This document shows, one piece after another, positions 1 to 64,000 of a stretch of DNA of 64,000 nt. Positions within the stretch are counted from its first letter, which is position 1, and each line of letters opens with the position of its first letter. The DNA is from Halorubrum xinjiangense (GTDB taxonomy: Archaea; Halobacteriota; Halobacteria; Halobacteriales; Haloferacaceae), in NCBI RefSeq assembly GCF_900102375.1, contig NZ_FNBO01000001.1, forward strand, positions 248,001 through 312,000. The letters are read 5' to 3'. Made by a program: the position numbers and the translations under genes. The notes under the pieces were generated by a model. The model saw only the letters and a list, made by a program, of their open reading frames with translations. It was not told the origin of the DNA and searched no databases.

Positions 1-1631
1 TCGTCGTCGACCGCGCGGTCGATCAGCCGCATCTCGCCGGTGGTTAGGGTTCCGGTCTTGTCGAAAACGACGGTGTCGGCGTCGCGGATCCGCTCGAAGA
101 CGGTGTCGTCGAAGACGACGATGCTGCGTTCTAAGGCGTCGCGGATCCCCGCGGCGACCGCGAGCGGCGTCGCCAGCCCGAGCGCGCACGGGCAGGAGAC
201 GATGAGCACCGTCAGCCCGACGAGCATCGCGTCGGTCGGGGCGCCGCCGAGCGCGAGCGACGCGCCGGCGGCGACGACCGCGATGACGAGGACCGCCGGG
301 ACGAAGGCGGTCGCGAGCCGGTCCGCGAGCTTCTGGACGCCGTGGTTCCCACTCTGGAGGTCGTAGACCAGCTCCGCGACGCGGTCGAGGCTGGACGTGG
401 CGTCCGGGCCGACCGCGACCGTGAGCGAGCCGTCCGCGACGACGGAGCCGCCGACGACCGCGTCGCCGGCGACCTTCCGGACCGGGAGCGACTCGCCGGT
501 GACGACCGACTCGTCGACCGCGGCGTCGCCGTCGACCGCCTCGCCGTCGACCGGGACCCGCTCGCCGGCGCGCACGAGCAGCCGGTCGCCCGGTTCGAGC
601 GCCTCGACGGCGACCGACTCGGTCTCGCCCGCGTCGGTCAGCCGGCGCGCGTCGTCGACCTGGACCGCGGTGACCTCCGAGAGCAGCGCCGTCGCGCGGT
701 CTTTCACCGAGTCCTCGTAGTGATTGCCGACCGTGACGATGACGATGATCGCGACGGTCACGTCGTAGTAGATGGAGGGCGACTCGACGAAGATCACCGC
801 CAGCGTGCTGTAGAGGTACGCGCTCACCGCCGCGATGGCGACGAGCAGGTCCATGTTCGGCGAGCGCGTCTTGGCGCTGACGTACGCGCCGCGCAAGATT
901 GGCTTCCCGGTGAAAAAGAGGACGATGGTGGTCAGGACGGCGATGACGATGAAGAAGTACGTTCCGGAGGTGGAGGCCATCGCCTCGTTGAGGTAGTCGA
1001 GGGTCCGTTGGTCGTAGAAGGGGAACGCGAAGTACGTCGGGTAGATTAAGACGATGTACTGTAGCATCACGGCCATCCCGACGAGGACGCCCGCCGCGAG
1101 CCGCGCGGTCGCCATGTTGCTCGCCTGCCGGCGCGAGAAGGCGTCGTCGCGGGCGTACGCGCTGTAGCCGAGCCCGCTCACCGTCTCGGTGAGCTCGTCG
1201 ATAGAGACGGCGTCCGGGTCGCGGTCGACGCGCACCGTGTCCGTGACGTAGCTCGCGCTCGCGGCGCTGACGCCGTCGGCGTCGGTCGCGACCGTCTCGA
1301 TGAACGCCTCGCAGGTCGCGCAGTGCATCCCGTCGACCTCCAGGTACGTCGGCTCGTGGCCGTCGGGGAGGTCGCGGTCGGCGTCGCCGGACCCGCTCGG
1401 CTCCTCGCCGCCCCGCTCCCGCCGGCGCTCGCGGACGGCGTCGGCGTCGACGTCGACGTCGCCGAGCGCGCCGTACACGTCGCGGCAGCCGATGCAGCAG
1501 AAGCGGTTGCCGTCGTCGTCGGTGACGTCGACGCCGTCGGTCGGGAGCTCGCAGAGGGTACACGCGCCCGGATCGTCGGCCGGCCCCTCGGACGCGTCGC
1601 CGCCCGCGCCCGGGTCGGGGGTCCGGCTCAT
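1..1631 (-). CDS. copA: Heavy-metal (copper) translocating P1B-type ATPase, C-terminus cut by window edge
   Basis: An integral membrane ATPase that moves a soft metal, most likely Cu(I), across the membrane. The first 543 or so residues are present. An N-terminal segment has two Cys pairs (CTLC and CCIGC, residues ~24-45) like the extra metal-binding domain of CcoI/FixI-type ATPases. It is followed by an HMA domain with GMHCATC, membrane helices, the actuator motif TGES, the ion-binding SCPCALG in helix 6 and the phosphorylation motif DKTGT near the window start. The ATG lies 1 nt past the stop of the upstream SafE-like gene, so the two are translationally coupled. The N-terminal domain plus SafE neighbour resembles bacterial ccoI-type clusters that supply copper to cuproenzymes; a role in copper supply rather than pure detoxification is inference. 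The symbol is given by family only. Confidence 0.9.
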   Translation of the reverse strand, partial: MSRTPDPGAGGDASEGPADDPGACTLCELPTDGVDVTDDDGNRFCCIGCRDVYGALGDVDVDADAVRERRRERGGEEPSGSGDADRDLPDGHEPTYLEVDGMHCATCEAFIETVATDADGVSAASASYVTDTVRVDRDPDAVSIDELTETVSGLGYSAYARDDAFSRRQASNMATARLAAGVLVGMAVMLQYIVLIYPTYFAFPFYDQRTLDYLNEAMASTSGTYFFIVIAVLTTIVLFFTGKPILRGAYVSAKTRSPNMDLLVAIAAVSAYLYSTLAVIFVESPSIYYDVTVAIIVIVTVGNHYEDSVKDRATALLSEVTAVQVDDARRLTDAGETESVAVEALEPGDRLLVRAGERVPVDGEAVDGDAAVDESVVTGESLPVRKVAGDAVVGGSVVADGSLTVAVGPDATSSLDRVAELVYDLQSGNHGVQKLADRLATAFVPAVLVIAVVAAGASLALGGAPTDAMLVGLTVLIVSCPCALGLATPLAVAAGIRDALERSIVVFDDTVFERIRDADTVVFDKTGTLTTGEMRLIDRAVDD

Positions 1632-1632
1632 C

Positions 1633-2466
1633 TCACATTCCCCCCATGCCGGCGTCGAGCGGGTTCCAGAACGGGAGCCGCGGGTGCGGCACGTGGACCC
1701 CGACGGACATCAACCCGTGGGCGAACAGCACGTAGCCGAGCGCGACGAACGCGACGCCGAGCAGCCGGTGGACTCGGCGGCGGTGGACGGGGTCGATGCT
1801 CTCGATCAGCGTCCCGTAGGCGAAGACCGCGGGGATCGTGCCGAGCCCGAGCGCGCCGAGCGCGACGCCGCCCGCGACCGCCGAGCCGCTCGCGAAGGCG
1901 TACAGGTACGCCGGGTAGAGGATCGGACAGGGAAGCAGGCCGTGGACCGCGCCGAGCGCGACGATGCCGGGGCCGTTCGCGAGCCGGTCGACGTACCCCG
2001 TGAGCCAGCCGGTGACGCGTTCGAGCCCGGGGAGGTGGACGCCGCCGGTCGCGCCGCCGAGGAGATACCGGACGCCGACGGCGATGACCGCCGCGCCGAC
2101 GAGGAGCCCGACCCCGCCGCGGACGGCATCCGCGGTGCCGGTCAGGGTCGCGGTGGTGACGAACACCGCGCCGCCGAGCGCGCCTAGGAGGGTCCCGATC
2201 GTCGCGTAGCTCGCCGCGCGCCCAAGGTTGAACAGCGCGTGCTGGCGCACCTCGTAGGTGGTGAGGTGTCCCTCGCGGCCGGTCGACGCGCTCGCGGTCG
2301 AGGCGGCGCCCGCTCCGCCGCCGTCGGTCCGTCCGGCGTCGGCGTCCATCCGGCTCGCGTAGACGGTGACCAGCGGGCCGCACATCCCGATACAGTGGGC
2401 GCCGCCGAGCAGCCCGATCGCGGCGAACAACAGGACGTCGGTTCCGAGGAGCGGCGAGAGGTCCAT
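1633..2466 (-). CDS. Sulfite exporter TauE/SafE (UreH/DsbD_2-type) family membrane protein
   Basis: A 277-residue polytopic membrane protein. The first helix holds GGAHCIGMCGP (residues ~21-31), the signature of the DsbD_2/UreH branch of the family. A Ser/Gly-rich loop with acidic residues follows (residues ~42-65), then about five more hydrophobic segments. A purine-rich GGAGGT lies 11 nt upstream of the ATG, an unusually clear Shine-Dalgarno for this genome. It is coupled to the downstream P-type ATPase. In bacteria this pair accompanies copper delivery to terminal oxidases. The family is clear; the transported species is unknown. Confidence 0.85.
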   Translation of the reverse strand: MDLSPLLGTDVLLFAAIGLLGGAHCIGMCGPLVTVYASRMDADAGRTDGGGAGAASTASASTGREGHLTTYEVRQHALFNLGRAASYATIGTLLGALGGAVFVTTATLTGTADAVRGGVGLLVGAAVIAVGVRYLLGGATGGVHLPGLERVTGWLTGYVDRLANGPGIVALGAVHGLLPCPILYPAYLYAFASGSAVAGGVALGALGLGTIPAVFAYGTLIESIDPVHRRRVHRLLGVAFVALGYVLFAHGLMSVGVHVPHPRLPFWNPLDAGMGGM

Positions 2467-2571
2467 GTCGATCAGTTACCTCCCGTTCGGGGCGCGGGCG
2501 GAAACGGATTTCGGCGGGTGGAAACGGCGAGGCGGGTCGCAGTTCGCCGGGCGGAAACGGCAGTGTTGGCC

Positions 2572-2642
2572 GCGGCTCGTCCGGCGGCGGTCCGGCCCGC
2601 GGCTCGTCCGGCGGCAGTCCGGCCCGCGGCTCGTCCGGCGGC
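2572..2642. repeat. Tandem repeat, 27-bp unit, about 2.6 copies
   Basis: Units at 2572-2598, 2599-2625 and 2626-2642 (partial) differ at one base (position 18 of the unit, G or A). It lies in the intergenic gap between the halocyanin-like gene and the SafE-like gene, just downstream of the former's stop codon. Related, more diverged GGCGGG/GGAAACGGC repeats extend to about 2500. The repeat unit is in phase with codons, but I see no gene there. Confidence 0.85.
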
Positions 2643-2662
2643 TGCGAGGCGGGTCACGCCGG

Positions 2663-3088
2663 TCACTCCTCCACGACGACGGTCCCGAACATCCCGCCCT
2701 CGCGGTGGGGGATACAGACGTACTCGTAGGCGCCGGGCACGGTGAACGTGTGTTCGAAGCGGTCGCCGCTCTCTAAGATACCGCCGAAGTCGTCGTCCCA
2801 CGCCGCCGCCGCGGTGTCGTAGTCGTCGAAGCCGCCCGACGCGAAGAACTCGGCGCCCTCCGGGATCCCGCCCTCGGTCGCGGTGACGGTGTGCGCCCGC
2901 GCGCTCGTGTTCTCCCAGACGACGGTGTCGCCGACCGAGACCGTGATCTCTCGGGGTTGGTAGGCGGACGCGAGCATCCCGACGTCGAAGTCCGGTTCGC
3001 CGCCGACGCCCGCACACCCGGCGAGCCCGACGGTCGCCGCCGCGCCCCCGACGGCGCCGGCCTCTCGGAGGAACCGTCTGCGATACAT
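2663..3088 (-). CDS. Halocyanin-like blue copper lipoprotein (cupredoxin domain)
   Basis: A 141-residue exported electron carrier of the plastocyanin/halocyanin type. The N-terminus has a twin-arginine stretch (RRRF) and a lipobox (LAGCAG, Cys ~25), so it is predicted to be exported by Tat and lipid-anchored outside the membrane. The cupredoxin fold carries a His in ARAHTV (residue ~64) and the C-terminal copper loop C-x2-H-x4-M (CIPHREGGM, residues ~128-136), giving the His-Cys-His-Met ligand set. It lies upstream of the SafE-like/P-ATPase pair and could be a recipient of the copper they handle (inference). The ATG at 3088 was chosen because the Tat motif starts there; the frame stays open upstream only because of high GC. 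Confidence 0.88.
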   Translation of the reverse strand: MYRRRFLREAGAVGGAAATVGLAGCAGVGGEPDFDVGMLASAYQPREITVSVGDTVVWENTSARAHTVTATEGGIPEGAEFFASGGFDDYDTAAAAWDDDFGGILESGDRFEHTFTVPGAYEYVCIPHREGGMFGTVVVEE

Positions 3089-3181
3089 ACCCCATCTGAG
3101 GGCCTGAGGGGTTTCAATACCGCGGTCGCCCCCGCCGCGTGGGAACAGATTTCTCGTCGCGATCGGGGCGCGACCGGCCCC

Positions 3182-3247
3182 GACCGATCCCGACTTCGAC
3201 CCCGACCGATCCCGACTCCGACCCCGACCGATCCCGACTTCGACCCC
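3182..3247. repeat. Tandem repeat, 22-bp unit, 3 copies
   Basis: Three direct units at 3182-3203, 3204-3225 and 3226-3247 differ at a single position (T/C/T at unit base 15). They fill the gap between the end of the HTH-10 regulator gene (3255) and the start of the halocyanin-like gene (3088), both on the minus strand. The array sits just downstream of the regulator's stop codon. A degenerate partial unit precedes it. Confidence 0.9.
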
Positions 3248-3254
3248 GACGACC

Positions 3255-4040
3255 TCACCCGCCGACGAGGTCCTCGAAGACGCGACGCTGCGCCGCTGCG
3301 AGGTGTTCCGAGAACGTGGCGCGGGCGATGCCGATGGCGTCGGCCACCTCGGTCGCGCTCGCCCCGCGGGGGTATTCGAAGTAGCCGAGCCGGTGGGCGG
3401 TTCGGACGACCTCGCGCTGCCGCTCGGTGAGTCGCCCTCGGTCGACGACGACCGGGTCCGATCGGGTGTCGGCCCCGCCGGAGCTCGTGAGCCGCTCGAG
3501 CCGCACCGACCCGCCGGTCGCCTCCAGCGCGTCGATGACGTCGCCGACCGGGTCCGCCGCGGGCAGCGACAGCCGGAGCCGGACCCGGTCGGGCGCCGTC
3601 CGGACCGTGACCGACGAGACCGGGTACCCGAGCGACTCGACGGCGTCGGACGGGTACTGCCCCGGCGCCCGGCTCCGACAGCGGTAGACGCGCTCGTCGC
3701 CGCCGTCGAAGACGAGCTCGGCGTCGACCGCGCGGTCGGCGCGGAACTGCGAGACGACCGCGTCGTCGACGCGGACGCGGTCGACGTCCTCCGCGACGGC
3801 CCCGGGCGGCAGTGCCGCCGCCACCGGCGCGGGCGCCGGGTCGCGGACCACGATCTCGACGCGGACGCCGGCGTCCCCGGAGCGCGCCGTGGCGCGGGCC
3901 CGTTCGGCGCCTCGCGGCGCGTCCGAACCGCTCCGAGCCGCGTCTGTGGAGCCGACGACACCGGAATCGGTCGAGCCGGCGCCCCCGGATTCGGGGCGAT
4001 CGGCGTGACCGGAGTCAGACGACCGCGACCGCTGTCCCAT
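3255..4040 (-). CDS. HTH-10 (bacterio-opsin activator-like) transcriptional regulator
   Basis: A 261-residue protein with a low-complexity N-terminus (residues 1-60), a central alpha/beta region (~60-200) and a C-terminal HTH_10 domain beginning LTERQREVV and containing the recognition-helix region around ATEVADAIGIARATFSEHL. This C-terminal domain is the DNA-binding part of Bat. The PAS and GAF sensor domains of classical Bat are absent, so it is a short Bat-like regulator. A T-tract promoter element (4063-4071 on the plus strand, read as T's) is centred 28 nt from the ATG, supporting this start and a leaderless mRNA. It is divergent from the carotenoid desaturase gene and 1.8 kb from halorhodopsin, which has a Bat-type UAS. 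Regulation of those genes is inference. Confidence 0.85.
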   Translation of the reverse strand: MGQRSRSSDSGHADRPESGGAGSTDSGVVGSTDAARSGSDAPRGAERARATARSGDAGVRVEIVVRDPAPAPVAAALPPGAVAEDVDRVRVDDAVVSQFRADRAVDAELVFDGGDERVYRCRSRAPGQYPSDAVESLGYPVSSVTVRTAPDRVRLRLSLPAADPVGDVIDALEATGGSVRLERLTSSGGADTRSDPVVVDRGRLTERQREVVRTAHRLGYFEYPRGASATEVADAIGIARATFSEHLAAAQRRVFEDLVGG

Positions 4041-4174
4041 ACCTCGATTCTGCGGTCGAAGCCGGAAAAAAAGCGAGCCGAACGAGTACGCGTCGCCGCG
4101 ACTCCGCGGACAGACTGATAAAGGCCCGTCGAGAGTTGGAAACGACTCACACGGCGCGAGCCCGTACCACGCGC

Positions 4175-5707
4175 ATGAACGAGCAGTCGCTCCGCGGGCG
4201 GTCGGTGGGAGTCGTCGGGGCGGGCGTCGGCGGGCTCTCCGCGGCGGCCTACCTCGCGGCCGCCGGCGCGGAGGTGACGGTGTACGAGCGCGCCGAGCGC
4301 GTCGGGGGCGTCGCCGGGCGGCTGGAGTTCGACGGGTTCCAGTTCGACACCGGCCCGTCGTGGTACCTGCTCCCGGACCTGTTCGAGCGGTTCTTCGAGG
4401 ACTTCGACCGGTCGCCGGGGGAGTTCTACGAGCTGACCCGGCTCGACCCGCACTACCGCGTGTTCTGGGACGACGGCGACCGCGCCGACGTGCCCGCCGA
4501 CCCGGAGTCGGCCGCGGACCTGTTCGAGGCGTACGAGCCGGGCGCGGGCGCGGCGTTCCGCGAGTACCTCGAGGACGCCGAGCGGGCGTACAACGCCGGA
4601 ATGGAGCGGTTCGTTCTCCCCGGGCGGTCGCGGTTCCGCGACTACCTCTCGCTCGACGTCGTCGCCGGGGGGCGAGAGCTCGACCTGCTCTCCAGCCTCG
4701 ACGAGACGGTGCGCTCGTACGTCGACCACCCGAAGCTCAGGCAGCTGCTGGAGTACACGCTGGTGTTCCTCGGCGGCTCGCCGCACAACACCCCGGCGCT
4801 GTACCAGCTGATGAGCCACGTCGACTACGGGCTCGGCGTCTACTACCCGATGGGCGGGATGTACGAGGTGATCGAGGCCGTCGAGTCGGTTGCGCGCGAC
4901 GCCGGCGCCGACGTTCACACGGGTGTCGAGGTGACGGGGTTAACACCGGTCGACGGCGGCGTCGAGGTGGCGCTCGGCGGCGACCGCTACGTCCACGATC
5001 GGGTGGTCTGTAACGCCCCGCCCGCGCACGTCGAGGGCGAGCTGCTCCCCGACGACGCCGTGCCACGGCTCGGCGACTACTGGGGCCGCCGGACGTACGG
5101 CCCCTCGGCGCACCTGCTGTACCTCGGCGTCGAGGGCGAGCTGCCGGATCTGGAACACCACACGCTCGCGCTCCCGACCGATTGGGACCCGCACTTCGAG
5201 GCGATATTCGACGAACCGGCCTGGCCGACCGGGGAGACGGAGCCGGTCTTGTACGTGAACGTGCCGTCCCGGACCGACCCGTCGGTCGCGCCCGACGGCC
5301 ACGAGGCGGTCGTCACGCTCGTGCCGCTCGCGCCCGGGCTCGATGACACGCCGGACCGGCGCGCGGCGCTCAGGGAGCGCGTCCTCGACGCGGTGGCGTC
5401 GCGGACCGGCGTCGACCTCCGGGACCGGATTGTCGCCGAGGAGTCGGCGTGCGTCTCCGAGTTCGCGGCGCGGTTCGACCAGCCCGGCGGGAGCGCGCTC
5501 GGGCTGGCGCACACGATGCGACAGACCGGCCCGCTCCGCCCCGGGCCGCGCGTCCGCGGCACCGACCGGCTCTACTACGTGGGCGGGAGCAGCAACCCCG
5601 GAATCGGCGTGCCGATGTGCCTGCTCGGCGGCGAGCACTGCGCGGCGGCGGTCGAGGCGGACGTCAGCGGGGGGGCCTTCGACCGGCTGCCGATGGTGGG
5701 TCAGTGA
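4175..5707 (+). CDS. Phytoene desaturase (CrtI) family carotenoid oxidoreductase
   Basis: A 510-residue FAD enzyme. The N-terminus has the dinucleotide-binding motif GAGVGGLSAAAYLAAAG (residues ~12-28) followed by the E-rich ribose-binding strand and GRLEFDGFQFDTGPSW, typical of CrtI desaturases. The C-terminus contains the family motif YYVGGSSNPGIGVPMCLLGG, which closes over FAD. It introduces double bonds into a C40 or C50 carotenoid precursor such as phytoene or a bacterioruberin intermediate. Which step cannot be decided from sequence alone. It lies directly upstream of halorhodopsin, fitting a shared retinal/carotenoid theme. The ATG at 4175 begins just before the Rossmann motif. Confidence 0.9.
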   Translation: MNEQSLRGRSVGVVGAGVGGLSAAAYLAAAGAEVTVYERAERVGGVAGRLEFDGFQFDTGPSWYLLPDLFERFFEDFDRSPGEFYELTRLDPHYRVFWDDGDRADVPADPESAADLFEAYEPGAGAAFREYLEDAERAYNAGMERFVLPGRSRFRDYLSLDVVAGGRELDLLSSLDETVRSYVDHPKLRQLLEYTLVFLGGSPHNTPALYQLMSHVDYGLGVYYPMGGMYEVIEAVESVARDAGADVHTGVEVTGLTPVDGGVEVALGGDRYVHDRVVCNAPPAHVEGELLPDDAVPRLGDYWGRRTYGPSAHLLYLGVEGELPDLEHHTLALPTDWDPHFEAIFDEPAWPTGETEPVLYVNVPSRTDPSVAPDGHEAVVTLVPLAPGLDDTPDRRAALRERVLDAVASRTGVDLRDRIVAEESACVSEFAARFDQPGGSALGLAHTMRQTGPLRPGPRVRGTDRLYYVGGSSNPGIGVPMCLLGGEHCAAAVEADVSGGAFDRLPMVGQ

Positions 5708-5797
5708 GCGGCGCCGGAGAACGACACTCGTCCACGGTCATCCGGCAGAGAACAAACATTTCAAAAAACCGGTCCAGATATCGAAAGCGGTCAGAAA

Positions 5798-5812
5798 ACC
5801 TTACCAGTTAGG
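5798..5812 (+). promoter_or_regulatory. Bat-type upstream activating sequence of halorhodopsin
   Basis: ACCTTACCAGTTAGG matches the published haloarchaeal bop-regulon UAS pattern ACCcnactagTTnGG at every invariant position, with two mismatches at lower-weight positions (comparison from memory of the consensus). It lies about 8 bp upstream of a TATA-like box, the usual UAS geometry. Confidence 0.75.
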
Positions 5813-5820
5813 TTGGTACA

Positions 5821-5830
5821 TTTAATAAAT
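5821..5830 (+). promoter_or_regulatory. TATA box of the halorhodopsin gene
   Basis: TTTAATAAAT in a sharp AT-rich dip; its centre is about 29 nt upstream of the ATG at 5855, predicting a transcript that starts within a few nucleotides of the start codon. Confidence 0.75.
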
Positions 5831-5854
5831 ACGCGACGTGATCAGCAGTGTCGC

Positions 5855-6727
5855 ATGATTGAAACAGCCGCGGCTGACTTACTCGCAAGCGGAACAGTCC
5901 CGCTCGAAATGACCCAGACCGAGATATTCCAATTCATTCAGAGCAACACGCTGTTGAGCGCGTCGCTCTGGGTGAACATCGCCCTCGCGGGCCTGTCGAT
6001 CCTCCTGTTCGTCTATATGGGACGGAACGTGGAGGACCCCCGGGCACAGCTGATCTTCGTCGCGACCCTGATGGTACCGCTGGTGTCCATCTCCAGTTAC
6101 ACGGGGCTCGTCTCCGGGCTCACAGTGAGCTTCCTGGAGATGCCGGCCGGCCACGCGCTCGCCGGGGCCGGGGCCGGTCCGGAGGGCGGCGTGTTCACCC
6201 CGTGGGGCCGGTACCTCACGTGGGCGTTCTCGACGCCGATGATCCTCGTCGCGCTCGGGCTGCTGGCCGGATCGAACATGAGCAAACTGTTCACCGCCGT
6301 GGTGGCCGACGTCGGGATGTGTATCACCGGCCTCGCGGCCGCGCTGACCACGTCCTCCCTCCTGCTGCGGTGGGTCTGGTACGCGATCAGCTGCGCGTTC
6401 TTCGTCGTCGTCCTCTACATCCTGCTCGCCGAGTGGGCGCAGGACGCGGAGGTCGCCGGCACCGCGGACATCTTCAACACGCTGAAGGTGCTCACCGTGG
6501 TCCTCTGGCTCGGCTACCCGATCTTCTGGGCGCTCGGCGCCGAGGGGATCGCGGTGCTGGACATCGCGATCACCTCGTGGGCGTACAGCGGGATGGACAT
6601 CATCGCGAAGTACCTCTTCGCGTTCCTCCTGCTGCGCTGGGTCGTCAACAACGAGCGGACGGTCGCCGACATGGCGTCCGGGCTCGGCTCGGCATCCCGC
6701 AGCGGCGCGGCGCCCGCCGACGACTGA
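5855..6727 (+). CDS. hop: Halorhodopsin, light-driven chloride pump
   Basis: A 290-residue seven-helix retinal protein. The helix C segment RYLTWAFSTPMILVA gives Thr122, Ser126 and Ala133 at the positions of bacteriorhodopsin Asp85, Thr89 and Asp96. This TSA combination marks an inward chloride pump, not a proton pump. Arg119 is conserved, Asp248 matches BR Asp212 and Lys252 in DIIAKYLF is the retinal Schiff-base lysine. Numbering runs four residues behind Natronomonas halorhodopsin (291 aa). The ATG at 5855 fits a TATA box about 29 nt upstream; an in-frame ATG at 5813 would lie upstream of that box and is rejected. A Bat-type UAS precedes the promoter and a hairpin plus T-tract follows the gene. 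Confidence 0.97.
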   Translation: MIETAAADLLASGTVPLEMTQTEIFQFIQSNTLLSASLWVNIALAGLSILLFVYMGRNVEDPRAQLIFVATLMVPLVSISSYTGLVSGLTVSFLEMPAGHALAGAGAGPEGGVFTPWGRYLTWAFSTPMILVALGLLAGSNMSKLFTAVVADVGMCITGLAAALTTSSLLLRWVWYAISCAFFVVVLYILLAEWAQDAEVAGTADIFNTLKVLTVVLWLGYPIFWALGAEGIAVLDIAITSWAYSGMDIIAKYLFAFLLLRWVVNNERTVADMASGLGSASRSGAAPADD

Positions 6728-6729
6728 TC

Positions 6730-6773
6730 GACCGCGGCGCGGTCGCAGTCGGACTCTCGCGGATTTCTTTTTA
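6730..6773 (+). terminator. Hairpin and oligo-T terminator after halorhodopsin
   Basis: A perfect 6-bp stem with 3-nt loop (GACCGCGGCGCGGTC, 6730-6744) is followed about 20 nt later by a T-rich tract (6764-6773). It sits directly behind the stop codon of hop. Confidence 0.6.
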
Positions 6774-6850
6774 GCCGGTTCCACCCCCGCCGGCCGCAGG
6801 TCTGCCGGCCGAGAGAAAAGCGCTAAACCCGCGGCGGCGGTGGAGACAGT

Positions 6851-7189
6851 ATGAAACAGGCCATCGTCGCCCGGACGGACATCGGCATGGGCGAGGGGAA
6901 GCTCGCCGCGCAGGTCGCGCACGCGTCGCTGTCGGCGTACCAGGACGCCGGCCGGCGAGCCCGGAAGAAGTGGCAGGGCGAGGGGCAAAAGAAGGTCGTC
7001 CTGAAGGGGGACTCGGAGAGCCAGCTGTTCGAACTCGCCGACAAGGCCGACACAGAGGGGCTCCCGTACGCGATCGTCCGCGACGCCGGCCACACGCAGC
7101 TGGAGCCCGGCACCGTCACCGCGCTCGCGGTCGGCCCCGCACGCGACGACAGCGTCGACCGGGTCACCGGCGACCTCTCGCTGTACTGA
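6851..7189 (+). CDS. pth2: Peptidyl-tRNA hydrolase, archaeal Pth2 type
   Basis: A 112-residue enzyme that releases tRNA from dropped-off peptidyl-tRNA. It spans the whole Pth2 family: the N-terminal [24 protein letters not shown] stretch includes the conserved Gly-Lys-x-Ala-x-Gln, and the mid-part [22 protein letters not shown] carries the conserved Asp-Ala-Gly-His-Thr segment. Length is typical. Its TGA is immediately followed by the ATG of truD with no gap, so the two tRNA-related genes are coupled. Confidence 0.95.
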
Positions 7190-8671
7190 ATGACCCCCGA
7201 ACGCACCCTCCGGGAGGCGCACCCGACCGAGTGCGCGGTCGGAATCGAGTACTACGTCAGCGACGCCGACGGCATCGGCGGGCGGCTTCGCGAGTCGCCG
7301 GAGGACTTCCGCGTCCGCGAGCTGGAGGCGTTCGACGCGGAGCCGCTCGACGCCGACCCTGGGAGCTACCCCGAACTGGTCGTCCGGGCGACGCTCCGCG
7401 ACTGGGACACGAACGACTTCGCGCGTCGGCTCTCGGACGCGCTCGGAATCAGCCGCGAGCGCGTCTCGTGGGCCGGGACGAAAGACAAGCGCGCCGTCAC
7501 CACGCAGCTGTTCACGGTCCGGGGCGTCGACGCCGACGAGCTCCCCGAGATCCGGGGCGCCGACATCGAGGCGCTCGGTCGGGCGGGGCGGAGCCTCTCG
7601 TTCGGCGACCTCGCCGGCAACGCCTTCGAGATCCGAGTCGCCGACGCGGTCGACGACGCCCCCGAGCGCGTCACCGACGCGGTCCGGGACCTGCGGGCGT
7701 TCGCGGGCGACGCAGGAGGCCCAGACGACGCCGCTGAGGGCGACAAACTCCCGATCAAGGCGACCGTCGGCGTCCCGAACTACTTCGGCCAGCAGCGGTT
7801 CGGCAGCCGGCGGCCGGTGACGCACCTCGTGGGGCTGGCGATCGCCCGGAACGACCCCCGCGAAGCGGTCCGGCTGTACGCGGGCAACCCGGCCGAGACG
7901 GAGCCGGACGACACCCGAGCCGCGCGCGACCGAGTGAACGAGGCGTTCGGCGTTAGCGGGGGCGAGTCCGCCGACGCCGACAACGATCCCGCCGCCGACG
8001 GCACGGGTGACGGCGACTGGGCCGCCTGCCTCGACGCGATCCCCGGGAAACTCCGGTTCGAGCGCTCGATGGTCCACCGGCTCGCCGACCGCGACGTCGA
8101 CCCCGGCGCGCCGCCCGACGACGAGGACTGGTGGCACGCGCTGGAGGCGGTGCCCTCGAACCTCCAGCGGCTGTTCGTCAACGCCGCCCAGTCGTCCCTC
8201 TTCAACCGGGTCGTGAGCGAGCGGCTGCGCCGCAGGCTCCCCTTCGACCGGCCCGTCGCCGGCGACGTGGTCTGCTTCGCCGACGGCGACGCGCCCGGGG
8301 AGCTGTACGCGCCCGACACCGATCGGCTCCAACGGGTCGACGCCGACCGGGTCGACGTGGTCTCGCGGCACTGCGAGCGCGGGCGGGCGTTCATCACCGC
8401 GCCGCTCGTCGGCACCGAGACGGCGCTCGGCGACGGCGAACCAGGCGAGATAGAGCGCGAGGTCCTCGCCGACGCCGGGATCGAACCGGGCGACTTCGAC
8501 CTTCCGGGCGAGTTCGACTCCAAGGGGACTCGGCGGGCGGTCCTCCTGCGCACGGACCTCGACGTGTCGTTCGCGGGCGGCGACCCGCGCTTCGCGTTCG
8601 CGCTCCCGAGCGGCTCGTACGCGACCGTGCTGCTCCGCGAGTTCACGAAGCGCGGCCCGCTTGACCTCTGA
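7190..8671 (+). CDS. truD: tRNA pseudouridine(13) synthase TruD
   Basis: A 493-residue pseudouridine synthase that isomerises U13 in tRNA. The catalytic Asp is in the motif [12 protein letters not shown] (around residue 97). The family-typical [18 protein letters not shown] block lies near residue 195, and an inserted TRUD domain with an acidic linker (residues ~255-280) follows. Length fits archaeal TruD. It directly abuts pth2. Confidence 0.95.
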
Positions 8672-8775
8672 TCGATCCGTATTCATGAATTGCTGAGTGG
8701 TTTCAGCGGTCGAAAACACCACGATACTGCGTCACGTTCCGAGTCGTTTTTGTGCGACAGCCCGCAATCGAGGGC

Positions 8776-9330
8776 ATGACCCGGATCGTCGTCATCGACC
8801 TCCACGGCCAGTTCACCCACCTCGAGCGGCGGGCGCTCCGCGACCTCGGCGTCGACACCGAGATCGTCTCCGCGGAGACGCCCGCCGACGAGGTCGACGC
8901 GGACGGGGTCGTCCTCTCGGGCGGCCCGGACATGGACCGCGTCGGCAACGCGCCCGACTACCTCGACCGCGACGTGCCCGTCCTCGGGATCTGCCTCGGA
9001 ATGCAGCTGATCGCCGCGGAGCTCGACGGCGCGGTCGGCGCGGGCGACTACGGCGGCTACGCCGACGTCGACGTCGAGATCGTCGACGACGAGGACCCGC
9101 TCGTCGGCTCGCTCGCGCCGGAGACGCGCGTCTGGGCCTCGCACGCCGACGAGGTGACCGACCTGCCCGAGGGGTTCGGCCGCACCGCCACCTCCGACGT
9201 CTGCGGGATCGAGGCGATGTCGAACCCGGACGCGGACCTGTACGGCGTCCAATGGCACCCCGAGGTCGCCCACACGGAGCGCGGCGAGGAGGTCTTCGAG
9301 AACTTCGTCGCGATCTGCGAGTCGGCGTAG
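8776..9330 (+). CDS. guaAA: GMP synthase glutamine amidotransferase subunit (subunit A)
   Basis: A 184-residue class I glutamine amidotransferase, the stand-alone archaeal GuaAa that feeds ammonia to the GMP synthase ATPase subunit. The nucleophile is Cys73 in GICLGMQ, and the His-Glu pair is in QWHPEVAH (around residue 162). Small size and the archaeal two-subunit arrangement support the call. The partner GuaB-type ATPase subunit is not in the window. The ATG at 8776 starts the first beta strand; an in-frame ATG eight codons upstream is less likely. Confidence 0.9.
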   Translation: MTRIVVIDLHGQFTHLERRALRDLGVDTEIVSAETPADEVDADGVVLSGGPDMDRVGNAPDYLDRDVPVLGICLGMQLIAAELDGAVGAGDYGGYADVDVEIVDDEDPLVGSLAPETRVWASHADEVTDLPEGFGRTATSDVCGIEAMSNPDADLYGVQWHPEVAHTERGEEVFENFVAICESA

Positions 9331-9378
9331 GAACGTCGGGAGGGGCGGAAGACGAGCGCGTCAGGAAGGCCGCGGAGG

Positions 9379-9804
9379 CTACTCGCCGACGTGTGCCGTC
9401 AACACCGGGAGCTCGCTGTGTCGCACCACCCGCTCGGCGACCGACCCCGCCGTGACGAACCGGCCGATTCCGGTGCGGCCGTGGGTCCCCATCACGATCA
9501 GGTCGACGCCGTAGTCGGTCGCGGCGTCAAGGATCTCCTCGTGCGGGCGGCCGCGGCGGAGGTGGAGTTCGGCCTCGACGCCCTGCGCCGCGGCCGCCTC
9601 GGCGACCGCGTCGAGTGCGCGCTCGCCCCGCTCCTCCTCGCGTTCGACGACCAGGTCCCACTCGTCGGCGCCGGCGACGCCCTCGTCGACGACGAACAGC
9701 GCATGAACCCGGGCGCCCGTGAGCGCGGCGAGGCCGCAGGCCTGCTCGACCGCGGCGTCGCTCCCGGCGCTCCCGTCGGTCGGACACAGGATCGCGTCGT
9801 ACAT
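9379..9804 (-). CDS. Universal stress protein (UspA domain)
   Basis: A 141-residue single Usp domain. The first strand is AILCPTDGS. The C-terminal nucleotide-binding motif VMGTHGRTGIGRFVTAGSVAERVVRHS has the G-x2-G-x9-G-(S/T) pattern of ATP-binding Usp proteins. It is the second gene of a leftward pair with the zinc-finger gene at 9827-10024, 22 nt apart. Its specific stress role cannot be read from sequence. Confidence 0.92.
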   Translation of the reverse strand: MYDAILCPTDGSAGSDAAVEQACGLAALTGARVHALFVVDEGVAGADEWDLVVEREEERGERALDAVAEAAAAQGVEAELHLRRGRPHEEILDAATDYGVDLIVMGTHGRTGIGRFVTAGSVAERVVRHSELPVLTAHVGE

Positions 9805-9826
9805 CGGGACGGTCTCGCGCCCCGCC

Positions 9827-10024
9827 TCAGAGTCGGTACCGCCGGACCGCTGTGTCGCCACAGCCGGGGCACTCGTGGCGGTACTCGACGGTCGCGCCCG
9901 TCGTCGCGGCCGCCCACTCGCTCTCCTCGTCGACGAACCCACATTCCTCGCAGGCGTGCGGCCGGCCGTCGAAGCGCGCCCGGAGCCGGTCGAACGCCGT
10001 GGTACCGCCGTTACGAGATGACAT
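9827..10024 (-). CDS. Small zinc-ribbon protein (65 aa)
   Basis: Two Cys pairs (CEEC, residues ~25-28, and CPGC, ~53-56) form a single zinc ribbon that fills most of the protein. It resembles small HVO_0649-type haloarchaeal zinc-finger proteins by memory; function is unknown. It lies upstream of the UspA gene on the same strand. An AT-rich stretch (10030-10065) just upstream holds the probable promoter. Confidence 0.8.
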   Translation of the reverse strand: MSSRNGGTTAFDRLRARFDGRPHACEECGFVDEESEWAAATTGATVEYRHECPGCGDTAVRRYRL

Positions 10025-10092
10025 GTGCTAACGGTACACAAGTACATTATTAATAATTTACTACGAGGCGTGGCCGCTCGCGTCCGACATCG

Positions 10093-10165
10093 TCATTTGA
10101 AAAAACGGATGTGCCGCCCGCCTGACGAACCGGCGGGCGTGCCACCCGGCAGGCGGGCGCGCCGC
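10093..10165 (-). terminator. GC hairpins and oligo-T terminator after the DUF3194 gene
   Basis: Read on the minus strand, GC-rich inverted repeats built on GCCCGCC/GGCGGGC directly follow the DUF3194 stop codon and are followed by CCGTTTTTTC (plus-strand 10094-10103). This looks like the end of the five-gene ribosomal/RNA polymerase operon and separates it from the zinc-ribbon gene. Confidence 0.6.
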
Positions 10166-10480
10166 CTACTCCGCGAACAGCTCGTCGACGGCCTCGCCCG
10201 CGGTCTCGACCGCCTCCTGCGCGACCGCCTCGCGGTCGGGCTCGGCGTCGTCGGGCGCGTTGAGGTAGACGTCGACGTCGAGGACGCCCTCCTCGAACGT
10301 GACGGTGACGTCGAGGTCCGTGACCGTCGACTGGTCGTAGTGTTTGAACACGATCCCCTCGGCCGCCTCGGCGGCGGTGCGAACGACCTCCTCGTCGCTC
10401 GGGTCCGCGTCGGCAGCGGCGGCGCCGGCAGCGTCGTCGGCTGCGTCGGCCTCGGAACCGTCGGCTCCGTCGTCGGTCAC
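10166..10480 (-). CDS. DUF3194 family protein
   Basis: A 104-residue acidic haloarchaeal protein. Residues ~1-25 are a low-complexity Ala/Asp stretch, followed by the conserved EEVVRTAAEAAEGIVF and a beta-rich segment DLDVTVTFEEGVLDVDVYL. It begins with GTG (10478-10480), 4 nt after the prefoldin beta stop codon; no ATG is available. DUF3194 genes commonly follow prefoldin beta in haloarchaea. Function is unknown, and the association with prefoldin is by context. Confidence 0.8.
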   Translation of the reverse strand: MTDDGADGSEADAADDAAGAAAADADPSDEEVVRTAAEAAEGIVFKHYDQSTVTDLDVTVTFEEGVLDVDVYLNAPDDAEPDREAVAQEAVETAGEAVDELFAE

Positions 10481-10484
10481 GGCC

Positions 10485-10883
10485 TTACGCGCCGCCGGCG
10501 CCCGGGCCGCCCGGTCCCATCGGGCCGCCGCCGCCCGCGCCGCCCTGGAGCATCTGCTGGAGCTCGCTCTGGAGGTCGTCGAACTGCTCTTCGACGCGCT
10601 CCTCCTGCTTTTCGAGCTGCTCGACGCGGACCTCGAGCGAGTCGACCTTGTTCTCGAGATCGTCGTAGGCGGACTCGTAGTCCGTCTCGACGAGGACCTC
10701 GCCGATCTCGCGGTACATCCCCGCGTCCTCGTCGACGTCTTCGAGGGCGTCGAGGGCGGTCTTGGACTCGTTGAGCGCGGACTGCGCCTGCTCCTTCTGC
10801 TCGGCGACCTGCTGTGCGGTCTCCTGAAGCTCCTGCAGTTCCTCGATCTTCTCCTGTGCCTCGGGCGGCATGTTCCCTTGCAT
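10485..10883 (-). CDS. pfdB: Prefoldin subunit beta
   Basis: A 132-residue chaperone subunit of the jellyfish-like prefoldin hexamer that hands unfolded proteins to the thermosome. There are two long coiled-coil helices (residues ~8-50 and ~70-118) around a beta-hairpin region with [16 protein letters not shown]. The C-terminus ends in a Gly/Pro/Met-rich tail, unlike the short tails of methanogen PfdB. It is the fourth gene of the operon L37Ae-rpoP-pcc1-pfdB-DUF3194. Confidence 0.93.
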
Positions 10884-10991
10884 GGTCGGACCGAGGCGAC
10901 CCGGACAGAAAAACCCCCGACTTCTCCGACGAGACCCGATTCGGAGCGTAGCGCCCCGAAACGTCGCGTTATCGATGTTTCCGCGAGAGGC

Positions 10992-11249
10992 TCAATCGTG
11001 CTTCGGACCGACGCGCTCGGCGACCGCGACCAGCCGCGACCAGCTGTTGACGCCGGCGCGGAGCGCCACGAGGTCGTCGGCGAGCACGCGGACGCGGACC
11101 GCGTCGCCCTCGCGGTCGACGCTCGCGGTCGAACGGGCGTCGTCGATCTCGCCGACCTCGGGGCCGAGCGCGTCGGCCACGACACGGGCGCGCCGCTCGG
11201 TGGGGTAACTGAAAGAGAGGACCGTTTCGTGTGCGCGCGTCGCCGTCAC
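10992..11249 (-). CDS. pcc1: KEOPS complex subunit Pcc1
   Basis: An 85-residue protein, the dimerising subunit of KEOPS, which makes the t6A modification on tRNA. The compact alpha/beta fold shows FSYPTERRARVVADALGPE and the C-terminal helix LRAGVNSWSRLVAVAERV typical of Pcc1. It starts with GTG (11247-11249), 22 nt after the rpoP stop. Its place between rpoP and pfdB is the standard archaeal context. Confidence 0.9.
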   Translation of the reverse strand: MTATRAHETVLSFSYPTERRARVVADALGPEVGEIDDARSTASVDREGDAVRVRVLADDLVALRAGVNSWSRLVAVAERVGPKHD

Positions 11250-11271
11250 GGTCCGAAATGGAGGGAGTCGC

Positions 11272-11406
11272 TTACTCGACGTTGACTTCCTTGATACCGC
11301 CGCCGCGCTCCTTCAGGAGGACGCGGTGGCCGCAGTACGGGCAGCGCACGCCGCCGTACTCGTCGAGGGTGACGTCGCGCTTACAGCGGGAGCACTTGTA
11401 GCTCAT
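11272..11406 (-). CDS. rpoP: DNA-directed RNA polymerase subunit P (Rpo12)
   Basis: A 44-residue zinc-ribbon subunit of archaeal RNA polymerase. The zinc site is C-x2-C (CSRC, residues 5-8) and C-x2-C (CPYC, residues 22-25), followed by [11 protein letters not shown]. It is read on the minus strand from ATG at 11404-11406 to TAA at 11272-11274. It lies 4 nt downstream of the L37Ae gene. Confidence 0.96.
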
Positions 11407-11410
11407 CGTC

Positions 11411-11677
11411 CTATTCCTCGTCGGCGAGCGCGGCGCGGATGGAGCGGCGGACGGTGCGACCGCCGGGCGTCTCGGGGCGGTACGCGCCGCCCGTGAACGT
11501 CTCGCCGGTCTCCTCGTTGACCCAGATGCCGGTGCCCTTGCGCGTGACGTCGTCGCCGTCGACGGTCGCGTTGCGCATCTCCGCTTCGATGTCTTGGACC
11601 CGCTTGCGGGAGACCCGGCCGTAGCGGGCGCCGAATCGGCCCGCGCTGCCGGTGCTTCGAGCCTTGTCCTCAGCCAT
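11411..11677 (-). CDS. rpl37ae: 50S ribosomal protein L37Ae (L43e), without zinc-ribbon cysteines
   Basis: An 88-residue large-subunit ribosomal protein. The ends are typical of L37Ae: [18 protein letters not shown] at the N-terminus and [22 protein letters not shown] at the C-terminus. The central part, where L37Ae proteins normally carry C-x2-C and C-x2-C zinc ligands, reads [28 protein letters not shown] and has no cysteine. A T-tract promoter element (plus-strand A's near 11705-11710) lies 29 nt upstream of the ATG at 11677. It is the first gene of the operon. Confidence 0.93.
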
Positions 11678-11765
11678 AGTAGCCACTTCTACCGCCAGCG
11701 TAGGTAAAAAGGCTGCGAGTTGCGGCGGTCGGAAAGTCACACGCGACGATAGAAGACAACCGGAC

Positions 11766-12130
11766 GCGGCGGTGGCGCGTGCCGGTGAGCGGCCGACAGG
11801 CCGCGAACCGCACGCGCGAGGTCGCCGGCGCTACGCGCCGGCTGCCAGAGGGACCTTCGGTCCCTCGCTGGAGTCGGTGGTCCGGAGCGAAGCGGAGGAC
11901 CATCGACGAGGCTGGGGAGGTGTGAGGCGCGGTTGCTGTGCGGGGTGGGACTCAAAGGGGCAGTCGCGAGGTGGCCGCAGGCGACGTAAGCACTGGAAGG
12001 AGCGAGCACCGCGAGCGACTGAAGCGCGCAGCGAGCGTGCGGCCACCTCGCGACTGGGGCTTTGGAGGTGTTCGTGTCGGTAGCGTGCGTGCATCACCGA
12101 GCGACTGGGGCTTTGGCGGTGTTCGCCGCC
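11766..12130 (+). repeat. Structured repeat element A (candidate ncRNA family, copy 1 of 4)
   Basis: This fills the gap between L37Ae and thi4. In order, it has the block GGTGGCGCGTGCC (from 11771), an internal hairpin GCGGCC/GGCCGC, the closing block CACGCGCGAGG, two further hairpins around 11830-11905, GACGAGGCTGGGGAGGTGTG (11906-11925) and GGGACTCAAAGGGGCAG (11947-11963). An 18-bp perfect stem follows (11961-11978 with 12039-12056), then CTGGGGCTTTGG. The 3' block ACTGGGGCTTTGG is repeated about 50 nt later (12103-12116), giving a double tail. No good ORF and no strong TATA box upstream of this copy. Function is unknown. Confidence 0.85.
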
Positions 12131-12147
12131 ATACTGCCGATGAGTGG

Positions 12148-12155
12148 TATAAATA
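12148..12155 (+). promoter_or_regulatory. TATA box upstream of thi4
   Basis: TATAAATA in an AT-rich dip just past the 3' end of repeat element A and 62 nt upstream of the thi4 ATG, predicting a leader of about 30-35 nt. Confidence 0.6.
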
Positions 12156-12209
12156 CGACACAGTCTCCACCGTAACAGCTAAAACAACCAAGTAATACTA
12201 CCAAGTTGT

Positions 12210-13145
12210 ATGGACGGATTCACCGGCTTCGCGGACGTGAGCGAGACCGACGTAACGAAAGCGATCGGCAACGAGTGGACCGACGGGTTCCTCGATTACA
12301 CGGATTCGGAAGTGATCATCCTCGGCGGCGGTCCCTCCGGGCTGATGGCCGCGAAAGAACTGGCCGAGCGCGGCGTGAAGGTGATGATCGTCGAGAAGAA
12401 CAACTACCTCGGCGGCGGCTTCTGGCTCGGCGGGTTCCTGATGAACACCGTGACGGTCCGGGACCCGGCCCAGGAGATCCTCGACGACCTCGACGTCGAC
12501 TACGACCCGGTCGAGGACGTCGACGGCCTCTACACCGCGGCCGGCCCGGAGGCCTGCTCCGGACTTATAAAGGCGGCCTGCGACGCCGGCGCACGCGTCC
12601 AGAACATGACCGAGTTCACCGACCTCGTCGTCCGCGACGACCACGAGGTCGGGGGGATCGTGATGAACTGGACGCCGGTCCACGCGCTCCCGCGCGAGAT
12701 CACCTGCGTGGACCCGATCGCGGTCGAGTCCGACCTCGTCATCGACGCCACCGGCCACGACGCCGTCGCGATCAGCAAGCTCGACGAGCGCGGCGTCCTC
12801 TCGGCGCCCGGCATCGAGCACGCGAAGGAGCACAACACCGGGATGGACCAGACGGGCGACGACCAGTACGGCGCCCCCGGCCACGACTCGCCCGGCCACG
12901 ACTCGATGTGGGTCGGCGAGAGCGAGGACGCCGTCGTCGAGCACACCGGCGTCGTCCACGACGGCCTGATCGCCTCCGGCATGGCGGTCGCGACCGCCCA
13001 CGGCCTCCCGCGCATGGGGCCGACGTTCGGCGCGATGTTGGTGTCGGGGAAGCGCGCCGCGCAGACCGCGCTGGACGAACTCGGCGTCGACGCCCCCGAG
13101 GTGTCGCTGTCGACCGGGAGCGCGCCCGCCCCCGCCGACGACTAA
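12210..13145 (+). CDS. thi4: Thiamine thiazole synthase Thi4
   Basis: A 311-residue Thi4-family enzyme that builds the ADP-thiazole precursor of thiamine from NAD and glycine. The FAD/NAD-binding motif [17 protein letters not shown] lies near residues 39-55, with [14 protein letters not shown] behind it. Where yeast Thi4 has the sulfur-donating Cys before a Gly-Phe segment, this protein has DATGHDA (His183), as in sulfide-using archaeal Thi4. A separate Cys166 lies in REITCVDP; a cysteine in this region was reported as important in a haloarchaeal Thi4 (from memory). The sulfur source is therefore open. The gene is flanked by repeat elements A and B in inverted orientation. Confidence 0.9.
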
Positions 13146-13264
13146 TAAATAGATAAGCGGACCACCGGGACCGCAGTCGCTCGGGTATACATCACCGCTG
13201 ACGCACTGATAACGGAGCCCTCCGACGCCTCAGTCGTTCATTTATAAATGACAAACTGTAGATC

Positions 13265-13540
13265 GCCGGCGAACACCGCCAAAGCCCCAGCCGGGAGGAC
13301 TCGATGGGCTCGCTGCGGTCCTCGTCGCTCACTGCGTTCGCTCCTGCGGTCCTTGCGTCGCCCGTCTTCGTCCTCCCGGCTGCCCTTTTGAGTCCCACCC
13401 GACCGCGACCGCACCGCAGCCTCACACCTCCCCAGCCTCGCGGTTCGCTCCGGGCTCCCTTCGGTCGCCCGTCGCTCACCGCGTCCCTCGCGCGTGCTGG
13501 CTCGCGGCCTGCCGGCCGCTCGCAGGCACGCGCCACCGCG
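13265..13540 (-). repeat. Structured repeat element B (candidate ncRNA family, copy 2 of 4)
   Basis: Read on the minus strand from 13540, it has CGGTGGCGCGTGCCTGCGAG, a hairpin GCGGCC/GGCCGC, AGCACGCGCGAGGGA, GCGAGGCTGGGGAGGTGTG, GTGGGACTCAAAAGGGCAG and a 13-bp perfect stem (13370-13382 with 13288-13300). The 3' end is CTGGGGCTTTGGCGGTGTTCG. A TATA-like box (minus strand GGTTATAAAT, 13546-13555) lies just upstream of its 5' end, and ATTTATAAAT (13240-13249) lies beyond its 3' end. It occupies the gap between thi4 and pyk. No credible coding frame. Confidence 0.85.
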
Positions 13541-13666
13541 TGTTGATTTATAACCAGTCGCCGGGCTTCAGTGCCTAAACCCGCGTCAGGAGCGTTCTTC
13601 ACGAACGTTTACTCGGAAGCGACGCAACCGGGTGCCTTTTTCCGCCGCTACGCCGAACCCCGCGGT

Positions 13667-15424
13667 ATGCGAAACGCCAAGATCGTCTGTACGATCGGTC
13701 CCGCCTCGGACGACCGGGACACGATCCGCGGCCTCGCCGACGCGGGGATGTCCGTCGTCCGGCTCAACGCCAGCCACGGAACGACCGACCACCGGGAGAC
13801 GGTGATCGAGCGTGCCCGCGCCGTCGACGACGAGATCGACGACCCCCTCGCGGTGATGGTCGACCTGAAGGGCCCGGAGGTCCGCACCGCCGAGATCGAC
13901 GAGCCGATCGAACTCGCGACGGGCTCCGAGGTAACCTTCCTCGAGGGCGACGAGGCGACCCCCGACCGCATCGGCCTCACCCACTCGATCGGGGCCGCCG
14001 GGCCGGACGACACGATCCTCCTCGACGACGGCCGGATCGAGTGCCGCGTCGAGCGCGTCGACGGCGGGACCGTCGCAGCGACGGTCGTCTCCGGCGGGAA
14101 ACTCGGCTCCCGGAAGGGCGTGAACCTCCCAGGGGTCGCCATCGACGTCGACCTCATCACCCCGGAGGACGAGGCCGAACTCGACCTCGCGGCCCGAACG
14201 GACGCCGACTTCGTCGCCGCCTCCTTCGTCCGCGACGCCGACGACGTCTACCAGATCGCCGACGAACTGGAGGACCGCGGCGGCGACGACATCCCGATCA
14301 TCGCCAAGATCGAGCGCGCCGGCGCCGTCGAGAACCTCGAGGCGATCGTCGACGCCGCCGACGGCGTGATGGTCGCCCGCGGCGACCTCGGCGTCGAGTG
14401 CCCGCTGGAGGACGTGCCGGTGATCCAGAAGCGGATCATCCGGACCTGCGTCAACGAGGGCGTCCCCGTCATCACCGCGACGGAGATGCTCGACTCGATG
14501 GTCTCCTCGCGGCGCCCGACCCGCGCGGAGGCCTCGGACGTGGCCAACGCCGTCCTCGACGGCACCGACGCCGTCATGCTCTCGGGCGAGACCGCGGTCG
14601 GCGAGGACCCCGTCAACGTCGTTGAGACGATGGACCGGATCGTCCGGCAGGTCGAGGCGAGCGACGAGTACGCGGAGACGCGCGAGCAGCGCGTCCCGAC
14701 AGCGGAGGAGGGGTCGCGCACCGAGGCGCTGGCGCGCTCGGCGCGCTACCTCGCGCGCGACATCGGCGCCTCGACCGTCGTCGCGGTCTCGGAGTCCGGC
14801 TTCACCGCGCGCAAGACCGCCATGTTCCGGCCGGGCGTCCCCGTCGTCGCCACGACGCCGGACGACCGCGTCCGCCGCCAGCTCGCGCTCTCGTGGGGGG
14901 TCCGCCCCGTCCTGACGGAGTATGCCCACGACATGGAGACGATCCTCGACAACGCGGTCGACGCCGCGCTCGACCGCGGCGGCGCCAGGTCCGGCGACAC
15001 CCTCGTGGTCCTCTCCGGCATGCTCACCGAGCTCGAGGGGACGAACACGACGAACACGCTGAAGGTCCACGTCGCCGCCGAGACGCTCGTGACCGGCAAG
15101 GCGGTCGTCGCCGGCCGCGTCGCCGCCCCCGTCCACCGGACCACGGACGGCGACCTCGACGCGCTGCCGGACGGCGCAGTCGTCGCGCTCGGCCCGGACT
15201 TCGACGGCGAGTTCTCGGGCGATCTCGACCGGATCGCCGGCGTTGTCGACGCCCGCGAGGGGATGACCGGCTACCCCGCCGTCGTCGCCCGCGAGCTCGG
15301 CGTCCCGATGGTCTCCGGCGCCGGCCTGCCCGAGTCCGTCGCGGACGGGACCACGGTGACCGTCGACGGCGAGCGCGGCGTCGTCTACGACGGCGACGTC
15401 CTCCGGGCGGCCCGCGAGCGGTAG
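13667..15424 (+). CDS. pyk: Pyruvate kinase with C-terminal PEP-utiliser mobile domain
   Basis: A 585-residue glycolytic enzyme converting PEP and ADP to pyruvate and ATP. The N-terminus MRNAKIVCTIGPAS and the block VVRLNASHGTTDHRETVIERAR are typical. IAKIERAGAVENL carries the catalytic Lys and the metal-binding Glu region, followed by VMVARGDLGVECPLE and VITATEMLDSM. Residues ~480-585 form an extra swivelling domain like that of PEP-utilising enzymes, with motif PAVVARELGVPMVSGAG; this is found in Bacillus-type kinases. The ATG at 13667 was chosen because a CTTTTTC element is centred 28 nt upstream; 32 in-frame upstream codons look non-coding. Confidence 0.95.
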   Translation: MRNAKIVCTIGPASDDRDTIRGLADAGMSVVRLNASHGTTDHRETVIERARAVDDEIDDPLAVMVDLKGPEVRTAEIDEPIELATGSEVTFLEGDEATPDRIGLTHSIGAAGPDDTILLDDGRIECRVERVDGGTVAATVVSGGKLGSRKGVNLPGVAIDVDLITPEDEAELDLAARTDADFVAASFVRDADDVYQIADELEDRGGDDIPIIAKIERAGAVENLEAIVDAADGVMVARGDLGVECPLEDVPVIQKRIIRTCVNEGVPVITATEMLDSMVSSRRPTRAEASDVANAVLDGTDAVMLSGETAVGEDPVNVVETMDRIVRQVEASDEYAETREQRVPTAEEGSRTEALARSARYLARDIGASTVVAVSESGFTARKTAMFRPGVPVVATTPDDRVRRQLALSWGVRPVLTEYAHDMETILDNAVDAALDRGGARSGDTLVVLSGMLTELEGTNTTNTLKVHVAAETLVTGKAVVAGRVAAPVHRTTDGDLDALPDGAVVALGPDFDGEFSGDLDRIAGVVDAREGMTGYPAVVARELGVPMVSGAGLPESVADGTTVTVDGERGVVYDGDVLRAARER

Positions 15425-15511
15425 GGCGCTCCGCACCCGACCCGACCGCTGTACCCGGCGCTCCGCGTCGCGCCCGCCAGCCATTTATTACGGAGCCGCG
15501 TACATCCGCAC

Positions 15512-15799
15512 ATGAGCGACGAATCCGGCGACGACGCCCGCGAGGGGGACTCGCCCGACTCCGCGGAGTCGGCGGAGTTCGGCGACCGGAGCCGGGCCAA
15601 CGACGCCGGCGACGAGGTGGCGGACGACGAGCGCGAGTGGCGCTTCTCCGTCGACGACGTCGGGCCGGACGGGGTCACCGAGGACACCGCCACGCCGGCC
15701 GACGAGCCGATCGAGCCGGGCGACATCACCCTCGAACACGCCGCCTTCGTCGTCCTCGGGGTCGCGCTCACCGTCGGCGTCCTGCTGGTCGGGTTCTGA
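15512..15799 (+). CDS. Small acidic protein with one C-terminal membrane helix
   Basis: A 95-residue protein. Residues 1-70 are strongly acidic and probably disordered (rich in Asp, Glu, Ser). Residues ~73-94 (HAAFVVLGVALTVGVLLVGF) form one membrane helix at the very C-terminus. It resembles small haloarchaeal DUF7312-type proteins, from memory. Function is unknown. It is followed 109 nt later by the NfeD gene. Confidence 0.75.
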   Translation: MSDESGDDAREGDSPDSAESAEFGDRSRANDAGDEVADDEREWRFSVDDVGPDGVTEDTATPADEPIEPGDITLEHAAFVVLGVALTVGVLLVGF

Positions 15800-15908
15800 A
15801 CGCGACCGCCGGCGATCGGGCGCGAACCGCGCGGCGACGGCCGGCGACCCGAACGGCGCCGCGGCCGCGCCCACCACCACTTATCAGGCCGCGGCCGTAG
15901 GACCGAAC

Positions 15909-16517
15909 ATGAACGCGCTCGCACAGTCCGGCCTCCTCTCGCCGGACACCCTCCCGCTCCTGTTGTTGACGGCGGGGCTGTTGCTCTCGATGGCGGAGGC
16001 GCTCGCCCCGGGAGCGAACTTCATCGTCGTCGGCATCGCGCTCATCGGCGCGGGGCTCGGCGGGCTGGTGTTGGCGTCGCTCGGAGTCGCCGGCGCCCTC
16101 CTCACGCTGTTCATGGCGCTCCTCACACTCGTCTTCGGCGCCGCCGCCTTCTACGGCTACCACGAGTTCGACCTCTACGGCGGGAAGGGCCAACAGCAGA
16201 CGAGCGACAGCGACTCGCTGAAGGGGAAGACGGGCACCGTCACGGAGCGCGTGACCACCACGGGCGGCGAGGTGAAGCTCTCCGGGGGCGGCTTCAACCC
16301 CCACTACTCCGCCCGGTCGATCGAGGGGACGATCGACGAGGGCGAGGAGGTGATGGTGGTCGACCCCGGCGGCGGCAACGTCGTCACCGTCGAGTCGATG
16401 GGGTACGTCGAGGACGACATCGACCGCGAACTGGCGGCCGACCGCGCCCGCAAGGCCGCCGCGAGCGAGGCGGAGAGAGAGGAGACCGACCCGGAGACCG
16501 AACTCGACCGGGAGTGA
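15909..16517 (+). CDS. NfeD-family membrane protein
   Basis: A 202-residue protein. Hydrophobic segments span residues ~13-27, ~35-55 and ~58-82. A C-terminal soluble domain (~105-170, KGKTGTVTERVTTTGGEVKLSGG and VMVVDPGGGNVVTVESM) matches the OB-fold of NfeD proteins, which usually work with SPFH/stomatin proteins in membrane quality control. No SPFH gene is adjacent here. An acidic tail ends the protein. Confidence 0.85.
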   Translation: MNALAQSGLLSPDTLPLLLLTAGLLLSMAEALAPGANFIVVGIALIGAGLGGLVLASLGVAGALLTLFMALLTLVFGAAAFYGYHEFDLYGGKGQQQTSDSDSLKGKTGTVTERVTTTGGEVKLSGGGFNPHYSARSIEGTIDEGEEVMVVDPGGGNVVTVESMGYVEDDIDRELAADRARKAAASEAEREETDPETELDRE

Positions 16518-16599
16518 CGGGCCGGCCGGGTGAACCGCGGAGCCGCGGTCCCGATCGGAAGCGAAAAAACACTTGTCCGTCGACGGCGACAGCCCGACG

Positions 16600-17343
16600 A
16601 TGCCCTCCCCGTTCGCCGCCCTCGCGAGCCTGCCCGGAAGCCTCCTTGACCACGTCCGCGACGCCTTCGACTCCCCACGCGCCGGCGCGGTCGCGGTCTC
16701 GATGGTCGTCGTCGTCTCGATCGGGACCAGCCTCGGAATCGTCGCGCTCGGCGGGGTCTTCGACGCGACCGTCGACCGGCAGATCACCGTCGACAACCCG
16801 GACCGGCCCTCGGAGTCGACCTGCGAGACGTTCGGCGACGACGCCGATTCCGTGCTCGCCGACCGGTGCGACGAGCCGGAGCGCGTCGAGGTCGACGCGG
16901 GGGAGGAACTGCGGGACGCCGCGACTGGCTACCTCCACTACGGGCTGCTCGGCGTGCCGATCTGGTGGGCGCTGTTCGCGGTCGCGCTCCACGTCGGCAC
17001 GCGCGTCGCGGGCGGCACCGGCTCCGTCGGCGACTCGTTCGTGATCGCGGGCTGGGCGCTCGGCGCGGAGCTCCTCCGGCTCGCGGCCGGGATCGCCGCG
17101 ATCTGGTACTCGCTCTCGACCGCGGCGCTCGCGGGGTCGACGTTCGAGGCGCTCTCGACCGATATCGTCGCCGCGATCACGAGCGCGGCGGGCCCGCTGC
17201 TGGTCGCGTCCGCGGTCGCGATCGCGGTCCAGTGGGTCGTGGTCGTCGGCGGGCTGGAGGCGGAACACGACCTCGACCGCGGGACCGCGGCGGGGGTGGC
17301 GACGGTCTTCGCCGTCATCGCGCTGCTGTTGGCGGCCGTCTGA
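16600..17343 (+). CDS. YIP1-like multi-pass membrane protein
   Basis: A 247-residue protein with about five membrane segments (residues ~30-55, ~110-130, ~145-165, ~190-215 and ~225-247). A charged extracellular loop containing two Cys (TCETFG and ADRCDE, around residues 68-90) could form a disulfide. It resembles haloarchaeal YIP1-domain proteins of unknown function. The ATG at 16600 is preferred; an in-frame TTG at 16573 could extend it by nine codons. Confidence 0.7.
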   Translation: MPSPFAALASLPGSLLDHVRDAFDSPRAGAVAVSMVVVVSIGTSLGIVALGGVFDATVDRQITVDNPDRPSESTCETFGDDADSVLADRCDEPERVEVDAGEELRDAATGYLHYGLLGVPIWWALFAVALHVGTRVAGGTGSVGDSFVIAGWALGAELLRLAAGIAAIWYSLSTAALAGSTFEALSTDIVAAITSAAGPLLVASAVAIAVQWVVVVGGLEAEHDLDRGTAAGVATVFAVIALLLAAV

Positions 17344-17436
17344 CCCCCCCGAGCCCGGTCCCGTCGCGCTCGCCGGCCCGGCGCCCGCGGCCGCGGATTC
17401 GAGAGTTTTTAAGCCGCCGGCGCTCCCCCTGTCGGT

Positions 17437-18087
17437 ATGATCCTGTCCGACGCCGACATCCTCGACCGGCTCGCCGAGGGCGACCTCGCGATCGAGCCGC
17501 TCGACGACGTCGACCAGCAGGTCCAGCCCGCGAGCGTGGACCTGCGGCTCGGCGAGCGGTTCTTGGAGTTCCAGCGCACCAACATCCCCTGTATCCACCC
17601 GACCGACGCGGGCGAGGTGAGCGAGTACGTGACGGAGACGACCGTCCCGGAGGGCGACGAGTTCATCCTCCACCCCGGCGACTTCGTCCTCGGGACGACC
17701 GTCGAGCGCGTCGCGATCCCGGACGACCTCGTCGCGCACGTCGAGGGGCGCTCCTCGCTGGGCCGGCTCGCGATCGTGGTCCACGCGACCGCGGGGCTGT
17801 GCGACCCGGGCTACGAGGGGCAGATCACCCTCGAGCTCTCGAACCTCGGCACCGCCCCCGTGGCGCTCTCGCCGGGCATGCGCGTCTCGCAGCTCACCTT
17901 TACGGAGCTGAAACGGCCCGCCGACCGCCCGTACGGCGCGGAGCGCGGCTCGAAGTACCAGGGACAGGACGGTCCCCAGGCGTCGCGGATCGGCGCCGAC
18001 CCCGAGTTCGCGGGCGAGAGCGGCGAGGGCGGCGAGGGCGGCGACGCCGGCGACCGGACCGAGCGACCGGAGGGCGAGGACCGATGA
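17437..18087 (+). CDS. dcd: dCTP deaminase
   Basis: A 216-residue enzyme converting dCTP to dUTP (or directly to dUMP) for thymidylate synthesis. Motifs: [12 protein letters not shown] (residues ~28-39), [33 protein letters not shown] (~103-135, with the catalytic Glu in the last part) and [13 protein letters not shown] near residue 170. The C-terminus carries a Gly/Glu-rich tail beyond the usual fold. A TTTTTAAG promoter element is centred about 28 nt upstream. Its stop codon overlaps the ATG of the next gene (ATGA). Confidence 0.95.
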
Positions 18088-18992
18088 GGTTCATCGAGGA
18101 GGTCGTCGTCGACGAGTTCCTCCCGACCGTCCGCTCGATGCTCGCGGAGGACCTCCGCGACCGCGGGTTCACCCAGAGCGAGGTCGCCGACGCGCTCGGC
18201 ATCTCCCAGTCCGCGGTCTCGAAGTACGCCGCCGGCGACGTGGCGAGACATGAGGACGTCGTGGTCGACGAGCGCGTGCGAGATCTCGTCGAGCGCGTGG
18301 GCGAGGGGCTCGCGAGCGGCGACCTCACGCCCGTGGCCGCGCTCGTCGAGATCGAGGTGCTGATCCGCCAACTGGAGGAGGGTGACCTCCTCGCAGACCT
18401 CCACGAGGCGGCGATGCCCGCGCTCGCCGACGCCGACGTGGAGTTCTCGGTCCACGACCCCGACAGCGGCCTCCGGGAGCGCGAGCGCGTGCTCACCTCG
18501 GTCCGGCGCGGGCTGCGGACCCTGACGAACGCCTCGGGCTTCGCCGGGCTCATCCCGAACGTCGGCGCGAACGTCGCGGAGTGTCTCGCCGACGCCGCCA
18601 CGGTCGACGACGTCGCCGCGGTCCCGGGCCGCCTCGTCGACGTGAAGGGGCGGGCGATGGTGCCCGGCGAGCCGGAGTTCGGCGTGAGCGAACACGTCGC
18701 GACGGTGCTGCTCGCCGCGCGCGAGGCGGGCGCGGACGTCCGCGGCGCCGTGAACCTCCGGTACGACCCGGAGACAGTCGAGGCGCTCGGCGAGTCCCAC
18801 CCGACCGTCGAGTTCGACGCCGAGCGCCCGACCCGCGAGGCGGTCGCCGACGCGGTCGCGGCCGCCGACGTCCCCGCCGATTCGGAGACGCTCGTCCTGT
18901 ACCAGACCGGCGCGGTCGGCGTCGAGCCGATCGTCTACGTCCTCGCGCCGACCGCCGCGGAGGCGGCGCGGATGGTCCGCGGGCTGCTGTGA
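18084..18992 (+). CDS. thiR: ThiR-type regulator: HTH domain fused to a ThiN domain
   Basis: A 302-residue protein. The N-terminal XRE-like HTH (residues ~25-55, [25 protein letters not shown]) is joined to a C-terminal ThiN domain (~130-302), which in other proteins makes thiamine phosphate. Archaeal HTH-ThiN fusions known as ThiR repress thiamine genes in response to thiamine phosphate (established for the family, from memory). Translationally coupled to dcd by a 4-nt overlap. A thiamine gene, thi4, lies 5 kb upstream and is a plausible target. Confidence 0.85.
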
Positions 18993-19337
18993 GCGAAGGC
19001 GGGTCGACCGGGGCAGCCGCGGACCGACCGTGCCCCGCCGCGAGCCGCCCGGCGGCGACGCTTTTTAGACCGGACCGCACGAACCGAGGGGTGTGACTCG
19101 ACTCCGGCGGTTCGGGATGCGGATGCGCTCCTTCTAGCGGCGGGCGGACCCGCCGCGGCGTCGCCGGCCGGTAGCGCGGTCGGCGCCGTCGCCGTGGCGA
19201 ATCCCGTCGCCTCTCCGAAGCGCCCGGGCCGCCGCGCGTCTCGCGGCCGCGACCGCCTCGCGGACCGCACGATACGCGTCGGCCCCGAACCAGCGGGCTT
19301 TAGGCCCGTATCCACGACAACTCGATACACACACCAC
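18993..19337. other. 345-nt gap between thiR and metG, no gene seen
   Basis: GC-rich sequence with a T-run (GCTTTTTAGAC, around 19060) that could end the thiR message or serve as a weak promoter. A minus-strand frame ending at 19134 is Arg-rich and unlike the acidic proteins here, so I do not call it. The metG promoter probably lies near 19300. Confidence 0.5.
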
Positions 19338-21473
19338 ATGAGCCACGACGACTTCCCCACCGACGATCCGGCGGTGGTGACCTGTGGACTGCCATACGCC
19401 AACGGCGACCTCCACATCGGTCACCTCCGCACCTACGTCGGCGGCGACGTGTACAGCCGCGCGCTCGAACGACTCGGGCAGGAGACCGCGTTCGTCTCCG
19501 GTTCCGACATGCACGGCACCCCCGTCGCGGTCAACGCCGAGCAGGAGGGCGTCTCCCCCGAGCAGTTCGCGCTCGACTGGCACGAACGCTACGCCGAGAC
19601 GTTCCCGAAGTTCAACGTCGAGTTCGACAACTACGGCCACACCCACGATGAGACGAACACCGAGATCACCCAGCGGCTCGTCCGCGACCTCGACGATGCC
19701 GGCCACCTCTACGAGAAGGAGATCATGGTGGCGTACGACCCCGTCGACGACCAGTACCTCCCCGACCGCTACGTCGAGGGGACCTGCCCGTACTGCGGGG
19801 CACACGCCCGCGGCGACGAGTGCGACGAGGGGTGTCAGCGCCACCTCGAACCCGGCGAAGTCGAAGAGCCCGAGTCGACGATTACCGGTAACCCGGCGGA
19901 GTACCGCGAGCGCACCCACCAGTTCTTCGCGGTCTCCGAGTTCGCCGACTACCTCTCCGACTTCCTCGACCGCCTCGAGGGCACGTCGAACGCCCGGAAC
20001 CAGCCCCGCGAGTGGATCGAACAGGGGCTTCAAGACTGGTGTATCACCCGCGACATGGACTGGGGGATCGACCTACCCGGTGAGAACCCGCAGGACTTGG
20101 TCCTCTACGTCTGGGTCGACGCCCCGATCGAGTACATCTCGTCGACGAAGCAGTACACCGAGCGCGTCGGCGCCGACGCGTTCGACTGGGAGGCCGCCTG
20201 GAAGGAGGGCGCCAGCGACGACCACCCCGAGGGCGGCGAGATTGTCCACGTGATCGGCCGCGACATCATCCAGCACCACACGATCTTCTGGCCCGCGATG
20301 CTGGAGGCGACCGACCACGCGGAGCCGCGCGCGGTGATGGCGAGCGGGTTCGTCACGCTCGACGGCAAGGGGTTCTCGACCAGCCGCGACCGCGCGGTCT
20401 GGGCGGACGAGTACCTCGACGAGGGGTTCCACCCCGACCCGCTCCGTTACTACCTCGCCACCAACGGCGGGTTCCAGCAGGACGTGGACTTCTCGTGGGA
20501 GAAGTTCGCCGAGCGCGTCAACACCGAGCTGGTGGGGACCGTCGGCAACTTCCTCTACCGCTCCCTCCTCTTCGCCCACCGAAACTACGAGGACGGCCCC
20601 GACGCCGACGCCCCGAGCGACGACGTGGCGGCGCGGATCGACGAGGCGGTCGACGACGTCGCGGCCGCGGTCAACGACTACTCCGTCCGCGCGCTCGGCG
20701 ATGCCGTCACCGACCTCGCGCGATACGGCAACGAGTACATCCAGCGTAACGAGCCGTGGAAGCTCGTCGACGAGGAGCCCGCGGAAGCGGAGCAGGTCAT
20801 CTACGACTGCGTCGCGCTCGCGAAGGCGATCGCCGTCCTCTTCGAGCCGCTGGCGCCTGAGAAGAGCGAGCGCCTCTGGGCCCAGCTCGGCGAACCCGGC
20901 TCCGTCCACGACGCGACCGTCGAGGCGGCCCGCGAGGGCCCCGCCGGCGACCTGCGCGAGCCGACCGAGCTGTTCGAACAGATCGAAGACGAACGCGTCG
21001 AGGCGCTCAACGAGAAGCTCGAAGCGCGCGTCGCCGAGTCGGAGAGCGGCGACGACGGCGACGAGGAGAGCGAAACCGGCGGCGACGGGAGCGACGACGA
21101 CGAAACTGCCACAACCGATGACACCGACATGACCGACATCGAACCCCTCAGCGACGACCGCATCAGCTTCGACGAGTTCCAGGAACTGGACATCCGCGTC
21201 GGGCGGATCGAGGACGCGGTCGGGATCGACGGCGCGGACGACCTGCTGAAGCTCACCGTCGACCTCGGCGCGGAGACCCGGACGATCGTCGCGGGGCTGA
21301 AGCAGCTCCACGACGTCGACGACCTCCCCGACACGAAGGTGATCGTGCTCGCGAACATGGAGAAGGCGGAGCTGTTCGGCGTCGAGTCCAACGGCATGGT
21401 CCTCGCGGCCGGCGAGGATGCCGACCTCCTCACGACCTACGAGGGCGCCGGACCGGGAACGAAGGTGAAGTAA
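19338..21473 (+). CDS. metG: Methionyl-tRNA synthetase with fused C-terminal tRNA-binding domain
   Basis: A 711-residue class I synthetase charging tRNA-Met. The HIGH motif is in DLHIGHLRTYVGGD (residues ~24-37). A zinc knuckle CPYC...CDEGC lies near residues 153-172, and the KMSKS loop is the variant GKGFSTSRD (~345). An acidic low-complexity linker (~565-600) connects to an EMAP-II/Trbp111-type OB domain (~605-711, FQELDIRVGRIEDAVGI), which in some archaea is a separate gene. The ATG at 19338 precedes VVTCGLPYANG directly; upstream codons in frame look non-coding. Confidence 0.96.
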   Translation: MSHDDFPTDDPAVVTCGLPYANGDLHIGHLRTYVGGDVYSRALERLGQETAFVSGSDMHGTPVAVNAEQEGVSPEQFALDWHERYAETFPKFNVEFDNYGHTHDETNTEITQRLVRDLDDAGHLYEKEIMVAYDPVDDQYLPDRYVEGTCPYCGAHARGDECDEGCQRHLEPGEVEEPESTITGNPAEYRERTHQFFAVSEFADYLSDFLDRLEGTSNARNQPREWIEQGLQDWCITRDMDWGIDLPGENPQDLVLYVWVDAPIEYISSTKQYTERVGADAFDWEAAWKEGASDDHPEGGEIVHVIGRDIIQHHTIFWPAMLEATDHAEPRAVMASGFVTLDGKGFSTSRDRAVWADEYLDEGFHPDPLRYYLATNGGFQQDVDFSWEKFAERVNTELVGTVGNFLYRSLLFAHRNYEDGPDADAPSDDVAARIDEAVDDVAAAVNDYSVRALGDAVTDLARYGNEYIQRNEPWKLVDEEPAEAEQVIYDCVALAKAIAVLFEPLAPEKSERLWAQLGEPGSVHDATVEAAREGPAGDLREPTELFEQIEDERVEALNEKLEARVAESESGDDGDEESETGGDGSDDDETATTDDTDMTDIEPLSDDRISFDEFQELDIRVGRIEDAVGIDGADDLLKLTVDLGAETRTIVAGLKQLHDVDDLPDTKVIVLANMEKAELFGVESNGMVLAAGEDADLLTTYEGAGPGTKVK

Positions 21474-21501
21474 GGCGACCGGGCGGGCGGCGCAGCGCCG
21501 C

Positions 21502-21921
21502 TCAGGCGTCCAGTACTTCGATCAGGTTCTCCTCCGGATCGCGAACGAACAGCACCGTCGTCCCGCTCTCGGTCGTCCGCGGCGGGCTCAGCGTCTCGAC
21601 GTCGTCCGCGAGGTCGGCGTAGAACGCGTCGACGTCGTCGACGGTGAGGCCGAGGTGGGTCGCGCCGGGGCGGTTCAGCTCTGGCTCGTCGACCGGGTCG
21701 GCGTCCGGATCGTACGCGACGAGCTCGACGATCGCGCCGTCGGCGTCGAGGTGGGCGAACTCGGCCGCGGCGCCCTCGACGGCGACCGCCTCGGCGAAGG
21801 CGTCGCCGCCGACGGAGAACTCGGCGACGACGTCGAGGTCGAACGTCTCGGCGTAGAACTGGACGGCGCGGTCGAGGTCGGCGACGGTGATCCCGACGTG
21901 GTGTGCGCTCGGATCGGACAC
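21502..21921 (-). CDS. VOC (glyoxalase/bleomycin-resistance) superfamily protein
   Basis: A 139-residue paired beta-alpha-beta fold. The first half HHVGITVADLDRAVQFYAE carries a His that can bind metal. A second repeat has THLGLTVDDVDAFYADL, and the C-terminal VRDPEENLIEVLD carries the usual metal-binding Glu. This could be a lactoylglutathione lyase-like or dioxygenase-like enzyme; substrate is unknown. Begins with GTG at 21919-21921, since no suitable ATG precedes the first strand. Confidence 0.8.
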   Translation of the reverse strand: MSDPSAHHVGITVADLDRAVQFYAETFDLDVVAEFSVGGDAFAEAVAVEGAAAEFAHLDADGAIVELVAYDPDADPVDEPELNRPGATHLGLTVDDVDAFYADLADDVETLSPPRTTESGTTVLFVRDPEENLIEVLDA

Positions 21922-22015
21922 GGTCGGTCGGTGGGTCGGCGCTCGGTAAACGGTGTCGGGTGGGACCGACCGCCCCGACCGAAACGACCATTCCGCGTCC
22001 GGACGACCGTCGCGT

Positions 22016-22699
22016 ATGCACGTGGTCGTCAACGCGGCCCAGAGCGTCGACGGGAAGCTCGCCACCCGCCGCCGGGAACAGCTCCGGATCTCCGGTTCGG
22101 AGGACTTCGACCGGGTCGACCGCGTTAGGGCCGCCGCGGACGCGGTGCTCGTCGGGGTCGGGACCGTCCTCGCGGACGACCCGCACCTCACGCTCGACGA
22201 GGAGGACCGTCGCGTCGAGCGCCTGCGGAACGGGCGGCCGGGCGACCCGGCGCGCGTCGTGGTCGACTCCACCGGCCGGACGCCGACCGACGCCCGGATC
22301 CTCGACGACGCGGCGACGACGTACCTGCTCGTCTCGGCCGCGACCGACCGGGATCGACGGGAGGCGCTCGCGGACGCCGGCGCCGAGGTGATCGTCGCCG
22401 GCGAGGAGCGCGTCGACGTCGACGAAGGGTTCGAGAAGCTCGCAAACCGGGGCGTCGACCGGCTGATGGTGGAGGGCGGCGGCGAGGTGATATTCTCGTG
22501 TTTTGAGGCGGGCGTCGTCGACGAGCTCCACGTCTACGTCGGCTCGCTCGTGATCGGGGGCCGCGACGCGCCCACGCTGGCGGACGGCGCCGGCTTCACC
22601 GAGAGGTTCCCCGACCTGACGCTCGCGGGGACGGAGCGGCTCGACGACGGAATCGTCCTCTCGTACGAGGTCGAGGAGGCCGGCGACGGCGAGTCGTGA
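22016..22699 (+). CDS. arfC: 2,5-diamino-6-ribosylamino-pyrimidinone 5'-phosphate reductase
   Basis: A 227-residue RibD C-terminal-type (DHFR-like) NADPH reductase of archaeal riboflavin and F420 biosynthesis, acting after GTP cyclohydrolase III. The N-terminus VVNAAQSVDGKLATRRREQLRISG, the block DAVLVGVGTVLADDPHLT and MVEGGGEVIFSCFEAGVVDELHVY are the typical substrate and NADPH contacts. It is not fused to a deaminase domain, as is usual in archaea. Divergent from the VOC gene. Confidence 0.9.
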   Translation: MHVVVNAAQSVDGKLATRRREQLRISGSEDFDRVDRVRAAADAVLVGVGTVLADDPHLTLDEEDRRVERLRNGRPGDPARVVVDSTGRTPTDARILDDAATTYLLVSAATDRDRREALADAGAEVIVAGEERVDVDEGFEKLANRGVDRLMVEGGGEVIFSCFEAGVVDELHVYVGSLVIGGRDAPTLADGAGFTERFPDLTLAGTERLDDGIVLSYEVEEAGDGES

Positions 22700-22816
22700 T
22701 CGGCGCGCCGTGAGTCAAGCGGCGCGTCGGAAAACGGGCCACGACCTCCGTGTGAACAGTAACCACGAAATCGCGGGGTACACGCCCCGTGGCACCGGTA
22801 CGCACGAAAACCACCG

Positions 22817-22971
22817 AAGTATTTATGTATCGCCCGGGGGTAGTTGCTGGTACCAGAACGCCTCTGGCGCTGGTGGAATCGCACGCTGAAATGAACGGGA
22901 GTTCTTGCAGACGGCCCGACGCACCACAGCGAGCGTCCGCTATCGCCGGAGCGGTGATGGAGAGATAACAA
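22817..22971 (+). promoter_or_regulatory. Promoter and long 5' leader of the coiled-coil gene
   Basis: A TATA-like TATTTATG (22820-22827) predicts a start near 22848, which would leave a leader of about 120 nt, long for a genome where most genes look leaderless. The leader can form a small hairpin (CCAGA..TCTGG near 22853-22866). Confidence 0.45.
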
Positions 22972-23895
22972 ATGGTAACGAAAGAAGAAGTCATCGAGCA
23001 GTACGACGTGGAACCGATGGACGGGGCGGACAACGTGGACCTTTCTGAGGACGACCTGGAGAACGGCTCCAAGGGTCAGCTCATCAAGCGCGCCGGTCAG
23101 CTGCGAGACCGACGCAACGAGCTGAACCAGATGGCGTCCGAGCGCGCCTCCAAGCGCGACGACCTCAACGCGAAGACGCGCGAGAAGGTCGACGAGGCCC
23201 AGGAACACCGCGAGAAGCGCGACGAGCTCAACGAGCAGGTCCAGGAACACAAGGACAAGCGCAACGAGCTCAACGCCGAAGCCAACGACCTGTTCGACGA
23301 GGTCGAGGAGCTCAAACAGGACATGGAGCTCGGCTCCGGCAAGTCCATCGAGGAGCTCGAAGAGGAGATCGAGGACCTCGAGTTCCGCCAGCAGACCGAA
23401 GTGCTCGACGCGGAAGACGAGCGCGAGCTCATCGAGAAGATCGACGACAAACGCGAGAAGCTCGCCGAGAAGAAAGAGAAGGTCGACGACACGAGCGAGC
23501 TCGACGACCTCGTCGAGGAGGCCGAGGAGGTCCGCTCCGAGGCGTCCCAGCACCACCAGAAGGTGACGGAGCTCGCGGACAAGGCCCAGGAGCACCACAA
23601 CCAGATGATCGAGGCCTACCGCGAGGCCGACGACATCCGCGACGAGGCCGACGAGATGCACGAGCTCTTCGTCGAGGCCCAGGAGGCGGCCGACCGCCAC
23701 CACGAGGACTTCGTCCGCGTCCAGAAGCGCCTGCGCGAGCTCGACAAGAAGGAGGAAGAAGAGCGGAAAGACGAGCGCGCCGAGAAGCGCGAAGAGGAGA
23801 AGGAAGAGGCCGAGGAGATCTACCAGAAGTTCAAGGAGGGCGAGACGCTCGACACCGAGGACCTGATGAAGCTCCAGAAGACCGGCCTCCTGTAG
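22972..23895 (+). CDS. Coiled-coil protein, conserved archaeal type
   Basis: A 307-residue, almost entirely helical, Glu/Lys/Arg-rich protein with heptad repeats from residue ~30 to ~285 and a short C-terminal segment DTEDLMKLQKTGLL. It resembles archaeal coiled-coil proteins once mis-annotated as phosphoserine phosphatase. It may act as a structural or scaffold protein; function is unknown. No membrane segment or ATPase motif. A T-tract (GTTCTTTTTC, 23919-23928) follows as a terminator. Confidence 0.85.
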   Translation: MVTKEEVIEQYDVEPMDGADNVDLSEDDLENGSKGQLIKRAGQLRDRRNELNQMASERASKRDDLNAKTREKVDEAQEHREKRDELNEQVQEHKDKRNELNAEANDLFDEVEELKQDMELGSGKSIEELEEEIEDLEFRQQTEVLDAEDERELIEKIDDKREKLAEKKEKVDDTSELDDLVEEAEEVRSEASQHHQKVTELADKAQEHHNQMIEAYREADDIRDEADEMHELFVEAQEAADRHHEDFVRVQKRLRELDKKEEEERKDERAEKREEEKEEAEEIYQKFKEGETLDTEDLMKLQKTGLL

Positions 23896-23918
23896 TTCGG
23901 TCGAAGCGACGTTTCTGC

Positions 23919-23931
23919 GGTTCTTTTTCAG
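23919..23931 (+). terminator. Oligo-T terminator after the coiled-coil gene
   Basis: GTTCTTTTTCAG, about 25 nt after the stop codon, with no long hairpin. This is the simple T-tract form used by archaeal RNA polymerase. Confidence 0.5.
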
Positions 23932-24036
23932 CGCGCCGAGCCCCGGCTCCGTCGGCCGCCACGCCCGGGTGCGCGGGTTCCGGACTGCGGGTGGACCGTC
24001 CCGACCTGCGGTCGATCGGCGTCAGATCGACGCCGA

Positions 24037-25566
24037 TCAGTCGGTTCGGGTCGGTTCGTCCTCGGCGACGTAGCGGTCGTACGCCGAGGTGAACTCTCCC
24101 TCCGCTTCGGCCGCGTTCTCCCACGCGGTGAGCCCGCGCTCCGCGGCCGTCCCCGCGATCGAGTTGTCGAGGAAGAACGCGACGATACCGCCGACGGCCA
24201 TGCCCGTCGATCCGATGACATAGACGGTGTTCGCGACGACGTCGGCCCCGAGGAACGGTCCGAGCAGGAACGCCTCAGCCAGCCCCTGCTGGAGGGCGTC
24301 CGCGCTCCCGACACTCCGCATGTACTCCGGGACGGCCAGTCCGGTGAACAGCGCGATCCCGATGATGAAGATGTTGCGCGAGGAGTCGAGGTCGACGTAT
24401 TTGAGATTCGAGAGGCCGACGCCGACGATCTGGGCGAACATGGCGATGTAGAGGCCGCCGATGATCGGGCTCGGGATGGTGGCGACGAGCTGTCCGAAGT
24501 AGCCCACAAACCCGACGAGGATCATGAGCGCGGCACCGATCTGGACGACGTATCGAGAGGCCACACCGGTCAGACCGATGGCACCGACGTTCTCGGAGTA
24601 CGAGGTCGATCCGCCGGTACCCATCAGCCCGGAGAAGACGTTCATGAGTCCCTCCATCCCGATGCCGTGCGTCATCCGCTCGCTGCTGGGAGCGCCCATG
24701 CCAGAGAGGCGGGCCACGGCGTGGTAGTCGCCGATGGACTCGACGATCGAGGCAGCGACGCCGGCGAGCATGCCGATGACGAACGCGGGCGTGACGCTCG
24801 GAACGCCCCACTGAAGCGGGTAGATGGGGTGGACGGGGTCGGCCGCGGCGACGCTGGCCAAGTCGACGTAGCCGGGCGTCTCCGGTCCGAAGACGCCGAG
24901 GACCGAGAGCGACGCGGCGAGTATCCACGCGACGACGATACCGAGGAGGACCGGGAACAGCTGGAACACCTTCGACCGCTCTCCGAGGTACTGCGAGAAC
25001 AGGACGATGGTGAGGAGCGTCAGCCCGACGAGCCACCAGTTCTGGCTGGTCGTGGTGATCTCGGGGGCGTTGAACAGCGACAGGCCGATGAGCACGATGA
25101 CCGGCACGATGACGACCGGAGAGAGCTGTTTCCGCAGTCGGCCGACGAGTCCGAGGTAGCCGATCGCGACCTCGGCGAGCGCAGCGACGATGATCGCGCC
25201 CTGGAGTTGGAGCAGCGCCGCCCGCCAGGCGACGATGCCCTCCGGCGGGTTCGCGGTCACGACGCCGATAACCGCGAGCGCGGGTGCGAGCATCGAGAAC
25301 GGCGCGCCCTGTACGATCGGGTAACGGTTGCCGAACGTCGTCTGCGCGAGCGTCGCGATCCCGGAGACGACGAAGAACGTGCCGACGAACCGCGGAATGA
25401 CCGACTCCGGCATCCCCATCGCGCCGGCGAGGATGAGGGGCACGGCGATGTTCGCCCCCACCATCGTGAGGTAGTGTTGCGCGCCCAAGAGGAGCGATTT
25501 CCCGAGCGGGGGTCTGTCGTCGATGCCGTACTGAACGAACGCGTCCTCGTCCTCGTTCCCTCCCAT
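24037..25566 (-). CDS. NCS2-family nucleobase (xanthine/uracil) permease
   Basis: A 509-residue membrane transporter with about 12-14 hydrophobic segments. The N-terminus DDRPPLGKSLLLGAQHYLTMVGANIAVPLILAG is the family signature (QHYLTM with the Gln-His pair), and an NCS2 substrate-site region TGGSTSYSENVGAIGLTGVASR lies around residue 325. Likely a symporter for uracil, xanthine or a related base; specificity is not decidable. The ATG at 25566 precedes the first cytoplasmic segment. Confidence 0.9.
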   Translation of the reverse strand: MGGNEDEDAFVQYGIDDRPPLGKSLLLGAQHYLTMVGANIAVPLILAGAMGMPESVIPRFVGTFFVVSGIATLAQTTFGNRYPIVQGAPFSMLAPALAVIGVVTANPPEGIVAWRAALLQLQGAIIVAALAEVAIGYLGLVGRLRKQLSPVVIVPVIVLIGLSLFNAPEITTTSQNWWLVGLTLLTIVLFSQYLGERSKVFQLFPVLLGIVVAWILAASLSVLGVFGPETPGYVDLASVAAADPVHPIYPLQWGVPSVTPAFVIGMLAGVAASIVESIGDYHAVARLSGMGAPSSERMTHGIGMEGLMNVFSGLMGTGGSTSYSENVGAIGLTGVASRYVVQIGAALMILVGFVGYFGQLVATIPSPIIGGLYIAMFAQIVGVGLSNLKYVDLDSSRNIFIIGIALFTGLAVPEYMRSVGSADALQQGLAEAFLLGPFLGADVVANTVYVIGSTGMAVGGIVAFFLDNSIAGTAAERGLTAWENAAEAEGEFTSAYDRYVAEDEPTRTD

Positions 25567-25757
25567 CCCTGTCGCGTCAATCGACGCAGGGCTACAAAAA
25601 TTCGGCCTTTGACGACCGTTCGACGGGGGCCGACCTCGTCGCCCCGCGCGGTGCGGGTCGGGGCCACGACCGAGCGACTGGACCGCCGCGGTCCGGATCG
25701 TTCCGAGGACCGAGGCCGCAACGCGCCCGCTCCGCGACGCGCGTCCGTCGCCGACAG

Positions 25758-25767
25758 TATATATAAA
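25758..25767 (+). promoter_or_regulatory. TATA box of the sppA-like gene
   Basis: TATATATAAA centred 28 nt upstream of the ATG at 25791. This predicts a leaderless transcript and gives a yardstick for other starts in the window. Confidence 0.75.
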
Positions 25768-25790
25768 CGGCCGCGCGCCCAACCGCCGGT

Positions 25791-26726
25791 ATGGACGACG
25801 CGCCGGCGAACGGACGGAAGGGGTTGCTCGCGGCCGCCGCGGTTGGCGCGGCGACGACGATCGCGGGCCGCGCGGTGCTCGCACGGCTCACCGGGGGACG
25901 GTTCGGTGACGCGGACGAGTACAACACCGCGAAGGTGACCGTGTCGGGACCGATCCGGCGCAACCAGGGGCGGCCGTCGCCGCTGTCGGGCCCGGGCGGC
26001 GCGACCGCGGACGACGTGGTCGAGCAGATCGAGGCGGCCGACGAGGACGAGGACGTCGAGGCGCTGCTCGTCGAGCTCAACACGCCCGGCGGCGAGGTCG
26101 TGCCGAGCGACGACATCCGCCGGGCCGCCGCCGACTTCGACGGCCCGACGGTGGCGTACGCGACGGATCTCTGCGCCTCCGGCGGCTACTGGATCGCGAG
26201 CGGCTGCGACGAGCTGTGGGCGCGCGAGGCGAGCCTCGTCGGCTCCATCGGCGTCGTCGGCTCCCGGCCGAACGCGAAGGGGTTGGCAGACAAGCTCGGG
26301 ATCTCCTACGAGCAGTTCACCGCCGGCGAGTACAAGGACGCGGGCGTCCCGCTGAAGGAGATCGAGGAGGACGAACGCGAGTACCTCCAAGGGATCATCG
26401 ATGGCTACTACGAGCAGTTCGTCGAGACCGTGAGCGAGGGCCGTGACATGGACCCCGAGGAGATCCGGGAGACGGAGGCGCGCGTGTACCTCGGCGACGA
26501 CGCCGCGGAGATCGGGCTCGTCGACGAGCTCGGCACCGAAGACGACGTCGAGGACCGGCTCGCCGACCTGCTCGGGGCCGAACTCGAGGTGCGCGAGTTC
26601 ACCCCGGAGCGCGGGCTCGCCGAGCGGCTCGGGATCGGCGCCGAGCGCGTCGCGTTCGCCGCCGGGAGCGGCGTCTCGGACGCTTTCGTCGACGACGGCG
26701 GCGACATCGACGTCGAGTTCCGGTAG
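25791..26726 (+). CDS. sppA: Signal peptide peptidase SppA-like S49 serine peptidase
   Basis: A 311-residue membrane-anchored peptidase with an N-terminal hydrophobic segment (residues ~10-30). The Ser nucleophile is in DLCASGGYWIAS (around residue 128), and the Lys partner in FTAGEYKDAG (around residue 180). It fits the short archaeal SppA type, which cleaves leftover signal peptides. LVSIGVVG-type oxyanion residues (SLVGSIGVVGS) lie between. Confidence 0.9.
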   Translation: MDDAPANGRKGLLAAAAVGAATTIAGRAVLARLTGGRFGDADEYNTAKVTVSGPIRRNQGRPSPLSGPGGATADDVVEQIEAADEDEDVEALLVELNTPGGEVVPSDDIRRAAADFDGPTVAYATDLCASGGYWIASGCDELWAREASLVGSIGVVGSRPNAKGLADKLGISYEQFTAGEYKDAGVPLKEIEEDEREYLQGIIDGYYEQFVETVSEGRDMDPEEIRETEARVYLGDDAAEIGLVDELGTEDDVEDRLADLLGAELEVREFTPERGLAERLGIGAERVAFAAGSGVSDAFVDDGGDIDVEFR

Positions 26727-26811
26727 CGGGCGGCAGACGGCCCGCCGGAGCCGAACGGCGCGCGGCGGGCGACGGGGAGGATTTTTGTCCGGTCGCGGTA
26801 TGGGTCGACAC

Positions 26812-27948
26812 GTGACGACGCTGGTCATCTGCGTCGACCGGTCTGGGGCGATCGGCCGCGCCACCAACGTCCCGATGCCGGTCGCCGGCTGGGAGGCCGT
26901 CCGGTCGCTGGTCACGGACGCCGGGCTGGACGACCCCGAAGACGCCAGCGTGAACTGCCTGCTGGAGTCGCTGCGGGTCGCGCGCGACCTCCGGGACGAG
27001 CGCGAGGAGTCGGTCGTGGCGGTCGTCTCCGCCGAGAGCGACACCGCCGTCGGCGCGGACCGGTCGATCGCGGCCCAGCTCGACGACCTCGTGGAGCGGT
27101 ACGACCCGCGGGCCGCGATCGTCGTCGTCGACTCCGCCGAGGACGAGCGCGTCCTGCCCGTCGTCGAGTCGCGGATCCCCGTCGACTCCGTCGACCGCGT
27201 CGTCGTCCGGCAGGCCCGCGACATCGAGTCCACCTACTACCTGCTCAAACAGTTCCTCGCCGACGAGCAGCTGCGGTCGACGGTTCTCGTGCCGTTCGGT
27301 GTCGCGCTGCTTCTGGTCCCCGCGCTGTTCTACTGGTTCTCCGCCGGCGAAGCCGTCGCCGGCGTCGCCGGCCTGCTCGGCGCCGCGCTCCTTTATAAGG
27401 GGCTCGCGATCGACCGGCTCGTGGCGGGGGTCCCGGAGCGCGTCCGCGAGGCGCTGTACGCCGGCCAGGTGTCCGTCGTGACGTACGTCGTCGCCGGCGG
27501 GCTCGCCCTCGTCGGCGGCTTCTTCGGCTTCCTCGCCGCCTCGGATCTGGGTCCCGGAGCGCCGCGGCTCGTCGAGGTCGTGGAGTTCACCTACGCCGCG
27601 GTCCCGTGGTTCGCGATCGCCGGCGTGACCGCGGCCGTGGGGCGGCTCCTCGACGAGCTGATCCGCGACGAGGGGATCCGGACGCCCTACCTCAACCTCC
27701 CGTTCGTCATCGCCGCGGTTGCCCTCGTCGTCCGCGGGTTCGCCGGCTACTTCCTCGCGCAGGAGGCGATCCACGAGCCGCTGTCGATGTACGGGATGAC
27801 GATGACCCCGGTGCAGCAGCTCGCCGCGTTCATCGTCGGCGGCATCGTCGTGTCGCTCGTCGGCGTCAAGGTCGCCAGCGACGTCGGGACCGAGACCCTC
27901 GAAGACGTCATCGAGTCGGAGCGAGACGCCGAGGGGCAGCGGGAGTGA
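26812..27948 (+). CDS. DUF373 family multi-pass membrane protein
   Basis: A 378-residue protein. The N-terminal soluble domain (TTLVICVDRSGAIGR, then VVAVVSAESDTAVGADRSIAAQLD and AIVVVDSAEDERVLPVVESR) occupies residues 1-150. Six or so membrane helices follow to residue ~365. DUF373 is widespread in archaea and of unknown function. I chose the GTG at 26812 because ATTTTTG (26781-26787) is centred 27 nt upstream, matching the spacing of other leaderless genes here; an in-frame ATG at 26800 would add four residues. Confidence 0.85.
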   Translation: MTTLVICVDRSGAIGRATNVPMPVAGWEAVRSLVTDAGLDDPEDASVNCLLESLRVARDLRDEREESVVAVVSAESDTAVGADRSIAAQLDDLVERYDPRAAIVVVDSAEDERVLPVVESRIPVDSVDRVVVRQARDIESTYYLLKQFLADEQLRSTVLVPFGVALLLVPALFYWFSAGEAVAGVAGLLGAALLYKGLAIDRLVAGVPERVREALYAGQVSVVTYVVAGGLALVGGFFGFLAASDLGPGAPRLVEVVEFTYAAVPWFAIAGVTAAVGRLLDELIRDEGIRTPYLNLPFVIAAVALVVRGFAGYFLAQEAIHEPLSMYGMTMTPVQQLAAFIVGGIVVSLVGVKVASDVGTETLEDVIESERDAEGQRE

Positions 27949-28024
27949 GACCGCGGTCGGAGCTGGGGAAGAAGAGCCGCCCCCGACCGACCGCCTTTTG
28001 TCGGTCGCGGCCGCGTGAGCGGGC

Positions 28025-28849
28025 ATGGACGTGTACGGACTGATCGGGAACCCGGTCGGCCACTCGCTGTCGCCGCCGATGCACGAGGCGGGCTACGAGG
28101 CGCTCGACCTCGACGCGCGGTACGTGACCTTCGAACCGGACGCCGACGCCGCGGCCGCGGCGATCGCGGGCGCCGCCGACCTCGGCGTCGCGGGGCTCAA
28201 CGTCACGGTCCCGTTCAAGCAGGACGCGCTGAGCGCGGTCGACGCCGCCCCGCTCGCCGAGCGCATCGGCGCGGTGAACACGGTCGATTACGGCCCGGTC
28301 CGGGCGGGCGAGGCCGACCGCCCGCGCGGCCACAACACCGACGCCGCCGGGGTGACGCGGGCGCTCGCGCACCACGACGTGACGGTCGACGGCCGCGACG
28401 CGCTCGTGGTGGGAGCAGGCGGCGCGGGGCGGGCGGCCGCGTTCGCGCTGGCCGACGCGGGCGCGACGGTCCACGTCGCGAACCGCACCGCGGAGCGCGC
28501 CGTCGAACTGGCCGCGGACGTGCCGGGCGCGACCGGCGGCGGCCTCGACGACCTCGGCGACCGCGTCGCGGCCGCCGACCTGCTCGTCAACGCGACGAGC
28601 GTGGGGATGGAGGCGCCCGAGGAGACGCCGGTCCCAGCCGACCACCTCCACAGCGACCTCGCGGTCCTCGACGCGGTGTACGCCCCCATCGAGACGCGAC
28701 TGCTGCGCGAGGCCGCCGCCGCGGGCGCGACGACAGTTGACGGCGCGTGGATGCTCCTGTATCAGGGGGTCGAGGCGTTCGAGATCTGGACCGGCGAGGA
28801 CGCCCCTGTCAACGCGATGAACGCGGCGCTGCGGGCGGAACTGGAGTGA
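28025..28849 (+). CDS. aroE: Shikimate dehydrogenase
   Basis: A 274-residue NADPH enzyme reducing 3-dehydroshikimate to shikimate. The N-terminus [19 protein letters not shown] binds shikimate. The catalytic Lys is in [11 protein letters not shown] (around residue 65), with the Asp partner in GHNTDAAG. The NADP-binding loop is [18 protein letters not shown], and the C-terminal [16 protein letters not shown] completes the fold. Confidence 0.95.
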
Positions 28850-28865
28850 CGCGACTGAGCGATTG

Positions 28866-28875
28866 TTTATAAATA
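28866..28875 (+). promoter_or_regulatory. TATA-like box upstream of structured element C
   Basis: TTTATAAATA lies 7 to 16 nt upstream of the conserved 5' block of element C. If functional, initiation about 25 nt downstream would fall just inside the element, near 28895. Confidence 0.5.
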
Positions 28876-28881
28876 GACGAT

Positions 28882-29196
28882 GCGGTGGCGCGTGCCTGCG
28901 AGCGGCCGCCGAAGGCGGCCGCGAGGCAGCACGCGCGAGGGAGTCGCGAACGCCCGCAGGGCGTGAGCGACGAGGCTGGGGAGGCGTGAGGCTGCGGTGC
29001 CGTGCGGGGTGGGACTCAAAGGGGCAGCCGCGAGGGCGGCGCAGGCGACGTAAGCACCGCAGGAACGAGCGAAGCGAGTGACGAGGAGCACAGCGAGCGT
29101 GCGCCGCCCTCGTGGCTGGGGCTTTGGAGGAGTTCGCCGCCGATCCACAGGCAGCCATTTATAAATGAGCGGCTGGGGCTTTGGAGGAGTTCGCCG
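28882..29196 (+). repeat. Structured repeat element C (candidate ncRNA family, copy 3 of 4)
   Basis: It has GCGGTGGCGCGTGCCTGCGAG, a perfect hairpin GCGGCCGCC/GGCGGCCGC, AGCACGCGCGAGGGA, GACGAGGCTGGGGAGGCGTG and GGGACTCAAAGGGGCAG. An 18-bp stem (29025-29042 with 29101-29118) holds one G-U pair. The tail GGCTGGGGCTTTGGAGGAGT appears twice (29114-29133 and 29171-29190), separated by an ATTTATAAAT box. It fills the aroE-orphan gap. Short Arg-rich frames inside are not genes. Confidence 0.87.
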
Positions 29197-29233
29197 TGCG
29201 GTCAACGATTCCCTAAAAGAGAGGATATGATAG

Positions 29234-29273
29234 GACGATTCTCATCCCTCGGAGCCCAACCCGAGAATCGTTC
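29234..29273 (-). terminator. Hairpin downstream of the orphan gene
   Basis: GACGATTCTC (29234-29243) pairs with GAGAATCGTT (29263-29272), a 10-bp stem with one wobble and a 19-nt loop. On the minus strand it is followed by a pyrimidine tract ending CTCTCTTTTAG (around 29210-29222), so it could terminate the orphan gene. Confidence 0.5.
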
Positions 29274-29315
29274 ACTACGGGGTCGACATCGATCAGTCCC
29301 GAACGACGGAACCTG

Positions 29316-30008
29316 TCAGGGTTCAGTTGCCTGCCCGGTGGGAGTCTCCTCAAGCCAGCGTTCAAGCTCTTCTTCGTGTGCTTGCCACTCGGCGAGCAGC
29401 CGCTGGTACTCGTCACGGGCGGCCTCTGCACCCCGGTAGGCGGCGATGGATTTTAATCGATTTTTCAGCGCTTTCTGGCACATCGCTGTCTCATCATACC
29501 AGTCGTATCCACACTGCACTAAGATATCGTGGATGGCTGCCCAGAAGCCAATTTGCTTCGGATTCTCGTCGTGGCCATCGCCGACTATCGGGAGTGGCTC
29601 CTCGAATTCGCGGTAGTAGGCGAGCGAAAACTGCGTGATGAGCTGTTTCAGCCGGTACTCCCACTCGCCACCGATCTCCCCCTTCGCGTCGGTTTGCTGG
29701 TCCAAGAGGCTGTCATACCCTTCGGCTTCGTATCGCTGGAGGTGCCACGAGGTGAGGCCACTGAACTCGTCCCATCGGTCGGATTCAGACTCGACGAGCT
29801 CATCCGGAGCGCCCTCGAACACCAGCCGCACTAATCCCCCATCCGGTCCGGTATCGTACCGAGCGAACTGTCGATAGGCCCAAAACCAGCCGGCCGTCCA
29901 GTACTCGCTTGTCTCGAAGCGGTCCCACGCGTCTGTGAGGTACGTCCGGACGAATCGTTCCTCGTGTACGGGTGAATTGAAATGGAATTCGACAGTTCCG
30001 CCAGCCAT
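29316..30008 (-). CDS. Orphan hypothetical protein in a lower-GC island
   Basis: A 230-residue soluble protein, rich in aromatic residues (many Trp, Tyr, Phe) and acidic. No signal peptide, membrane helix or motif that I recognise. Residues 1-90 look beta/alpha (TVEFHFNSPVHEERFVRTYL, then GLVRLVFEGAPDEL); the remainder looks helical and ends in a Glu-rich helix. Base composition is visibly lower in GC than the neighbours, suggesting recent acquisition. It lies next to structured element C. Function is unknown. Confidence 0.75.
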   Translation of the reverse strand: MAGGTVEFHFNSPVHEERFVRTYLTDAWDRFETSEYWTAGWFWAYRQFARYDTGPDGGLVRLVFEGAPDELVESESDRWDEFSGLTSWHLQRYEAEGYDSLLDQQTDAKGEIGGEWEYRLKQLITQFSLAYYREFEEPLPIVGDGHDENPKQIGFWAAIHDILVQCGYDWYDETAMCQKALKNRLKSIAAYRGAEAARDEYQRLLAEWQAHEEELERWLEETPTGQATEP

Positions 30009-30123
30009 GAGTCGGCCTCATGCGGGATTCTGATATACTTTCTGGCCGTCGAAGTGAGTTCAATCCCCTGCGAACAGTTCTATGACGCCGTTTAAAAGAG
30101 GTACTCAACAGCGGCGACTACTA

Positions 30124-30582
30124 TTAAAACAGCGTCGGACTCGCGAGCAGCCCGGCCGTAACGATGAGTCCCACGGAGACGGCGGAGGCGCCGTAGAGGA
30201 ACGGCTTGGCGTCGCGGGCGGGCTCGCGGAGCTTGTCGGCGTCGAGGCCCTCGGCCAGCTTCGAGCCGCCGACCTCGACGAGCCCGGTGCCGACGAACCA
30301 CAGCGCCAGCATCGTCACCACGAGGTGGCCGCGCGGCGTGCTCGTCAGCGCCTCGAAGGTGTACAGCGTGCCGGCCATGTGCCCGCCAGTGACGACGAAC
30401 GCGACCGCGCCGATACGGGTGATCCAGCGAAGGCGGCCGACGAGAGAGCCCAGCGCCGTCGTCCCGATGTCGCCGCGAAGGGCGGGCGGGAGGACCGCGA
30501 GAGTGACGAACAGCACGCTGCCGACCCAGAGGACGGCGAAGCCGACGTGGACCGACCACATGACCGGATTGAGAACATCCAT
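30124..30582 (-). CDS. CopD-like four-helix membrane protein
   Basis: A 152-residue protein with four hydrophobic segments (residues ~8-30, ~45-68, ~80-103 and ~128-150). His residues lie in WSVHVGFAVLW near the N-terminus and TGGHMAGTLY around residue 67, positions typical of CopD/heme-binding membrane proteins of haloarchaea. Copper handling or heme binding is possible but not shown. The ATG at 30582 is chosen over one eight codons upstream. Confidence 0.7.
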   Translation of the reverse strand: MDVLNPVMWSVHVGFAVLWVGSVLFVTLAVLPPALRGDIGTTALGSLVGRLRWITRIGAVAFVVTGGHMAGTLYTFEALTSTPRGHLVVTMLALWFVGTGLVEVGGSKLAEGLDADKLREPARDAKPFLYGASAVSVGLIVTAGLLASPTLF

Positions 30583-30686
30583 ACCGTCGGCACGGGCCGC
30601 CCCCACTTATAAACCGGCGAGACGGGAGCGGCGGTTGGTTGCGGCGGAGACGGTTTTTAAATATCTCGCACGTGTAGCCGCCGGCA

Positions 30687-31370
30687 ATGGCTCTACTCCA
30701 GAAGCTCAAAGAGAAGCTCGGATTCGGGAGCGGTTCGAGCGAGCGCGAGTCCGGCGAGACGGAAGTGACGGTCGAGCGCGAATCGGAGCCGGCGGCCGAC
30801 GCGTCCGCGACCGGCGACGGTCCGACCGGCGACGGTCTGACCGGCGACACAGAGGCGAGCGATCCGGTCGAGGCGGACGAAGCGGACTCGGCGGAGAGCG
30901 AGCCCGACGAAGACGACGAGATCGACGAAGACGACGAAGGCGAGGCCGAGGCAGACGACGAGATCGACAAAGACGACGAGGCCTACGAGCGCCCCGAAGA
31001 CGAGATCGATTCGGGCTCCGAGAGCGACGACGAGGCCGACAACGAGGCGGTTGCCACCGAGACGGAGGCCGCCGCCTCGACCGAGTCGCTCGTCGACGAC
31101 GAGGGCGCGGGGGCCGACGAGGCGGCCGAGCAGGCGGAGGCCGCGGGGACCAAGGCGGACAACGTCTCGGTCGACGACGAGGACGACGACCGCGGCCCGA
31201 GCGTCGAGGAGATCAAGGGTATCGGCCCGGCGTACGCCGAACGCCTCGCGGAGATCGGCATCGAGACGGTGGACGACCTCGCCGGCGCGGACGCCGCCGC
31301 GGTCGCCGAGGGAACGAGCGTCGGCGAGAAGCGCGCCGCGACGTGGATCGACCGCGCCAGCGAGTTCTGA
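30687..31370 (+). CDS. Acidic protein with C-terminal helix-hairpin-helix domain
   Basis: A 227-residue protein. Residues ~1-12 form a basic amphipathic start (MALLQKLKEKLGFG), followed by a long highly acidic disordered region (~20-165, DDEIDEDDEGEAE). A C-terminal HhH domain spans ~172-227 (PSVEEIKGIGPAYAERLAEIGIETVDDLAGAD), the DNA-binding-type motif of helicase and topoisomerase accessory domains. Role is unknown; a nucleic-acid or protein scaffold is plausible. Confidence 0.8.
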   Translation: MALLQKLKEKLGFGSGSSERESGETEVTVERESEPAADASATGDGPTGDGLTGDTEASDPVEADEADSAESEPDEDDEIDEDDEGEAEADDEIDKDDEAYERPEDEIDSGSESDDEADNEAVATETEAAASTESLVDDEGAGADEAAEQAEAAGTKADNVSVDDEDDDRGPSVEEIKGIGPAYAERLAEIGIETVDDLAGADAAAVAEGTSVGEKRAATWIDRASEF

Positions 31371-31427
31371 GCGCGGGCCGGTTCGGGCGACCGCAACTGT
31401 TTCGTCGCCTCCGCCGAACAGCATCCC

Positions 31428-33119
31428 ATGAGGCGAACGGAACACACCGACCGGGACCGGTTCCGCGCGGTCGCGGCCGCGGCGCCGGACGGCGCGCGGG
31501 TCCCGGTCGAACTCCGGGTCGCCGTCGACGACCCCTTCGCGGCCTACCGCCGGGCGCGGGACGGCCCCGGCGGCGTCTTCTACGAGACGACCGGCGGCCA
31601 GTCCGGCTGGGGGTACTTCGGCGTCGACCCGGTCGAGCGGCTGACCGTCTCCGGCGAGGCGGTCGTCGCCGGCGCGGGCGGCGACGGCGAGGCCCCGGAA
31701 TCGGAGACGCAGTCGACGCCCGCGGGCGACTACCGGCGCCCGTCCCCGTCGCTTTCGGCGCTCGAGGGCGTCCTCGACGCCGAGACCTTGGCGCGCGGCG
31801 ACTGCGACGTGCCGTACCCGTGCGGCGCGTTCGGCTGGCTCTCCTACGACGCCGCCCGCGAGCTGGAGGCGTTCCCGCCGGCGGCGCCCGCGGGCCCCGG
31901 CGCGGTCGACGACCGCGGGCTCCCGCGGCTTGAGGCCGCGCTCTTCGATCGGATCGCGGCGTGGAAGTGTCCGGTGGTGACCGGCGATAGCGACTCCGTC
32001 ACGCTCCGCGTCACAGCCTGCCCGCGCGTCCCCGAGGGGCTCGACGACCCCGACGCCGACCGCGACGCGCTCGACGCGCTGTTCGACGAGGGACGGGCGC
32101 GGGCCGGAGACCTGATCGACCGGATCGAGACCGGCGACCCGGCCTCGGGACCGGCGCCCGAGCCGACCGCCGAGCGCGCGACCTTCGAGAGCGACGTCGG
32201 CCGGGAGGGGTACGCCGACGCGGTCCGGCGGGTCAGAGGGTACATTCGCGAGGGCGACACGTTCCAGGCGAACGTCTCCCAGCGGCTCACCGCGCCGGCC
32301 GTGGTCCACCCGGTCGAGGCGTACGACGCACTTCGGGCGGTGAACCCGGCGCCGTACTCCGGCCTGATCGAGTTCGGCGGCACCGGCGAGACCGGGGCCG
32401 ACTCCCCGAGCGGCGTCGACCTCGTGAGCGCGAGCCCGGAGCTACTCTTGGAACGCGAGCCGACGGACGACCCCGAGCGCGGCGCGCGCCTCGTCACGGA
32501 GCCGATCGCGGGGACGCGCCCGCGGGGGGACACTGAGGGGGCGGACGCCGAACTGGAGACCGAGCTCACCGGCGACGCGAAGGAGCGCGCCGAGCACGCG
32601 ATGTTGGTCGATCTGGAGCGTAACGACCTCGGCAAGGTGTCGCGGTTCGGCACGGTCGAGGTGAGCGAGTACCGCCGCGTCGACCGCTACAGCGAGGTGA
32701 TGCACCTCGTGAGCCTGATCGAGGGCGAGGCCCGTCCGGACGTGGGGCTCGCGGACGCGGTCGCCGCCTGCTTCCCCGGCGGGACCATCACGGGCGCGCC
32801 GAAGCCCAAGACGATGGAGATAATCGACGAGCTGGAGCCGACCCGCCGCGGGCCGTACACCGGATCGATGTTCGCGGCCGGCTTCGACGGGCGCGCGACG
32901 CTGAACATCGTCATCCGGACGCTCGTGCGCCACGCCGGCGAGTACCACCTCCGGGTCGGGGCCGGGATCGTCCACGACTCGGACCCCGACGCCGAGTACG
33001 AGGAGACGCTCGCGAAGGCGCGCGCCCTCGTGAGCGCGGTCGACGAGGCGCTCGCTGCGGGCGGGATGGCGGTCGACGAGGCGGCCGAGGAATCCGCCGA
33101 GGAGGCGGTCGAGCGATGA
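31428..33119 (+). CDS. pabB: Aminodeoxychorismate synthase component I
   Basis: A 563-residue chorismate-using enzyme. The C-terminal half has the catalytic blocks [50 protein letters not shown] and [19 protein letters not shown]. Together with PabA it converts chorismate and glutamine to aminodeoxychorismate. The adjacent pabA and class IV aminotransferase argue for PABA rather than anthranilate synthesis. An inserted acidic stretch (residues ~82-100) is haloarchaeal. Confidence 0.9.
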
Positions 33120-33772
33120 CGGGCACCGACGCCGGTGCCGAGGCGGAGCGTACAGCGGCGGGCGGCTGGCGCCCCGGCGCGGGCGACGCCGACGCGCGGA
33201 TTCTCGTCGTCGACAACTACGACTCGTTCGCGTACAACCTCGTCCAGTACGTCGGCGAGGTCGCCGGCGCAGTGACGGTCCGGCGGAACGACGCGGTCGA
33301 CCTCGCCGGCGTCCGCGCGCTCGACCCGGACGGCGTCGTCGTCTCGCCCGGCCCGGGCACCCCGGCCGAGGCGGGAGTCTCGACGGCCGTCTTCGAGCTC
33401 GACCGCCCGGTGTTCGGCGTCTGTCTCGGCCACCAGGCGCTGTGCGCGAGCCGCGGGAGCCGCGTGGGGCACGCGCCCGATGTCGTCCACGGGAAGCCCT
33501 CCACGATCACCCACGACGGCGAGGGCGTCTTCGCCGGCCTCCCCGACCGGCTCCGGGTCGGCCGGTACCACTCGCTTTGCGTCGAGCGCGAGGACCTCCC
33601 AGACGAACTGGTCGAGACCGCCCGCACCGCCGAGGAGCGCGAGGTGGTGATGGGCGTGCGCCACCGCGAGAAGCCGCACGTCGGCGTCCAGTTCCACCCG
33701 GAGAGCATCCTCACGCCCCGCGGGAAGCGGCTGGTGCGGAACTTCGTGGAGGTGTGCGAGGACCATGAGTGA
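33116..33772 (+). CDS. pabA: Aminodeoxychorismate synthase component II (glutamine amidotransferase)
   Basis: A 218-residue class I glutaminase feeding ammonia to PabB. The nucleophile is in [11 protein letters not shown] (around residue 103); the His-Glu pair is in [22 protein letters not shown] near residue 195. An N-terminal extension of about 25 residues is unlike bacterial PabA. The start codon overlaps the pabB stop (ATGA), so the two are coupled. Confidence 0.92.
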
Positions 33773-34703
33773 CGTCGGCGAGGAGTCCGAGGCGAGCGGC
33801 GACGACCCGCTACGGTACCACGTCGACGGCGACCTCGTCCCGGCCGCGGAGGCGACCGTCTCGGTGGAGGACCGCGGGTTCGCCTACGGCGACGCCGCCT
33901 TCGAGACGCTGCGCGCGTACGGCGGCGACGTCTTCCGGTGGGCGGCGCACGCGGACCGGCTCGCGGACACCTGCGAGACGCTCGGACTCGATCACGGAAT
34001 CGGCGACGCGGAGCTGAAACGCCGGGTCGACGAGACGCTCGCCGCGAACGACCTCGCGGACGCGTACGTCAAGCTCTCGATCACGCGGGGGGTCCAGCCG
34101 GGGACGCTCGATCCGCACCCCGAAGTCGACCCGACCGTCGTCGTGATCGCGAAGCCGCTCCCGCGGGGCGGCGTCGGGAGCGACCCGGTCCACGACGGCC
34201 CCGCCGCGCTCCAGACCACCAAGACGCGCAAGCCGGCGGACCGCGCGATCCCGGCCGCCGCGAAGACGCACAACTACCTCAACGGAATCCTCGCCCGGCT
34301 CGAACTCCGGGTCACCGGCGCCGACGAGGCGCTCATGCTCGACCCGGACGGCAACGTCGCCGAGGGCGCGACCTCGAACCTCTTCTTCGTCGACGGGACC
34401 GCGCTCAAGACGCCGTCGCTCGAGGGGCCGATCCTCCCCGGCGTCACCAGGGCGACGGTAATCGATATCGCGGAGTCCGAGGGGATCCCGGTCGAGGAGG
34501 GAACGTACGCGCCGGACGCGGTCCGCGAGGCCGACGAGGCCTTCCTCACGAACTCGACGTGGGAGCTCCGCCCGGTGGCGACCGTCGACGGCATCGCGGT
34601 CGACGGCGACGGCGAGGGGGTCGCCGGCCCGCTCACGACCCTCCTCTCGCGGCTGTTCGACCGTCGGATCGAGGAGCGCCACTACGACGGCGAGCGGCTC
34701 TGA
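33765..34703 (+). CDS. pabC: Class IV aminotransferase, probable aminodeoxychorismate lyase
   Basis: A 312-residue PLP enzyme. The Lys Schiff base is in AAAKTHNYLNGILARLE (around residue 168). The block DRGFAYGDAAFETLRAYGG near residue 37 and EGATSNLFFVDG near residue 205 are typical of the PabC/branched-chain aminotransferase fold. Third gene of a tight operon with pabB and pabA, overlapping pabA by 8 nt, so 4-amino-4-deoxychorismate lyase, giving PABA and pyruvate, is the most likely activity. A D-amino-acid aminotransferase is the alternative. Confidence 0.85.
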   Translation: MSDVGEESEASGDDPLRYHVDGDLVPAAEATVSVEDRGFAYGDAAFETLRAYGGDVFRWAAHADRLADTCETLGLDHGIGDAELKRRVDETLAANDLADAYVKLSITRGVQPGTLDPHPEVDPTVVVIAKPLPRGGVGSDPVHDGPAALQTTKTRKPADRAIPAAAKTHNYLNGILARLELRVTGADEALMLDPDGNVAEGATSNLFFVDGTALKTPSLEGPILPGVTRATVIDIAESEGIPVEEGTYAPDAVREADEAFLTNSTWELRPVATVDGIAVDGDGEGVAGPLTTLLSRLFDRRIEERHYDGERL

Positions 34704-34805
34704 CCGGGATGACGGGGGCCGAACCGGGCCCCAATCCATCGCCGAATCCGTCCTGAAAGTCATTATCAACCACACCGTTATCCGGCCGGAAGCCGAAGAT
34801 CGGGG

Positions 34806-35405
34806 ATGGCTGACGACAAGGACGGACGAGAGAAACAGGCCGCAGACGAGGACCGCCGACAGCGCGAGCGCGACGTCGAGGCGGAACTGGAGCGGGGCGA
34901 CGAGCCCGAGCCCCCGATCGACCCCGACGAGGTCGACGAGTTCGAGGCGGCGCTCGAACCGCTGACGTTCCCGGCGACGGGGCGCGAGATCGTGGCCGCG
35001 GTGGGGACCCGCGAACTCGAGTCCGGGACCCGCGTGTACGCCGTCGCCGACCTGCTCCCCGACGCCGACATAGAGGCGTTCGACGCGCCCGAGACCGTCC
35101 GCGAGCGTATCCGCCGGCCGGCGGTCGCGACCGCGATGAAGCGGGTCGTCGAGGCGGCGGCGACGCTCGAGAACGAGGAGTTCGGCCGGTCGCAACACGA
35201 GGCGTTCGAGCGGACCTTCCGGGCGCTGAGCGACATCGACGAGCTCGACGACGAGGAGGGCGTCGAGGCGATCGCCGACTGGGCGGTCGACCGGATCGCG
35301 GAGAAGGAGACGGTCCCGGGGTCGCGGGACCTCCGCCGACAGGCCGCGAAGTACTGTCGGAAGCACGGCTACGAGGTCCGCAACGACGAGTGGCTCGGGG
35401 TCTGA
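34806..35405 (+). CDS. DUF5789-type haloarchaeal protein
   Basis: A 199-residue soluble protein with a charged N-terminus (residues 1-40). A core around LEPLTFPATGREIVAAVG carries the conserved FPATGREI motif, and the C-terminus is helical (PGSRDLRRQAAKYCRKHGY). Such proteins occur across haloarchaea with no known function. No operon partner is obvious. Confidence 0.75.
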   Translation: MADDKDGREKQAADEDRRQRERDVEAELERGDEPEPPIDPDEVDEFEAALEPLTFPATGREIVAAVGTRELESGTRVYAVADLLPDADIEAFDAPETVRERIRRPAVATAMKRVVEAAATLENEEFGRSQHEAFERTFRALSDIDELDDEEGVEAIADWAVDRIAEKETVPGSRDLRRQAAKYCRKHGYEVRNDEWLGV

Positions 35406-35509
35406 GTCGGCCCCCGAACGGCGTCGCGGTCGAGCGACGGAGGACCGGGAATCTCGCGGCCGACGCGGGAACGCACAACGTTCAAGCCGGTCGCCGGCCT
35501 CGCTCGGAC

Positions 35510-35980
35510 ATGGACGAGCACCGCCGGATCGCCGGCGTCGAGGAGGTCCCGGAGGAGAGCACGCTGCTCGCGACGCTGCGCCCGGTCGACCCCACGGCGG
35601 TCGACGAGGGCGAGGGCGACGTCGGCGAGGGCGAGGACGACGGTCCCGAGGTCGAGGCGGTCCTCACGCGCGCCGCCGGCGAGGTGCGCGCGTTCCGGAA
35701 CTACTGTCAACACTGGACGGACATCCGCCTCGACAAGGACGACGGCGCGTTCGTGCGCAACGGCGAGCTGTTCTGTCAGAAGCACGGCGCGACGTTCGAG
35801 GCCGACGGCGGCTACTGCAACTTCGGCCCCTGCGAGGGCGCCGTCCTCGAATCGGTCGGCGTGACGGTGGCGGACGAGGCGGTGTACCTCGACGACGACG
35901 CCTACGAGTTCGTCCGGCTCGGTCCCTCCGCGGGGAAGGGCGACGGCAGCGGCTCGCGGATCGACTTCACCGGGAACTGA
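35510..35980 (+). CDS. Rieske [2Fe-2S] ferredoxin-like protein
   Basis: A 156-residue soluble Rieske protein. Cluster ligands are C-x-H in RNYCQHWTDI (around residue 65) and C-x2-H in LFCQKHGATFE (around residue 85). The second loop has an extra CNFGPC pair. No membrane anchor or oxygenase domain, so it is an electron carrier for an unidentified partner. Sequence before residue 12 is short and acidic inserts lie around 32-50. The ATG at 35510 was chosen as the first before the domain. Confidence 0.88.
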   Translation: MDEHRRIAGVEEVPEESTLLATLRPVDPTAVDEGEGDVGEGEDDGPEVEAVLTRAAGEVRAFRNYCQHWTDIRLDKDDGAFVRNGELFCQKHGATFEADGGYCNFGPCEGAVLESVGVTVADEAVYLDDDAYEFVRLGPSAGKGDGSGSRIDFTGN

Positions 35981-36017
35981 GTCGCCGAGCGCGGTCGGTC
36001 GCCGCGGGCGCACCCGG

Positions 36018-36491
36018 TCAGAAGCGCGTGCGACCGCCGCCCCCGCCGCTCGCGTCGTCGCGGCCGAGCGCCTTCTTCAAGAAGTTCATCCAGCGCTTCC
36101 GGTCGGCGGCCTCCTGCCGCTTCGCCTCGGTCTCCGGGTCGGGCGCGTCGAGGCCCTCTAACGCCTCCAGCGCGCGGTCGATACCGATGATCGACGCGGC
36201 CAGCTCCTCGCCCTCCGCGTAGCTCACCTCGTTCTCCTCGATCGGCTCCAGCCGGTCGAGCCGCTCGCGGCGGAGGTTCCGCTTCGCGCGGTCGACGCGG
36301 TCGCGCTCGCCGGGCGGGACCGAGTCGCGGCGCTTGATCTCGAAGACGAACGACCGCAGGTCGATCGACTCGCCCTGGATCTCGATCGACTCCGGGATCT
36401 CGACGCCGATGGTCGAGGACTCTCGGTTGACCCGCTCTAAGAGCTGTTTCCGCTCGAACTCCTTCACGCCGAGTCGGTAGGCGACGGGCAT
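36018..36491 (-). CDS. DUF5788-type haloarchaeal protein
   Basis: A 157-residue charged helical protein with the core KEFERKQLLERVNRESSTIG, LRSFVFEIKRRDSVPPGERDRV and the C-terminal KRWMNFLKKALGR. It ends in a Gly-rich tail. Conserved in haloarchaea; function unknown. The ATG at 36491 is used, but a GTG at 36467 (eight codons in) lies closer to the start of the conserved domain. Confidence 0.75.
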   Translation of the reverse strand: MPVAYRLGVKEFERKQLLERVNRESSTIGVEIPESIEIQGESIDLRSFVFEIKRRDSVPPGERDRVDRAKRNLRRERLDRLEPIEENEVSYAEGEELAASIIGIDRALEALEGLDAPDPETEAKRQEAADRKRWMNFLKKALGRDDASGGGGGRTRF

Positions 36492-36590
36492 ACTTCGCTC
36501 CTTCGCCCGGGAGGTCGGCGCCGGCGGTCGAGCCGCGCGCGCGACCCCGAAAGGGACGGCGTTAACCGCGCCGCGCCGCAACCGGGAGGC

Positions 36591-37388
36591 ATGGAGTCGC
36601 TCGAAGCCGAACTCGCCGCCGCCCGCGACCTCGACGTCGCGGAGCTCGCGGACGCCATCGAGTCAATCGGCTTCGAGTGCACGCGCTGTGGCGGCTGCTG
36701 TACGGGCTACGCGCCCGACGAGCCGGGCGGCGCGCCGGCGGGGGAGGGCGCTGACGAGACCGACGGCGCGGGAAGCGGGGAACGCGGGTCCGAGTGCCAC
36801 GACCGCGACGGCAAGGACGCCGACCGCGAACCCCACACCGCGACCGTCTTCCCGGACGAGGTCCGGCGCGTCGCCGACGCCGCCGAGGAGATGTCCGGCG
36901 AGGCGTACGACTGGCGGGACGTGGCCCGGCCGATGCCGTTCGGCCTCGACGCCGACGCGGACGGCGAGCCGGTCGGCGAGACGTTCGAGTGGGCGCTCGC
37001 GACCGACGACTGTGGCGACTGTACCTTCTACGAGGAGTCCGACGGGCAGGGCGCGTGTACGGTCCACGACGCGCGGCCGCTAATCTGTCGGACCTACCCG
37101 TTCAGCGTCGCCCTCGACGGGACGAGCCAGCCGATGGGCGAGGCGGTCGACGAGGCGGGCGTCGTCCGCGCCCACGAGTGCGAGGGGCTCGGACGCGACA
37201 TCTCCCGCGAGGACGCCGAGGAGCTGGCCGCCGCGCTGAAGGAGCGCGCCGTCAGGGAACTCGAAGAGGCGATCGGCGTCCGCGACGGCTACGACCCCGC
37301 GGCGCGCGAACGGGCCGACGGCGACGCCGTCGTCTTCGACTCCGAGGGTCCGAAGGCGGCCGACGGGACCCCGATCGGGGGAGAGTAG
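36591..37388 (+). CDS. YkgJ-family cysteine-cluster protein
   Basis: A 265-residue protein with a putative Fe-S or zinc site. Cys sets are CTRCGGCC (residues ~25-32), DDCGDC (around 140-145) and CTVHDARPLICRTYPF (around 158-173), the YkgJ/Fli-type pattern C-x2-C-G-x-CC...C...C-R-x-YPF. An acidic insertion sits at ~35-80. Function is unknown; related proteins are proposed Fe-S carriers. Confidence 0.85.
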   Translation: MESLEAELAAARDLDVAELADAIESIGFECTRCGGCCTGYAPDEPGGAPAGEGADETDGAGSGERGSECHDRDGKDADREPHTATVFPDEVRRVADAAEEMSGEAYDWRDVARPMPFGLDADADGEPVGETFEWALATDDCGDCTFYEESDGQGACTVHDARPLICRTYPFSVALDGTSQPMGEAVDEAGVVRAHECEGLGRDISREDAEELAAALKERAVRELEEAIGVRDGYDPAARERADGDAVVFDSEGPKAADGTPIGGE

Positions 37389-37426
37389 CGGGCCGAGTCC
37401 GGAGCCGCTTCGCTCCCGTCGCGCTC

Positions 37427-38332
37427 TCAGACCACGTCCAGCGCCGCGTCTACGTCAGCGCGAATTTCCTCGCGGGCGTTCTCGTCCGGGAGCGTGAGCG
37501 GCGGACGCACGGCTGGGTCCGGGATGAACCCGCGGTGGGCGGCCGCGACCTTCGTCGCGGGCGCGAAGCCGTGGTCGGCGCACCGGTCGAAAAGCGGCGC
37601 GACCGCGCGGCGGTGAAGCGCCAGCGCGCGCTCGTCGTCGCCGTCGCGGATCGCCTCGCCGAGGGCGACGAAGACCTCCGGAACCGCCTGCGAGAGCGCG
37701 TGGATCCCGCCGTCGACGCCGAGGCTCGCGCTCGGGTACAACAGCGCGTCGACACCCTGGAAGACGGTGAACTCGTCGGGAGTCCGGTCGACGGCGGCGT
37801 CGACCGCCGAGACGTCGCCGCTGGTGTCTTTCAGCCCGACGACCGAGTCGCGCTCGGCGACGGCCGCGAGGACGTCCGGATCGATCGGCTCGCCGACCGT
37901 CGACGGGATGTCGTAGAGGTAGATCGGGAGCGGCGCGTCGTCGGCGACCGCGTCGAGGAAGGCCCGCTGGCCCGCCGGCGCGGTCGAGGTGTGGTAGTAC
38001 GGGAGGGTGACCAGCGCCGCGTCCGCGCCGAGCGCGTCGGCGGTCTCGAGGCGCTCGCGGACCCCCGCGACCGAGGTGTCCGCCGCGCCGGCGACCACCG
38101 GCACCCGCCCGTCGGCCGCGTCGACGACGGTCTCGATTACGGTCCGGCGCTCCGCGTCGGTGAGGCTCGCGAACTCGCCCGTGGTCCCGCACGGGACCAT
38201 CCCGTCGAGCCCGGCCGCGACGAGCGCGTCGACGTGGTCCGCGAGCGCGTCGGTGTCGACGTCGCCGTCGGCGTCGAACGGCGTGACGATCGGTGGCGAG
38301 ACGGCGCCGTGTCGGAACTCCGGAGCTGTCAT
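37427..38332 (-). CDS. Dihydrodipicolinate synthase/NAL-family aldolase
   Basis: A 301-residue TIM-barrel Schiff-base enzyme. Catalytic Lys is in VGLKDTSGD (around residue 160), the Tyr in LPIYLYDIPSTVG (around residue 134), and GTTGEFASLT (around residue 49) binds pyruvate. It could be lysine-pathway DapA or a keto-deoxy-gluconate aldolase of the haloarchaeal semi-phosphorylated Entner-Doudoroff pathway; neighbours do not decide. No other lysine genes are nearby. Confidence 0.88.
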   Translation of the reverse strand: MTAPEFRHGAVSPPIVTPFDADGDVDTDALADHVDALVAAGLDGMVPCGTTGEFASLTDAERRTVIETVVDAADGRVPVVAGAADTSVAGVRERLETADALGADAALVTLPYYHTSTAPAGQRAFLDAVADDAPLPIYLYDIPSTVGEPIDPDVLAAVAERDSVVGLKDTSGDVSAVDAAVDRTPDEFTVFQGVDALLYPSASLGVDGGIHALSQAVPEVFVALGEAIRDGDDERALALHRRAVAPLFDRCADHGFAPATKVAAAHRGFIPDPAVRPPLTLPDENAREEIRADVDAALDVV

Positions 38333-38470
38333 GGACGCCGATTCGACCGGGTGTGACAAAGACCTTGGTCCGGTGGCAGGCGGTGCCGAAGAGGGCGCCG
38401 GCGGAGCGGGAGAAAGCGGCGGCGGAGGAGAAGAAGGCGGTGACAGAGCGGGAGAGAGCGACCGCAGCCG

Positions 38471-39601
38471 TCAGTCGACGTCGACCGGGTCGCGCTCGGG
38501 GAGAGTCTGGTCGGCCGTGCCGCGGTACCGGTCCCGGAGCCCTCCCGCGAGGGCGCCGAGGCCGAGCAGGAGGACGAGCAGGTCGACGAGCCCGCCGACC
38601 CACGGGAGCAGCCCGATCAGGGCGACCCCGCCGACGCCGATCAGGAGCGCCGCCCACCGGTTCCGGCCGCCGACGCGGCCGATCGCCCACGCGCCGAGCG
38701 CGTACCGGCCGTACACGGACCCGACCCAGAGCGCGACGCCGTAGGCCGCGGCCCCGGCGAGCGCCAGCGGGATCCCGACGATCGTGACCGCCACGAGGGC
38801 GAGGGCGATCGGGGCGAGGACCAGCGCGAGGAGACCGATCCCGCCGCTGACGAGCGGGTCGGCGCCGACGCGGTCCCCGACCGCCCGGGTGAACCGGGGG
38901 AACGCGAGCAGCAGGACCGCGCCCAACACGAGGTTGGCGGCGACGCCGTACGCGGACCCGGCCCACGGGGGGAGGCGATCGGCCCCGCCGGCGACGCCGG
39001 TACCGCGGTCGCCCCCGAGGCTCGCGTCCTCGACGACGCCGCCGGCGACCGCCGCGTCCGGGCTCTCGGTGAACTCGTCGGCGTCGTACCGGAACTCGCC
39101 GCCGACGTCCGCGTTCGGCCCGAGCACGACGGAGTCGGCGCTCGCGCGGACGTCGCCGCCGACCGCGCCGTCGACGCGGACCGACCCCGCACCCGCGTCG
39201 AGCGAGCCGTCGATACTGCCGGTCTCCGTCAGTTCGAAGGAGCCGGCACCGACCTCGACGCTCCCGTCGACCGTGCCGGCGACGGTTATCGACCCGGCGG
39301 CGGCGCGGACGTCTCCGACGACGCGGCCGGACTCCGCGATGCGGATCGACCCGGCCGTCGCCGAGAGGTCGCCGTCGACGGTCCCGTAGACGACCACCGT
39401 TCCGGCGACGCCGTCGAGCCCGTCGACCGTCTCGCCCTCCTCGACGACGACGGACCCGGACGGGCCCTGAACCGACTGGGCCGTCGCGAGGCCCGTCGCG
39501 AGCGGCGAGAGGAGCAGCGCCGTCGCGAGCACGACGGCGACGCGACGACGGGTGCTGGTATCTGAGAGGACGGTGCGCGGGGAATCGCTGTCGGGACACA
39601 T
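38471..39601 (-). CDS. Bactofilin-like (polymer-forming) domain protein with membrane segments
   Basis: A 376-residue protein with an N-terminal signal/membrane segment (residues ~20-42) and a right-handed beta-helix-like repeat region (~45-165: VVYGTVDGDLSATAGSI, ITVAGTVDGSVEVGAGS, VRVDGAVGGDVRASADS). About four membrane helices follow (~220-365). Bactofilin repeats build polymer or adhesive layers outside or under the membrane. Here they would face outside if the signal is cleaved. Function is unknown. Confidence 0.8.
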   Translation of the reverse strand: MCPDSDSPRTVLSDTSTRRRVAVVLATALLLSPLATGLATAQSVQGPSGSVVVEEGETVDGLDGVAGTVVVYGTVDGDLSATAGSIRIAESGRVVGDVRAAAGSITVAGTVDGSVEVGAGSFELTETGSIDGSLDAGAGSVRVDGAVGGDVRASADSVVLGPNADVGGEFRYDADEFTESPDAAVAGGVVEDASLGGDRGTGVAGGADRLPPWAGSAYGVAANLVLGAVLLLAFPRFTRAVGDRVGADPLVSGGIGLLALVLAPIALALVAVTIVGIPLALAGAAAYGVALWVGSVYGRYALGAWAIGRVGGRNRWAALLIGVGGVALIGLLPWVGGLVDLLVLLLGLGALAGGLRDRYRGTADQTLPERDPVDVD

Positions 39602-39611
39602 TGGGTATCTG

Positions 39612-41087
39612 TTATTCGGAAACGGCCGGATCGGTTTCTTCGAGCGATTCGTCTCGCGTGCGAACGCGCACGCGCACCGGCTCGGCCGGCCGCGTGTTCG
39701 CGCTCGCCCGCACCGACAGGTCGGCCGTCACCGGCTCCAGCCGGAGCCGCCGGAGCAGCGTCGCGGTCGCGAGCCGGAGCTCCTGTCTCGCGAAGCGCAT
39801 CCCGATACAGTGGCGCGGCCCGCCCCCGAACGGGAAGTACGCGTACTCCGGGCGCTCGCCGACCGCCGGCCCCGGAGCGTCGTCGCCGTGGGCGGGCCCC
39901 GCCGGCCCGTCGCGGAGCCAGCGCTCGGGGCGGTACGTCTCGGGGTCGTCCCACCACCGCTCGTCGCGGTGGACCGCCCACGGCGAGAGCGTCACCACGA
40001 CGCCCGCCGGGACGCGGTGGCCGCCGAGCGTCACCGGCTCGGTCGGCTCGCGGAAGAAGGAGTGAACGGGCGGGTACAAGCGGAGCGCCTCGTCGACGGC
40101 CGCGGTCAGCGCGGGGCACTCCCGGAGGTCCGCCGGCTCGGGGTCGCCGTCGAGCGCCGCGACCTCGCGCCGGACTCGGTCCTGAAACGCGGGGCGGTCG
40201 GCGAGACAGTACAGCGTGTACGCGAGCCCGAGCGCACTCGTCTCGTGGCCGGCGAACAGGAACGTCACCGCGTTGTCGACGAGCCGGTCGTCGTCCATCG
40301 CCCCTATGTCGGCGGCCGCGACGAGGGTCCCAAGGAGGTCGTCCGCAGCGCCGGGGTTCGCGGGCGGGCCGGCCGCGCGGCGCTCGGCGACGAGGTCGCG
40401 AATTGTCGACCGGAGGGCGGCCAGCCGCCGCCGATACCGGCGGTTCGCCGGTGTCGGCACCCACACCGGCAGGAACGAGGTCAGCCGCCGCGTGTCGAAC
40501 CGCTCGGTGACGCTCTCGGCGGCCGCGCGGACGGTCTCGCGCTCCCGTTCGACGTCGCTCCCGAGCAGGCTCTCGGCGAGGACGTCGAACGCGTACTCCG
40601 TCGCCGCGGCGTGGACGTCGACGACGTCGCCGTCGTCCCACGACGCCGCCGCGCGGCGCGCGTGGTCGACCATCGGACCGCCGTACTCGGCCACCCGCTC
40701 GCGGAAGAACGCGGAGCGGATCGCCGTCCGCTGCTCTCGCCAGTCGTCACCCTCGGCGAGGAACAGCCCGTCGCCTAAGAGCCCGCCGAGCTGGTCCCGG
40801 GGCATCGACCCCTTCTCGTACCGGTCGTGGTCGTCCACGAGGATCCGACGGATCGCCGCGGGGTCGGTGACGAGGTAGCTCTCCGTGCCGAACACGTCGT
40901 ACCGGACGACGCCGCCGTGCGTCGCGGCGCGGCGCTCGTAGAACCCGAGCGCGTCGCTCGCTAGCTCGTGAACGTTCCCGAGCAGCGGGAGCCCCCCGGG
41001 CGCCGGCGGGCGCGTCGGGTCGGCGTCGCCTGTGCGCTCCGTCCCCGGATCGGCCTCGTCGTCCGCTCGGATCGTCGTCTCTCCCAT
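39612..41087 (-). CDS. Cytochrome P450
   Basis: A 491-residue heme monooxygenase. Motifs: the I-helix oxygen-binding FLFAGHETSALGLAY (around residue 280), the K-helix ExxR in DEALRLYPPVHSF, the meander PERWL and the heme-Cys loop FPFGGGPRHCIGMRFARQEL near residue 430. Such haloarchaeal P450s are CYP174-like; the substrate is unknown. It is divergent from an HTH-10 regulator with a palindrome in the gap. The ATG at 41087 begins the protein; in-frame upstream codons overlap the divergent promoter. Confidence 0.93.
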   Translation of the reverse strand: MGETTIRADDEADPGTERTGDADPTRPPAPGGLPLLGNVHELASDALGFYERRAATHGGVVRYDVFGTESYLVTDPAAIRRILVDDHDRYEKGSMPRDQLGGLLGDGLFLAEGDDWREQRTAIRSAFFRERVAEYGGPMVDHARRAAASWDDGDVVDVHAAATEYAFDVLAESLLGSDVERERETVRAAAESVTERFDTRRLTSFLPVWVPTPANRRYRRRLAALRSTIRDLVAERRAAGPPANPGAADDLLGTLVAAADIGAMDDDRLVDNAVTFLFAGHETSALGLAYTLYCLADRPAFQDRVRREVAALDGDPEPADLRECPALTAAVDEALRLYPPVHSFFREPTEPVTLGGHRVPAGVVVTLSPWAVHRDERWWDDPETYRPERWLRDGPAGPAHGDDAPGPAVGERPEYAYFPFGGGPRHCIGMRFARQELRLATATLLRRLRLEPVTADLSVRASANTRPAEPVRVRVRTRDESLEETDPAVSE

Positions 41088-41123
41088 ACGGATCGATCGG
41101 CGCCGCGACGGACTGAGCCTTGG

Positions 41124-41139
41124 CACGGACTCGTCCGTG
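41124..41139. promoter_or_regulatory. Palindrome in the P450/HTH-10 divergent promoter
   Basis: CACGGACTCGTCCGTG is a 7-bp inverted repeat with a 2-bp centre. It ends where an AT-rich TATTTTACTTT, the likely core promoter of the rightward gene, begins. A candidate operator for the regulator or another factor. Confidence 0.5.
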
Positions 41140-41178
41140 TATTTTACTTTGAAGTGTGCGGCACGGCGTGTGAGACCC

Positions 41179-41826
41179 ATGCGCTACGTCCACGTCGAGT
41201 TCGAGTTCCCGCCGCCGGTCCGACACCCGATGCACGACTTCCTCGACGGCGGCGACGGCCGGCGCAGCGAGCTGGTCACGTGGCGGCGGCTGCCCGACGG
41301 GACGCTCGCAACGCTGTTCCGGGTCGCGGCCCCGCGCGAGCCGTACCTCGAGCGACTGCGCGAGGTCGACGCGATCGAGCGGTTCGAGACGGCGCCGGGG
41401 GAGGCGCCGTTCTACCTCAAGGCGTACGAGCGGCTGGGCGGGCCGACGGAGACGTTCCTCGACGCGTTCGTCGACACAGAGTTCCTCTCGGTCCCGCCGG
41501 TCACGTTCCGGCCGGCGGGCCGGCTGTCGTTCGGAGTGATCGGCCCGCCGGACCAGCTGCGCGACGCGCTCGACGCGGTTCCGGACCCGGTAGCCGTCGA
41601 GGTCGATCGCATCGGGTCGTACGGGGGCGGTCGGCGGCCGGCCGGAGTCCGGCTCACGGAGCGCCAGCGGGAGGCCCTGCGGGCAGCGCACCGCGTCGGC
41701 TACTACGAGGTCCCGCGGAGCGGGTCGGTGGACGACGTCGCGGCGGCGATCGGCTGCTCGTCGTCGACCGCGGGCGCGCACCTCCGCAAGGCCGAGGCGG
41801 CGCTGGTGGACGCGTTCTTCGGGTGA
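41179..41826 (+). CDS. HTH-10 (Bat-like) transcriptional regulator
   Basis: A 215-residue protein. An N-terminal sensor-like alpha/beta region (residues 1-150) is followed by a C-terminal HTH_10 domain that begins LTERQREALRAAHRVGYYEVPRSG with the helix-turn-helix DVAAAIGCSSSTAGAHLRKAE. It lacks PAS/GAF domains. Divergent from the cytochrome P450, which it may control (inference). It is the second HTH-10 gene in the window. Confidence 0.85.
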   Translation: MRYVHVEFEFPPPVRHPMHDFLDGGDGRRSELVTWRRLPDGTLATLFRVAAPREPYLERLREVDAIERFETAPGEAPFYLKAYERLGGPTETFLDAFVDTEFLSVPPVTFRPAGRLSFGVIGPPDQLRDALDAVPDPVAVEVDRIGSYGGGRRPAGVRLTERQREALRAAHRVGYYEVPRSGSVDDVAAAIGCSSSTAGAHLRKAEAALVDAFFG

Positions 41827-41921
41827 CGGCGGGAGCCGCCGCGGCTCGGACCGGCGTGACGCCTGACTGTGTCGGCGGTACAACTATACTGGCCCGCGCC
41901 TAGCATCCGGTGGAGTCTACT

Positions 41922-42332
41922 ATGGAAATCTCCGAGAAGCTCCTCTGTCTGTTCAGCGCGGAAGTTCGAGAGACCGACGGCGGCGAGTACGTCGTCGACG
42001 TGCCGAACCGCGAGATCGATGCCGGATCGCTGGAACCGGGCGAGACGTACCGCGTCGCGCTCGTCGCCCGCGACGGGTCCGCGTCGTCGACGGACGGCGC
42101 CGAGGCCTCTCCCTCGCGGAGCGACGACGGGCCGCAGCCCCCGGTCGAGCCGGGTGAGATGCGGTACGTCGAGATCGAGGACCTCGGCAAGCAGGGCGAC
42201 GGGATCGCCCGCGTCGAGCGCGGGTACGTGATCATCGTCCCCGACACCGAGGTCGGCGAGCGCGTGAAGATCGAAGTGACCGAAGTGAAATCCAACTTCG
42301 CTGTCGGCGAAGTCGTCGAAGAGGCGGGCTGA
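41922..42332 (+). CDS. TRAM-domain protein
   Basis: A 136-residue protein. The N-terminal part (residues 1-70) is variable. The C-terminal TRAM domain (~78-136, RYVEIEDLGKQGDGIARVERGYVIIVPDTEVGERVKIEVTEVKS) is an OB-like RNA-binding domain found in tRNA-modifying enzymes and, as small archaeal proteins, as proposed RNA chaperones. ATG at 41922 chosen because the domain starts just after; four upstream codons are also in frame. Confidence 0.85.
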   Translation: MEISEKLLCLFSAEVRETDGGEYVVDVPNREIDAGSLEPGETYRVALVARDGSASSTDGAEASPSRSDDGPQPPVEPGEMRYVEIEDLGKQGDGIARVERGYVIIVPDTEVGERVKIEVTEVKSNFAVGEVVEEAG

Positions 42333-42339
42333 GCGGCGG

Positions 42340-42354
42340 CAGTTTTTAAAACGT
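42340..42354. terminator. Bidirectional T/A-tract terminator between convergent genes
   Basis: AGTTTTTAAAACG is T-rich on both strands. It lies between the convergent TRAM and methyltransferase genes and probably ends both transcripts. Confidence 0.55.
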
Positions 42355-42380
42355 CGGGCGGCGGCGGCGCGTCTCGCCGC

Positions 42381-43100
42381 TCACTCCTCGTCCGGCACCC
42401 GAGCGTCCCAGTAGGACACCGAGGCGACGTAGTCGCCGGGGATCGTGTCGCCCGCGAGCTCGTCGAGGACCCGGAACGGTCTCGCGACGGGGCCCGGGAG
42501 CTCGCGGTAGAAGCCGTACGGCAGCACGAAGTCGTGCTCCTCGTTCGCGAGCGTGAGCCCCGCGTCGCCGAGCATGGCGGCGACCTGTCGCTCCGAGTAG
42601 AGCCGCGAGCCCATCGGGAGCAGCCAGGTGTACAGCGTCCGCAGGCTGCGGCTGTTGAACGTGTCGAAGAACACCTGATCGCGGCTCACCCGGCGGAGCT
42701 CCTTCGCGAACGGAACCGGGTCGTCCATCAGGTGGAAAAAGCGCATCGCGACGACCGTGTCGAAGTGGTCGTCCGGGAACGGGAGCCGCGAGGCGTCGCC
42801 GCGGAGGAACTCGACGGCGTCGGCGTGGCCGGCGGCGGCCACCTTCTCGCGGGCTTGTTCGAGCATCTCGCGGGAGACGTCGAGGCCGACGACGTCCGCG
42901 CCCTGGTCGGCGAGCATCGTCGTGAACCGGCCGGTGCCGCAAGCGACCTCCAGCACGCGGTGGCCGGAGTCGATCGGCCCCAACGCGGCGAGGACGGCCT
43001 CCTTCTCCCGGCGGTCGATGAGCTGTCCGCCGCCGGAGAAGCGGACGTCGTCGTACTCCTCGGCGACCTCGTCGGCCTGGTACCAGTCCTGTCCCTTCAC
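42381..43100 (-). CDS. Class I SAM-dependent methyltransferase
   Basis: A 239-residue methyltransferase. Motif I is LEVACGTGRFTTMLADQGA (residues ~49-67), followed by GLDVSREMLEQAREK and the substrate-side block FDTVVAMRFFHLMDDPVPFAKEL. It resembles ubiquinone/menaquinone- or arsenite-type class I enzymes, with no specific substrate suggested. Begins with GTG (43098-43100); a TTTTGT element lies about 29 nt upstream, supporting a leaderless start. Confidence 0.85.
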   Translation of the reverse strand: MKGQDWYQADEVAEEYDDVRFSGGGQLIDRREKEAVLAALGPIDSGHRVLEVACGTGRFTTMLADQGADVVGLDVSREMLEQAREKVAAAGHADAVEFLRGDASRLPFPDDHFDTVVAMRFFHLMDDPVPFAKELRRVSRDQVFFDTFNSRSLRTLYTWLLPMGSRLYSERQVAAMLGDAGLTLANEEHDFVLPYGFYRELPGPVARPFRVLDELAGDTIPGDYVASVSYWDARVPDEE

Positions 43101-43233
43101 GTTGTCCGTGATGGAGGCCGGACCGACAAAACCGTACTGGATGCGGTCGGGCGTCGGCCCCGGTGCGGGCGGTCGGAAGCGGTCGCGATCCCTCGGTGCG
43201 AGCAGCCGGAAGCGGTCGGGCGGCAGCCGCCTC

Positions 43234-43626
43234 TCACCCGCTGGTGGCGACGGTCTCGGCGGGTATTCTGACGATCACCCGCGCGCCCTCCTCCTCGTCG
43301 TGGTGCGGGTACTCGTCGACGCCGAAGTACCGGCGGGCGAGCTCGTCGATGTGCTCGCGTGCGCCCGCCTCCGTGAGTTCGGCCTCGCCGCGGACGGAGA
43401 CGTAGCGATACGGGTCGTCGGGGTCGAGCACGCTGACGCCGACCTTCGGGTTGTTTCGGACGTTCCGCTCTTTGCGGCGCCCGCGGACGGTGTTAACGAG
43501 GACGTACTCGCGGTCCTCGTGGTCGACCCACACCGGGGTGACGTGGGGGAGCCCGTCCGGTCCGACGGTCGCGAAGTGCGCGTACGACTCGGCTTCGAGG
43601 ATGTCGACGTGGGACTCCGGTATCAC
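43234..43626 (-). CDS. PPOX-class (flavin/F420-binding split-barrel) protein
   Basis: A 130-residue pyridoxamine-phosphate-oxidase-like barrel: SYAHFATVGPDGLPHVTPVWVD and YVLVNTVRGRRKERNVRNNPKVGVSV match the F420-dependent class, where a basic loop RKERN binds the cofactor phosphates. Substrate unknown. Begins with GTG (43624-43626). Confidence 0.85.
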   Translation of the reverse strand: MIPESHVDILEAESYAHFATVGPDGLPHVTPVWVDHEDREYVLVNTVRGRRKERNVRNNPKVGVSVLDPDDPYRYVSVRGEAELTEAGAREHIDELARRYFGVDEYPHHDEEEGARVIVRIPAETVATSG

Positions 43627-43692
43627 GCGCGGTGGTAGGGCCTCGCGTGGGAAAACATGCCTGATAGATCGTCAATGATACCCGACCGAGAA

Positions 43693-43718
43693 GTGATATT
43701 AACACATTATATTATCAC
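43693..43718. promoter_or_regulatory. Imperfect inverted repeat upstream of the wHTH gene
   Basis: GTGATATTA and TATTATCAC form 9-bp arms (8 of 9 match) around an 8-nt centre. It lies in a very AT-rich stretch just upstream of a TATA-like CTATATGTA (43731-43739), both upstream of the small wHTH gene at 43778. Confidence 0.5.
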
Positions 43719-43777
43719 AGGCAGATTCCCCTATATGTAGCCAACCTTTACCACTACTCACGGAATTCGTGTGAGAC

Positions 43778-44050
43778 ATGAGTACCAGTCCCGCGGAGAC
43801 CGCTGACCAGGACCGCCTGTCGGAGACCGAGTACCGCGACCGCCTGCGCGAGCTGCCCCCGAGCGCGAAGCTCGTCGCGAAGGTACTGGAGGGGGACGCC
43901 CCCCTCTCGCAGGGCGGCCTCGCCGACGAGTCCCTGCTGCCCGACCGCACCGTCCGCTACGCGCTCAACCGCCTCGAGGAGGAGGGCCTCGTCGACTCGC
44001 GGTACAGCTTCAAGGACGCGCGCAAGCAGGTCTACTACCTGACCGTTTAA
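43778..44050 (+). CDS. Small winged-HTH protein
   Basis: A 90-residue protein that is essentially one MarR/TrmB-like winged helix: KLVAKVLEGDAPLSQGGLADESLLPDRTVRYALNRLEEEGLVDSRY with a wing ending KQVYYLTV. A small transcription factor of the type common in haloarchaea. It may bind the inverted repeat at 43693-43718 in its own promoter (inference). Confidence 0.85.
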   Translation: MSTSPAETADQDRLSETEYRDRLRELPPSAKLVAKVLEGDAPLSQGGLADESLLPDRTVRYALNRLEEEGLVDSRYSFKDARKQVYYLTV

Positions 44051-44160
44051 ACGGCAGCCGACCCGGCTTCGCCGGTCGCAGTCGACGCGGCGTCGGCTCG
44101 GCTTCGCCGGTCGAACGCACACGCAGTCCTTTTTACCTCCTCGCCCCGATAGCGGCTCGT

Positions 44161-45270
44161 ATGGACCTCTCGGTCGTCGTCCCGACGCTCAACGGTCGGG
44201 ACCGGTTGGCCGCCTGCCTCGACGCGCTGGCGGCCAATGCGCCCGACGCCGAGGTAATCGTCGTCAACGGCCCCTCGGCCGACGGCACGACCGGCATGGT
44301 GCGCGACCGCGACGACGTCGACGTGCTGGTCGAGATCTCCGATCGCACGGTGAACGTCGCGCGCAACGCCGGCGTCGAGGTGGCGACGGGCGACGCGGTC
44401 GCGCTGGTCGACTACGACAACCGGATCGAGCCCGGGTGGCGCGACGCGGTCGCCGACGGCCTCGACGCGGCGCCCGTCGTCTCGGGACCGGTGACACCGA
44501 TCCCGCCGAGCGAGACGGACGAGGGGGAAGAGAGCCAGACGCCGGAAGCTGAGGAGGGCAAGACGGCGGAGGGGGAGGAGATCGAGACGGCGGAAGCTGA
44601 GGAGAGCCAGACGGCGGAGGGGAAAGAGAGCGAGCCGGAACGCAGTCAGATCGCGGGCTGCGATGTCACCTACTTCGAAAGCGGCAACGTCGCGTTCCGG
44701 CGGGACGCCCTCCGGGACCTCGACGGCTTCGACGAGTACCTCCGGGTGGGCGGCGCGCGCGACGCCGCCCACCGGCTCGCGCGCATGGACCGCGAGGTTG
44801 CGTGGCGGCCGGCGATGGCCGCGCGGAAGGAGCTCCCGACCCCGACGGCCGCGGACGGCGGGCGCAGCGCCCACGAGTGGGGCTGGAAGTACCGCGGGCT
44901 CGCCTACCGGCTGCTGAAGAACTACGGCGTGCGGCCGACCGTCCTCCTCCGAACGGGGTCGCACGCGGTTGGCGACGCCCTCGCCGCGGCGAAGGACGTG
45001 GTCCGCGGCGAGTCGACGCCCTCGCGCTGGGCCGCGACCGGACGCGACGTGATGGTGGGGCTCACCGGCGGGACCTCGGACGGAATCGTCGCCCGGCGGC
45101 GGGACCGAAGCCCGGCGCGGAACCCGAACGGCATCTCGACGCGGGCGGACCGCGCCGTCGCGAAGTACGACCGGCGGGCGGAGGCGGACCGCGAAGCCGG
45201 GAGCGAAGCGGACCGCGGCGAGGGCGCCGAGACCGGAGCTGCCAACGAGGCCGACGGCGACGCCGAGTGA
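44161..45270 (+). CDS. GT2-family glycosyltransferase with acidic repeat insertion
   Basis: A 369-residue glycosyltransferase. The N-terminus DLSVVVPTLNGRDRLAACLDAL is typical of GT2; NVARNAGVEVATGDAVALVDYDN replaces the usual DXD with DYD. Residues ~120-160 are an inserted acidic repeat built on EAEE-x2-TAE-type units, not part of the fold. The GT fold resumes at CDVTYFESGNVAFRRDAL. Such proteins sit in haloarchaeal glycan or lipid pathways; acceptor unknown. A CTTTTTAC element lies about 30 nt upstream. The C-terminal 60 residues are Ala/Glu/Arg-rich. Confidence 0.85.
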   Translation: MDLSVVVPTLNGRDRLAACLDALAANAPDAEVIVVNGPSADGTTGMVRDRDDVDVLVEISDRTVNVARNAGVEVATGDAVALVDYDNRIEPGWRDAVADGLDAAPVVSGPVTPIPPSETDEGEESQTPEAEEGKTAEGEEIETAEAEESQTAEGKESEPERSQIAGCDVTYFESGNVAFRRDALRDLDGFDEYLRVGGARDAAHRLARMDREVAWRPAMAARKELPTPTAADGGRSAHEWGWKYRGLAYRLLKNYGVRPTVLLRTGSHAVGDALAAAKDVVRGESTPSRWAATGRDVMVGLTGGTSDGIVARRRDRSPARNPNGISTRADRAVAKYDRRAEADREAGSEADRGEGAETGAANEADGDAE

Positions 45271-45316
45271 GCCCCGGGCGTTTTAACCGGGGCCGCGGCC
45301 AACGCTCCGCCAACGA

Positions 45317-46135
45317 ATGGGACTCACGAAGCGTATCATCCCCTGTATCGACGTCGACCTCGACGACGACGGCGACGCCGCGGTGTATACCGGCGTCAAC
45401 TTCGAGAACTTAGAGTACACGGGCGACCCCGTCGAACTGGCGAAGAAGTACAACGAGGCGGGCGCCGACGAGTTCGTCTTCCTCGATATCACCGCCAGCG
45501 CCGACGGCCGCGAGACGATGCTCGACGTGGTCAACGCGGTCGCCGACGAGTGTTTCATCCCGCTGACGGTCGGCGGCGGCATCCGCACCAAGGCCGACAT
45601 CAAGGAGACGCTCCGGGCGGGCGCGGACAAAGTGTCGATCACGACCGGCGCCTTAGAGCGCCCGGAGCTGATCGAGGAGGGCGCGGCCGCGTTCGGCAGC
45701 CAGTGCATCGTCATCTCCGTCGACGCGCGGCGCCGGTACGACGAGGAGGGCGACCACTTCTACGAGGACGACGACGGCGAGACGGTGTGGTTCGAGTGCA
45801 CCAAGAAGGGCGGCCGCGAGGGCACCGGCATCGACGCCGTCTCGTGGGCGAAGGAGGCCGAGGAGCGCGGCGCCGGCGAGCTGTTCGTCAACTCCATCGA
45901 CAAGGACGGGACGAAGGACGGGTACGACATTCCGCTGATGAAGGCGGTCGGCGAGGCCGTCTCGACGCCGCTCATCGCGTCGTCGGGGTGTGGCGGCCCA
46001 GAAGACATGTATGACGTGTTTACCGAGGCGAACGCCGACGCCGGTCTCGCGGCCTCCATCTTCCACTTCGGCGACTACTCCATCGAGGAGACGAAGGCGT
46101 ACCTCGACGAGCGCGGCGTGCCGGTTCGTCGCTGA
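45317..46135 (+). CDS. hisF: Imidazole glycerol phosphate synthase subunit HisF
   Basis: A 272-residue TIM barrel that, with HisH, makes imidazole glycerol phosphate and AICAR in histidine synthesis. First catalytic Asp is in [15 protein letters not shown] (around residue 12), the second in [13 protein letters not shown] (around residue 137). Other typical blocks are [14 protein letters not shown] and [18 protein letters not shown]. HisH is not in the window. Confidence 0.95.
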
Positions 46136-46233
46136 GCGCAGCGTGCCGGTTAGACGTTAACTACCACTGTAGTGTGTGTTTTCTCGCGTCCGAAACCAAC
46201 AGTTATTATCCGATCGGACGCGAAGCGTGACGT

Positions 46234-46419
46234 ATGTCCACGTCCACGTCATCCGCACGTGTCCGCGACGAGTCGCCAGCGCTCGTCTGTAAACGGACCG
46301 ACGGCGACGACGGCGGCGAGGTGACGTTCTTCGAACCGGACGTCGACCCGGACGAGCGGACCACCCGGTGGATCACGGTCCGCGAGTCCGACTGCGTCTC
46401 CCGCGACGACTGGCGATAA
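46234..46419 (+). CDS. Small acidic haloarchaeal protein (61 aa)
   Basis: A 61-residue protein ending TTRWITVRESDCVSRDDWR, a conserved C-terminal motif of small haloarchaeal DUF7331-like proteins, from memory. An AT-rich TATTATCC promoter element is centred about 28 nt upstream of the ATG. Function unknown. Confidence 0.7.
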   Translation: MSTSTSSARVRDESPALVCKRTDGDDGGEVTFFEPDVDPDERTTRWITVRESDCVSRDDWR

Positions 46420-46471
46420 GAGAGGTGTTACCGTGGTTTTGGCGGTTATTTATAAGCTGCTACCAGTGACG

Positions 46472-46750
46472 CGGCGGAGAATACCTCCAAAGCCCCAGCC
46501 GGGAGGAGGCCGTACGCTCGCTGCGCTCCTCACTCAGTCGCTCACTCCGTTCGCTCCCTCGGTGCGGTGCTTGCGTCGCCTACGGCCTCCTCCCGGCTGC
46601 CCCTTTGAGTCCCACCCGACCGCGACCGCACCGCAGCCTCACGCCTCCCCAACCTCGTCGGCCTCCCTCCGCTTCGCTCCGGTCAGCCGACTCCCTCGCG
46701 CGTGCTCCTCGCGGCCGCCTTCGGCGACCGCTCGGAGGCACGCGCCGACA
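46472..46750 (-). repeat. Structured repeat element D (candidate ncRNA family, copy 4 of 4)
   Basis: Read on the minus strand, it has GGCGCGTGCCTCCGAG, a hairpin GCGGTCGCC/GGCGGCCGC, AGCACGCGCGAGGGA, GACGAGGTTGGGGAGGCGTG and GGGACTCAAAGGGGCAG. A perfect 18-bp stem (46582-46599 with 46496-46513) and the tail CTGGGGCTTTGGAGGTATTC follow. TATA-like boxes lie at both sides: CTATTTATAAG (minus strand, 46772-46782) upstream and TTATTTATAAG (46446-46456) downstream. Fills the gap to the GH15 gene. Confidence 0.87.
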
Positions 46751-46786
46751 GCAACTGGTCGCTTATAAATAGTTGCCGAGGTCCAG

Positions 46787-48937
46787 TCAGTCGTCGTCCG
46801 CGGCGGCGCGGTCGGCGAACTGCGGCAGTTCCTCGTCAAGGAGGGCGACCGTCGCCAGTCGGATCGCGTGCGGCCAGCCGAGCGGAGTTGCGCTGTCGGG
46901 CGTCCCGTCGTCGAAGAACTGCTCGGGGAGGTACGTTGTCGGCTCGCAGAGGGAGCCGCCGGGCGAGACGTGCGCGAACAGGTCGCGGGCGCGGGCCGTC
47001 ATCTTGGCGGCGCGCGGGTCGTCGTGGGCCGCGAGCAGCGCCGCGAGCTCCGCACAGGCGTTCGCGCCCCACGCGGTCGAGACGGTCCACACCTTCTCGG
47101 AGAGCTGGTCAGCCCGCCGCCACCCGTCGCCCTCGTAGCGGATCAACCCGGCGATGTCGTCGCTCTCGTGGGAGAGGCCGTCGACCACGGTCTCGACGTG
47201 CGAGACCAGCCGGTCGAGGCGCTCGTCGTCGACTGCGCCGAGCGCGTCGAACGAGCGGTGCGCGGCCGCGAGCGCCAGCGTCGCGGAGTCGAGCCGGTCG
47301 TCGATCCCACCGTCGAGCGTCTCGCAGACGGCGTAGCAGCCGCGCTCCGGCACCCAGAGGTCATCGAGCGCGTCGTACACCTCGCGGGCCCTGTCGCGGG
47401 CGTGCGCGGCGAGGTCCTCGGGCAGCGACGCGGCGCCGGGCACGGCGTCGGGGTCGTCGAGCGCGTCGACGGCGAGCCCCTCGCCGTGGCGGCCGAGCTC
47501 GCTGTACGCCTCTAAGAACGTCGCGGCGGTGTGCGTGAACCGGCCGGCGGAGTCCTCCCACGCGTTCTGACAGACGACGGGGCGGCCGTCCGGTTCGAGC
47601 GTCCGGTCAAGGCCCGCGAGCGCGGCGACCAGAGTGGCGTCGAGGCCGTCGACGTCGACACCGGCCGCGCGCGCCTCGGAGAGGTACGCGACGACGCTGC
47701 CGGTCTGGTCGGCCTGGTAGTCGACGTCCGGCCCGTCCTCGATGCGAGCGTTCGCCCAGCCGGGCGCGAGCGCGCCGTTCCGTGGCCACACCCGGTGGGG
47801 CCACGAGCCGTCGGGGCGCTGCGTGGCGACGTACATCCGCGCGGAGCGGGCGTGCCAGTCGTCGAGGTCGACGCCGACGGCGTCGGCGGCGCCGAGCAGG
47901 AACCCGGATATCTCCGCGTCGTCGCGGAACCACGTGTAGCCGTAGCCGCCGGAGTGCTCGTAGTAGGGGTCGAAGTCCGGCCCCGCGATCCGGAGCCCGG
48001 AAGGGGCGGCGAGCAGGGAGAGGACGCGCAGGTCGGCGACGACCGACTCGCGGGCGGGCGCCGACTCAGGCACCGCGGGGAGCGCGGCGGCGGCCGCGTC
48101 CGCGAGCGCGTCGACGCTATCGAGGTCGGCAAAGAGCGCGTCGAGCCGCTCGCGGGCCGCCTCGCGGTCGGTCTCCGCCTGGTCCGTCAGGAGTGTCGCG
48201 ACGGTCGCGACCCCCTCGGCGAAGGGGACGTCGGCGATCACCTCGCCGGAGAGGCGCTCCTCCTCGTAGCGGTCGCCGTCGCGGTCGCGCGGGAGGTCCG
48301 TCGGGTCGTCGTCGAGCAGTTCGGGGAACGTCGCCGGGAGCTGGCCGCGGAGGTCCGCGAAGCCGGTCGCGCTCGCGAGGAAGTCGTGCTCGTCGGCGTG
48401 GTACACCTCGACGGCGTCGTCGTACCGGAGCTGTCCCACCCGGTCGTCGCGGCCGTCGGGCGCGAAGCGGGCGTAGACGACGAGCGAGGCGTCCGCGGGG
48501 TCGAGGGCGGCTTCGTCGTCGACGTCCGCACCGTCGGCGACTTCGGCCCCCTCACCCGGCGCGTCCTCGCCGAACTCGACCGACGCCCGGGTGACGTGCG
48601 CGTCGCCGAGCGTGGCGTCGTGGCGGGTCACCGTCGCTCGTGGCGTCTCGTGGACCGTCTCGACGAGCGCGGTGTCGCCGACGTACCGCTGGGTCGTGTC
48701 GGCCTCGTCGAGCCACGTGACCTCGTCGCCGACGGCGAGCCCGATCCGGGACCGAACGAGCCCGGTCCGGCCGGAGAGCGGGTAGCCGAAGTCGCGGAGT
48801 TCGCCGTCGTCGCCGACGTGGACGAGCCGACCGCCGCCGCCCGAGAATCGGCCGGAGACGGTGCGCCGCTCGCCGGGGAAGCGCGTCCCGTCGCCGGCGT
48901 GGCGCTTGTAGTCGTCGAGCGCGTCGCGGAGCTGCAT
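46787..48937 (-). CDS. Glycoside hydrolase family 15 (glucoamylase-like)
   Basis: A 716-residue enzyme. The N-terminal beta-sandwich domain (residues ~1-290) is followed by an (alpha/alpha)6 barrel with YGYTWFRDDAEISGFLLGAADAVG, RPDGSWPHRVWPRNG and TVSTAWGANACAELAALLAAHDDPRA, as in archaeal and bacterial glucoamylase or trehalase GH15 enzymes. It would release glucose from alpha-glucans. No signal peptide, so probably cytoplasmic. Divergent from a GH13 enzyme and near a TrmB regulator, making a maltodextrin or glycogen degradation module. Confidence 0.9.
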   Translation of the reverse strand: MQLRDALDDYKRHAGDGTRFPGERRTVSGRFSGGGGRLVHVGDDGELRDFGYPLSGRTGLVRSRIGLAVGDEVTWLDEADTTQRYVGDTALVETVHETPRATVTRHDATLGDAHVTRASVEFGEDAPGEGAEVADGADVDDEAALDPADASLVVYARFAPDGRDDRVGQLRYDDAVEVYHADEHDFLASATGFADLRGQLPATFPELLDDDPTDLPRDRDGDRYEEERLSGEVIADVPFAEGVATVATLLTDQAETDREAARERLDALFADLDSVDALADAAAAALPAVPESAPARESVVADLRVLSLLAAPSGLRIAGPDFDPYYEHSGGYGYTWFRDDAEISGFLLGAADAVGVDLDDWHARSARMYVATQRPDGSWPHRVWPRNGALAPGWANARIEDGPDVDYQADQTGSVVAYLSEARAAGVDVDGLDATLVAALAGLDRTLEPDGRPVVCQNAWEDSAGRFTHTAATFLEAYSELGRHGEGLAVDALDDPDAVPGAASLPEDLAAHARDRAREVYDALDDLWVPERGCYAVCETLDGGIDDRLDSATLALAAAHRSFDALGAVDDERLDRLVSHVETVVDGLSHESDDIAGLIRYEGDGWRRADQLSEKVWTVSTAWGANACAELAALLAAHDDPRAAKMTARARDLFAHVSPGGSLCEPTTYLPEQFFDDGTPDSATPLGWPHAIRLATVALLDEELPQFADRAAADDD

Positions 48938-49041
48938 TACGCGAACACACGCCGCCGCTCGGTATGAAGCTTTGGTGTAATTATTGTTCACTCGTTTAGC
49001 GAACGGAAACCCTCAAACCGCGGCGCGACGAGAGACGGGGC

Positions 49042-51390
49042 GTGCACGAACCCGGCCCCCCGCGAACGACGAGCGTCGGCGAGCCCGTCGAGCTGGCGCC
49101 GCGGTCTCCCGACTCCGACGGGACCTACCGCTGGACCGTCCGCGACGCCCCCGCCGACAGCGTTCTCAACGCCGGAGACGGCCCGGATCCGGACGCGACC
49201 GGGCCGCCGAGTTCGGCGACGGCGATCCGCGCCGGCGGCTCGGCGGCGGACGCGACTGCGCCCGACCGCCCGGCCGCGGTGCTGCGCGCGGGCGAGACGA
49301 GCCGCGACGACGCCCCGGTCGTCCACCTCGACCCGGACGCGCCCGGGACCTACGTCCTCGCGCTCGACGCGCCCGACGGGACCCACCGCCAGCGCGTGCG
49401 CGTCTTCCCCGACGAGCGCCGCGAGGCGGAGATCCGCGTGCCGGTCGACGACCTCGCCGCCGAGGACGGGGAGGTCGACCGTGTCTCCCTCCTGTGGCCC
49501 CACAACGAGAACCGGCTCGCGCTCGACCGGGCCGAGCGCGACGGCGACGAGTGGGTCGCGTCGGTACGCGTCCCGCCCGGGAGGCACGGCTTCGGCCTCG
49601 TCCCCGACGGCGACCGCTCGGCGGCGTTCCACGGGGAGTGCGAGGTCCCCGGCCCCGGCCGGCCGCGGCTCTCGCTCGACGCGACGGTCGTGGAGGCCGA
49701 CGAGTCCGGCGCGAGCGACACCCTCCGCCTGACCGCCGCGGTCGAGCCCGCGCCCGCCGTCGACGACGTCGAGCGCGGGGGCGATCCGGACGCACTCGGC
49801 GCGACGTTCCTCGTCGACGACCGAGACGCCGACCCGGAGTCGATTGCGGCGATCGAGTCGCGCGCGGACGGCCGGACGCTCTCGATCTCACTCGACGACC
49901 TCCCGGACTCGGTCCGGATCCACGCGGTCCCGCACGGCGAGCGGTACGGGGCCGCGGAGACGGTGTGGATCGAGGCGGACGAGAGCGAGACGGACGGAAC
50001 TGAACCCGGCGAGTCGGTCGCGGTCACCGACCCGAACCCGACACCCGACTGGGCCGCGTCGCCGACGATCTACGAGGTATTCGTGCGGTCGTTCGCGGGC
50101 GACACGCTGCCGACGACGTTCCGCGAGATCGAGCGCCGGGTCGAGTACCTCGACCACCTCGGCGTCGACGCGCTCTGGCTCACTCCCGTCCTCGCGTCGC
50201 CGACCGACCACGGCTACCATGTCACCGACTACGACGACACCGCCGCGGACCTCGGCTCTCGGGAGTCGTTCGAGTCCCTCGTCGACGCCTGCCACGAGGC
50301 CGGGATCCGGGTGGTCTTCGATCTGGTGATCAACCACACCTCCCGCGACCACCCCGCCTTCCAACTCCACTCGGCCGGCGTCGACGCGTACGCGGATCAC
50401 TACCGGCGGACCGACGCGAGCGCCGACGTGACCGGGATCGACTGGGCCGAACTCGACGGCGGCGCGGCGCCCGACTACTACTTCGAGTGGGGGCGCATCC
50501 CGAACCTCAACTACGACAGCCCGGCGGTCCGCGAGTGGCTGCTCGACATCGTCGACGAGTGGGCGGCCGTCGTCAACGGCTTCCGCGCCGACGTGGCGTG
50601 GGGCGTCCCGCACGGCTTCTGGAAGGAGGTCGCCGACCGCGTCCCCGACGACTGCCTCCTCCTCGACGAGACGCTCCCGCACGACCCCTTCTACGGCGAG
50701 GGCGAGTTCCACCGCCACTACGACACCTCACTGTACGAGACGCTCCGCGCAATCGGCGCGGGCGAGGAGCCGGCCGACGCGGTCGAGGCCGCGCTCGCGC
50801 GCGGCGAGTGGCTCGGATTCGACGACCCCGGCGCGCAGATGCGCTACGTCGAGAACCACGACGAGGACCGCTACCTCGCGGAGTACGGCCGGGCGGCGCT
50901 CCGCGCGGCCGCGGCCGTGACGTTCACGCTGCCGGGCGCCCCGATGATCTACGCCGGGCAGGAGCGCGGCAACGAGACGTACCGCGGCCCGATCCGGTGG
51001 CACGACGGCGACAACGACCTCACCGAATTCCACCGCCGGCTGGCCGCGCTGCGCGAGGTCGAACCGCTCCTCCGCGACGGGGAGGTGTCGTTCGACGGGC
51101 GCGCGGCCGAGGCCCGCGTCGTCGAGGGCGACGCCGAGCGCGTGGTCGCCTACGAGCGGACGCCGTCGACAGACGAGGCGGCCGACGGCGGCGACGCCGA
51201 CCGCGACCCGCTCCTCGTCGTTGCCAACTTCGCCGAGGCGCCGGCGACCGTCGCCGTGCCCGACGGTATCGAGACCGATCTGTTCGGGGGCGACGAAGCG
51301 GGAATCGGAGCGAGCAGCGCGAGCGACGATGACGACGCGAGCGACGGCGAGATCAGAATCGAGGTCGACGCGGTCGCGGTCCTCCGCTGA
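49042..51390 (+). CDS. malA: GH13 alpha-amylase/cyclomaltodextrinase
   Basis: A 782-residue alpha-amylase family enzyme. An N-terminal region (residues 1-330) of beta domains contains a pullulanase/CBM-like part. The catalytic barrel has DALWLTPVLASPTDHGYHVTDYDD, VVFDLVINHTSRDHP, the nucleophile Asp in GFRADVAWGVP, the acid/base Glu in CLLLDETLPH and the third Asp in YVENHDEDRYL. No export signal, so it probably acts on intracellular maltodextrins. Begins with GTG. Followed at 51498 by a TrmB-family regulator. Confidence 0.9.
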   Translation: MHEPGPPRTTSVGEPVELAPRSPDSDGTYRWTVRDAPADSVLNAGDGPDPDATGPPSSATAIRAGGSAADATAPDRPAAVLRAGETSRDDAPVVHLDPDAPGTYVLALDAPDGTHRQRVRVFPDERREAEIRVPVDDLAAEDGEVDRVSLLWPHNENRLALDRAERDGDEWVASVRVPPGRHGFGLVPDGDRSAAFHGECEVPGPGRPRLSLDATVVEADESGASDTLRLTAAVEPAPAVDDVERGGDPDALGATFLVDDRDADPESIAAIESRADGRTLSISLDDLPDSVRIHAVPHGERYGAAETVWIEADESETDGTEPGESVAVTDPNPTPDWAASPTIYEVFVRSFAGDTLPTTFREIERRVEYLDHLGVDALWLTPVLASPTDHGYHVTDYDDTAADLGSRESFESLVDACHEAGIRVVFDLVINHTSRDHPAFQLHSAGVDAYADHYRRTDASADVTGIDWAELDGGAAPDYYFEWGRIPNLNYDSPAVREWLLDIVDEWAAVVNGFRADVAWGVPHGFWKEVADRVPDDCLLLDETLPHDPFYGEGEFHRHYDTSLYETLRAIGAGEEPADAVEAALARGEWLGFDDPGAQMRYVENHDEDRYLAEYGRAALRAAAAVTFTLPGAPMIYAGQERGNETYRGPIRWHDGDNDLTEFHRRLAALREVEPLLRDGEVSFDGRAAEARVVEGDAERVVAYERTPSTDEAADGGDADRDPLLVVANFAEAPATVAVPDGIETDLFGGDEAGIGASSASDDDDASDGEIRIEVDAVAVLR

Positions 51391-51497
51391 CCGCCCCCGG
51401 GCCGCGGAGGGCGCCCGCGGGAACGCCGACGCGCCGCCGGCGCCGGCCGGACGGTCCGGACCGACCCTTATAAGTGTCGCTCGGCAGAGTCGTGCGT

Positions 51498-52559
51498 ATG
51501 GACGACCGGACGCTGACCGACCTCCTCCGTCGCTTCGGGCTCTCGGACAAGGAGGTCGACACCTATCTCAGTCTGCTGGAACACGGCGAGGCGAAGGCGA
51601 GCACCGTCGCCGACGCGGCGGGCGTCTCGAAGCGGTACGTCTACAGCGTGAGCGAGTCGCTCGAGGAGCGCGGCTTCGTCGAGGTGAACGACCACGTCGT
51701 GCCGACGACGATCCGCGCGAACCCGCCCGACGAGGTGATAGACCGGCTCCGGTCCGACGTGGACGCGATGCGGCCCGGGCTGGCGGAGCGGTACTCCCGC
51801 GTGGAGCGCCACGCCGAGCAGTTCGAGGTGATCAAATCACGGGCCACCGTCATCAAGCGGATCCGCTCGCTGCTCGCGGACGCCGAGTCCGAGGTGGCAC
51901 TGTCGATCACCGCGAAGCAGCTCCCCGAGGTGCGAGAGGCGCTCGTCGACGCAGTCGACCGCGGCGTCTTGGTCCTCCTCGTTGTCTCCGACGCGGCCGC
52001 GGAACTCGACGCGGAGGACCCCGGGCTGGCGGGCGTCGCGAACGTCGTCCGCACCTGGAGCGAGGCGATGCCGACGCTGCTCACCGTCGATTCCGCGGCC
52101 GGCGTCGTCTCCCCGCCGGAGCTCCTCCGCCGGGCGACCACCGACCGACAGGCGATCGCCTTCGCGCAAGAGCAGCTCGCGCCCGTGATCGTCGGCTCCT
52201 TCCTCGGGAACTACTGGCCCGCCGCGACCGAGCTCGCCGTCGCCGACCCGGCGCCGCTCCCGGCCGAGTACACCGACTTCAGGCACACCGTCCTCCAGGC
52301 CACCCTGCGGCTCCGCGCCGGCGACCCGCCGCGGGTGACCGTCGGCGGTCGGTGGACCGACGACGACGAGCCGGCCGAGGTCGTCGGCCGCGTCGTCGAG
52401 ACGAGACAGGGGATGGTGGAGCCGACGAACAACGAGTTCCCGGTCGAGCACTCGCTCGTCGTCGAGACCGACGACGGCGAGGTCACCGTCGGGGGGCAGG
52501 GCGCGTTCGTCGAGGACGTCGAGGCCGACCTCGTCCGGATCGAGCCCGACGAGGAGTAG
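51498..52559 (+). CDS. TrmB-family sugar-sensing transcriptional regulator
   Basis: A 353-residue regulator. The N-terminal winged HTH (residues ~5-75, LLRRFGLSDKEVDTYLSLLEHGEAKASTVADAAGVSKRYVYSVSESLEERGFV) is joined by a short coiled coil to a C-terminal TrmB sugar-binding domain (~110-353). TrmB proteins control sugar uptake and glycolysis; this one follows a GH13 enzyme, so maltodextrin use is the likely target. No operator could be assigned. Confidence 0.9.
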   Translation: MDDRTLTDLLRRFGLSDKEVDTYLSLLEHGEAKASTVADAAGVSKRYVYSVSESLEERGFVEVNDHVVPTTIRANPPDEVIDRLRSDVDAMRPGLAERYSRVERHAEQFEVIKSRATVIKRIRSLLADAESEVALSITAKQLPEVREALVDAVDRGVLVLLVVSDAAAELDAEDPGLAGVANVVRTWSEAMPTLLTVDSAAGVVSPPELLRRATTDRQAIAFAQEQLAPVIVGSFLGNYWPAATELAVADPAPLPAEYTDFRHTVLQATLRLRAGDPPRVTVGGRWTDDDEPAEVVGRVVETRQGMVEPTNNEFPVEHSLVVETDDGEVTVGGQGAFVEDVEADLVRIEPDEE

Positions 52560-52607
52560 GCTGGCCGAGCGGACCGCCGAGCGGACCGCCGAGCGGAGCG
52601 GCGGCCG

Positions 52608-53429
52608 TCACTCCTCCAGACTCGGGTGCGTCTCCTGCGGGTCCGGGTGTGGCTCCGCGAACCGGTCGCGGGTCGCGTCGAGCGCGGCCGCCTCGCGCTC
52701 GCGGCGCTTCGCGGTGTCGATCTCCTCGCAGCCGGGCGGCACCTCGCGGTCGCGGTCGGTGAAGTACCCCTCGGGCGCGACCCAGTCGTGGTAGAACGGT
52801 TCGTCGGACTCCTCCAGCAGCGTCACGGCGACCTCGGCGCCGTGGCCCGCGCACACCGCCGCCTGATGCGGTTTGCGGGCGAGCCGCCCCGCGGCGTACA
52901 GGCCGTCGACGCCGGTCCGGCCGCGCTCGTCGGCGTCGACGTACGCCTTCCCGCGGTCGACGATCTCGACGCCGTCGAGATCCTCCAGGTAGCCCACCTC
53001 GTTCTTCGTCGCGGCGACGACGTGTCGCGCGCGGATCCGGTCGTCGCCGTCGGTCGCGACGACGAAGCGGGCGCCGCCGGGGGCGTCGTCCCCGGATTTT
53101 TCTTCATCCACATCGACCGGCGAGACCCGCGTGACGCGGGCGTCGAGGCGGTCCGCGCCGGCGGTCTCGGCCTGCTCGCCGAGCAGGTCCAACAGGCGGC
53201 GCGCATCGACGCCGAGCGGGAAGCCGGGGAAGTTCTCTAAGCGTGCGTTCCGGCGAAGGATCGAGCCGCCGGGGTCGACGACGAGCGTGTCGAGGCCCTG
53301 TCGGGCGGTGTAGACGGCCGCCGAGAGGCCGGCGACCCCGCCGCCGACGACGACGGCGTCGCGCGCGGCGGGTGCCCCGGTTCTCGGAGCGGTCGAGTCC
53401 CCGCGCGTCCCGGTCGTCTCCTCGGTCAT
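52608..53429 (-). CDS. Thioredoxin-reductase-like FAD oxidoreductase without CxxC
   Basis: A 273-residue FAD protein. FAD site VVGGGVAGLSAAVYTARQGLDTLVVDPG (residues ~26-53) and RLENFPGFP (~62-70) are as in thioredoxin reductase, and the second GLYAAG motif is present. The redox CxxC of true thioredoxin reductase is missing; only one Cys lies in the C-terminal third. It is in the iron-uptake region, ~150 nt downstream of a 58-codon ORF and the first siderophore-binding protein. A flavin-dependent ferric or siderophore reductase is inference. Confidence 0.8.
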   Translation of the reverse strand: MTEETTGTRGDSTAPRTGAPAARDAVVVGGGVAGLSAAVYTARQGLDTLVVDPGGSILRRNARLENFPGFPLGVDARRLLDLLGEQAETAGADRLDARVTRVSPVDVDEEKSGDDAPGGARFVVATDGDDRIRARHVVAATKNEVGYLEDLDGVEIVDRGKAYVDADERGRTGVDGLYAAGRLARKPHQAAVCAGHGAEVAVTLLEESDEPFYHDWVAPEGYFTDRDREVPPGCEEIDTAKRREREAAALDATRDRFAEPHPDPQETHPSLEE

Positions 53430-53574
53430 CGGTCGATCACCCGTCGGTTCCGGCGGCGCCGGTCGGTCGGCGTCTCGGTCGAGTTCATACCCGCCGGCAG
53501 GGGCGCGACGACCTAGGGGCTTCGGTCGCGCGTCGCGCTCGGTCCCGGCGGCCGACCGGTCGGAGAGGCGCCGG

Positions 53575-53751
53575 TCACCGACGCACCCGTACCGGCCGCT
53601 CGGCCGTGATGAACGGCTCATCTCGGTCGGTCGCCGCGAACGCTATCTCGCCGGCCTCCCCGCGCTCGACGCGCCAGGTCGGCAGCGCCGGGACGTCGTA
53701 GTCGGTCGGGTCGCCGTAGGTCGCCGCGACGGCCCACTCGCGGGCGCGCAT
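53575..53751 (-). CDS. Small hypothetical protein, 58 aa
   Basis: ATG at 53749-53751 directly abuts the stop codon of the substrate-binding protein gene (53752-53754), so translation would be coupled. The protein reads as a plausible small beta-rich domain: DYDVPALPTWRVERGEAGEIAF and RDEPFITAERPVRV. No motif known to me. Its tight placement inside the iron-uptake unit is the main support. Confidence 0.6.
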   Translation of the reverse strand: MRAREWAVAATYGDPTDYDVPALPTWRVERGEAGEIAFAATDRDEPFITAERPVRVRR

Positions 53752-54984
53752 CTACAGGTCCCCGTTGATGGCGTCCGCGACGCGACCACGGTCGAACAGC
53801 CGCTTGCCTTCCGGGATCTCCGGGTACGGGCCCTCCTCGTAGCGGGGCCACTCGCCGAAGGCGTCGGGGTAGAGCTGCTTCGCGGTCATCTCCAGCTGGA
53901 AGAGGTTGAGGACCGGCCCCTGATACCGGGCGCCCTGCGGGTGGATCCGGTCGTTTTTCACCGCCGTGACCTCCGAGCCGACGGGGTCCTCCTCGAAGGC
54001 GGTCCGGCGGCCGGCCATGTCCGTCTCCGGCTCGAAGCCGCCGAGGTAGAGGATGACGTCGGGGTCGGCCTCCAGGATCGTCTCGAAGTCGACGACCGTG
54101 CCGGACTCGACGCTCCCCTCGAAGGCGTCGCGCGGCCCGAGCGGGCGCGTGTGCGCCGTGAGGAAGCCGGGGTTGCTCAGGGTGTACGCGTAGATCTGCT
54201 CGATGTCGGCGGCCGCGACCATGATCGCGGTCGGGCGCTCCTCCTCCGGCGGGAGCCCCGCTTCGACCGTCGCGAGGAGCTCCTCGCGGACCGCGGCGAG
54301 CGCCTCGTAGCGCTCGCGCTCGCGGAACGCCTCGGCGACGATCTCGAACTGCTCCCACAGGCCGTAGTACTGGTAGCCGTCCGCCCACTCCTCGGCGGGC
54401 TCCTGGTGGCGGTCGGAGAGGGAGTTGCCGAACCACGGCGAGACGCGCTCGGCGACCTCGTCGACGTCCTCGCGGTCCCACCCCTCCAGCCGCGTCACCC
54501 ACGCCGGGTCCGCGAGGTGGACGTCGCTGTCCAGCTCGTACAGCGTCTCCTTGTCCGGCTCCCACGATGAGTAGAGCCCCGACCAGTCGAGCGAGACGCC
54601 CGGGAGCCGCGCGACGAACTGGTTCCAGAGGCCGTCGTAGTAGTCCGGCGCGTGCATCGCGGTGATCCCGTCGCTCCGCCCCAGCGCGAACGCCATGTCC
54701 GCGTGGTGAGTCAGGCGCGTGAACACCGTCTCGGGCGGCGACTCAAACGTCACCTCGCCGGTCGGCGAGATGGACGCGGTGTAGCCCTCTCCGGCGTCGT
54801 CCGTCGAGGAGTCATCCGAGTCGCCGTCCGTCGACCCGTTCTCACTCCCGTCGTCCCCGGCCGGGTCTGACTCCGCGTCGCCGCCCGTACAGCCGGCGAG
54901 CAGGCCGCCGAGCGCGACCGTACCGCCGTACTTCGCGAAAGTTCTGCGGGTCGGTTCCGTCGAGGTCTCGTCGACGTTGGGCAT
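53752..54984 (-). CDS. Siderophore/iron ABC transporter substrate-binding lipoprotein
   Basis: A 410-residue exported binding protein of the FepB/FhuD/BtuF class. The N-terminus has a twin-arginine motif (RRTF) and lipobox (LLAGCTGG, Cys ~32), followed by an acidic linker (~35-65). Two lobes carry typical segments (TVFTRLTHHADMAFALG, DPDVILYLGGF). Two DtxR-type operators precede it. No permease or ATPase lies immediately downstream; those in the second unit may serve both binding proteins. Confidence 0.88.
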   Translation of the reverse strand: MPNVDETSTEPTRRTFAKYGGTVALGGLLAGCTGGDAESDPAGDDGSENGSTDGDSDDSSTDDAGEGYTASISPTGEVTFESPPETVFTRLTHHADMAFALGRSDGITAMHAPDYYDGLWNQFVARLPGVSLDWSGLYSSWEPDKETLYELDSDVHLADPAWVTRLEGWDREDVDEVAERVSPWFGNSLSDRHQEPAEEWADGYQYYGLWEQFEIVAEAFRERERYEALAAVREELLATVEAGLPPEEERPTAIMVAAADIEQIYAYTLSNPGFLTAHTRPLGPRDAFEGSVESGTVVDFETILEADPDVILYLGGFEPETDMAGRRTAFEEDPVGSEVTAVKNDRIHPQGARYQGPVLNLFQLEMTAKQLYPDAFGEWPRYEEGPYPEIPEGKRLFDRGRVADAINGDL

Positions 54985-54987
54985 ATT

Positions 54988-55003
54988 TTTAGGCTAGCCT
55001 AAA
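54988..55003. promoter_or_regulatory. DtxR/IdeR-type iron operator, proximal
   Basis: TTTAGGCTAGCCTAAA is a perfect 16-bp palindrome centred at 54995.5, only 3 nt upstream of the ATG of the binding-protein gene. It matches the TTAGG-N4-CCTAA pattern of iron-dependent DtxR-family repressors. Confidence 0.85.
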
Positions 55004-55023
55004 TCAATTTAACCGTTCCGATC

Positions 55024-55039
55024 TTTAGGCCGACCTAAA
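55024..55039. promoter_or_regulatory. DtxR/IdeR-type iron operator, distal
   Basis: TTTAGGCCGACCTAAA, near-perfect palindrome centred at 55031.5, exactly 36 bp from the proximal site. The core promoter (a TTAAATTG element) lies between the two sites. Confidence 0.82.
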
Positions 55040-55074
55040 ATAGTCGGGCGCAGCGGTTCGAGACGCCGAGCAGG

Positions 55075-55959
55075 CTACTTCTCGTGTCGCGCGCGGATCG
55101 GCGTGACGCGCGGGCCGTCCTCGGTCTGAACCACGTCGGCGTCGACGCGGAACACCTCGGAGAGCAGCTCCTCGGTGACGACCGCCTCGGGCGGGCCGCG
55201 GGCACGGACCTCGCCGTCCGTGAGCGCGATCACGCGGTCGGCAAGCCGCGCGGCCTGCTCGATGTCGTGGAGGACGACGACGACGGTGACCTCGCTCTCG
55301 TCGCGGAGCGTCTCGATGATCTCCATCACCTCCATCTGGTGGTGTAAATCGAGGAACGTCGTCGGCTCGTCTAAGAGGAGGACGTCGGTGTCCTGCGCGA
55401 GGACCATCGCGATCCACGCCAGCTGCTTTTGCCCGCCGCTGAGGCTGCCGACCTCGCGGTCGCGCAGGTGACCGCAGCCCGCCAGGTCGATGGCGCGCTC
55501 GACCGCCTTGGCGTCCTCGGCGGTCGTCCGCTCGAAGAACCCGCGGTGCGGGTAGCGGCCGTGGTACACGAGGTCCTCGACCGTGATGCTGTCGGGCGAC
55601 GTGCTCTCCTGGGAGAGCAGGCCGAGCCGCTTCGCGAGCGCCTTCGTGTCCATCGAGTGGACGTCGCTCCCGTCGAGCAGCACCGAGCCGTCCTCGGGGT
55701 CGATCTGGTTCGCGAGCCCCTTCAGGAGAGTGCTCTTGCCGGAGCCGTTCGGCCCGACGAGCGCCGTCACCGCGCCCGGCTCGGCCGCGATCGACTCGCC
55801 GTCGATCACGGGTTCCGGGGCCGTCGGGTAGCTCAACACGAGATCCTTCGCGTCGAGGTCGCTCGCGTCGGTCGCCGCGCGCGACTCGCTCGGTTCCGCC
55901 GGTTCGTTCGCGCCGCTCGATCCGTCCGACTCCGTCGCGTTCGCGCGTTCGATGGACAT
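55075..55959 (-). CDS. Iron/siderophore ABC transporter ATP-binding protein
   Basis: A 294-residue ATPase of the FecE/BtuD type. Walker A is LVGPNGSGKSTLLKG (residues ~68-82), signature LSGGQKQLAWIAM (around 173), Walker B VLLLDEPTTFLDLHHQ (around 193), H-loop VLHDIEQAARLAD. An acidic N-terminus of about 35 residues precedes the domain. The start codon directly abuts the permease stop codon. Last gene of the second iron-uptake operon. Confidence 0.93.
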   Translation of the reverse strand: MSIERANATESDGSSGANEPAEPSESRAATDASDLDAKDLVLSYPTAPEPVIDGESIAAEPGAVTALVGPNGSGKSTLLKGLANQIDPEDGSVLLDGSDVHSMDTKALAKRLGLLSQESTSPDSITVEDLVYHGRYPHRGFFERTTAEDAKAVERAIDLAGCGHLRDREVGSLSGGQKQLAWIAMVLAQDTDVLLLDEPTTFLDLHHQMEVMEIIETLRDESEVTVVVVLHDIEQAARLADRVIALTDGEVRARGPPEAVVTEELLSEVFRVDADVVQTEDGPRVTPIRARHEK

Positions 55960-57177
55960 TCAGAGGTCACCCATGTTCTGCTGTCGCCGCATCAGGTACA
56001 GGAAGTACGGCCCGCCGACGAGCCCGGTGACGATCCCCACCGGGACCTGCGAGTCCGCGCCGGTCAGGACGCTCATCCCGAGGCGCGCCCCGACGTCGGC
56101 GCCGACCATCAGCGCCGGGCCGACGAACAGGCAGCCGACGATCACCCGCTTGTAGTCGCTGCCGACGAGGTTCCGGACGACGTGCGGGACGATGAGCCCC
56201 ACGAAGCTCACGATCCCCGCCACCGCGATGCTGGCGGCGGCGGCCAGCACGGCGACGCCCGAGAGCGCGAACCGCACCCGCTCTATCGACATCCCCAGCG
56301 ACTTCGCCGTCTGCTCGCCCAAGAGGAGGAGGTTCAGCTGCCGGGAGCCCGCGAGCGACAGCGCCACCGCGACGAGCGTCCACGGGAGCGCCATCCGGAC
56401 CTGCTCCCAGTCGGTCCCGGTCAGCGACCCCGTCGTCCACTGGATCGCCGACTGGACGACGCCGATGTCGTCGGCGAAGAAGAACAGCCCAGTCTGGAGG
56501 CTGGTGAAGACGGTCCCGACGATGACTCCCGCGAGCACGAGCCGCACGGGGCTCGTCCCGTTCTTCCACGCGATGGCGTAGACGATCAGGAACGCGACCG
56601 ATCCGCCGAGCGCCGCGATGAGCGGCAGGAACGCCGAGAGGCCGCCGAACACGACGAGCGTGAGCAGGATCATCAGCCCGGCGCCGGAGGAGACGCCGAG
56701 GATGAACGGGCTCGCGAGCTCGTTCCGCGTCACCGCCTGGAAGATGGCGCCGGAGACGGCGAGGTTGGTGCCGACGACGACGCCGACGAGCACCCGCGGC
56801 AGCCGGATGTTCCAGACGACGAGCGTCTCGCGCGCGAGCTCGGGCAGCTCGCCCCGAAACCCCGTGACCGCCCGCATCAGCTCCTCGCCGAGGAGGAAGT
56901 TGAGGAACCACCGCGGGTCGAGCAGGACGGCGGGGTCGAGGACGGCCCGCCACGCCTGTCTGACGGTCATCGAGTACGCCCCGAAGCTCACCTGGACGAG
57001 CCCGGCGGCGACGACCAGGACGAGGCTCCCCGCGGCGACGGTCAGCAGCCGCGGCTCGAACAGCCACCCGAGCCGGCCCCCCTCGGCCGGTCGCCGCGCG
57101 GCGGACTCGCCGCCGACCGCCCGGCCCTCGTCGCCGGTCACCGACCCCCCGTCGGTCGCCGGTCGCTCGCCGGTCAT
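55960..57177 (-). CDS. FecCD-type iron/siderophore ABC permease
   Basis: A 405-residue permease with about 9-10 helices. Typical FecCD motifs are WNIRLPRVLVGVVVGTNLAVSGAIFQAVTRNELASPFILGVSSGAGL and VAGIVSFVGLIVPHVVRNLVGSDYKRVI, the latter being the EAA-like coupling loop to the ATPase. A single permease would form a homodimer. The ATG at 57177 overlaps the stop codon of the upstream FAD oxidoreductase (ATGA). Confidence 0.93.
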   Translation of the reverse strand: MTGERPATDGGSVTGDEGRAVGGESAARRPAEGGRLGWLFEPRLLTVAAGSLVLVVAAGLVQVSFGAYSMTVRQAWRAVLDPAVLLDPRWFLNFLLGEELMRAVTGFRGELPELARETLVVWNIRLPRVLVGVVVGTNLAVSGAIFQAVTRNELASPFILGVSSGAGLMILLTLVVFGGLSAFLPLIAALGGSVAFLIVYAIAWKNGTSPVRLVLAGVIVGTVFTSLQTGLFFFADDIGVVQSAIQWTTGSLTGTDWEQVRMALPWTLVAVALSLAGSRQLNLLLLGEQTAKSLGMSIERVRFALSGVAVLAAAASIAVAGIVSFVGLIVPHVVRNLVGSDYKRVIVGCLFVGPALMVGADVGARLGMSVLTGADSQVPVGIVTGLVGGPYFLYLMRRQQNMGDL

Positions 57178-58166
57178 CGCGTACCCCCGTCGGCTTGCGG
57201 TGCGTCCAGCCCCTCCTCGCCCGCGTACGCCGCGACCGCCTCGTCGTCCATCGCGTCGAGCAGCACGTCGGCCCCGTGCGCGTCGACGACCGCGTCGGGG
57301 TCGAGGCGCTCGGCGAGCGCGCGGTGACCGGCCGCGGCGCGGGCCGTCTCCTCGTCCGCGTCGACGTACGCCGACAGCGCGTCGTCGACCGCGGCCTCGC
57401 GGACGCGCGCGAACCGCGCCGAGTTCGGGTCGACCGGGCCGTCGGCGTGCTCCGCGTCGAACCACTCGACCCACCGGCCGCGGTCGGCCCACTCGCCGTC
57501 GAGTTCGGCCTCGCGGCGGACCCAGTCGACCCCCTCCGCCGCCGCCGGCCACCAGCCGTCGTCGACCCGGGCGTCGGCGACGACCTTCTTTCCGACCCGG
57601 GCGCCGCGGCCCGCGGCCGTGACCGCCTGCCGGTCGGCCTCGGAGGGGGACGCGACGTACAGCCCGTCGACCGGCGTCGTCCCGTCGCGGTCGGCGTACT
57701 CGCGGTCGAAGTGTTCGTGCGTCTCGCCGCCGTGGTCGTGGACCTCGAACATCGCCTCGTCGCCGTCGAGGCCGCGGAGGTACTCGCCGTCGTAGCGCGT
57801 CGCCGCGACCACCCGTCGGGCGTCGACCGGATCGCCCGACTGCGGGGTGACGACGAACCGCGGTTCGTCCGGGTCGCCGGCGTCACCGGGCGCACCGTCC
57901 GCGCGCTCCACCGACTCCACGAGGTCCTCGACGACCGCGCAGCCCGCCCGCTCCGCCTGCGCGCGCATGAGTTCGGAGAGCGTCCCCACGTCGATCCCGG
58001 CCGGGAACCCGGGGTAGTTCTCCAGGTGCGCGCAGCGCGCGAGCGACGACCGGCCGCGGTCGAAGACGGCGACGTCGAGGCCGTCGCGCGCGGCGAACAC
58101 CGCGGCGGCGCAGCCGGCCGGGCCGCAGCCGACCACGACGAGGTCGCGGTCGGGGACGCCGCTCAT
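57174..58166 (-). CDS. Thioredoxin-reductase-like FAD oxidoreductase without CxxC, second copy
   Basis: A 330-residue paralogue of the gene at 52608-53429. FAD site VVGCGPAGCAAAVFAARDGLDVAVFD (residues ~10-35), then HLENYPGFPAGIDVGTLSELMRAQ and DGLYVASPSEADRQAVTAAG. It has no CxxC pair. A longer C-terminal helical tail (~250-330) distinguishes it. Overlaps both neighbours by 4 nt, between the substrate-binding protein and the permease, so its function is probably tied to handling of imported iron complexes (inference). Confidence 0.82.
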   Translation of the reverse strand: MSGVPDRDLVVVGCGPAGCAAAVFAARDGLDVAVFDRGRSSLARCAHLENYPGFPAGIDVGTLSELMRAQAERAGCAVVEDLVESVERADGAPGDAGDPDEPRFVVTPQSGDPVDARRVVAATRYDGEYLRGLDGDEAMFEVHDHGGETHEHFDREYADRDGTTPVDGLYVASPSEADRQAVTAAGRGARVGKKVVADARVDDGWWPAAAEGVDWVRREAELDGEWADRGRWVEWFDAEHADGPVDPNSARFARVREAAVDDALSAYVDADEETARAAAGHRALAERLDPDAVVDAHGADVLLDAMDDEAVAAYAGEEGLDAPQADGGTR

Positions 58167-59428
58167 TCCGCCCCTCCGGCGACGATCGAGGCGACCTCGT
58201 CGCGGTCGAAGAGGCGCTCCTCGGCGGGGATATCGGGGTAGTCGTCGCCGTGCTCGTAGCCCGGCCACTCCCCGAACCGCTCCGGGAACAGCTGCTTCGC
58301 GGTCATCTCCAGCTGGAACAGGTTCATGATCGGTCCCTGGACCGGGTCGCCGGAGGGGTAGAAGTGGTCGTTCGCTATCGCGGAGAGCTCGCCGGCGACG
58401 GGGTGGTCCGACAGCGCCTCGCGGGTCGCGCCCACGTCGTAGTAGGAGGCGATCCCGTACTGGTGGAGGATTACGTCGGGGTCGACCTCCAGCAGCCGCT
58501 CGTGGTCGTAGGCCGTCTCGTAGGTGACCTCCTCGGCGGCGAACGCGTCGGGGACCTCGAACGGGCGCACGTGCGCGTTCGCGAACCCCGGCTCGTCGGT
58601 CCGGGAGGGGTAGTAGGTCCCGTCCGTGTAGATGAGCGCCGCGACCGTCGGGCGCTCCGACTCCGGCTGGAGGTCGCTCCGGATCGTCTCGACTACGTCC
58701 TCGCGGACCGCGTCGAGCGCGGCGAAGCGCTCCTCCTCCCGGAACGCGGCGGCGACGCGCTCGCCGATCTCGGGGAGTGCGTAGTAGTCGTAGTCGTCGC
58801 GGTACGGCTCGGGCGGCTCGGAGTGCCGCCGGCTGTAGACGTTCCCGAACCACGGTCCGACCCTGTCCCGGATCTCGGCCACGTCGCCCTCGTCCCAGCC
58901 GTCGAAGGAGGCGAACAGGGCCGGGTCCGCGAGGTGGAGGTCGGAGTCGAGCTCGTAGAGGAGCTCGCGGTCGACGGAGATCCCGCCGCCCGAGCCGGTG
59001 TTGAGCTGTTCGAGCCCCTCGCGGTCGAAGGAGACGCCGTCGAGGGCCGCGTAGTAGGCGTCGAGCGTGTTCCCGCCCGCGTCGGCGTCGAAGCCGAGCG
59101 AGTTGACCGAGTCGCCGTGGCCGAGCGCCACCGCCAGGTCGGCGTACAGCAGGCTGTACACCATGACGTCTTCCGGCACCGCGTCGAAGGTGACCTCGCC
59201 GACCGGGGCCATCGCGGCTGCGTACGATCCCGAACCCGCGTCCTCGTCAGACGGCTCGTCTCCGCCGTAGCCGTCGTCCGCCGAGCCGTTTCCGCCGTCG
59301 GAGTCGGATCCGCTCGGCGCCGATTCCGTCCCGTTACACCCGGCGAGCAGTCCCGCGCCGGCGACGGCGCCCGCGTATCTGATCGCGTCGCGTCGCGTGC
59401 CGACGAGTCGGTCCGCGTCTGGGTCCAT
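58163..59428 (-). CDS. Siderophore/iron ABC transporter substrate-binding lipoprotein, second copy
   Basis: A 421-residue paralogue of the gene at 53752-54984. Twin arginine (TRRDAIRYAG) and lipobox (LLAGCNG, Cys ~31) at the N-terminus, then an acidic linker and a FepB-like fold. The shared C-terminal block LNLFQLEMTAKQLFPERFGEWP or its close variant is nearly identical in both proteins. First gene of a four-gene operon (binding protein, FAD oxidoreductase, permease, ATPase), with two iron operators upstream. Confidence 0.9.
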   Translation of the reverse strand: MDPDADRLVGTRRDAIRYAGAVAGAGLLAGCNGTESAPSGSDSDGGNGSADDGYGGDEPSDEDAGSGSYAAAMAPVGEVTFDAVPEDVMVYSLLYADLAVALGHGDSVNSLGFDADAGGNTLDAYYAALDGVSFDREGLEQLNTGSGGGISVDRELLYELDSDLHLADPALFASFDGWDEGDVAEIRDRVGPWFGNVYSRRHSEPPEPYRDDYDYYALPEIGERVAAAFREEERFAALDAVREDVVETIRSDLQPESERPTVAALIYTDGTYYPSRTDEPGFANAHVRPFEVPDAFAAEEVTYETAYDHERLLEVDPDVILHQYGIASYYDVGATREALSDHPVAGELSAIANDHFYPSGDPVQGPIMNLFQLEMTAKQLFPERFGEWPGYEHGDDYPDIPAEERLFDRDEVASIVAGGAE

Positions 59429-59432
59429 ACGA

Positions 59433-59448
59433 TTTAGGCCACCCTAAA
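59433..59448. promoter_or_regulatory. DtxR/IdeR-type iron operator, proximal, second unit
   Basis: TTTAGGCCACCCTAAA, centred at 59440.5, 5 nt upstream of the ATG of the second binding-protein gene. Same TTAGG-N4-CCTAA pattern with one mismatch across the axis. Confidence 0.8.
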
Positions 59449-59468
59449 CGATTAAAGCGGTTTCGAAT

Positions 59469-59484
59469 CTTAGGCGTGCCTAAA
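59469..59484. promoter_or_regulatory. DtxR/IdeR-type iron operator, distal, second unit
   Basis: CTTAGGCGTGCCTAAA, centred at 59476.5; the inner arms TTAGGC/GCCTAA are perfect. Exactly 36 bp from the proximal site, as in the first unit, with a CTTTAATCG core promoter between. Confidence 0.82.
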
Positions 59485-59652
59485 AACTCGGCGCACGCCG
59501 GCGGTACCCGAGCGCTCGGCCCGCGACGAAGGGCGGTCGAGAGGCGGACGGGGTGAGCGAGACGCCGTACACCGACGGAGACGCGCTACGACGGCGACCG
59601 AAACCGAACGCGGATCGCCGCCGAGATCAGATTTCGTATCGCGCTATACAAT

Positions 59653-60567
59653 TTATTCGGCGCCGAACGCCCGAACGCTCTCGAACGAGCCGCCGGCGAT
59701 AGCGGCGGCGATCCCGTCGGTATCGGCGTCTCGGGGCACCTCGTGGGGATATTTCCGAGCGAAGTACCGCAGGAGGTTCTCGACGTCGCGTTCGAGGAAC
59801 TCCCGGGCGTTCTCGTGGTCGACGGACACCGCCTGCGGCCAGTCGAAGATCGTCACGCCGCTCTCGGCGACCGCGACGTTGTGCTCGGAGGCGTCGGCGT
59901 GGATCCAGCCCAGCTCGTGGGCGGTCGCGAGTTCGCGGAGGATCAGGTCGAGAACGCCGACCGCCTGCTCTGGGTCGAGTTTCGCGCGCGAGAGTTCGAC
60001 GCCCGCGAACTTCTCCATCACGATGGCGTGACGGTTGTGATCGACCGGGCGAGGGACGCTCACGTCGGGGTACAGCTCCTCCATCGCCTCGTACTCGCGT
60101 TCGGCCGCCTTGCGCGCGGTGTAGAGCCACGAGACGTGGTCGCGGTCGGCGGTGTACTCGCGCTCGCGGTTCACCTCGCGGAAGTTGGTGTACCCCTCGC
60201 GGTGGTACTTCAAGGCGAGCGGCCGGAACGACTGCGCCTCGTACACGTCGCCCTCCTTGCCGAGCCCGAGCGGCGAGCCCACGCCGTCTATCGTCTCGCG
60301 CTCCGAGAACGTCCGGAGCGCCAAGGCGTCGTACCCCTCGAAGGTGAGCTGGTACCCCTCGTACTGGATCGTCTTCCGCTCGATCAGCTCGCGGTCGAGG
60401 CAGCGGTCGATACGGTAGTCGACCTCCTCGCGCGTCAGGTCGGCGTACTCCGGGAGCTTGTCGCGGCGGACCCACTCCGAGAAGCGCATCCCCTGCTCGA
60501 CGCCCGAGAGGAGGTAGAAGTCCTCGGGGTCGAGGTCGGCCATGTCGCCGGCGACGTTTCGCACCAT
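59653..60567 (-). CDS. rio2: RIO2-type serine/threonine protein kinase
   Basis: A 304-residue atypical kinase that helps mature the small ribosomal subunit. The N-terminal winged helix typical of Rio2 (residues ~1-85) is followed by a P-loop-like GLGKEGDVYEA (around residue 95). The catalytic loop is GWIHADASEHNVAV (around residue 220), and the metal-binding Asp is in IFDWPQAVS (around residue 240). An in-frame upstream extension is possible, but ATG 60567 starts the domain. Confidence 0.93.
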   Translation of the reverse strand: MVRNVAGDMADLDPEDFYLLSGVEQGMRFSEWVRRDKLPEYADLTREEVDYRIDRCLDRELIERKTIQYEGYQLTFEGYDALALRTFSERETIDGVGSPLGLGKEGDVYEAQSFRPLALKYHREGYTNFREVNREREYTADRDHVSWLYTARKAAEREYEAMEELYPDVSVPRPVDHNRHAIVMEKFAGVELSRAKLDPEQAVGVLDLILRELATAHELGWIHADASEHNVAVAESGVTIFDWPQAVSVDHENAREFLERDVENLLRYFARKYPHEVPRDADTDGIAAAIAGGSFESVRAFGAE

Positions 60568-60712
60568 ACGCGCCCTTACTCTGGGGATTCCTAAAAGGGA
60601 CGCGCGTTCGGGCGCCGCCGCTGATAAATGAGATACCGCGATAGCAAATCCGGATTCCGCCGCCCACGCGCCGAGCGCAACCGCTTTCGGCGCGGCGGCC
60701 GAGGAGGGCGAT

Positions 60713-61588
60713 ATGACCGCGCCCGCCGTCGACTGGCGGCTTATCCGCGAGGAGGCCCGCCCCGGCCCGATGCAGATGGCGTTAGACGAGGTCGCCGCCG
60801 AGACCGCCGCGGCGGGCGGCCCCGCCACGCTCCGCACCTACCGGTGGGAGCCGAGCTGCCTCACCCTCGGCCGGCACCAGGAGCCGGCGACTGTCGACTG
60901 GGCGTTCTGCGAGCGCGAGGGGATCGACGTCACCCGCCGGCAGACCGGCGGCGGCGGGATCTACCACGACGGCCGGGGAGACATCGCGTACTCGATCGCG
61001 GTCCCCGCCGAGACGGTGCCGGGTGAGCTGCTCGACTGCTACCACCTCCTGTGCGAGCCCGTCCTCGACGCGTTCGACCGGCTCGGAATCGACGCCGACT
61101 ACGTCGACGAGCCCATGCCGGAGCTGTATCGCCCCGCCTGTTACCTCCGCGAACTCCACCCGGCGCACGACGTGGTGGCGAGCGGGGGAGCTGGGGCCGG
61201 CGGCGAGCGCGCCGACGGCGATCGGCGCCGGAAGATCGCCGGCAACGCGCAGTACCGCAAGCGGGAGGCGGTGATCCAGCACGGCTCGCTGACGTTCGCG
61301 GTTGACGCGGCGCGGCATCTCGGGGTCTTCGCCGACCCGCCGGTGACGCCCGAGGGGTTCCGCGAGCGCGTCGTCGGGATGGACGAGTTGGTCGATCTCG
61401 ACCGCGCCGACGCGGTGGCGACCGTCGAGTCGGCGCTCTCCGACTGGGCGGACACGGCGCCCGAAGCGACCGTGGATGTCGACGGATCGTGGACGGACGC
61501 GGAACTGGAGCGGGCCGCCGAGCTGGTCGAGGAGAAGTACCGGGACGACGAGTGGATCCGGACGCGACCCGGAAGCGGCGGGGCGTAG
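60713..61588 (+). CDS. lplA: Lipoate--protein ligase family protein (LplA-like)
   Basis: A 291-residue BPL/LplA fold enzyme that attaches lipoate (or biotin/octanoate) to carrier domains. Motifs: [36 protein letters not shown] (around residues 75-95) and [23 protein letters not shown] with the conserved Lys. The bacterial-type C-terminal domain is absent or short. In archaea the LplA function is often split; here a single large domain is present. Substrate not proven. Confidence 0.85.
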
Positions 61589-61661
61589 GGGAGTTCGAGA
61601 GGATCATCGCGGATCCGCCCGGTTCCGAAGGGGCTTTTTCGACCGCCCTCGTGTGACCGGT

Positions 61662-62537
61662 ATGAGTCTCAAGGTCGGCGCGCACGTATCTATTTCCGCT
61701 TCGAGAGCATCAAACGATCCGGAAACGCCGCCGCACGGGAACATCGCGAACGCGGTGTTCAGACAGAAGCAGTTCGGCGGCAACTGCGGACAGATCTTCA
61801 CCCACTCGCCGCAGGTGTGGCAGGACCCGGACATCGACGACGAGGCGGCCGAGCAGTTCCGGGCGGAGACCGAACGCGACCTGGAGGGGCCGTGGGTGAT
61901 CCACACCTCCTACCTCGTGAACCTCTGTACGCCGAAGGAGGGGCTCCGCGAGAAGTCGCTCGACTCGATGCAAAAGGAGGTCGACGCGGCCGACAAGCTG
62001 GGAATCCCGTACGTCAACGTCCACCTCGGCGCGCACACGGGCGCGGGCGTCGAAGGGGGCCTCGACAACGCCGCGTCGGTGATCGACGACCTCGACGTGC
62101 CGGACGGCGTCACGATCCTGATCGAGAGCGACGCGGGCGCGGGGACGAAGCTCGGCGGCGAGTTCGAACACCTCGCGGGAGTCATCGACCGCACGGAGAC
62201 GGACATCGACGTCTGCGTCGACACCGCTCACGCGTTCGCGGCGGGCTACGACCTCTCGACCCCCGAGGCGGTCGATCAGACGATCGGGGAGTTCGACGAC
62301 GTGGTCGGGTTAGAGCACCTGGAGTACATTCACCTCAACGACTCGAAACACGAGTGCGGCACCCACAAGGACGAGCACGCCCACATCGGCGAGGGCCACA
62401 TCGGCGAGGCGGGGATGGAGCGGTTCCTCAACCATCCCGACCTGACGGACGTGCCGCTCGCCCTGGAGACGCCGACCGAGGACGGGAAGAGCTTCGCGTG
62501 GAACATCGACCGGGTGCGCGAGCTTCGTCACGACTGA
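61662..62537 (+). CDS. nfo: Endonuclease IV-type AP endonuclease
   Basis: A 291-residue TIM-barrel apurinic-site endonuclease of base-excision repair. Zinc ligands lie in [69 protein letters not shown] and LALETP, the full Nfo metal set. Length is typical. The ATG at 61662 starts directly at VGAHVSIS. Confidence 0.94.
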
Positions 62538-62632
62538 GGCCCCTCGTTCTCCGCGGCTCTGGGTCGCTGTTCTCGCCGAGGACGCCGTCCGTCCGACGCG
62601 GATTTAAGTAACCCCGTGTGTGATCCACGGAC

Positions 62633-63103
62633 ATGCCCACCACGAAGGCGTTGCTCTTCGGACAGCGCCGCGACCGCGCGGTCGGGCTGGTGATCGGGTT
62701 CGCCGGCGCCGTGACGCTCGCGCTCGTCGTCGCGTTCGCCGCCGAGTCGGCGGGCGCCGCGACGGCGACGGCGCTGACCGACCGGCTCCTCCCGGTTCTG
62801 GTGTTCTACGCGCCCGGCCCGCTGGCCGCCGCCGGGGCGTACGCGCGCTGCGGCGGGCCGGCGTGTCTGGCCGTCGGCGTGGTGCCGGCGCTCGTTCTCG
62901 GGGGGTTCGTCCTCCTCGGGACGCTCGTCGGCGTTCCCGGCGTCAACGGCGGGAACCCGGCGATCGGCGACGTGACGGTGAGCTTCGCCGCGATCGGGAT
63001 GACCAGCGCGTTCGTCGGCTACTGCGCCGGCGTGACCGCCGTCCTCGCCGCCGACCTGTTAGGAATCGGGGGCAGCGACGGAGCGGACGGCGACGGGGAG
63101 TGA
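62633..63103 (+). CDS. Small multi-pass membrane protein, hypothetical
   Basis: A 156-residue protein with four membrane helices (residues ~15-38, ~55-75, ~82-105 and ~118-140) and a short acidic C-terminus. Two Cys in the CGGPAC segment (around residue 75). No family recognised with confidence. An ATTTAAGT element lies about 30 nt upstream of the ATG. Confidence 0.75.
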   Translation: MPTTKALLFGQRRDRAVGLVIGFAGAVTLALVVAFAAESAGAATATALTDRLLPVLVFYAPGPLAAAGAYARCGGPACLAVGVVPALVLGGFVLLGTLVGVPGVNGGNPAIGDVTVSFAAIGMTSAFVGYCAGVTAVLAADLLGIGGSDGADGDGE

Positions 63104-63173
63104 GGCGGCGGCGACGAGTGAGGAACGCGACCGATCTCCGGACGTTTATTTTCGCCCGCGGCGAAGCGGGCCC

Positions 63174-64000
63174 GTGCGACGCTTCTCCGCCGAGTACCTC
63201 GAACACACCCGCCGCGGGATGTGGGAGGACGACCGCGACGCGCTCGCGGACCTGGAGTTGGCGAGCCGCGAGCGCGTCCTCGACGTCGGCTGCGGCACCG
63301 GCGAGCTGACGCGCGTGCTAGCCGCCGAAGCGGAGACGGCGGCCCGCGAACGCCCGACGACCGTTCTCGGGGTCGACGCCGATCCAGACCTCCTGGCTGT
63401 CGCGCGCGGGGAGGAACGGAGAGCGGACGCCGGCGCGCGGATCGACTACCTCGCGGGCGACGCGACGCGGCTCCCGGTCGGCGAGAGCGCGGTCGACCTG
63501 GCGGTCTGTCAGGCCCTCCTGATCAACCTCCCCGACCCGACCGCGGCGGTCCGGGAGCTCGCTCGCGTGTCCTCGGACCTCGTCGCGGCGGTCGAGCCGG
63601 ACAACGCCGACGTCCGGGTGGCTTCGACGGTCGACGCCGAGGAGCGACTGGAGCGCGAGGCGCGCGAGGCGTACGTCGACGGGGTGGAGACCGACGTCGC
63701 GCTCGGCGACCGCGTGCGCGAGGCGTTCGACGAGGCGGGGCTGGTCGACGTGCGCACGCGGCGCTACGTCCACGAGAAGCGGACCGAGCCGCCGTACGCC
63801 GAGGCCGCGCTGCGCTCGGCGGCGCGGAAGGCCTCCGGCGCGGGGCTGGCCGACCACCGGGAGGAGCTGGTGGCGGCGACCTCGGAGGCGACGTACGACG
63901 ACCTCCGCGGGCGCTGGCGCGAGATGGGCCGTGAAGCGGTCGACCAGATGGAGGCGGGCGAGTACGAGCGCGTCGAGTACGTCCCGTTCGACGTGACCGT
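63174..64000 (+). CDS. Class I SAM-dependent methyltransferase, 3' end beyond the window
   Basis: The first ~275 residues are present. Motif I is VLDVGCGTGELTRVLAAEA (around residue 35), then VLGVDADPDLLAVARG and YLAGDATRLPVGESAVDLAVCQALLINLPDPTAAVREL. It starts with GTG at 63174, about 27 nt downstream of a TTTATTTT element (63145-63152), so leaderless; an in-frame ATG at 63219 would cut into the domain. Substrate unknown. Confidence 0.82.
   Translation, partial: MRRFSAEYLEHTRRGMWEDDRDALADLELASRERVLDVGCGTGELTRVLAAEAETAARERPTTVLGVDADPDLLAVARGEERRADAGARIDYLAGDATRLPVGESAVDLAVCQALLINLPDPTAAVRELARVSSDLVAAVEPDNADVRVASTVDAEERLEREAREAYVDGVETDVALGDRVREAFDEAGLVDVRTRRYVHEKRTEPPYAEAALRSAARKASGAGLADHREELVAATSEATYDDLRGRWREMGREAVDQMEAGEYERVEYVPFDVT

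Follow-up and report, generated by a model that had tools for sequence, protein, structure and literature searches.

Paired DtxR-type sites bracket the core promoters of two binding-protein genes in Halorubrum xinjiangense at a constrained, lineage-specific spacing

Two binding-protein genes of a putative metal importer in Halorubrum xinjiangense are each preceded by a pair of DtxR-type palindromes whose centres lie exactly 36 bp apart, and we asked what this distance reflects. Both pairs lie in the window, by which we mean the whole 64-kb stretch of DNA that was analysed (C1:248001-312000 of the 3.26-Mb genome; 71% G+C). In unit 1, the proximal palindrome TTTAGGCTAGCCTAAA (54988..55003, centre 54995.5) occupies roughly positions -4 to -19 of the start codon and the distal palindrome TTTAGGCCGACCTAAA (55024..55039, centre 55031.5) roughly -40 to -55. 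Unit 2 consists of the proximal palindrome TTTAGGCCACCCTAAA (59433..59448, centre 59440.5) and the distal palindrome CTTAGGCGTGCCTAAA (59469..59484, centre 59476.5), the latter with one mismatch in the 16-mer and none in its 14-mer core. The first-pass annotation had placed two palindromes at the unit 1 centres and had read the second unit as an exact repeat of the 36-bp distance; both statements were borne out. Four perfect TTAGGN4CCTAA 14-mers occur in the window, forming the two pairs. A first-order Markov model of the window predicts 0.0012 such sites per 64 kb (0.06 per genome), and a reversed-pattern control matched 0 of 392 Halobacteriales genomes; together, the low expectation and the empty control exclude a chance origin of the pairs.

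Unit 1 serves the gene of binding protein 1 (53752..54984, minus strand; Peripla_BP_2 family, 410 aa), and unit 2 serves that of its paralogue, binding protein 2 (58163..59428, minus strand). Along the minus strand, binding protein 2 is followed by an FAD-dependent oxidoreductase of the thioredoxin-reductase type (57174..58163), an open frame with a FecCD-type permease (55960..57552; PF01032, E 3.8e-83) whose true start probably lies within the frame, an ABC-transporter ATPase (55075..55959) that ends 35 bp before the unit 1 distal site, unit 1 itself, binding protein 1 and another FAD oxidoreductase. Unit 2 stands at the head of the cluster, and unit 1 is an internal promoter. The binding proteins share 49% identity, so common descent may account for part of the agreement in spacing; as their genes are paralogous, unit 2 cannot be counted as an independent repeat of unit 1.

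Each pair brackets the BRE and TATA elements of a binding-protein promoter. Unit 1 contains a BRE-like CGGAAC (55015..55020, minus strand) at -31 to -36 of the ATG, in columns that are conserved among haloarchaeal 36-bp pairs, and a TATA-like TTAAAT (55007..55012, minus strand) with its centre about 26 bp 5' of the ATG. The corresponding elements of unit 2, also on the minus strand, are CGAAAC (59460..59465) and TTTAAT (59451..59456). Both units have the layout of a haloarchaeal leaderless promoter, the BRE sitting about 33 bp before the start and the TATA about 26 bp, and both binding-protein promoters are probably leaderless. The 86 haloarchaeal pairs spaced 36 bp have strongly conserved columns in the 22 bp that separate their 14-mer cores: upstream of the start codon, a CG recurs at about 36 bp and a T-rich TATA at about 26 bp. 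The claim that the sites flank the core promoter of the binding-protein gene is supported, and the gene belongs to a FecCD-type importer; the accompanying remark that the bases between the sites differ holds outside BRE and TATA and fails inside them, where BRE-like and TATA-like elements keep conserved positions.

The host genome carries 11 TTAGGN4CCTAA sites at nine places, two pairs and seven singles, and pairing in this genome is restricted to the two window units. Within 120 bp of the seven single sites, no partner differed at three or fewer of the 12 fixed positions in the 16-mer; one partner differed at four. The first-pass annotation would have taken random spacings of the same sites at other iron promoters as a refutation, and these were not seen in this genome, the remaining sites being single. 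Most single sites lie directly 5' of a start codon, which is where the paired promoters have their proximal site, and the neighbours of the singles include ABC-transporter genes as well as a glycosyltransferase and other genes without a clear iron link.

Two DtxR-family proteins are encoded in the genome, each with PF01325 and PF02742. The protein on contig C18 (234 aa) carries a FeoA/SH3-like domain and has 5zr4, then ScaR, as its best solved relatives; the protein on contig C10 (147 aa) has no FeoA match. About 22 bp before the start of the C18 gene (1312), in the proximal position, there is a degenerate site, TTTAGACTGGTCAAAA; this match with three mismatches was the only sign of autoregulation upstream of that gene. 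Around all four window sites, the CCTAA/TTAGG repeat at a 5-bp offset that makes up the classical 19-bp double-dimer box was absent. The sites match the DtxR-family operator consensus, and the palindrome, an encoded regulator and a location at a metal-uptake promoter (the importer substrate being putative) are all as expected of a single-dimer operator of this family.

Probably, an iron-dependent DtxR-family repressor acts at each unit through a two-site operator that encloses the archaeal core promoter. The actinobacterial regulator IdeR binds a lone TTAGGN4CCTAA as one dimer and the 19-bp box as two, placed on opposite faces (PMC8464063); by analogy, each palindrome here would take one DtxR-family dimer. 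The proximal dimer would cover the DNA from TATA to the start codon, the zone of polymerase loading and melting, and the distal dimer would sit 2-3 bp upstream of BRE, against the TFB footprint. When iron is sufficient, both dimers would exclude TBP/TFB and polymerase; when iron is scarce, both would leave and the importer would be made. Sequence shows the layout of the sites, their conservation, the gene context and the DtxR-family genes; binding, its iron dependence, occlusion and the role of the second site are inferred from these, and either DtxR protein may be the regulator. The proximal site alone would be the usual operator in this genome, with the distal site supplementing it at some promoters, probably to tighten repression, and 36 bp would represent a snug fit of two dimers around BRE/TATA with 1-3 bp of slack.

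Spacing within the genus was examined in 51 paired promoters, recovered for the two window genes and close paralogues from related genomes. Forty-nine keep 36 bp and two have 35 bp, and at one further genus promoter the distal site has been lost. The N4 centres and the flanks vary freely among these promoters while the spacing persists. The proximal site is nearly always intact and the distal site more often carries a mismatch; the unit 1 proximal palindrome is intact in every genus orthologue that has a site. Several gene copies lying directly 3' of another copy had no pair. In one genome (G340, C1:1191089-1206869), about a dozen binding-protein paralogues stand in tandem, and in this genome and its relatives several of the array copies are without the operator pair.

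Across the order, the pair pattern was present in 250 of the 392 Halobacteriales genomes with a gap of 7-37 and in only 29 with a gap of 38-68; the reversed-pattern controls gave none. Among 121 fetched haloarchaeal pairs at 33-37 bp, 86 were spaced 36 bp, and the others fell at 33 (4), 34 (15), 35 (12) and 37 bp (4). Pairs at 31-35 bp were present in 106/392 Halobacteriales genomes and in 1 of 32 sampled genomes of this genus. A one-genome-per-species scan, restricted to 33-39 bp spacing, also gave pairs in Poseidoniales, Marine Group III and Bathyarchaeia among the matches listed; the Poseidoniales and Bathyarchaeia spacings given below come from wider-gap searches. Where examined, pairs outside the haloarchaea lay mostly upstream of lipoprotein or DtxR-family genes, the former including FEA1-related lipoproteins (NCBIfam NF038033).

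In Poseidoniales, where 57 of 146 genomes had pairs, the spacing was bimodal: 28 pairs were spaced 32-35 bp and 31 were spaced 43-45 bp, with two at 21-22 bp and none at 36-42 bp. The two groups lie about one helical turn apart; the genomes that hold one are mostly not those that hold the other, so a small number of evolutionary events may account for them. TATA stays beside the distal site in both groups, and the proximal site shifts by about one helical turn between them. Many pairs in the 43-45 bp group are flanked by candidate genes on both sides. Bathyarchaeia had pairs in 22 of 151 genomes, mostly at 38-42 bp, with a few at 22-25 bp and one at 47 bp. Many of these lie upstream of a FeoA-domain DtxR-family gene, a position that suggests autoregulation of that gene.

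Together, these distributions indicate that the spacing is constrained yet not universal, a lineage habit. The first-pass annotation had suggested that the distance is selected, and a constraint is supported, 36 bp being the haloarchaeal mode (86/121) and near-invariant in related promoters of the genus. It is not fixed more widely, with 31-37 bp in haloarchaea, mostly 38-42 bp in Bathyarchaeia and 32-35 or 43-45 bp in Poseidoniales. A strict 36-bp rule is contradicted both by the other lineages and by the 106 of 392 genomes that have pairs at 31-35 bp.

Several further arrangements were encountered in these searches. Three or four sites occur at some promoters of Marine Group III and Poseidoniales: a further site follows the proximal one at a distance of 15 bp downstream or, in one case, the sites form an array spaced 32/32/22 bp. 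One haloarchaeal genus has a recurrent near-identical pair spaced 21 bp (TTAGGCTAACCTAATTTAGGTTTAGG...), a layout unlike the TATA-bracketing pair. Three bacterial contigs matched the pair pattern (Ruoffia, Thermoflexus and Helicobacter); the Ruoffia and Thermoflexus matches have lipoprotein-like or secreted-protein genes downstream, and the Helicobacter match looks repetitive. Genes encoding DUF7260 (in Haloferax) and DUF7551/DUF7552 also occur downstream of paired sites. By this position the DUF7551/DUF7552 genes are iron-regulon candidates, and DUF7260 possibly belongs with them; its start lies 67 bp from the paired sites and the direction of control is less sure.

We compared the position of the sites relative to TATA across the lineages. 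In haloarchaea, the distal centre lies about 22 bp and the proximal centre about 14 bp from the TATA centre, and one geometry is common to 77 of 82 scorable 36-bp pairs (139 scorable haloarchaeal pairs in all). In the remaining scorable haloarchaeal pairs, both linkers vary by 1-2 bp, the distal somewhat more. Slack on the distal side alone, which the 121-pair set had hinted at, was ruled out by the 139-pair set. The covariance of the two linkers was negative (0 of 5000 permutations), as compensating indels that preserve the total would give; the signal is indistinguishable from one made by misplacing the core, and it comes from related sequences. For most pairs of Poseidoniales and Bathyarchaeia, the distance of the distal centre from TATA is about 13 bp, so that relative to haloarchaea the sites are shifted by about 9 bp. 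The haloarchaeal geometry is not universal, and this counts against the reading of a two-site operator built around BRE/TATA.

At 10.5 bp per turn, 36 bp amounts to 3.43 turns, which leaves the sites about 154 degrees apart on near-opposite faces of the DNA, and the tolerated range of 33-37 bp sweeps about 140 degrees. One could suppose that the two dimers form one promoter-spanning complex in which rotational register matters, with a spacing particular to each lineage and two registers in Poseidoniales; we regard this as unlikely. If true, such a complex would be an archaeal TATA lock, a metal sensor clamping both sides of the TBP/TFB site. The first-pass annotation had proposed that the two dimers touch across the promoter, the contact fixing the distance. 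The strong 36-bp mode in haloarchaea speaks for such contact, as do the Poseidoniales groups at 32-35 versus 43-45 bp, about one turn apart with none between, and the FeoA/SH3-like domain of the C18 protein; such domains link neighbouring MtsR dimers and may link IdeR dimers (PMC8464063). Rigid face-to-face contact is nevertheless disfavoured, because the sites lie about 154 degrees apart and the tolerated spacings sweep about 140 degrees, with 33-37 bp accepted in haloarchaea and 38-42 bp in Bathyarchaeia. The Poseidoniales groups, moreover, are mostly found in separate sets of genomes and could stem from a small number of events. We find the proposed contact not supported and quite unlikely, and sites packed around one BRE/TATA are the simpler reading.

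The spacing might instead be merely inherited, the paired promoter having arisen once and been copied with duplicated genes under little selection on distance. The window genes are paralogous and similar binding-protein genes account for many of the paired genes elsewhere, as this would predict, but unrelated genes (an aminotransferase, DUF7551/7552 and halocyanin-like proteins) also have 34-37 bp pairs, and the spacing survives while N4 centres and flanks diverge; we judge pure inheritance improbable. Archaeal activators usually act directly upstream of BRE, and the distal site is present at some promoters only, both of which would suit an activating or dual-function distal site, whose dimer would aid TBP/TFB in one iron state while the proximal dimer represses. 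This too is distinctly improbable: both sites have the same consensus, the distal dimer would be so near BRE that hindrance of TFB is expected, and the distal half-site overlaps the expected BRE in most Poseidoniales pairs. That each site is served by a different DtxR paralogue is highly improbable, since proximal and distal half-sites follow one consensus with no consistent difference seen, even though the genome encodes two such proteins, one with and one without a FeoA domain, and both Idr1 and Idr2 have a part in the iron homeostasis of Halobacterium (as cited in PMC11349517).

The two-site operator bracketing BRE/TATA is the reading that we carry forward. DtxR-type operators and haloarchaeal DtxR regulators are already known. 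A two-site operator that brackets BRE/TATA with a lineage-specific spacing was not found in the literature searched, which lacked the main haloarchaeal DtxR papers, and it may have been described earlier. Paired sites offer a genome-readable rule for spotting likely iron-uptake promoters in several archaeal groups, including uncultured marine ones. Moreover, the natural spacing series of 33-45 bp is a ready experiment in how a eukaryote-like TBP/TFB promoter is blocked by a bacterial-type metal repressor.

MDR1 of Archaeoglobus fulgidus is a DtxR-family repressor whose operators cluster downstream of TATA. Like the repressor proposed here, it is metal-dependent and acts at the core promoter, where it is described as blocking polymerase recruitment (PMC2995911); bracketing of BRE/TATA by its operators is not described in the text consulted. 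In haloarchaea, Idr1/Idr2 of Halobacterium and Idr/SirR/TroR of Haloferax are DtxR-family regulators of iron genes (as cited in PMC11349517), and paired sites are present in Haloferax species among the matches listed. In Streptococcus pyogenes, the DtxR-family protein MtsR uses an SH3-like domain to link neighbouring dimers on DNA (as cited in PMC8464063); MtsR is a bacterial manganese sensor, and a contact of its type is a possibility for the haloarchaeal pair. A further likeness is to the actinobacterial IdeR/DtxR iron box, a 19-bp TTAGGTTAGSCTAACCTAA with the 14-bp half box TTAGGN4CCTAA, whose half-sites and N4 centre are the same as those found here (PMC8464063). The classical box, however, holds two overlapping dimers 5 bp apart, whereas the haloarchaeal promoters have two separate single-dimer sites about 36 bp apart around TATA.
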